From a virus, in the IMG/VR virus record IMGVR_UViG_3300017951_000128, positions 1 to 24,226 of that record: a stretch of 24,226 nucleotides of DNA; one strand, 5' to 3'. The notes under the pieces were generated by a model, which ran no database searches, had not been told where the DNA came from, and worked only from the letters and a program-made list of their open reading frames with translations. Positions 1 through 24,226 of this stretch are shown one piece after another (position 1 is the first letter of the stretch; every line of letters begins with the position of its first letter). The translations under genes were made by a program, and so were the position numbers.

Positions 1-216
1 ACTGTTTACAAAAATTTCATCAGCTTCTGATTTTATTTCAAACAAACTACCAAATGACTGATCGCTTGCATTTGGTACAATTACAATACTAACAACGTCT
101 GGAGTAAGTTCATTCATAATAAATGTACTCAATTCAGTAAAGTAAAAACTTTCTCCAAATTCCCAATTATCTAAATTAAAGAATGTGTTAATGGCACTAA
201 TTACTCTTGATTTTAT
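1..216 (-). pseudogene. 6: C-terminal part of gp6, downstream of an in-frame stop (runs off window)
   Basis: Read on the minus strand, directly after the TAA that ends the 1036-codon gp6 frame and in the same frame, 72 codons stay open to the window edge. They include the stretches NTFFNLDNWEFGESFYFTEL and FGSLFEIKSEADEIFVNS, which from memory are characteristic of the C-terminal domain of T4-like gp6 (the wedge dimerisation region). No start codon with a ribosome site lies at its head: the first ATG is about 33 codons in and has no Shine-Dalgarno sequence. It therefore reads as the rest of gp6 cut off by a nonsense codon (or read through), not as a separate gene. An assembly or sequencing error is equally possible. 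Confidence 0.85.
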
Positions 217-3200
217 TTAATTGTCATTTACAACTGTATCAGGATTCTTTACTATTTTAAATGTTGCTTGCAAACTTGTCTCAGCTTTCGATCCAAATAA
301 AGGTTTATATTTTACAGGGTGATAAATTACTTCATCACTTATACTTTTTATCTTATCTAATTCTGTACCATAGCTTTGGAACAATTGATCCGCACTTGCA
401 GGAATTGGTTTTTGTGCTATATCTCCTGCTAACCATTGTCTATAAAAAGTATCATAACTTCTTGTTAGCAAATATGTGTCAATAATATTCGAAGCCGCAG
501 GATCAATTCTTTGATTGTAATCAGCACTGTGTAGGTAACGGAATTTAAGTTTATCTCTACCAATGTAACCTCTATAATCTTCAATAATGTTTAAATTTTT
601 CTTGGCATTGTCTAGTTTGTAAAATAATGAAGTTGATCTATCAAAAAATAGTTGTCCAGCATTGTATTGACTATATGCACCTATAGCACTTGTAGAAGCA
701 ACAATATTAATGCCTTCTTCTGTAGCGTCTACAAATTTGAAATCCTCAACTTGGTCTGTAGTGATGTATTTTTTAACAAATATATATTTTTCTGCAGGAT
801 TAACAGTTTCTGCAACAATGTCTACAAATCCTTCAGGATTATCCACAACACCGTCATCGTCTACATCAAAAAATCCAATTTCTATTTTTTTAGTATCAAT
901 ATAACCTTCTGCATCTCTATATTCTTTAACCACTTCAAAATCATAACTTCTTGTAAGTGGGCTTGTAGTATCCGGTTTTGGATTGATTTCTAAAACTTCA
1001 ACTTTATCTTTAATAATTTTTCCTGTCAAATTATCATATGTTTTGTTGGTGCTATCATAAAAGAATTTTATTTCTTTATCACTTTCAAAAACATACGTTA
1101 ATGTACGATAAGTGATATCATATTTTTCACCATCAGTTTTAAAATATAGTAACCAACTTGCATCTAGATTTTGATTGCTTGTATCACCTGATTTACCTGT
1201 GCTAAACGAAGAAACAGTATCTATATTTTGATTTGTAATTAATCGCCAAGTTCTTGTTTCTACATCATATCTTAAACCAAATGTGTTGGTTGCAAACGCT
1301 TGGTCAATAATTTGTGTTTTAACTGCATCAATAATTACGTTTGCTAACTTAGGTTTAACTTCTTGAAGGATTGCATCAGTAGGAATAATATCATTTAAAA
1401 CAATCGGTCCTAATCCGTTGTCTGCTATAATTGTTCCATTACCTGATACACTAATAACTTTTGTCCAAAGATAATCCACTGCACCAGGATGATTGCTTTG
1501 ACCTGCCATCAAAATGTTTTTCTTATTAGTCATAAAATGATAGCCTTGCGGTGCAACAAATTTTAAGAGTGTTCCCGGTTCTACAAATCTTAAATTGTTT
1601 GCAGTAAATGTATTAACAGGATATGCAAACGCATTTGGGTTACTTGCTTCTGGTTGTTGTGTAAAATAACCTGTTGTTCTGTTTGTATCTGCTGTGCTTG
1701 ATACCCATGAAGCGTCTAAATCAGACGTTAAAATTTTTGTAAAGTTTGCAAGATAATAATTTTGTATTTTTCTATCTCTTATAATAGGTTCAATTACATT
1801 AGTTATTGCACTCTCGATATCAGTTTGTGTAATAAAATCAAAACTTGTTCTTAGATCTTTTGTTTGCTTATAGATAACACCGTCGTTTGCATACAAGTTT
1901 GTGCTACTGTATTTTCCTGTTGTATCTTTTAGATCAAAATATCTACTTATTCCACTAGCATTTCTGTTAACACTTTTTACTTTTACTATTTCTTGGCTTA
2001 TACCTAATGGTGCAACATTATAATCTTCTGCTGTTATCATTCTATTTTGTGTATAAAATGTTGCAGGTGCATTTGCTTTTATACTTGCATTTGTTTCACT
2101 TACACTAGCATTAGATACTGTATTATTTAAACTTGCAGTAATTGTTAACGTTTCAGGTATACCTGTTTTGCTTAGATAGGGAATTAAAATCCTTATGTTT
2201 TGCATTTCTTCAGGTTTAATTGTGTATCTTTGATTTGCGCCTGTTCTATAAACAGCTTTAAATCTTCCTTTTGGCAGATTTCCAAAAACACCATCACTAA
2301 AAACTAAACTAATCCTATCTTGAATTCTTGTTTTGACAGCAAATAAATTTCTTATATTTTTATTAATACTATTATAAATGACATTGTTACCTTCAACTGC
2401 ATCTACTTTAGTCCATTCTGCAACTTCTTGTCCTGTATCGTCTAGCTCAAACAACCAAACATCTTTATCGTTAATGTTGATTGCATCAATATCAATAATT
2501 TGATTTGTAGTTGGATTTGTTACTGCAAACTCTCCTTCGTCGAGTGTTCCTTGTTTAAACTGTAAGAAGAATCCTGTATTAGTACTTGCTGGTCCTTGAT
2601 TGTCATCTTTGTACAAACATGCTAGACTGTTACCAACAATAGGAAGTTCTTCAGACACTGTACCAGATTCTAAATCACTACTAACAACTTCAAATGGTAG
2701 TGTTTGTCCTTGCACTGTAGAACTGTATGTATAGATAGGTCTATCTGTGTTTAGAGCATTAAATCTATATTGATAGTGCGGTATGCTTGCTACTGTTTCA
2801 ATTTTTAATGGTTTGCCAAATTGATTTTGTCCTCCCAAACAAGCATTCATTACTTTAATAAATTGTTCATACCAATCAGGATTACTTGGATCATTCCAAT
2901 TAATTCTTTGTCCTGCAAGGTTAAAATTATTACTGTCTAGTACATCTTCACTTGTATTAATACTATCAATTTTTAACATGCCAGTCGCTGATTGATTTCT
3001 TTTAGGATTATAAGACAATAGTCTTGCTAGACGTAGTACGCTTTCGCGACGTTCTGCTAATTCAAGGAAGTTTTCTCTAGCATTTAAATCAACACGGAAA
3101 CTTATATTTTGTCCTAGGAATGCAATTAGATCAATTAGTGCTAGGTATTCTGAACTTTCAATATAATCATTAAAATCCTCAGGATAATTTTGTCTGAGGT

Positions 3201-3327
3201 AGTTTATCATTGTTCTGCGTAAATTGTCAAAGTCATAACTTTGAAAATCTGCGTTCTTAAAACTTTGATATATGCGTTTCCAATCTTCGGCAACCAATAA
3301 TCGATTTTGTCTGTCTGTTGATGACAT
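217..3327 (-). CDS. 6: Baseplate wedge protein gp6 (main open frame, ends at internal TAA)
   Basis: Structural subunit of the baseplate wedge; in T4, gp6 dimers link neighbouring wedges into a ring. The N-terminus (DLRxTMINYLRQNYPEDFNDYIESSE-like, then YLALIDLIAFLGQNI) and the central segment with AEDYNVAPLG and SVNRNASGISRYFD are typical of marine T4-like gp6. At 1036 codons before the stop it is clearly longer than T4 gp6 (about 660 aa), as is usual in marine relatives. The ATG at 3327 has AAGGAATG just upstream, and a late-promoter octamer AATAAATA lies at 3352-3359. The frame ends VVNDN-stop, but gp6 homology continues in frame beyond it (see 1-216), so the product as read lacks at least 72 C-terminal residues. 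It is the last gene of the leftward baseplate cluster. Confidence 0.93.
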   Translation of the reverse strand: MSSTDRQNRLLVAEDWKRIYQSFKNADFQSYDFDNLRRTMINYLRQNYPEDFNDYIESSEYLALIDLIAFLGQNISFRVDLNARENFLELAERRESVLRLARLLSYNPKRNQSATGMLKIDSINTSEDVLDSNNFNLAGQRINWNDPSNPDWYEQFIKVMNACLGGQNQFGKPLKIETVASIPHYQYRFNALNTDRPIYTYSSTVQGQTLPFEVVSSDLESGTVSEELPIVGNSLACLYKDDNQGPASTNTGFFLQFKQGTLDEGEFAVTNPTTNQIIDIDAININDKDVWLFELDDTGQEVAEWTKVDAVEGNNVIYNSINKNIRNLFAVKTRIQDRISLVFSDGVFGNLPKGRFKAVYRTGANQRYTIKPEEMQNIRILIPYLSKTGIPETLTITASLNNTVSNASVSETNASIKANAPATFYTQNRMITAEDYNVAPLGISQEIVKVKSVNRNASGISRYFDLKDTTGKYSSTNLYANDGVIYKQTKDLRTSFDFITQTDIESAITNVIEPIIRDRKIQNYYLANFTKILTSDLDASWVSSTADTNRTTGYFTQQPEASNPNAFAYPVNTFTANNLRFVEPGTLLKFVAPQGYHFMTNKKNILMAGQSNHPGAVDYLWTKVISVSGNGTIIADNGLGPIVLNDIIPTDAILQEVKPKLANVIIDAVKTQIIDQAFATNTFGLRYDVETRTWRLITNQNIDTVSSFSTGKSGDTSNQNLDASWLLYFKTDGEKYDITYRTLTYVFESDKEIKFFYDSTNKTYDNLTGKIIKDKVEVLEINPKPDTTSPLTRSYDFEVVKEYRDAEGYIDTKKIEIGFFDVDDDGVVDNPEGFVDIVAETVNPAEKYIFVKKYITTDQVEDFKFVDATEEGINIVASTSAIGAYSQYNAGQLFFDRSTSLFYKLDNAKKNLNIIEDYRGYIGRDKLKFRYLHSADYNQRIDPAASNIIDTYLLTRSYDTFYRQWLAGDIAQKPIPASADQLFQSYGTELDKIKSISDEVIYHPVKYKPLFGSKAETSLQATFKIVKNPDTVVNDN

Positions 3328-3351
3328 ATTACATTCCTTAGTTAACTATTG

Positions 3352-3359
3352 TATTTATT
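3352..3359 (-). promoter_or_regulatory. Late promoter upstream of gp6
   Basis: The minus-strand octamer AATAAATA matches the T4-type late -10 element TATAAATA except at the first base. By T4 geometry transcription would start near 3346, giving a leader of about 19 nt that still contains the AAGGA ribosome site of gp6. Confidence 0.6.
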
Positions 3360-3388
3360 TGAGATTGTAAAGTGCGTATATTATTTTG

Positions 3389-3835
3389 TTAGATAAGTCC
3401 GTTGTTTTCGTCAAAATCTAGACGCATTTTTTCGGAAATATTGTAGGGCAAATATGTTAGATCAACTTCAATTTGTATTCCACTCTCATATGTTGATACT
3501 GATATGCCATTGACCTGTAATCTAGGGTCATAATTTACTATATTTGTTACATTCTCTGCAATAGCTTTTTTTAAATCATCTGTAAATGGTTCGTACAAAG
3601 CGTCCCATATAATAGTACCAAATTCAGGATTTTCTAATTTTTCACCTTGACGTATATGAAAATGGTTAATCAAGTCCTGTTTGATTAGAGCAAGATCATA
3701 AAGTGTAGTACTTTTTTGTGCAGGATTTACTGTTGAAAGCCCTCTATATGCTTTGCTAGACACAACAGGTTTTGGCCTATTTGTGTTACTATTAACAGCA
3801 ATTCTTTTGTATAAATTTTTTTCTATAGTGCTCAT
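3389..3835 (-). CDS. 25: Baseplate wedge protein gp25
   Basis: Small wedge subunit related to the lysozyme-like gp25/TssE family that nucleates the sheath around the tube. The diagnostic pattern is RQGEKLENPEFGTIIWDALYEPF at about residues 57-79, followed by NYDPRLQVNGISVS and a hydrophobic beta-strand region. T4 gp25 has the equivalent DPEFG...LFE and NYEPRI motifs. At 148 aa it is close to the T4 length (132 aa). Its ATG at 3835 lies 7 bases downstream of the PAAR gene stop; the nearest AGGA is about 13 nt upstream, a long spacing. A late-promoter-like AATAAATA overlaps the PAAR stop codon (3840-3847). Confidence 0.9.
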   Translation of the reverse strand: MSTIEKNLYKRIAVNSNTNRPKPVVSSKAYRGLSTVNPAQKSTTLYDLALIKQDLINHFHIRQGEKLENPEFGTIIWDALYEPFTDDLKKAIAENVTNIVNYDPRLQVNGISVSTYESGIQIEVDLTYLPYNISEKMRLDFDENNGLI

Positions 3836-3839
3836 ACTG

Positions 3840-3847
3840 TATTTATT
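3840..3847 (-). promoter_or_regulatory. Late-promoter-like octamer abutting gp25 start
   Basis: Minus-strand AATAAATA, sharing bases with the TAA stop of the PAAR gene (3843-3845). With T4 spacing the start site would fall at or next to the A of the gp25 ATG, so any transcript would be leaderless. It may be a chance match in A+T-rich DNA. Confidence 0.3.
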
Positions 3848-4145
3848 GTCCTATGTTTACAAAACTTGCGCCGCTTGTTATTTTGTCATTATCACATGCA
3901 TCGTTTTTCCTTGCTACATATGCACCCACGATCTTTACAACTGAACTACTTCCTGCTATAGCCGCAGTGTGGTCTGGGCAAGGTGGATTAGGTGGTGCAG
4001 GATGAGATACTGTCAAGTCGCCTTTTCTACACACAAGTTCTCCTTGTATTTTTACAAATGTTTGACTAGGTGCATCAAGTGTTGTAGTACCTGTACAACT
4101 ATGTCCTGTGCTTACTGTATCTCCTTGTCTTGCTACTTCTGGCAT
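3843..4145 (-). CDS. PAAR-domain spike-tip protein (gp5.4-like)
   Basis: Small protein (100 aa) of the PAAR family, which caps the tip of the central spike in T4-like tails and type VI secretion systems and binds a metal ion. The sequence has the expected opening MPEVARQGDTVSTGHSC, a Pro-rich HPAPPNPPCPDH turn and a repeated beta pattern. Several His and Cys residues (HSC, CPDH, C near the end) could serve as metal ligands. It begins inside a TAATG overlap with the upstream amidase-like gene, so the two are probably translationally coupled. Lying two genes downstream of gp5, it is very likely the tip that sits on the gp5 beta-helix. Confidence 0.88.
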   Translation of the reverse strand: MPEVARQGDTVSTGHSCTGTTTLDAPSQTFVKIQGELVCRKGDLTVSHPAPPNPPCPDHTAAIAGSSSVVKIVGAYVARKNDACDNDKITSGASFVNIGQ

Positions 4146-4906
4146 TATACTGTTGTATCCTCTGATCCTGTAGTTGTTACTGCTGTTGATCCATCAATTG
4201 GAACATCTGCTTCGGCAGGTAAACTCCAGTTTCTTTTTACACTTCTCACATATTGACTGTTGCTGTTAAATCTATAATTTGATACTTTTGCATCATTGCC
4301 TTGGTTTCCACCTAAAACTTTTATTACACCATTGCTTGTAATTTCTTGAATAAATCCTATGTGTCCTCCGCTACGTGTTTTTGATTTGAATATTACAACG
4401 TCCCATTTACGTATTTTTCCTGTGTCTCTCCAATCAACTTCGCTACCCCAGTTGTACCATGCTTGACTTGACATTGTAGGATTGACTGGTATTTGTGCAG
4501 TATACAAAGCCCAACTTACAAAAGCCGCACACCATGCGTATGTCATAGCACTACTATCTTGTGTGTACGCATTTCCACAAACTTTGTAACATTCTAATAT
4601 CCTAGGATTGCCTGGATTTCCTCTTTCTTTCCAGTCTTGAGTGAGAACATTTTTTAAAAGTGCATCTAATCTTTCATAACCTGGTCCAGATGGTAATGGT
4701 CCTGGAGTAATATTAGGATCAAGCGGAGGTAAATTTGTACTGTTGCTTCCTGTGTAAGCTCTACTACCAGGACCTGTGCTAGGATAATCTCCTTCTAAAT
4801 CAAGGTAATCATATCTGTTTGCTTCTAGTAAATCGTTCCAGGCGGCATTATCCTGTATTTGTGCAGGATTTACTACCGGGCTAAAAGGAATATACACTTG
4901 ACACAT
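4145..4906 (-). CDS. TIGR02594-like peptidoglycan hydrolase (CHAP/NlpC-type cysteine fold)
   Basis: A 253-aa protein with an N-terminal Pro/Gly/Ser-rich linker (about residues 1-75) and a catalytic-looking domain after it. The motif AWCAAFVSWAL places the probable nucleophile at Cys126, GGHIGFI gives the probable catalytic His182, and LGGNQGNDAKVS follows. This arrangement is that of the TIGR02594 family of phage peptidoglycan amidases/endopeptidases. There is no signal peptide. It starts one base after the gp5 stop (TAA-A-ATG) and ends in a TAATG overlap with the PAAR gene, so it belongs to the spike/hub module rather than to a holin-endolysin cassette. A role in wall penetration during entry is inferred; lysis at the end of infection cannot be excluded. 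Confidence 0.8.
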   Translation of the reverse strand: MCQVYIPFSPVVNPAQIQDNAAWNDLLEANRYDYLDLEGDYPSTGPGSRAYTGSNSTNLPPLDPNITPGPLPSGPGYERLDALLKNVLTQDWKERGNPGNPRILECYKVCGNAYTQDSSAMTYAWCAAFVSWALYTAQIPVNPTMSSQAWYNWGSEVDWRDTGKIRKWDVVIFKSKTRSGGHIGFIQEITSNGVIKVLGGNQGNDAKVSNYRFNSNSQYVRSVKRNWSLPAEADVPIDGSTAVTTTGSEDTTV

Positions 4907-4907
4907 T

Positions 4908-7511
4908 TTAACTTACTCCACTATTCAAATTTGGATCTATACTTGCTACTAATATCGGACTTCTTACCCAATCAGGATCATATCTACCATTAGACAAAAA
5001 CTTAGCTTGATAGTAACCTTGATCTTTTGGATAGCCAAGATTAAATCCGCCTTCTGTACCAGCAATGGCCATTCTAAAGTTTCCTAAAACACCTCTACCA
5101 AAATCTCTATATCTTTCTTTAAGGTATGCGGCAGTAACAGCAACACTCTTTGCTACATCTGTAAGCATCAACGTAGGATCATCTACAATTTCTACACCGA
5201 ATGGATTATAATCTGACACTAACTCTTCTTTTGTAAGTCCAGCAAGTTTACCATAACGTTCGTGATTGCCTTTACCTGTTAGCTGTATTAGTCCTCTTCC
5301 GATAAATTTAGCACCATCACCTGCTGTTGTATTGCCCATGTTACGTCCAAGTCTATGTTGATTACCGTAAACATATTCAAAAAATTGTGCTTTATCAGCT
5401 TTAAGTTCTGTTAGTGCAGAATCACTAAGTTGTCGTGTACTGCTAAAAATACTACGTATTCTATCGTTGCTTGTTCCGCCATATCCGCCTTCAGTTTTCA
5501 ATTCTAATCCGGATTCAGTTTCAGCACAAGCAATAGCAGAGTAAACTTGTTCTTCTGTAAATCCTTCTGCATAAAGAGCTTGTGCAAATACACGAGATAA
5601 CTCTTGTTTACTTACTTTTACAGGTTCTGGATCAGGTGGAATATTTGCCGCTCCTACAGGATCAAATCTTGCACTTCCTTCCGGTGCTGTTCCTGAGGTA
5701 TTGTAACTATTTGGTTGAGATCCTGAAAGTACAACTGTTCCTCCAGGTCCTCTAGCAAATGTATCTGGAGTGCTAGGAGGATAAGTTTCAGGTTGTGAGT
5801 TTCCTGCACGTATATTATCTGAACTATATTTTACTGGATCTAAATGTTCATGTTCAAACCAAGGTTCTTGTGAAGGACGTCTACTTGTTTCTCTTGCTAA
5901 TTCAGGAGGAGTAGGATCTACAATATTTGGAGCAGGTGGAATAACTGCTTCTGCAGGTGCTTGCGGCGCTGGAGGAGTTGATCCTTGAATATCAATATCG
6001 TTTCCGTCAGCATATATTACCATGTTTGCACCAGCATGTAAATTTTGTGTAGCATCAGATCGTAGTGTCATAGTGCCTACACTCTTAACATGAAAAATAT
6101 TCCCTGCTTCTATTTTCGTTGCTAATGCACTTTTTTGCGAAATCTCGGCTTCTGCTAATACTTTAATATTTCCTAATGCTTTTAAATTATAATCTCCATC
6201 AGTAGTAATGTTTACATATCCACAACCTTCTATACCTACACCTGTTGCACTACCAAGAGCTAAATTTTCTCCAGATATAACACTTTGTTTTGCACCTGCA
6301 ACAATACTACCTTCGTTAGTCGCATATAGTATCATATTAGTGTTGGTTTGCATACTTATATCAGCACTTGCATTTACACTAAACTGTGTACCGCTTACCA
6401 TATTGGTGCTGTTAATAGTGCTTGTTTTAATTTTATCTGCTACAAGATTAAATGTTTGACCAGCTGTAATGTTAACATCTTTATCTGCCGTAAAATTAAT
6501 ATCTTCTTGAGATCTTACACTAATACTATCTCTACTGTAAATATCAATTTTTCCGTTACTTGTAAGTTCAATCCACGCTGTTCCTCTACTGTTACTAATG
6601 TAAATTAAATCTTCAGTATTGTGCAACACAATTTGGTGTCCTGTACGTGTTCTTAATCGGACATGCTCATTGTGAGGAAGTGTAGGATCGCCGCCATCTT
6701 CTCTAGCCTCTAAATTTATATATTGCATAGGTGTTTCCCAAGGTTTACCTATACGTAAAAATTTATCATCACCGTCGTCCATTACAAAACTAGAACCGCC
6801 TAATCTACTTTTGAACATGCTTACTTTAGTACCTTCGTGTCCAATTTCAGCTTTTGGAGCACCTTCTCTTTTATCTAAAGGTCCTGGTGTACTCCATCCA
6901 AATACTGCACTCGGAATATCTCTTCTAGCACTTGATGTTGTGATTCCCCTTACTTCGTCTTCAATTAAACCACTTTGTATAAGACTTTTTGCCAAATCTA
7001 AATGAACAGATTTTTGCACTGTTGTAGGATCTGATGGAGTTTGATGAATAAATTTATTAAATTCTGCGGCTGGTGCTTTTTTCGGAAAGTCTCGCAAATT
7101 TGCTGTTGAAGAATTTCCGGGTACCATAAAATTCATAAATTCGTCTTGGATACATCCTATCCAATAACACTTGCTTGTATTTCCTTCTGCAAAAATTACA
7201 AGAACTCTTGTACCAACATCAGGTGGCACTGCCCAAAATCCTGAACTTTGTTGTGTGTGTCTATAACCTTCATTTCTTGATGATTGAGAAACTGGTGTTA
7301 CATTGTAAAAGGGACTCAAATAACTTGCTTCAAATATTTGTCCTGATCTTTCTGGTTGGTTACCCGAAGCAGACTGTTTTAGCAATTCAACCTGTAGTGT
7401 ACCCATGTATTTTGTATCAAGATTGTTAATTACAATAGCTTCAAACGGACCTGGACTTAGAGGTTGTGTAGGCCTTACTGATCTTCCTTGTGTTCTACTC
7501 ATTCCTGCCAT
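4908..7511 (-). CDS. 5: Baseplate hub / tail lysozyme gp5 with C-terminal GH19-type hydrolase
   Basis: Central spike protein of the baseplate hub. The N-terminal ~140 residues look like the gp5/VgrG OB-fold (PFEAIVINNLDTKYMGTLQV, GTRVLVIFAEGN). The middle carries a long repetitive beta-region with IDIYSRDSISVRSQEDINFT-type repeats, expected for the trimeric beta-helix. A Pro-rich linker leads to a C-terminal domain (roughly residues 635-835) with ACAETESG and KFIGRGLIQLTGKGN, the signature of GH19 chitinase/lysozyme enzymes. T4 gp5 instead has a T4-lysozyme domain between the OB-fold and the helix. I chose the ATG at 7511: it forms a TAATG overlap with the upstream stop and has GGAAGGTGG upstream. 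A longer frame from 7529 would overlap the previous gene without a better ribosome site. Confidence 0.88.
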   Translation of the reverse strand: MAGMSRTQGRSVRPTQPLSPGPFEAIVINNLDTKYMGTLQVELLKQSASGNQPERSGQIFEASYLSPFYNVTPVSQSSRNEGYRHTQQSSGFWAVPPDVGTRVLVIFAEGNTSKCYWIGCIQDEFMNFMVPGNSSTANLRDFPKKAPAAEFNKFIHQTPSDPTTVQKSVHLDLAKSLIQSGLIEDEVRGITTSSARRDIPSAVFGWSTPGPLDKREGAPKAEIGHEGTKVSMFKSRLGGSSFVMDDGDDKFLRIGKPWETPMQYINLEAREDGGDPTLPHNEHVRLRTRTGHQIVLHNTEDLIYISNSRGTAWIELTSNGKIDIYSRDSISVRSQEDINFTADKDVNITAGQTFNLVADKIKTSTINSTNMVSGTQFSVNASADISMQTNTNMILYATNEGSIVAGAKQSVISGENLALGSATGVGIEGCGYVNITTDGDYNLKALGNIKVLAEAEISQKSALATKIEAGNIFHVKSVGTMTLRSDATQNLHAGANMVIYADGNDIDIQGSTPPAPQAPAEAVIPPAPNIVDPTPPELARETSRRPSQEPWFEHEHLDPVKYSSDNIRAGNSQPETYPPSTPDTFARGPGGTVVLSGSQPNSYNTSGTAPEGSARFDPVGAANIPPDPEPVKVSKQELSRVFAQALYAEGFTEEQVYSAIACAETESGLELKTEGGYGGTSNDRIRSIFSSTRQLSDSALTELKADKAQFFEYVYGNQHRLGRNMGNTTAGDGAKFIGRGLIQLTGKGNHERYGKLAGLTKEELVSDYNPFGVEIVDDPTLMLTDVAKSVAVTAAYLKERYRDFGRGVLGNFRMAIAGTEGGFNLGYPKDQGYYQAKFLSNGRYDPDWVRSPILVASIDPNLNSGVS

Positions 7512-10500
7512 TAAAATCCACCTTCCCATCTACCAGTTCTTTTATTGTAGCGAACATTTCCACCAAGATCTGCTCTTGGTAAATTTACTGCCGGAGCATC
7601 AATATTTCCTTCATTAAGACGCTGAAGTTGTGAAGCCGCTTCACTAGCCGATTGTTCTATAGCTGTTGGAATTTGTACTGGAATATTTTGATTAGCAATA
7701 TTAATTGCTTGTTCTGTACTTACAGGACCATTAGGTAGACCTCCTCTTAGCAAAGGACTTACTCCTAATGTATCTCTATTTAATAATTGTTCTGAACTCA
7801 TAATACTATCTGTGTATGCACTTGGATTGATTGTAGTAACAGCATCGTTAAGACTAGAAAGATTTTGTCCTAAACTATTTTGTAAGTTACTTCCAACACT
7901 TGATCCAATGTTTCCTAAAACATCGCCTCCATTTAAATTTAGCTGTGTAAGACCTAGTAAGTCTTGAGAAGCGGCTGTAAGTGCATTGAAGTCTGTACCT
8001 ATCTGTGCTAGATCTTTTATGTTTATACCATTTTGGAATGTTTCAAATGCACTTGCAACTTGACTAAATGCCGCAAACGCATCACTGCCTATTATATCTC
8101 TTGTTTTTGTAATGACACTTCTAAGGTTATTAAATCCTGGTAAAATGTTTTCTGCTTCTACCATCCAGTCTAATCTATTAGCTGTATCACCTACTCTAGA
8201 ATTTGTAGCTGTCAATCGTTTTGCAAATTCTGCTGTAATCTCATTTACACTTTCTGCTGGATTAGTAATAGGAACTAGAGCTCCTACATTTTGGCTTGGT
8301 CCAGATTCTTCTTGATTACGCATTCTAATCATTTGCAATTCTTGTGTAAATACACCTTCTTCAAATTTATGCTGTATTTGAATCACTCTATATAAACCAC
8401 TAAACGTATCAACAATTATTAAATCTTCTGGAAAGATCATTTTGCCCGAAGTTGGATCTGTATCTACAGGTGTCCTAAATAATACATTACAATAAACTTC
8501 ACTTCTTCCTGTATTCACTTGCCCGTCAGCTGTCATTGCTGTGTAAGCAGTATCTCTAGCATGATAGTTACCTACACCGTTATCAGATAACCAAAAAGGA
8601 TCACCTACAATACGCATGTCTACCCTAATCATGTCTACATTAGAAAAAATTAATCTATCGTTAAAAGCTCTAGCAACTTGTATTTGAGGATCTGCAATTC
8701 CGCTACTGTGATCATTTCCTGAAGCGTTATTAACAGTTTCAACAGCTGATGCTTGTCCTTCTATAGGTGTGGTAGTGCCTGCTCCGTCACCTCCTGATCT
8801 AAAGCCAGGATGAGGGTGTCTTGCGGCTTGCCCTTCTGCCGCACCTACTCTATCTGCGGCTGAACCTGATCCTCTGTCAGCTGTAAAAGGTGCCAAAAAT
8901 GCGTAATTGTATTCTATATTAAAATCAAGGACTGATTTATTTTTTCCTGTATAAACATAGTTGTATTCTTTTGCGGCTTGTACTTTTCTTTCTGCTACTC
9001 CTTGTGTAGGTTCACTTACTGCCGCAAAATGTTCGTGACCGTATTTTTTTGGAACAACACGATAAACATACAAAGACGGATATTGACCACCTCTTTGCAA
9101 TTCTTCTTCGTCTTTGATGACGTATGTATCTGTCTGTATGTCATACCAATCTACCATGCCATCTTCTGGAAGATCATTTAGTTGGCGTGCAAGAGCCCTT
9201 CCGTATTGGCTACTAATTAAAACTTCTTCAATAATTTCTTGTATTCTAGTACCTGCCTTAAATGAAAATACTCTTATATCATCTGAAAGTTGTAAATTTC
9301 TACTAGTTCGGTTAAAAATAGGATACCTTTGTGATAAACTTTCTTGGTCTGCTAAACCTTGCGAATTCATTGGTTGAGTTCCTCCTGCAAGAGGATCGTC
9401 AATAATCCATTTACTTCCAATTTTATTATTGCTGTAATCACTTGCCGCATATTTCTTAAACATTGTTTCTAACAAACTACTATCAGTAGTTCTATTTGCT
9501 AAACCGTTATAAAATTCTGCGAAGGTTCCTGGCACTTCTTCTGAACCGGCATCTGTACCTACTAAACTTTGATAGTATTCTGATAGATATGCATCAGTAG
9601 TTGGTCTATTAGTGTCTGCTGGACTGCTTACACCAAATTCGTCATAGCCCGGTTGCGCTGTAGCTGTGCCTGTATCAAATTCTCCTCCAGCACCATATGC
9701 ATCATAAATGCTTTTTGGTTCAGATTCTCCTGGAAACAATATAACATATTGATCCGGAGCGGCTACTTGATTTTTTTCTTTTAACTCTTTTAATCTTTTG
9801 TTGTTTATTTCAGTTAAGCTCTGTGCACCTGTTTGTAACATTTCTCTAATTGTTCTGCCACGTAATGCTACATCTGTTTTTATTTGTGTCACTGAATCGT
9901 GTAGTGCCTGCTCATTCCATGCTATAGCTTCTACTTTGTAGGTTGATCCACCTTCGTTTGTTACAAACTGACTATTGATTAATTTTATAGGAAGTAACCT
10001 TCTACCATAAGGAACGTCCATTACGTTACCATCAACGTCATAACCTTTAAAATCAATTGTTAACAAAAAAGGCGCTTGTATGTAATGACCAAAACCTGCT
10101 GACTTTGCGGCAACTAAAAGTGCTTGATAAAAAAGTCCCATACTGTAAGGTTCGTAAACTTCAAATTCAATTTTTGTTGCATTAGAATTTCTATTCCTAG
10201 AACCCATCATAACTATGGACTGTATGTTAAGATTATCCATAAAGAATTCAACACTTGCACCCATTGCTTGTTCTACTCTAGTTCTTGATTCTTTACCTGT
10301 GCGTTTAGCACCGCCACCATTTTGTATAATAGACCATTTGGGTTTTGTAGTTCTATAAAGTTCTGGTTTGTTTATTTCATCTTGAGTAAGTATATGCAAA
10401 CCAAGAATAGCGTTCATACTTGAATAATCTTCTAATTCATTTGGCCAAGGTGGAGGAGTTACTCCAGGTACCAGTTCTCCAGCACGTACCGAATGTCCAA

Positions 10501-10744
10501 TGGGTCCTGGTTTTGGAGATAAATTACTTTTAAACTGTGTTGGATTTTGTGTAGCAAAAGGAGACTTATTTGTAACTAACCCTAATGCTCCTTGTGCTTC
10601 GCCTTGTAAACCTTCTAACTGAGTTTTTACATTTTGTGTAGCACTAAAAAGTTTATTACGAAAATTATTTTCAAACTCTGGTACAAAGTTTGCTAAATCG
10701 TTAAGTTTTTTGTTTACTCCATTTAGGATGTTTCGGAATGCCAT
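7511..10744 (-). CDS. Very large baseplate hub protein, probable gp27 equivalent
   Basis: A 1077-aa protein between gp53 and gp5. The central-to-C-terminal part has a block ending GLYRVIQIQHKFEEGVFTQE-LQMIR at about residues 775-800, the pattern that closes the gp27/late-control-D hub fold in many phages. The first ~80 residues and the last ~200 are low-complexity or helical (NILNGVNKKLNDLANF; repeated NLQNSLGQNLSSLN). T4 gp27 is only about 390 aa, so this would be an enlarged version. Its place immediately upstream of gp5, with TAATG coupling, is where the hub partner of gp5 is expected. AGGA lies 7 nt before the ATG, inside the end of gp53. The gp27 assignment rests on position and a short motif; 'virion structural protein' is the safe name. 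Confidence 0.6.
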   Translation of the reverse strand: MAFRNILNGVNKKLNDLANFVPEFENNFRNKLFSATQNVKTQLEGLQGEAQGALGLVTNKSPFATQNPTQFKSNLSPKPGPIGHSVRAGELVPGVTPPPWPNELEDYSSMNAILGLHILTQDEINKPELYRTTKPKWSIIQNGGGAKRTGKESRTRVEQAMGASVEFFMDNLNIQSIVMMGSRNRNSNATKIEFEVYEPYSMGLFYQALLVAAKSAGFGHYIQAPFLLTIDFKGYDVDGNVMDVPYGRRLLPIKLINSQFVTNEGGSTYKVEAIAWNEQALHDSVTQIKTDVALRGRTIREMLQTGAQSLTEINNKRLKELKEKNQVAAPDQYVILFPGESEPKSIYDAYGAGGEFDTGTATAQPGYDEFGVSSPADTNRPTTDAYLSEYYQSLVGTDAGSEEVPGTFAEFYNGLANRTTDSSLLETMFKKYAASDYSNNKIGSKWIIDDPLAGGTQPMNSQGLADQESLSQRYPIFNRTSRNLQLSDDIRVFSFKAGTRIQEIIEEVLISSQYGRALARQLNDLPEDGMVDWYDIQTDTYVIKDEEELQRGGQYPSLYVYRVVPKKYGHEHFAAVSEPTQGVAERKVQAAKEYNYVYTGKNKSVLDFNIEYNYAFLAPFTADRGSGSAADRVGAAEGQAARHPHPGFRSGGDGAGTTTPIEGQASAVETVNNASGNDHSSGIADPQIQVARAFNDRLIFSNVDMIRVDMRIVGDPFWLSDNGVGNYHARDTAYTAMTADGQVNTGRSEVYCNVLFRTPVDTDPTSGKMIFPEDLIIVDTFSGLYRVIQIQHKFEEGVFTQELQMIRMRNQEESGPSQNVGALVPITNPAESVNEITAEFAKRLTATNSRVGDTANRLDWMVEAENILPGFNNLRSVITKTRDIIGSDAFAAFSQVASAFETFQNGINIKDLAQIGTDFNALTAASQDLLGLTQLNLNGGDVLGNIGSSVGSNLQNSLGQNLSSLNDAVTTINPSAYTDSIMSSEQLLNRDTLGVSPLLRGGLPNGPVSTEQAINIANQNIPVQIPTAIEQSASEAASQLQRLNEGNIDAPAVNLPRADLGGNVRYNKRTGRWEGGF

Positions 10745-10745
10745 T

Positions 10746-11051
10746 TTAAATTCCTAACATTGTTTTCAAAGCCGGCCCTTTTGGCAAATATATTTTTGTT
10801 CCTGCTTCTATATCAAAAACAGGATCTTTAATTGTATCCATATTTCTTTGTGCAAATACCCACCATAATTTTGTAGTGCCATATAAATCATAAGCTAATA
10901 AATCTGGACGGTGTGTGTATTGAGTTTCTATTTCATAAAGTACATCATCTGCTTCAGCAGGCACTGGTCTAATCGAAAAAACTCCTAGATAGTCATTTCC
11001 TACTTTAGGTGTATTTTTCCAAGGACTTGAAGCACTATAACTTGCAGGCAT
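10746..11051 (-). CDS. 53: Baseplate wedge protein gp53
   Basis: Wedge subunit that joins the wedges to the hub. The block ETQYTHRPDLLAYDLYGTTK followed by LWWVFAQRNMD and a LysM-like end (FDIEAGTKIYLPK) is the recognised core of gp53. At 101 aa it is about half of T4 gp53 (196 aa), a length usual in marine relatives from memory, so it is not obviously truncated. It begins in a TAATG overlap with the gp48/54-like gene and is followed after 1 nt by the large hub gene, so these genes are likely co-translated. Confidence 0.87.
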   Translation of the reverse strand: MPASYSASSPWKNTPKVGNDYLGVFSIRPVPAEADDVLYEIETQYTHRPDLLAYDLYGTTKLWWVFAQRNMDTIKDPVFDIEAGTKIYLPKGPALKTMLGI

Positions 11052-11908
11052 TATATCATTCCATTATTACTAATTAATTTTCCACTTACAAAATCTTGTA
11101 GTGTAAATTTTTCTATATGTGTTCTACTGTAAATTGGTTGTACAGTAACAGCAATTAAACTTTGTGAAGGTACCCAGGTTCCTGGTTTTGTTTGATTTCC
11201 TGGAGTATCTGTTTCTCCCTCAATATCTGTTTTTAGATAATCAACATCTTGCGGCATATCAATATTAAAACCTGTTACTACACATGGTACATTTTTAAAC
11301 ACATATTCACCATAACCATTAAGTTTTGTAATAGGTGGCGGATTTCCTGTGTTAGCTCCATTGTCTCCATAAAACATTTTAGTCAATGTTCTTAAGAATG
11401 TAACTGCGGCTACCCAATATTTTGCATCTGTGTTGTTTTCAATAAAAAAGTCACCACTAATTGTAATTGCATCCACAGATGATGTTTGATAATTAAAAAA
11501 AGGATAATTAGTATGTACAGGTTGCATTGAGTTGTAGCTTGCAGAGTGTGAAAATATTATCGAAGGAGTAAAAGGAAATATCATTCTGTTACCAGTTCCG
11601 TCTGTTCCGAGAGGTTTTAATAATTCACTGTTAAGTTCTTGTAATACTGGAGGTACAGATAAACTTACACGCCAATCGTTGTCGCCAGCATCATCTATAA
11701 CCAATGCAGTTGTTGTAGTACGTTCTTCAGGCACACCATTAGCAGGTAGATTCCTACTGCGTACAGATCTCATGTATCCAGCGGCTTCGCCAGTAAATTT
11801 AGCAACTTTATTTGCTTTTTCTGAAATTGCACCCTGCAAAACACCACGTGCATCTCTAGCTATTTGTACACCAGGCTTGTTAGGATCTGCGTCTTTAAAT
11901 GTTGGCAT
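11051..11908 (-). CDS. Baseplate tail-tube cap/junction protein (gp48/gp54-like)
   Basis: A 285-aa protein heading the leftward baseplate operon. The segment IFPFTPSIIFSHSASYNSMQ, then PVHTNYPFFNYQTS, a VAAVTFLRTLTKMFYG helix and SLIAVTVQPIYSRTHIEKFT matches, from memory, the marine T4-like protein annotated as gp48/gp54, which initiates the tail tube on the baseplate. I cannot separate gp48 from gp54 by sequence alone. The ATG at 11908 has AGGAG about 10 nt upstream and a late-promoter octamer ACTAAATA at 11932-11939. The gene ends in a TAATG overlap with gp53. Confidence 0.72.
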   Translation of the reverse strand: MPTFKDADPNKPGVQIARDARGVLQGAISEKANKVAKFTGEAAGYMRSVRSRNLPANGVPEERTTTTALVIDDAGDNDWRVSLSVPPVLQELNSELLKPLGTDGTGNRMIFPFTPSIIFSHSASYNSMQPVHTNYPFFNYQTSSVDAITISGDFFIENNTDAKYWVAAVTFLRTLTKMFYGDNGANTGNPPPITKLNGYGEYVFKNVPCVVTGFNIDMPQDVDYLKTDIEGETDTPGNQTKPGTWVPSQSLIAVTVQPIYSRTHIEKFTLQDFVSGKLISNNGMI

Positions 11909-11931
11909 AATTATTTTACTCCTAGTAGTAT

Positions 11932-11939
11932 TATTTAGT
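11932..11939 (-). promoter_or_regulatory. Late promoter for the leftward baseplate operon
   Basis: Minus-strand ACTAAATA, the same octamer as at 16959-16966 before the 215-aa gene. T4 geometry predicts a start near 11926 and an 18-nt leader containing AGGAG. It touches the -35 box of the divergent gp55 promoter at base 11939. Confidence 0.6.
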
Positions 11940-11967
11940 TGACTTTTTAATGTACGTATATTATAAT
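11939..11967 (+). promoter_or_regulatory. Sigma70-type early promoter of gp55
   Basis: TTGACT (11939-11944), exactly 17 bases, then TATAAT (11962-11967). This matches the host housekeeping promoter at 11 of 12 positions with ideal spacing. The predicted start is near 11974, about 19 nt before the gp55 ATG, leaving room for the AGAGGA ribosome site. Confidence 0.8.
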
Positions 11968-11992
11968 AAGGCTATAAAACGGAAAGAGGAAT

Positions 11993-12823
11993 ATGAGAAA
12001 AACAAATTACTTAAACAATAAAGACATATTAGCAGAAATACATAAATCAAAAAATACGTTTAATAGTTATACAGATCCAGAATATGGATATTTTGATATT
12101 ATTTTACCAGACGTGTCTAAAATAAACATAAGAACTATTGCAGAAGCAAAAAGAAATAAAGCAAAAAAATTAAGCACACAAGCGTTTGAACAAGCAAAAG
12201 CTCAGGGTAAAAAAGTAAAACAAGCAGATTGTGCTATAGATTACAAAAAAATTGACAAAAATGAATTAATTTTTAGAATTATGACTTACGAACATATTCC
12301 TGAAGAGCCAGGACGTAAGAAAAATCCAAAAACTGTAGCAGATACAAAAGTAAAATTAAATTTTCCGCCTTTCCAGCACTACAAATTCAATGACGACAAT
12401 GAATTAATAGTAGTTGGAAAAAGCCATTGGCAAGGAGGCATGGAAAATGGCCATTTTTCACTTACGCACGGCCAAGCAACAAATAAACTTGCTATGATGT
12501 GGATGAAATTGTGTGATCGTTATGCTACAAGAGGTAATGTAAGAGGATATACTTACAATGATGAAATGCGAGGACAAGCAATACTGCAATTAGCACAGAT
12601 TGGATTGCAGTTTGACGAATCTAAAAGTAACAACCCGTTTGCTTACTACACAGCGGCAGTCACAAACTCATTTGTACGTGTTATCAACCTTGAAAAACGT
12701 AATCAGAACATTAGAGACGACATCCTTGAAATGAATGATATGAACCCAAGTTATACTAGACAGCATCAAGGCGAATGGGAAGCAAGTGTTAGACGCGAAA
12801 AAGAAGCGGCAGAGGCAAAATAA
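11993..12823 (+). CDS. 55: Late-transcription sigma factor gp55
   Basis: Phage sigma-like factor that directs host RNA polymerase to late promoters, together with the clamp (gp45) and gp33 in T4. The C-terminal half (about residues 175-255) holds the recognisable region: NVRGYTYNDEMRGQAILQ, then FDESKSNNPFAYYTAAVTNS and VRVINLEKRNQN, which correspond to sigma region 2. The N-terminal ~110 residues are Lys-rich and include a FPPFQHYKF motif shared with marine relatives. At 276 aa it is longer than T4 gp55 (185 aa). The ATG at 11993 follows AGAGGA. Its own promoter is of the host type, as expected for a regulator made before the late phase, while the genes around it carry late octamers. Confidence 0.88.
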   Translation: MRKTNYLNNKDILAEIHKSKNTFNSYTDPEYGYFDIILPDVSKINIRTIAEAKRNKAKKLSTQAFEQAKAQGKKVKQADCAIDYKKIDKNELIFRIMTYEHIPEEPGRKKNPKTVADTKVKLNFPPFQHYKFNDDNELIVVGKSHWQGGMENGHFSLTHGQATNKLAMMWMKLCDRYATRGNVRGYTYNDEMRGQAILQLAQIGLQFDESKSNNPFAYYTAAVTNSFVRVINLEKRNQNIRDDILEMNDMNPSYTRQHQGEWEASVRREKEAAEAK

Positions 12824-12827
12824 CCTC

Positions 12828-12856
12828 TTGACTTTATACAATTTTTAGTGTAAGCT
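12828..12856 (+). promoter_or_regulatory. Possible sigma70-type promoter of gp47-gp46
   Basis: TTGACT (12828-12833), 17 bases, then TAAGCT (12851-12856). The -35 box is identical to that of the gp55 promoter and the spacing is the same, but the -10 box matches consensus only at its first, second and last bases. It lies in the 59-nt gap between gp55 and gp47. Confidence 0.45.
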
Positions 12857-12882
12857 AGTAAAAAATATTAAGAGGATATTAA

Positions 12883-13893
12883 ATGTTTAAGAAAGCGGCT
12901 GTCTTTACAGATATCCATTTTGGCCTTAAAGGCAATAGTAAGGTTCACAACGATGATTGTGAAAGATTTATAGACTGGTACATAGAACGTGCAAAAGAGC
13001 ACGGTTGTGAAACTGGTATATTTTGTGGTGATTGGCACCACAACAGGAATAGTCTTAATCTTACAACTATGGATGCTACTATACGTTGTTTAGAAAAACT
13101 TGGACAAGCATTTGAAAATTTTTATATGTTTGTTGGCAATCACGATTTGTACTACAAAGACAAACGTGATGTAAGTTCAACAGAGTTTGCAAGGCATATT
13201 CCAGGTATTACAGTAGTAGAAAATTTTACTGAAATTGAAGATGTAGCACTTGTTCCTTGGTTAGTTGGAGACGAGTGGCAAAAAATACAAAAATGTAAAG
13301 CCAAATATATGTTTGGTCATTTTGAATTACCTCATTTTTATATGAATGCTATGGTGCAAATGCCAGATCATGGTGATTTGAAAGCAGAACACTTTGTAAA
13401 TCAAGAGTATGTGTTTAGCGGACATTTTCATAAACGTCAACGACAAGGAAAAATACATTATCTAGGTAATGCATTTCCGCACAACTATGCAGATGCATGG
13501 GATGACAAACGCGGAATGATGGTGCTTGATAGAGAAAACAACGAAGAGCCTGTGTACATTGACTGGGAAGATTGTCCAAAATACAGAACAACTACATTAA
13601 GCAAACTTCTAGACCCACAATCAGATGTTATCAAAGCTAATATGTATCTGCGTGTTACTATTGACGTTCCAATTAGCTACGAAGAAGCAAGTTTTATTAA
13701 AGAAACTTATGTAAACAATTATGGATGTAGAGAAATAACACTAATTCCTGAAAAACAAATGGAAGAAATTAGTACAAACTTAGATATTACTAAGTTTGAA
13801 AGTGTTGATCAAATTGTTTCAAAAGAAATTGAAGCTATTGAAAGTGAACAATTTAATAAAAAAATGTTACTAGACATATACAACGAGTTATAA
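12883..13893 (+). CDS. 47: Recombination endonuclease subunit gp47 (Mre11/SbcD-like)
   Basis: Nuclease subunit of the gp46/47 complex, which resects DNA ends for recombination-dependent replication. It has the metallophosphoesterase motifs in order: FTDIHFG (Asp10, His12), GIFCGDWHHN (Asp50), VGNHD (Asn86, His87, Asp88), MFGHFE and FSGHFHKR. These supply the expected two-metal site. At 336 aa it matches T4 gp47 (339 aa). The ATG at 12883 follows AGAGGA with 6-nt spacing, and the gene is followed directly, with no gap, by gp46. The C-terminal region after about residue 240 would be the capping domain that touches gp46. Confidence 0.93.
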   Translation: MFKKAAVFTDIHFGLKGNSKVHNDDCERFIDWYIERAKEHGCETGIFCGDWHHNRNSLNLTTMDATIRCLEKLGQAFENFYMFVGNHDLYYKDKRDVSSTEFARHIPGITVVENFTEIEDVALVPWLVGDEWQKIQKCKAKYMFGHFELPHFYMNAMVQMPDHGDLKAEHFVNQEYVFSGHFHKRQRQGKIHYLGNAFPHNYADAWDDKRGMMVLDRENNEEPVYIDWEDCPKYRTTTLSKLLDPQSDVIKANMYLRVTIDVPISYEEASFIKETYVNNYGCREITLIPEKQMEEISTNLDITKFESVDQIVSKEIEAIESEQFNKKMLLDIYNEL

Positions 13894-15666
13894 ATGCTAA
13901 AAATAAAAGATTTAACAGTAAAGAATTTTATGAGTGTGGGTAATCAAACCCAAGCTGTTGATTTTAACAAACAACAACTAACACTCGTGCTTGGTGAAAA
14001 CTTAGATCAAGGAGGTGATGATTCTGGATCACGTAACGGTACAGGCAAAACTACAATAATCAATGCATTATCGTATGCACTGTATGGCCAAGCATTGACC
14101 AACATCAAACGGAACAATCTTATTAATAAGACTAATTCTAAAGGGATGTTGGTCACCCTACATTTTGAGAAAGATGGACAAGACTACAGAATTGAGCGCG
14201 GACGCTCTCCCAATGTTTTGAAATTCTTTATCAATAATGAAGAGCAAGAACTAATTGATGAATCTCAAGGTGACAGCCGCAAGACCCAAGAGACTATCAA
14301 TAGCTTGCTAGGTATGAGTCACGATATGTTTAAACATATCGTGGCTCTTAATACCTATACTGAACCTTTTTTATCATTGCGGCAAAATGATCAACGTGCA
14401 ATTATTGAACAACTTTTAGGCATTACAATACTAACTGAAAAAGCAGAAATACTTAAAGAACAGATCAAACAAACAAAAGATGCAATTACGGAAGAAACTG
14501 CAAAAATTACAGGTATACAAACTGCTAACGAAAGAGTACAAAGTACTATCACTAGTTTACAAGGAACACAACGGGCTTGGCAAGCAAAGAAAAAAGCAGA
14601 TGAAGAAAAACTTGCACAATCAATTGACGAACTAGAACATTTAGATATAGACAAAGAATTAGATGCACATGAAAAACTAGCCAATTGGACAGAAATGAAC
14701 AATGCTATTATGGCTCTTAACAAAGAAAAAAGCACACTAGAGAGTGCATTACTACGTGCTAACAAGTCTGTGGAAAAAGCAGAAAAAGACATCGCAAATC
14801 TAGAAGATGCTACTTGTTATACATGTGGACAAGCACTACATGATGATAAAAAAGCTGAATTAGAGACACGTAAAACTAAAGAACTAGAAGATGCACTTGC
14901 ATACCAAACAGAAGTAGCAGACAAACTTGAAGATGTTGTTAAAGGACTAAATGAAATTGGTGATATTAACGGAAGACCTAACACATTTTACGAAAGTGCA
15001 AAAGAAGCATATGAGCATAGACAGAATGTTGATAGCTTAAAACAAGCATTAGAAAACAAAACCAACGAAGATGATCCGTATGCAGAGCAAATTAAAGAAT
15101 TAGAAACAACTGCACTACAAGAAATAGATTGGCAGGCTGTAAACACACTAGATACATTTAAAGAACACCAAGAATTTTTATTAAAATTACTGACAAACAA
15201 AGATAGTTTTATACGTAAGAAAATTATTGATCAGAATCTTGCATATTTGAACAATAGACTTACACATTATTTAGATAAACTAGGACTTCCTCATCAAGTT
15301 GAATTCCAAAATGATTTAAATGTACAAATTACACAACTTGGACAAGACTTAGACTTTGATAACTTGAGTCGAGGTGAGAGAAATAGACTTATACTTGGTA
15401 TGAGCTTTTCATTCCGAGATGTATGGGAAAGTTTGTATCAAAATATTAACTTGTTGTTTATTGATGAGCTTATTGATAGTGGTATGGACACAGCTGGTGT
15501 AGAAAGTTCATTAGCAGTAATCAAGAAAATGGGTAGAGAATTACAGAAAAATGTATTCCTCATCTCACACAAAGATGAACTTGTAGGTAGAGTAAATCAT
15601 GTTATGAAAGTTATTAAAGAAAACGGATTTACATCGTATGAAAATGATATAGAGATAGTAGAATGA
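13894..15666 (+). CDS. 46: Recombination endonuclease subunit gp46 (Rad50/SbcC-like ATPase)
   Basis: SMC-type ATPase partner of gp47. The Walker A motif GSRNGTGKTT is at residues 45-54, Q-loop sequence LNTYTEPFLS near 150, and long charged coiled-coil arms flank a zinc hook CYTCGQ at about residue 307. The ABC signature LSRGERNRL is at about 490 and Walker B NLLFIDEL at about 520, followed by a His-containing switch (LISHKDE). At 590 aa it is close to T4 gp46 (560 aa) and appears intact. Its first base follows the gp47 stop directly and its stop overlaps the next gene by ATGA. Confidence 0.95.
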   Translation: MLKIKDLTVKNFMSVGNQTQAVDFNKQQLTLVLGENLDQGGDDSGSRNGTGKTTIINALSYALYGQALTNIKRNNLINKTNSKGMLVTLHFEKDGQDYRIERGRSPNVLKFFINNEEQELIDESQGDSRKTQETINSLLGMSHDMFKHIVALNTYTEPFLSLRQNDQRAIIEQLLGITILTEKAEILKEQIKQTKDAITEETAKITGIQTANERVQSTITSLQGTQRAWQAKKKADEEKLAQSIDELEHLDIDKELDAHEKLANWTEMNNAIMALNKEKSTLESALLRANKSVEKAEKDIANLEDATCYTCGQALHDDKKAELETRKTKELEDALAYQTEVADKLEDVVKGLNEIGDINGRPNTFYESAKEAYEHRQNVDSLKQALENKTNEDDPYAEQIKELETTALQEIDWQAVNTLDTFKEHQEFLLKLLTNKDSFIRKKIIDQNLAYLNNRLTHYLDKLGLPHQVEFQNDLNVQITQLGQDLDFDNLSRGERNRLILGMSFSFRDVWESLYQNINLLFIDELIDSGMDTAGVESSLAVIKKMGRELQKNVFLISHKDELVGRVNHVMKVIKENGFTSYENDIEIVE

Positions 15667-15929
15667 GTAAAGATGTAGTTGTATCAAACTGTTTAGGTGA
15701 AGAAGCAACTCCTATAGATCGCCTCTATGGCGATTTGCACGGAAAATATTTTGTTGTACAAAAAGACTTTACACATTACAAAGGCAAAATTCATAAAAAA
15801 GGCACACTAGTAAAAGGACTTGACGGCAATAGGTTTAGAAGCCATTGTTTTGTAACAGATGATAACCGTTGGTTTGACCGTTGTGGTATGCCAATAGCAA
15901 AACCTTCTAATTTAGTGAACGATGAGTGA
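15663..15929 (+). CDS. Unknown small protein (88 aa)
   Basis: I do not recognise this family. The frame starts in an ATGA overlap with gp46 and ends inside the next gene, so it is probably translated from the gp47-gp46 message. The protein is basic and soluble-looking, with a central beta-rich stretch (KYFVVQKDFTHYKGKIHKKG, then FRSHCFVTDDNRWFDRCG) that could be a small SH3-like or DNA-binding fold. That guess rests only on strand pattern and charge. There is no signal peptide or membrane segment. Confidence 0.75.
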   Translation: MSKDVVVSNCLGEEATPIDRLYGDLHGKYFVVQKDFTHYKGKIHKKGTLVKGLDGNRFRSHCFVTDDNRWFDRCGMPIAKPSNLVNDE

Positions 15930-16140
15930 TATAACAGACGACATACATGACCAATTGACAAAGGCATACTTAGAATACTTCAAGGCAAATGAAAAGTTTG
16001 AAGCACGTAACTCAGTGAGAACGCACAAAGAAGTACGAAGATGGTTAAGAACTATCCGTACTTTAGCTAAAACACGGATGGAAGAGATTCATGTGCATCA
16101 TAACACAACTCGAAAAACCAAATCAGACGTAGATTCTTAA
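15922..16140 (+). CDS. Unknown small helical basic protein (72 aa)
   Basis: Starts 8 bases before the end of the preceding gene. The protein is short, helical and very basic in its second half (NSVRTHKEVRRWLRTIRTLA, then KTRMEEIHVHHNTTRKTK). From memory, a similar FxxxNSVRxHxxxRxxLxxLRxLAKxR protein occurs near gene 46 in other marine T4-like phages, but I know of no function. Nucleic-acid binding would fit the charge but is only an inference. Confidence 0.75.
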   Translation: MSDITDDIHDQLTKAYLEYFKANEKFEARNSVRTHKEVRRWLRTIRTLAKTRMEEIHVHHNTTRKTKSDVDS

Positions 16141-16160
16141 TAGGCCAGGGTAAGTACCAC

Positions 16161-16595
16161 ATGCAATGGACTTATCAAGGAAAACAAGTGACAGAAATAC
16201 CAGAAGGTATTGAAGGATTTGTTTACTTGATAACAAATCTTACAAATAATAAAAAGTATATAGGCAAAAAACTAGCAAAGTTTAAAAAAACCCGTCCTCC
16301 ATTAAAAGGACGGAAAAATAAACGCAGATCTAAGGTAGAATCAGATTGGAGAGACTATTGGGGATCTTCAGATAAACTAATAGCAGACGTAGAACAACTA
16401 GGCCAAGACAAATTTAGCAGGGAAATACTGTATTATTGTAAAAGTAGAGGCGAATTATCATATTTAGAGGCTAAAGAACAGTTTGCCCGTGAAGTATTGT
16501 TGAGTGATGAGTATTATAACGGGATTATTAATGTAAGGGTAGGCGGTTCTAAGATTTTAAGAGAAAATTTAAAGGCACACAAGGACACTGTTTGA
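16161..16595 (+). CDS. GIY-YIG-like nuclease (free-standing, Seg-type candidate)
   Basis: The N-terminus after an EIPEGIEG lead has GFVYLITN (residues 19-26) and KKYIGKK (31-37), a clear variant of the paired GIY...YIG strands. Downstream come a Lys/Arg-rich insert (residues 38-58), SDWRDYWGS and ELSYLEAKEQF (about 98-108), where Glu103 or Glu106 could be the metal-binding catalytic acid. At 144 aa it is about the size of the nuclease domain alone, without an obvious long DNA-recognition tail. T4-like phages carry both mobile GIY-YIG homing enzymes and conserved domesticated versions; I cannot tell which this is. AGGGTAAG lies upstream of the ATG. The stop codon is immediately followed by a hairpin and a structured RNA candidate. 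Confidence 0.72.
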   Translation: MQWTYQGKQVTEIPEGIEGFVYLITNLTNNKKYIGKKLAKFKKTRPPLKGRKNKRRSKVESDWRDYWGSSDKLIADVEQLGQDKFSREILYYCKSRGELSYLEAKEQFAREVLLSDEYYNGIINVRVGGSKILRENLKAHKDTV

Positions 16596-16903
16596 TCTAG
16601 ATAGCTAGATCCACCTTGAGTAGCAGGAAACTGCATCAGAACTGGTGAGTCCAACAGGCTGTATGCTACGAAAACCCCTTAGCACTAGGAACGAAGCGGG
16701 GGATAGCACTTTAATTTATAAAGTGTGATGTCGACGTAGGTTGGGAAAGGTTAGAGCCCAGTAGCATAGTCAAATACCTACTTCCGATCTCGGCTGAGCG
16801 AACTCACATGAAGTTTTCGAGATGATGGAACCGCTAGTAGGTTCCGTCTGACTAAACAATCTACATGAAGTTACAACAATATCACTACGTGATATTGCTT
16901 TTT
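16594..16903 (+). ncRNA. Unidentified structured RNA candidate, about 300 nt, ending in an intrinsic terminator
   Basis: No frame of useful length covers this stretch, but perfect or near-perfect stems tile it: GATCTAG/CTAGATC (16594-16611), GCAG-GAAA-CTGC (16623-16634), CACTTTA/TAAAGTG (16707-16725), GTAGGT/ACCTAC (16736-16741 with 16776-16781), TGGG/CCCA (16742-16745 with 16757-16760), ATCTCG/CGAGAT (16787-16792 with 16818-16823) enclosing TGAG-CGAA-CTCA (16795-16806), and GATGGAACC/GGTTCCGTC (16824-16832 with 16840-16848). TATGCTAC (16662-16669) can pair over a long range with GTAGCATA (16761-16768), which would form a pseudoknot with the GTAGGT stem. The direct repeat ACATGAAGTT occurs at 16806 and 16863. 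The region is richer in G+C than its surroundings. I could not match it to tRNA, tmRNA, RNase P RNA or a group I intron core. The 5' end is unknown; it may be cut from the upstream message. Confidence 0.6.
16877..16903 (+). terminator. Rho-independent terminator
   Basis: Perfect 9-bp stem CAATATCAC / GTGATATTG with a 3-nt TAC loop, followed by C and five T residues. It closes the gp47-gp46-nuclease-RNA unit just before the late promoter of the next gene. Confidence 0.88.
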
Positions 16904-16916
16904 AATTAAATAGTTT

Positions 16917-16938
16917 AGTTTGAGCGCAAGCGAAAACT
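16917..16938 (+). other. Hairpin with GCAA tetraloop and tandem G-A pairs
   Basis: AGTTT (16917-16921) pairs with AAACT (16934-16938); inside, GA faces GA (a possible tandem sheared G-A pair), then GC/GC closes a GCAA loop (16926-16929). It sits between the terminator and the late promoter and is directly followed by a second hairpin. Confidence 0.5.
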
Positions 16939-16959
16939 TATATCTACGAAGTAGATATA
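16939..16959 (+). other. Perfect 9-bp hairpin / inverted repeat abutting a late promoter
   Basis: TATATCTAC (16939-16947), loop GAA, then GTAGATATA (16951-16959). Its last base is the first base of the ACTAAATA late octamer. It could be an operator-like inverted repeat in DNA or an RNA hairpin on readthrough transcripts. Confidence 0.55.
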
Positions 16960-16966
16960 CTAAATA
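16959..16966 (+). promoter_or_regulatory. Late promoter of the 215-aa / 651-aa gene pair
   Basis: ACTAAATA, identical to the octamer before the baseplate operon. The predicted start near 16972 gives a 23-nt leader containing AGGA 7 nt before the ATG. Confidence 0.6.
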
Positions 16967-16994
16967 CACTTATAAAACGTTTTAGGATGATAAC

Positions 16995-17642
16995 ATGCGT
17001 GTAACAGATATTACAGAACAACAAATCAACGAAGCACCAACTAGTAGACTTGGAAATTTCGCCAAAAAAATAGGTGCAAAAGCCGCAGGTGCTGTAGGTA
17101 TGTCAGGAACAGCTGGACGACTTGGTGGCGGTGCAGAAGTAGGAACAAAAGCAAACGAATTATACAAATCACTTGCAAGATGGCAAGGTATTAACGGCAA
17201 AAATGATAAAAACATGACAGCGGCTGATGTTAAAGCATGGGCGGCTCAGGACAAAGTTAATGTAAGCGCAGTTCAAATGCCAAATGGTGTACTTCCTAAA
17301 AATAAATTAATGGATATTATGAAAAAAGTTGCGGCTAGTGAATTAACTGGCGGTAACGTAGGTGCAGAACCGGCATCTAAAGCGCAGGCCACACCGCAGA
17401 GCGGTGGTGGAGGAGCTATTAGCAAAGCAATTGACGCCCTACAAAAAACAACAGGTAAGGCTGGTGTAAACAATACTCCGGGTAATGCAGTTCCTGCATC
17501 TGATGAAGCAGGTTCAAAAGCAAATCAACAACCTGCAAACGTTAAAGATTTAAAAAACAAAGAAGGTATTCCACCTAACATTCAAACTATGTTAGATAAA
17601 CTTACTCCTACAGAGAAAAAAGCACTTGCAGGAGCAATATAA
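16995..17642 (+). CDS. Unknown probable virion protein (215 aa)
   Basis: I do not recognise a named family. The protein is rich in Ala, Gly and Lys, with a Gly-rich N-terminal part (FAKKIGAKAAGAVGMSGTAG), a more ordered middle (ELYKSLARWQGINGK... AADVKAWAAQ) and a C-terminal linker rich in Pro, Gln and Asn ending LTPTEKKALAGAI. It has no signal peptide or clear membrane span. A late promoter and a good AGGA site precede it, and its TAATG overlap with the next gene argues that the two products act together. Late expression and the position among structural genes suggest an internal or structural virion component, which is an inference. Confidence 0.75.
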   Translation: MRVTDITEQQINEAPTSRLGNFAKKIGAKAAGAVGMSGTAGRLGGGAEVGTKANELYKSLARWQGINGKNDKNMTAADVKAWAAQDKVNVSAVQMPNGVLPKNKLMDIMKKVAASELTGGNVGAEPASKAQATPQSGGGGAISKAIDALQKTTGKAGVNNTPGNAVPASDEAGSKANQQPANVKDLKNKEGIPPNIQTMLDKLTPTEKKALAGAI

Positions 17643-19597
17643 TGCAACTAGGCGAAGTAACAAACTATAATTTACGTTCACAAACGATATTAAATGAAAG
17701 TTGGCAAGATCTAACAGAAAGCCAACGCTTGTATATAGGCCGTTGGGAAAAAGAATTATGGCCTTTGTTAGAAGAATACACAAAACAAATTAATGAAGCA
17801 ACACTAACTGTTGATCAAATTGAAGCAATCTTCAAAGGTGCTGAATCGCAAGCAATGGCTGGCGGTGACAATAAGAATATCCTTGGCAAAGCAGGATCGG
17901 CCGCAGGGGCAGTAGCTAAACTTCCAATTGACATTGCAAAAAAAGTAGATGCAAAAATAAATGAACTAGGCAAAGCCGCAAAAAATGCTGGTCCAGTAAA
18001 AAACATGGACAAAAAATTTAATGATCTCAAAGCAGACATTATGGCAAACAAGCCAGACAGTAAAGTTGTACAAGGTATTGTTAAAGTAAGTGACTGGGCA
18101 AAAGCAAATCCAGGCAAGGCAAGTATTGCAGTTGGTATTCTAACAGCTATTGCGGCATTCGCAGGTGGACCAATGGGCGGTGCGGCCGCTGGTTTAATAC
18201 TACGTTCAACAAATGAATTATTAAAAGGTGAAGATTTATCTTCGGCAATAGGAAAGTCTGTTAAAACTGCCGCTTACGGTGCTCTTGCTGGCTGGGCACT
18301 TCAAGGTATTGGTGACTGGTTAGAAGGATTGCGATTTGATGCAGTACCTTATGAAAAAGCACCTGGACTAACAACTATGGAAGTTGGATTTCAAAAAACT
18401 TTAGAAGTTCCGGGATTTAAAGCAGTTGATACACTAGGTAGTATTATAGTTCCAGAAGACCGTGTTGGAGAATTTACTCAATTACTTGACGCAATGAAAG
18501 ATGCAACAGCCGCAACAGGTAGCACAACTGATCCTGCGGCACTAGATGCATTTAGTCAACTTAAAAACTTTGTAGATGGCTTTGATAAAGGAGAATTTAT
18601 CAAAGATATGAATCTTGCAAACGAAGTAGCACAAGAAATTGCCGCACAAAATGATGCATTCTTACAAAACTTAACTGCCGCTAATAGTGCTATTGCCGCA
18701 GTTGCACAAGGTAGTATACAAGGTGCAGGAGAAAAAGGTGCATTTAAAATTGGCGGTGACGAAGTTAAGCCTGGAGATGTTGTAACAAGTGCGGCAGGTA
18801 ATAAAAAGGTTGCAGGTGTAGATAGTAAAGCAACAACAACTGATCCTAGCAATTTAGCTGGCAGAGCTAAAATTATGAAAGCGGCAGACGAATCAGTTGA
18901 TATGGAAACAGAATTTGAACGTTTCTTAGCAGAAGCTGGAGTAATGGACAAAATTAAATCTGGTGTCAAATCAGCCGCTGGCGCAGTAGCAGGCGGTGCA
19001 AAAGCTGTTGGTAAAGAATTAGGTAACAAAGTTACATACAACAAACTTATGAAACAGTGGAAAGGAGCAGGGGAACCTGCCGACACTGCAAGTATTATGA
19101 ATATATTACAAGATGCTGGACTAACTAACGACCAAATTGCAAACATAGGACAGGAAGCCAAAGTAGATCTTGGTAAGCCTAGTGAGCAACCTAAAGCAAG
19201 TGAACCGGCAACAGCAAGTGAACCAGCACCAAGTGGTGAACAACCATCAAACACAGCAACCCAACCAACAGGAGATACTAAAGTGGAACCATCAGAAATC
19301 CAAAAAGGTGATACAAGAGAAGTAAACGGAAAAACTTACAAATGGATGGGAGCTCTTTGGGTAGACACAGCAACAAACAAACCTATTGGAATTTTGCCTT
19401 CAATGAAAGCAGGACTTCCTAATCCAAAATTAGATCCTATTATACAAGCCGCTAAAAACGATCCAGAACTAGCAAAATTAATAAAAGCACAAGTGACTTC
19501 AAAAGGTGTAGAAGCAGGCTCAGCAGGCGCACAACAAGCCGCACAAGCTGGTGTACAAGGTACTGAAAAACTTGATGCAAAAGGTGTAAGTACTTAA
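17642..19597 (+). CDS. Unknown probable virion protein (651 aa), membrane-like segment
   Basis: A multi-part protein without a family name I can give. The N-terminus (ESQRLYIGRWEKELWPLLEEY) resembles, from memory, an unannotated structural protein of marine T4-like phages. Residues ~161-187 form a hydrophobic Gly/Ala stretch (IAVGILTAIAAFAGGPMGGA and on) long enough to cross a membrane. After about residue 415 an EFERFLAEAGVMDKIKSG segment leads to an Ala/Gly helix, a low-complexity Pro/Ser/Glu linker (about 515-550) and a short domain with TREVNGKTYKWMGALWVD. Coupled by TAATG to the 215-aa gene. A packaged protein released into the host with DNA would fit the hydrophobic part, but this is speculation. 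Its stop overlaps the convergent gp26 frameshift extension by 4 bases. Confidence 0.75.
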   Translation: MQLGEVTNYNLRSQTILNESWQDLTESQRLYIGRWEKELWPLLEEYTKQINEATLTVDQIEAIFKGAESQAMAGGDNKNILGKAGSAAGAVAKLPIDIAKKVDAKINELGKAAKNAGPVKNMDKKFNDLKADIMANKPDSKVVQGIVKVSDWAKANPGKASIAVGILTAIAAFAGGPMGGAAAGLILRSTNELLKGEDLSSAIGKSVKTAAYGALAGWALQGIGDWLEGLRFDAVPYEKAPGLTTMEVGFQKTLEVPGFKAVDTLGSIIVPEDRVGEFTQLLDAMKDATAATGSTTDPAALDAFSQLKNFVDGFDKGEFIKDMNLANEVAQEIAAQNDAFLQNLTAANSAIAAVAQGSIQGAGEKGAFKIGGDEVKPGDVVTSAAGNKKVAGVDSKATTTDPSNLAGRAKIMKAADESVDMETEFERFLAEAGVMDKIKSGVKSAAGAVAGGAKAVGKELGNKVTYNKLMKQWKGAGEPADTASIMNILQDAGLTNDQIANIGQEAKVDLGKPSEQPKASEPATASEPAPSGEQPSNTATQPTGDTKVEPSEIQKGDTREVNGKTYKWMGALWVDTATNKPIGILPSMKAGLPNPKLDPIIQAAKNDPELAKLIKAQVTSKGVEAGSAGAQQAAQAGVQGTEKLDAKGVST

Positions 19598-19824
19598 AAG
19601 AAAGGCTGTCCGGTCTTTTTTGTTGTTTCTAAATTTTCTTTAATTAATTCAGCTATTATTTTTCTATCTTCAGGTTCCATCATAAATGCTTCTTCTAGTG
19701 TGATGCTTCCTCGCATGTGCCACATCATACGCATAATATCAGATTTTAGCTGTTTGCTTTGCCCTTCAAGATTTTTTACTTCTTGTAGGATCTGTTCAAC
19801 GGGCCACTGAACGATCCTTACGCG
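19594..19824 (-). CDS. Frameshift extension of gp26 (76 codons, -1 frame, gp51-position domain)
   Basis: On the minus strand, the -1 frame relative to gp26 is open from the slippery site to TAA at 19596-19594. It encodes 76 residues including ILQEVKNLEGQSKQLKSDIM, then RMMWHMRGSITLEEAF, and ends TTKKTGQPFF. From memory, this is a conserved small protein found next to gene 26 in marine T4-like phages. There is no ATG, GTG or TTG in frame between an upstream in-frame TGA and the first ATG at codon 31, which lies after the conserved LEGQ part. So it cannot be made whole by ordinary initiation. A -1 shift at TTTTTTC would give a gp26 fusion of about 378 aa. In T4, genes 26 and 51 are neighbours, so a gp51 relationship is possible but unproven. 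Confidence 0.8.
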   Translation of the reverse strand, partial: RVRIVQWPVEQILQEVKNLEGQSKQLKSDIMRMMWHMRGSITLEEAFMMEPEDRKIIAELIKENLETTKKTGQPFF

Positions 19825-19830
19825 AAAAAA
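19788..19830 (-). promoter_or_regulatory. -1 ribosomal frameshift signal at the end of gp26
   Basis: The minus strand reads ACT TTT TTC GCG TAA in the gp26 frame. T TTT TTC (19830-19824) is a canonical X XXY YYZ slippery heptamer in the correct phase. Six bases later begins a hairpin: GGATCGTTCA (19817-19808) pairs with TGAAC-A-GATCC (19798-19788), that is 10 bp with one bulged A and a 9-nt loop. Slippery site, 6-nt spacer, stem and a zero-frame stop in the spacer are the four parts of a standard stimulatory cassette. Confidence 0.85.
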
Positions 19831-20729
19831 GTTGATTGATCAAATGTAATTGGAATTTGAAAAGTTTCCGGAACTCCTTGTTCAATTTGTTCTTCTGTTG
19901 CTCTAACATCCATAGGAGGTACTTGAAATTTTTCTTTTTCAGTTTTAATATGTTCTTGTAAAGCATTAAAAAATTTCTTTTCACTATTTTCTAAAAATTC
20001 TGTAATAAAGGCTCTTTCAGTTACTTCTGTTGTATCTTCAGCTGATAGTAAAGTAATTTTTTCTACACTATTTGCAACCATTTGCAGTGTTAGGTCTCTT
20101 ATTTTATTAAAACTTTCTGTAAATTTTTGAAGTTTTATATCTTCTTGCATATCATCTGTGTTTACAAGTGCAAGTATTCTTTGTTCTTCAAAAGTTTGCA
20201 TGTTAATTTTACTAAAATCCATATAGGTCAACGGTTTTGTTGTAACTTCCATATTTTCAAAAGTAAATGTTGGATTGAACACAGCATTTGTGTATCTATC
20301 TAGTACTTGTCGGAGGTCGATAGAGTAATCAACAGTTTCTTTTAAGCCTGGAGGAGTAGCAGTAATTTCCATTGTTTCACCATAGGTTGCAATTCTAATA
20401 GCAACAAGACTTGCATCAATATCTAGTGCTGGCATTTTCCAAGGATCTTTAATATTAGGAATACAACTTTTTATCATGTCTACAGTTGCTTGTCCATTTA
20501 AAAGAGCATCAGGTGTTTTAAGAGCTAGTTCGTCTTTTGCTGTCATAGCATAAACTGGAAGCTCTCCGTTTTCTGGCATTTCTAAACTACCTTCTGGATA
20601 GTATTTTCCTTTGCTAGGCAGTGTTAGATAAATTTTAGGTTGTCTAAAATGTTTTCTAAGTGGATTGTCTCCACTTGGTTTTATTTCTTGCATAAGTGGG
20701 TTATGTCCACTAGGCTTTATTTCTGGCAT
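19818..20729 (-). CDS. 26: Baseplate hub / tail assembly protein gp26
   Basis: The core FRQPKIYLTLPSKGKYYPEG, then ELPVYAMTAKDELALKTPDA, LLNGQATVDMIKSCIPNIKD and VAIRIATYGE, is the distinctive T4-like gp26 family (pfam T4_baseplate type), needed for hub assembly. At 303 aa it is longer than T4 gp26 (208 aa). The ATG at 20729 is preceded by GGAGGA with ideal spacing and by a TATAAATA late promoter. The first 24 residues are a tandem duplication (MPEIKPSGHNPL, MQEIKPSGDNPL) before the conserved region. The gene ends TTTTTTCGCGTAA with a frameshift cassette leading into a conserved extension, so two products (303 and about 378 aa) are predicted. It lies divergently from the tape measure gene. 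Confidence 0.9.
   Translation of the reverse strand: MPEIKPSGHNPLMQEIKPSGDNPLRKHFRQPKIYLTLPSKGKYYPEGSLEMPENGELPVYAMTAKDELALKTPDALLNGQATVDMIKSCIPNIKDPWKMPALDIDASLVAIRIATYGETMEITATPPGLKETVDYSIDLRQVLDRYTNAVFNPTFTFENMEVTTKPLTYMDFSKINMQTFEEQRILALVNTDDMQEDIKLQKFTESFNKIRDLTLQMVANSVEKITLLSAEDTTEVTERAFITEFLENSEKKFFNALQEHIKTEKEKFQVPPMDVRATEEQIEQGVPETFQIPITFDQSTFFA
20658..20729 (-). repeat. 36-bp tandem duplication at the gp26 N-terminus
   Basis: Two copies (20729-20694 and 20693-20658) identical at 30 of 36 bases. Three of the six differences are silent. Each begins with ATG; only the first has a ribosome site. Confidence 0.9.
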
Positions 20730-20740
20730 ATTTTCCTCCG

Positions 20741-20748
20741 CATAAATA
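20741..20748 (+). promoter_or_regulatory. Late promoter candidate for the tape measure gene
   Basis: CATAAATA on the plus strand; predicted start near 20754, about 54 nt before the ATG at 20808. It faces the gp26 late promoter. Confidence 0.5.
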
Positions 20749-20772
20749 CATTATAATCGTATATATGAATTA

Positions 20773-20780
20773 TATTTATA
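20773..20780 (-). promoter_or_regulatory. Late promoter of gp26
   Basis: TATAAATA on the minus strand, an exact match to the T4 late consensus. Predicted start near 20767, with a 38-nt leader containing GGAGGA. Confidence 0.75.
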
Positions 20781-20807
20781 TACGCACATAATGGGATTCT
20801 GTTGTTT

Positions 20808-23273
20808 ATGACTGTAAAAGGTACTATAGGTCAAGAAGATGTAATTTTAGAAGACGCGGCCACGGAAGCCACGCTCAAATCCATACTTGCCGCTATACAA
20901 GGCGGTGGCATGGGCGGTGGTGGAGGTGCAGGAGGCGGCCCTAAGCAAGCCCAGCAAAAGCTACTGGATCTGGCCAAGCAAACTGGTAAAACTAGTAAAA
21001 CCGTAAAAGATTTTGAAGAAGATGTAGAAAATGCAGGTAATGCTCTTACTAGAGGATTCGGACATATTGGTCAAGGACTATCAAACATTGCTATGGAGTT
21101 TATGTCAGGCACTGACAGACTCAGCGAATTTAGCCAACACATAACAGGAGTAATATCTAACATTCCTATTATAGGAGGAATGCTTGGAGGTGGTCTACAA
21201 TTACTTACAAGTGTAGTCGATCAACAAATTGATGTATTTAGAGACATGTCAAAAGTAGGTGCAGGTTTTGGTAATGACCTAATGGCAACTAGACTAGCGG
21301 CCGCTAATGCTGGACTACAATTAGATACGTTCACAGGTATAATTACACAAAATTTAGATAACTTAAATTTCTTTGCAGGCTCTGCTTCTGAAGCATCAAG
21401 ACGTTTTGCTAACATAAGTGGACAAGTACAAAAAAATCAAATGCAATTCTCAAGATTAGGAATGACTATGGAAGAAGTTGGCCAATATACTGCTGACTAC
21501 ATAGCATTGCAAGCTAGATCCGGTAGGGCACAAAGGATGACTGATGCTCAATTAGCCGCAGGAACTCAAGGATATATCAAGAATTTAGATCAATTAGCTA
21601 GAATGACCGGTAAACAGCGTGACGAGATTGCGGCTGAACTAAAATCACAAGCAGAAGATGATAGAATTAATTTGTTGTTTGCTAGCCTTGATGCTGGGGC
21701 ACAACAAAACATACAAAATGTTCTGTCAATGGTTGGTGATGCATCTCCAGAAATGAAAAATGCACTTACAGAAATGATAGCTACAGGCGGTGCTCCTCTA
21801 ACAATGTATGGAGCAGAACTTGTAAATGCAAATTCAAATTTAGCGGCCGCGGCCCAAAATTTAAAAAATAATGCACCTGGTGCAATGGAAGAATTTTTGA
21901 AAGAAATGGACATTGCTGTAAGGAATTCACAAAATGCTGGACAAGCACATTTAGATACACTAGCCGTATCTAGAGCACTAGGTAACGAATATGGTGCGGC
22001 AACATCAGACATGGTTAGTATGAATGATAATATGCTTGATAGGTATTTGGAATCGCAACGTGAGTTAAATGCACAAACAGAAGATACAAAATTAGACATG
22101 ACTAATTTTGAAAGTGCAATTACAAAAATTAAAAATACTATACAAACTGCATTGATAGACAGCGGTATCTTCACACTTATTAATACAGAAATGAGTAAAT
22201 TTACAGCTTGGTTAAGTGGTCCTGAGGCACTAACAGCAGTGCAAGGAGCAATACAGCCTTTTGTAGATTTTTTCAAAGGTTTTATTGCAGACTTTAATGA
22301 TCCTACAAAAGAACCTATGGCGGTTATCAAAGAATATCTAAACAAAGGATTAAGCAAACTAGGTGAACTAATTAAACCATTAATTGCAAGTGCATTCAGT
22401 GGACTAGGCAGTATGATTATGGGAGCTATCTTTGGCGGTGGCAGTAGTGATGAAACATCAGTACCTGGTGGACCTCCAGGGTCTGGAGATGAATCTTCGG
22501 GCGCAGGATCGGGAGGCATATTTGTAGGACTAGACGGTGCCTTAGAAAAATTAGCTACAATGGTAGCAGTAGGTGGAACAGTTTATCTTGCTATCAAAGG
22601 TTTCCAAATGTTACTAGGTGGATTTAGCGCACCAAATGTTATACTTGGTGCAGGTGTACTAGCAGGATTATTAATCGGTACAGGCGCGGCAATAGCCCTT
22701 GCAGGCCAAGGCATAAGTTCTGCAGGTGATGGCATAGAAAAAATGGCCACAGGTGTTGAACGTATGGCCGCAGTTAAAGATACAGCAAATCTAAAAGACG
22801 TTGCAGTAGCACTTGGTGATCTAGGTAAGGCAATGATAGCTCTTACTGCTGGTGGAGTGCTTGACAGCATAATGAGTTTCTTTGGTGCCGATTCACCTTT
22901 TGAAAAACTAGTAAAAGGTATTAATGAGTTTTCACAAATTGATGCAACAGCAGTATCAAACCTAACTGCGTCTAGCAGTGGACTTGCAAATCTTAAAGCC
23001 TTTACTGAAGATTTAGATGCAGACGGTGTACGTAACTATGCAAGAGCTCTTAGAGAGTTAACAACAGCTATGAAACAACTGAACACAGTACTAGCTGACC
23101 AAAATACAGGTAGAAAAGAGAGCGGATATGCAGTAGCAGACATGCTCAAATCTGGAGCATTAGGCGGCGGTGGCGGCATAAGTAATAGTGGAATGAGTCA
23201 ATTAATTGATTTAATGCGTGAAAATAATAGAATAACAGACCAAATACGAAGGCTAACGGGCGATACTTTGTAG
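20808..23273 (+). CDS. Tail tape measure protein (gp29 equivalent)
   Basis: An 821-aa protein with tape-measure character: long helical stretches, a Gly-rich run near residues 33-47, hydrophobic blocks (SNIPIIGGMLGGGLQLLTSV near 115-140; a long one from roughly 585 to 665 containing VILGAGVLAGLLIGTGAAIA), and repeated Ala/Gln/Asn-rich helices. It lies beside gp26, with portal gp20 next on the same strand. No enzymatic motif is visible. A TTG six bases earlier (20802) could also serve; I prefer the ATG at 20808 although its ribosome site (GGGA, far upstream) is weak. The C-terminus (MSQLIDLMRENNRITDQIRR) is a likely coiled coil. T4 gp29 is about 590 aa, so this would imply a longer tail if length scaling holds. 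Confidence 0.72.
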   Translation: MTVKGTIGQEDVILEDAATEATLKSILAAIQGGGMGGGGGAGGGPKQAQQKLLDLAKQTGKTSKTVKDFEEDVENAGNALTRGFGHIGQGLSNIAMEFMSGTDRLSEFSQHITGVISNIPIIGGMLGGGLQLLTSVVDQQIDVFRDMSKVGAGFGNDLMATRLAAANAGLQLDTFTGIITQNLDNLNFFAGSASEASRRFANISGQVQKNQMQFSRLGMTMEEVGQYTADYIALQARSGRAQRMTDAQLAAGTQGYIKNLDQLARMTGKQRDEIAAELKSQAEDDRINLLFASLDAGAQQNIQNVLSMVGDASPEMKNALTEMIATGGAPLTMYGAELVNANSNLAAAAQNLKNNAPGAMEEFLKEMDIAVRNSQNAGQAHLDTLAVSRALGNEYGAATSDMVSMNDNMLDRYLESQRELNAQTEDTKLDMTNFESAITKIKNTIQTALIDSGIFTLINTEMSKFTAWLSGPEALTAVQGAIQPFVDFFKGFIADFNDPTKEPMAVIKEYLNKGLSKLGELIKPLIASAFSGLGSMIMGAIFGGGSSDETSVPGGPPGSGDESSGAGSGGIFVGLDGALEKLATMVAVGGTVYLAIKGFQMLLGGFSAPNVILGAGVLAGLLIGTGAAIALAGQGISSAGDGIEKMATGVERMAAVKDTANLKDVAVALGDLGKAMIALTAGGVLDSIMSFFGADSPFEKLVKGINEFSQIDATAVSNLTASSSGLANLKAFTEDLDADGVRNYARALRELTTAMKQLNTVLADQNTGRKESGYAVADMLKSGALGGGGGISNSGMSQLIDLMRENNRITDQIRRLTGDTL

Positions 23274-23287
23274 TATAGGAATAGAAA

Positions 23288-24226
23288 ATGAGTTGGAAAA
23301 AATATTTTACACCAGTGCCAACAGCTGATAACTTAGGGGGAAGTTTCAGTCCTTTAGGTGGCGGTAAAAGAGGCGGTGGTGCTACAGCAGGACCAGCAAG
23401 GTCAAATTATAACAGTTATCTACCAGATGTATATGTAGGTAGTCCAAATCGTGTAGAGCGTTATGGACAATACAATACAATGGATTTAGATTCAGAAGTA
23501 AATGCCGCACTAGACATTTTAGCAGAATTTTGCTCCCAAAAAAATACACAAAACAAAACTCCATTCCTATTAGATTTTAAAAAGAAAGCAACTAATTCAG
23601 AAACTACTATTCTACAACAGTATCTTTTACAATGGTGTAAAGTACAAAATTTTGAAACACGTATGTTTAGAATTATGCGTAATGCATTTAAATATGGCGA
23701 TCAATTTTTTATTAGAGATCCAGAAACAAAAAAATTATTTCATGTAGATCCAGCAAACGTTGTTAGGATTATTGTAAATGAAAGTGAAGGAAAAACACCT
23801 GAACAATATGTAATTAAAAATTTTAATTTAAACTTTGCTGACATGGTAGCAACAACTCCTCATCAAACTAACGGAAATGTTACTGGTGGAGGAGATGGTT
23901 ACTTAACAGGCGGTGTCAGAGGAATGGTAGGACAAGCACCTACGCAAGCTGGTAGCAGATTTCAACAAGGTGAAAATGAAATAACTATAGATGCAAAACA
24001 TGTAGTTCATTTAAGTTTGTCAGAAGGCTTAGACAACAATTTTCCATTTGGTAATTCACTATTAGAAACAATTTTTAAAGTATACAAACAAAAAGAATTA
24101 TTAGAAGATGCGATTATTATCTATCGTGTCCAACGTGCACCAGAGCGCAGAGTATTCTACGTTGATGTGGGCAACATGCCTTCACACCTTGCTATGCAGT
24201 TTGTGGAGCGTGTTAAAACGGAAATA
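23288..24226 (+). CDS. 20: Portal vertex protein gp20 (5' part, runs off window)
   Basis: The dodecameric ring through which DNA enters the capsid and to which the tail attaches. The first 313 codons are present and the frame is open at the window edge. Diagnostic segments are SWKKYFTPVP at the start, then YLPDVYVGSPNRVERYGQYN, DLDSEVNAALDILAEFCSQK, MRNAFKYGDQFFIRDPETK, VVHLSLSEGLDNNFPFGNSL and AIIIYRVQRAPERRVFYVDV, all typical of T4-like gp20. A Gly/Pro/Thr-rich loop (about 195-230) interrupts the middle. AGGA lies 7 nt before the ATG, 14 bases after the tape measure stop, with no promoter seen between. Confidence 0.95.
   Translation, partial: MSWKKYFTPVPTADNLGGSFSPLGGGKRGGGATAGPARSNYNSYLPDVYVGSPNRVERYGQYNTMDLDSEVNAALDILAEFCSQKNTQNKTPFLLDFKKKATNSETTILQQYLLQWCKVQNFETRMFRIMRNAFKYGDQFFIRDPETKKLFHVDPANVVRIIVNESEGKTPEQYVIKNFNLNFADMVATTPHQTNGNVTGGGDGYLTGGVRGMVGQAPTQAGSRFQQGENEITIDAKHVVHLSLSEGLDNNFPFGNSLLETIFKVYKQKELLEDAIIIYRVQRAPERRVFYVDVGNMPSHLAMQFVERVKTEI

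What the first reader, a model, noticed from the sequence alone, without database searches (positions are those of the whole stretch)
19594..19832. Complete -1 programmed frameshift cassette fusing gp26 to a start-less conserved domain
Seen directly: slippery T TTT TTC in phase with gp26, a 6-nt spacer containing the gp26 TAA, a 10-bp hairpin with one bulge, and a 76-codon -1 frame with no start codon before its conserved LQEVKNLEGQ part. An in-frame TGA just upstream of the slippery site rules out an upstream start. Known: tail phages such as lambda (G/GT) use -1 shifts to make a tail-assembly chaperone next to the tape measure gene. Here gp26 is adjacent to the tape measure gene. Inference: gp26 and gp26-ext are the T4-like counterpart of G and GT, and the separate T4 genes 26 and 51 may be a split version. 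I do not know of a published description.
Basis: partly seen in the sequence, partly recalled or inferred. Interest (0 to 1): 0.88.

Follow-up and report, generated by a model that had tools for sequence, protein, structure and literature searches.

The report
Frameshifted tail-chaperone gene in T4-like phage
This marine virus of bacteria makes a short and a long version of one tail-building helper protein by letting some ribosomes slip back one base at TTTTTTC; the signal is real and very widely conserved in T4-like phages, but this way of making tail chaperones is already described.

Summary
On the minus strand, gp26 (19818-20729) ends ACT TTT TTC GCG TAA. An in-phase T TTT TTC heptamer is followed by a 6-nt spacer, a bulged hairpin and a 76-codon -1 frame. 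That frame has no ATG/GTG/TTG in its first 30 codons and a TGA just upstream.

It is far from chance. In 25 non-redundant relatives (47-89% nucleotide identity), 70 gp26 columns encode a conserved amino acid with synonymous codons; only three have an invariant codon: AAT TTT TTC, the heptamer. It is present in 66/66 and 70/70 further distinct loci, in KVP40, S-PM2 and P-SSM2, and (two as T TTT TTT) in 12 jumbo phages. The extension is under purifying selection (median dN/dS 0.07). The hairpin is lineage-specific.

T4 lacks the heptamer and has two copies of the family: gp26 (core) and gp51 (core plus extension domain), a duplicate rather than a split gene.

Best reading: a -1 programmed ribosomal frameshift making short and long tail assembly chaperones for the tape measure protein, like lambda G/GT. 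T4-like chaperones of this kind were published in 2022 (Vladimirov, Gautam & Davidson; seen only through citing papers). This is a new member of a known kind.

The parts
19818..20729 (-). gp26 / short tail assembly chaperone (TAC-N), 303 aa
   Evidence: PF12322 E 4.9e-9, phrog_150 E 1.6e-14; AlphaFold2 model pLDDT 83 matches predicted T4-like baseplate hub assembly proteins in BFVD, best E 2e-21, TM 0.81
19824..19830 (-). slippery heptamer T TTT TTC
   Evidence: in frame with gp26; codons invariant in 25/25 non-redundant relatives and present in 66/66 plus 70/70 further distinct loci
19818..19823 (-). 6-nt spacer GCGTAA containing the gp26 stop TAA
19788..19817 (-). downstream hairpin, 10 bp with one bulged A (19793), likely frameshift stimulator
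   Evidence: z -3.4; some covarying pairs within the subclade; mean folding energy dips to -11.7 right after the heptamer versus -4.9 (sd 1.3) elsewhere in 38 relatives
19594..19830 (-). -1 frame extension (TAC-C): FF plus 76 codons and stop; joined to gp26 residues 1-302 it gives a 378-aa long form (TAC-NC)
   Evidence: conserved in all relatives, median dN/dS 0.07, open only in this frame
19840..19842 (-). TGA in the -1 frame just upstream of the heptamer, ruling out an upstream start in that frame
20773..20780 (-). TATAAATA, a match to the T4-type late promoter consensus, 43 nt upstream of the gp26 ATG
   Evidence: only match in the window, but about 3 are expected by chance
20802..23273 (+). 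probable tape measure protein gene, head-to-head with gp26 and upstream of the portal gene
   Evidence: phrog_14121 E 1.4e-8; same gp26/structural protein/portal layout in jumbo phages; its relative in Serratia phage BF also hits tape-measure profiles at about 3e-6

Best explanation
The locus is a -1 programmed ribosomal frameshift tail assembly chaperone gene. Most ribosomes end at the gp26 TAA and make the short chaperone (303 aa). A minority slip from TTT TTC to TTT TTT at U UUU UUC, helped in this phage by the hairpin that begins 6 nt downstream, and make a 378-aa long form with a helical C-terminal domain. By analogy with lambda gpG/gpGT, the core coats the tape measure protein encoded next door and the extra domain recruits tail tube subunits; both forms should be absent from, or minor in, the finished virion. 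Shown here: the sequence anatomy, its conservation, the coding constraint on the extension, and the single core copy in frameshift phages against two copies in T4. Inferred: that slippage happens on the ribosome, its efficiency, and the chaperone role.
For: Heptamer codons are the only invariant synonymous codons in gp26 across 25 non-redundant relatives. The heptamer is in 66/66 and 70/70 further distinct loci, in 12 jumbo phages (two as T TTT TTT) with gp26 only 25-33% identical to this one, and in P-SSM2, S-PM2 and KVP40; phiM12, HTVC008M and phiM9 have T TTT TTT or T TTT TTG. The -1 frame is always long and conserved, with median dN/dS 0.07 over 60 pairs. 26 of 66 relatives have no start codon in its first 15 codons, and PA5oct has none anywhere in it. 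Folding energy dips sharply right after the heptamer. Frameshift phages hold one copy of the core, T4 holds two. T4 gp26 ends GAG TTC TTT GAG, without the heptamer, and gp51 carries core plus extension in one frame. The extension profile aligns with the cyanophage -1 domains and T4 gp51 C-terminus (hhalign E 2.7e-5, probability 75%). Published precedent.
Against: No protein or reporter data. The hairpin is absent or weak in the sister clade (L017-L036 group) and in several jumbo phages, so the stimulator is not universal. The profile link between this extension and the T4 gp51 tail is moderate (probability 75%; 12% with the narrower alignment). No solved structure matches the models. The gene lies head-to-head with the tape measure gene rather than directly upstream in one operon as in lambda.
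Confidence: 0.93

Rival explanations
1. The extension is a separate small protein started by re-initiation after the gp26 stop (translational coupling), as GenBank annotates it in several relatives.
For: Some relatives have an ATG overlapping or just after the gp26 stop: Phosso, 121Q, BF and KVP40 and P-SSM2 gene gp51; all 70 cyanophage-type loci have a start within 15 codons.
Against: In the window the first ATG/GTG/TTG is at codon 33; PA5oct has none; 26 of 66 close relatives have none in the first 15 codons, while the heptamer is invariant. Conservation of the -1 frame also runs upstream of any start. T4 gp51 has the domain fused to the core.
Confidence: 0.04
2. The frame change is made by RNA polymerase slipping on the T6-T8 run (transcriptional slippage), giving a mixed mRNA population.
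For: Every lineage checked keeps a run of at least six T, which either mechanism could use; HTVC008M has eight.
Against: The seventh base is C in almost all cases, which shortens the run, although TTT would also encode Phe and is the commoner Phe codon here. The run is held in ribosomal phase close to the stop, and a hairpin with a 6-nt spacer follows it in many relatives.
Confidence: 0.03
3. Assembly error or decayed gene: a single-base error in the A6 run splits one continuous gene.
For: Homopolymer at the junction.
Against: Same frame relation in over 130 independent contigs and in isolate genomes of many phages.
Confidence: 0.003

Closest known systems
[quoted passage not shown]
   Same: Short (TAC-N) and long (TAC-NC) forms of the T4-like chaperone; citing papers say poly-T slippery signals occur in T4-like TAC-N genes and that some T4-like phages carry a short and a separate fused long gene instead (PMC12846349, PMC10885494)
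   Different: The original paper is not in the held library, so I could not see whether this uncultivated marine clade or the jumbo phages were included
Phage lambda gpG/gpGT and the conserved -1 frameshift of long-tailed phages (reviewed in PMC5009743)
   Different: U UUU UUC rather than lambda's G GGA AAG (from memory); heptamer only 3 nt before the zero-frame stop; gene divergent from the tape measure gene. The review still lists T4 as the exception
T4 gp26 and gp51 (hub assembly chaperones)
   Same: Both are members of PF12322/phrog_150; gp51 equals core plus extension domain, the counterpart of the frameshift product
   Different: Two separate divergent genes, no slippery heptamer at the gp26 end
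Vandenendeviridae / Andersonviridae TAC frameshift (PMC12846349)
   Same: Conserved -1 shift at a poly-T motif (GTTTTT) at the TAC-N 3' end
   Different: Different phage families; homology to the present core not tested here

Membership tests
T4 gp26/gp51 baseplate hub assembly family (PF12322, phrog_150) | Profile match of the core over most of its length | tested here: met
   PF12322 36.6 bits versus cut-off 24.5, E 4.9e-9; phrog_150 E 1.6e-14
T4 gp26/gp51 baseplate hub assembly family (PF12322, phrog_150) | Extension homologous to the gp51 C-terminal domain | tested here: inconclusive
   Broad extension profile versus cyanophage -1 domains plus T4 gp51 tail: E 2.7e-5, probability 75%; weaker with the narrow profile. 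The position after the core and the -1 relation agree
[quoted passage not shown]
Frameshift tail assembly chaperones (lambda G/GT kind) | Conserved coding extension in the -1 frame under purifying selection | tested here: met
   median dN/dS 0.07; differences by codon position 566/277/1348
Frameshift tail assembly chaperones (lambda G/GT kind) | Adjacent to the tape measure gene | tested here: met
   Neighbour 20802-23273 is a probable tape measure protein by position and profile links; orientation is divergent, unlike lambda
Frameshift tail assembly chaperones (lambda G/GT kind) | Core binds the tape measure protein, extension binds the tail tube protein, low long-to-short ratio, absent from the virion | not testable with these tools
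   needs biochemistry or proteomics
Frameshift tail assembly chaperones (lambda G/GT kind) | Stimulatory RNA structure downstream of the heptamer | tested here: met
   Met in this phage and about half of its relatives (20 of 38 below -10 kcal/mol); not in the L017-type clade. That it stimulates is not shown

The most novel reading that the evidence does not exclude
One frameshift signal, U UUU UUC, is ancestral to the whole T4-like superfamily, including 280-490 kb jumbo phages of enterobacteria, pseudomonads and rhizobia, marine phages and vibriophages. It has been kept almost letter for letter across host phyla, and T4 itself is the derived exception that replaced it by a gene duplication and inversion. 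The jumbo-phage and marine-clade part may be undescribed.
Probability: 0.55. Interest if true: 0.42.

Novelty: new member of a known kind. Interest (0 to 1): 0.33.

Why it matters
It would correct the annotation of a widely misannotated locus: the 'hypothetical protein' or 'gp51' ORF after gene 26 in cyanophages and jumbo phages is most likely the second half of a frameshift product. It also fits a simple explanation of the old T4 puzzle of gp51, an essential hub-assembly protein of unknown function that is not in the particle (PMC3004832): gp51 would be the long chaperone isoform, made from its own gene instead of by frameshifting.

Tried and rejected
Single-sequence profile scans of the 76-aa extension gave no significant Pfam or PHROG match. 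Foldseek against the PDB gave nothing for the extension and only noise for the core. The refutation 'loss of stem in close homologues' was partly met: a sister clade lacks the hairpin yet keeps the heptamer and extension, so the hairpin is not the defining element. Assembly error was rejected. A conserved hairpin by covariation alone is only modestly supported: 6 cells with two-sided change versus 2.6 in shuffles, and the slide control at -1 is similar. One huge uncultured phage (L059, LR756511) has no T6 heptamer within the 60 nt before its core stop; its junction was not resolved. The Virology 2022 paper could not be opened.

Full report
Observation. The minus strand of the window was read directly. 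gp26, 19818-20729, ends GAT CAA TCA ACT TTT TTC GCG TAA. T TTT TTC lies in phase, the spacer is GCGTAA, and a bulged 10-bp stem follows. The -1 frame gives FF-RVRIVQWPVEQILQEVKNLEGQSKQLKSDIMRMMWHMRGSITLEEAFMMEPEDRKIIAELIKENLETTKKTGQPFF. A TGA lies just upstream in that frame, and no ATG/GTG/TTG occurs before codon 33. All stated details are right.

Identity. gp26 matches PF12322 (T4_baseplate) and phrog_150 (baseplate hub). An AlphaFold2 model (pLDDT 83) matches predicted T4-like baseplate hub assembly proteins. The extension model is helical (pLDDT 78) with no match in the PDB. The divergent neighbour 20802-23273 is the probable tape measure gene, followed by the portal gene. The same layout (gp26, structural protein, portal) occurs in jumbo phages.

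Conservation. Thirty-eight loci from IMG/VR, down to 36% amino-acid identity, all keep T TTT TTC two codons before the gp26 stop, and all whose contig does not end there keep a conserved -1 extension. Two further loci are truncated before the site, and one distant locus (L041) has T TTT TTT. In 25 non-redundant relatives with 47-89% nucleotide identity, 70 alignment columns hold a conserved amino acid with more than one codon. Sixty-seven vary in codon; the three that do not are AAT TTT TTC. Two further collections of 66 and 70 distinct loci, the second of cyanophage type, have the heptamer without exception (the first collection shares some contigs with the earlier set). The extension has median dN/dS 0.07 over 60 pairs, third-position changes dominate (566/277/1348), and the other frames contain stops in every relative.

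Breadth. Twelve jumbo phages, including Agrobacterium Atu_ph07, Sinorhizobium Phosso, Pseudomonas PA5oct, Escherichia 121Q, Salmonella Munch, Serratia BF, Klebsiella K64-1, Cronobacter GAP32 and Vibrio 2.275.O, keep T TTT TTC or T TTT TTT and a -1 extension. So do P-SSM2 and S-PM2, with phiM12 and phiM9 having T TTT TTT and T TTT TTG, and KVP40 and HTVC008M. In PA5oct the whole -1 extension contains no ATG, GTG or TTG, so a separate start is very unlikely there.

T4. phrog_150 covers T4 gp51 from 3 to 281 and T4 gp26 from 10 to 236. In P-SSM2, S-PM2, HTVC008M, phiM12 and phiM9 the last part of the profile (about 206-282) matches in the -1 frame overlapping the gp26 end. T4 therefore has both forms as two divergent genes, and its gp26 ends GAG TTC TTT GAG without a heptamer. 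A genome-wide search finds two core copies in T4 and one in each of the 14 other phages tested. KVP40 and P-SSM2 records already name the small ORF after gp26 as gp51-like or gp51. The profile link of this window's extension to the T4 gp51 tail is suggestive, not decisive (E 2.7e-5, probability 75%).

Stimulator. The mean folding energy of 45-nt windows is -11.7 kcal/mol right after the heptamer and -4.9 (sd 1.3) elsewhere in 38 relatives; 20 of the 38 are below -10. A sister clade (L017 and its kin) lacks the hairpin. Covariation within the window's subclade is modest. The heptamer is the constant element and the RNA structure is lineage-specific.

Mechanism. The best explanation is a -1 programmed ribosomal frameshift yielding a 303-aa short and a 378-aa long tail assembly chaperone. 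Re-initiation is possible in some relatives as an addition but does not explain the window or PA5oct. Transcriptional slippage cannot be excluded by sequence alone; phase, the C at position 7 and the hairpin speak for the ribosome.

Prior knowledge. A 2016 review lists T4 as the exception to conserved G/GT frameshifting (PMC5009743). Vladimirov, Gautam & Davidson (Virology 2022) identified the T4-like chaperone genes. Citing papers report that poly-T slippery sites occur in T4-like TAC-N genes and that some T4-like phages use a separate fused long gene (PMC12846349, PMC10885494). From memory, not checked here, its abstract names genes 26 and 51 and says frameshifting is conserved in several T4-like groups. 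The locus is therefore a new, very clear member of a known kind; what may be unreported is the reach into jumbo phages and this marine clade.

Noticed in passing
19824 (seventh base of the heptamer) and the same base in relatives: The last base of the heptamer is C almost without exception, although TTT would also encode Phe and is the commoner Phe codon in these genes; only a few distant phages have T or G there. Why C is preferred is unexplained.
   Followed up: partly
16995-19597: Two long plus-strand ORFs (215 and 651 aa) of Ala/Gly/Lys-rich composition with no significant family match. The 651-aa ORF ends head-on with the frameshift extension (stop ends 19597 versus 19594), so the two genes overlap by 4 nt.
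   Followed up: no
4908-7529: The gp5-like baseplate hub and lysozyme protein (phrog_13211) carries an endolysin/chitinase-like region near its C-terminus (about residues 657-796).
   Followed up: no
L043, L045, L057 (Atu_ph07, PA5oct, K64-1): In deposited jumbo-phage records the extension is missing or cut short (123 nt in Atu_ph07, 126 nt in K64-1, no ORF in PA5oct), probably because annotation required a start codon.
   Followed up: partly
L059 (LR756511.1, 595-kb uncultured phage): The core is present but no T6 heptamer lies within 60 nt of its stop, while a -1 frame nearby contains an extension-like motif (NERKYIIHKFIEQ); it may use another slippery site.
   Followed up: no
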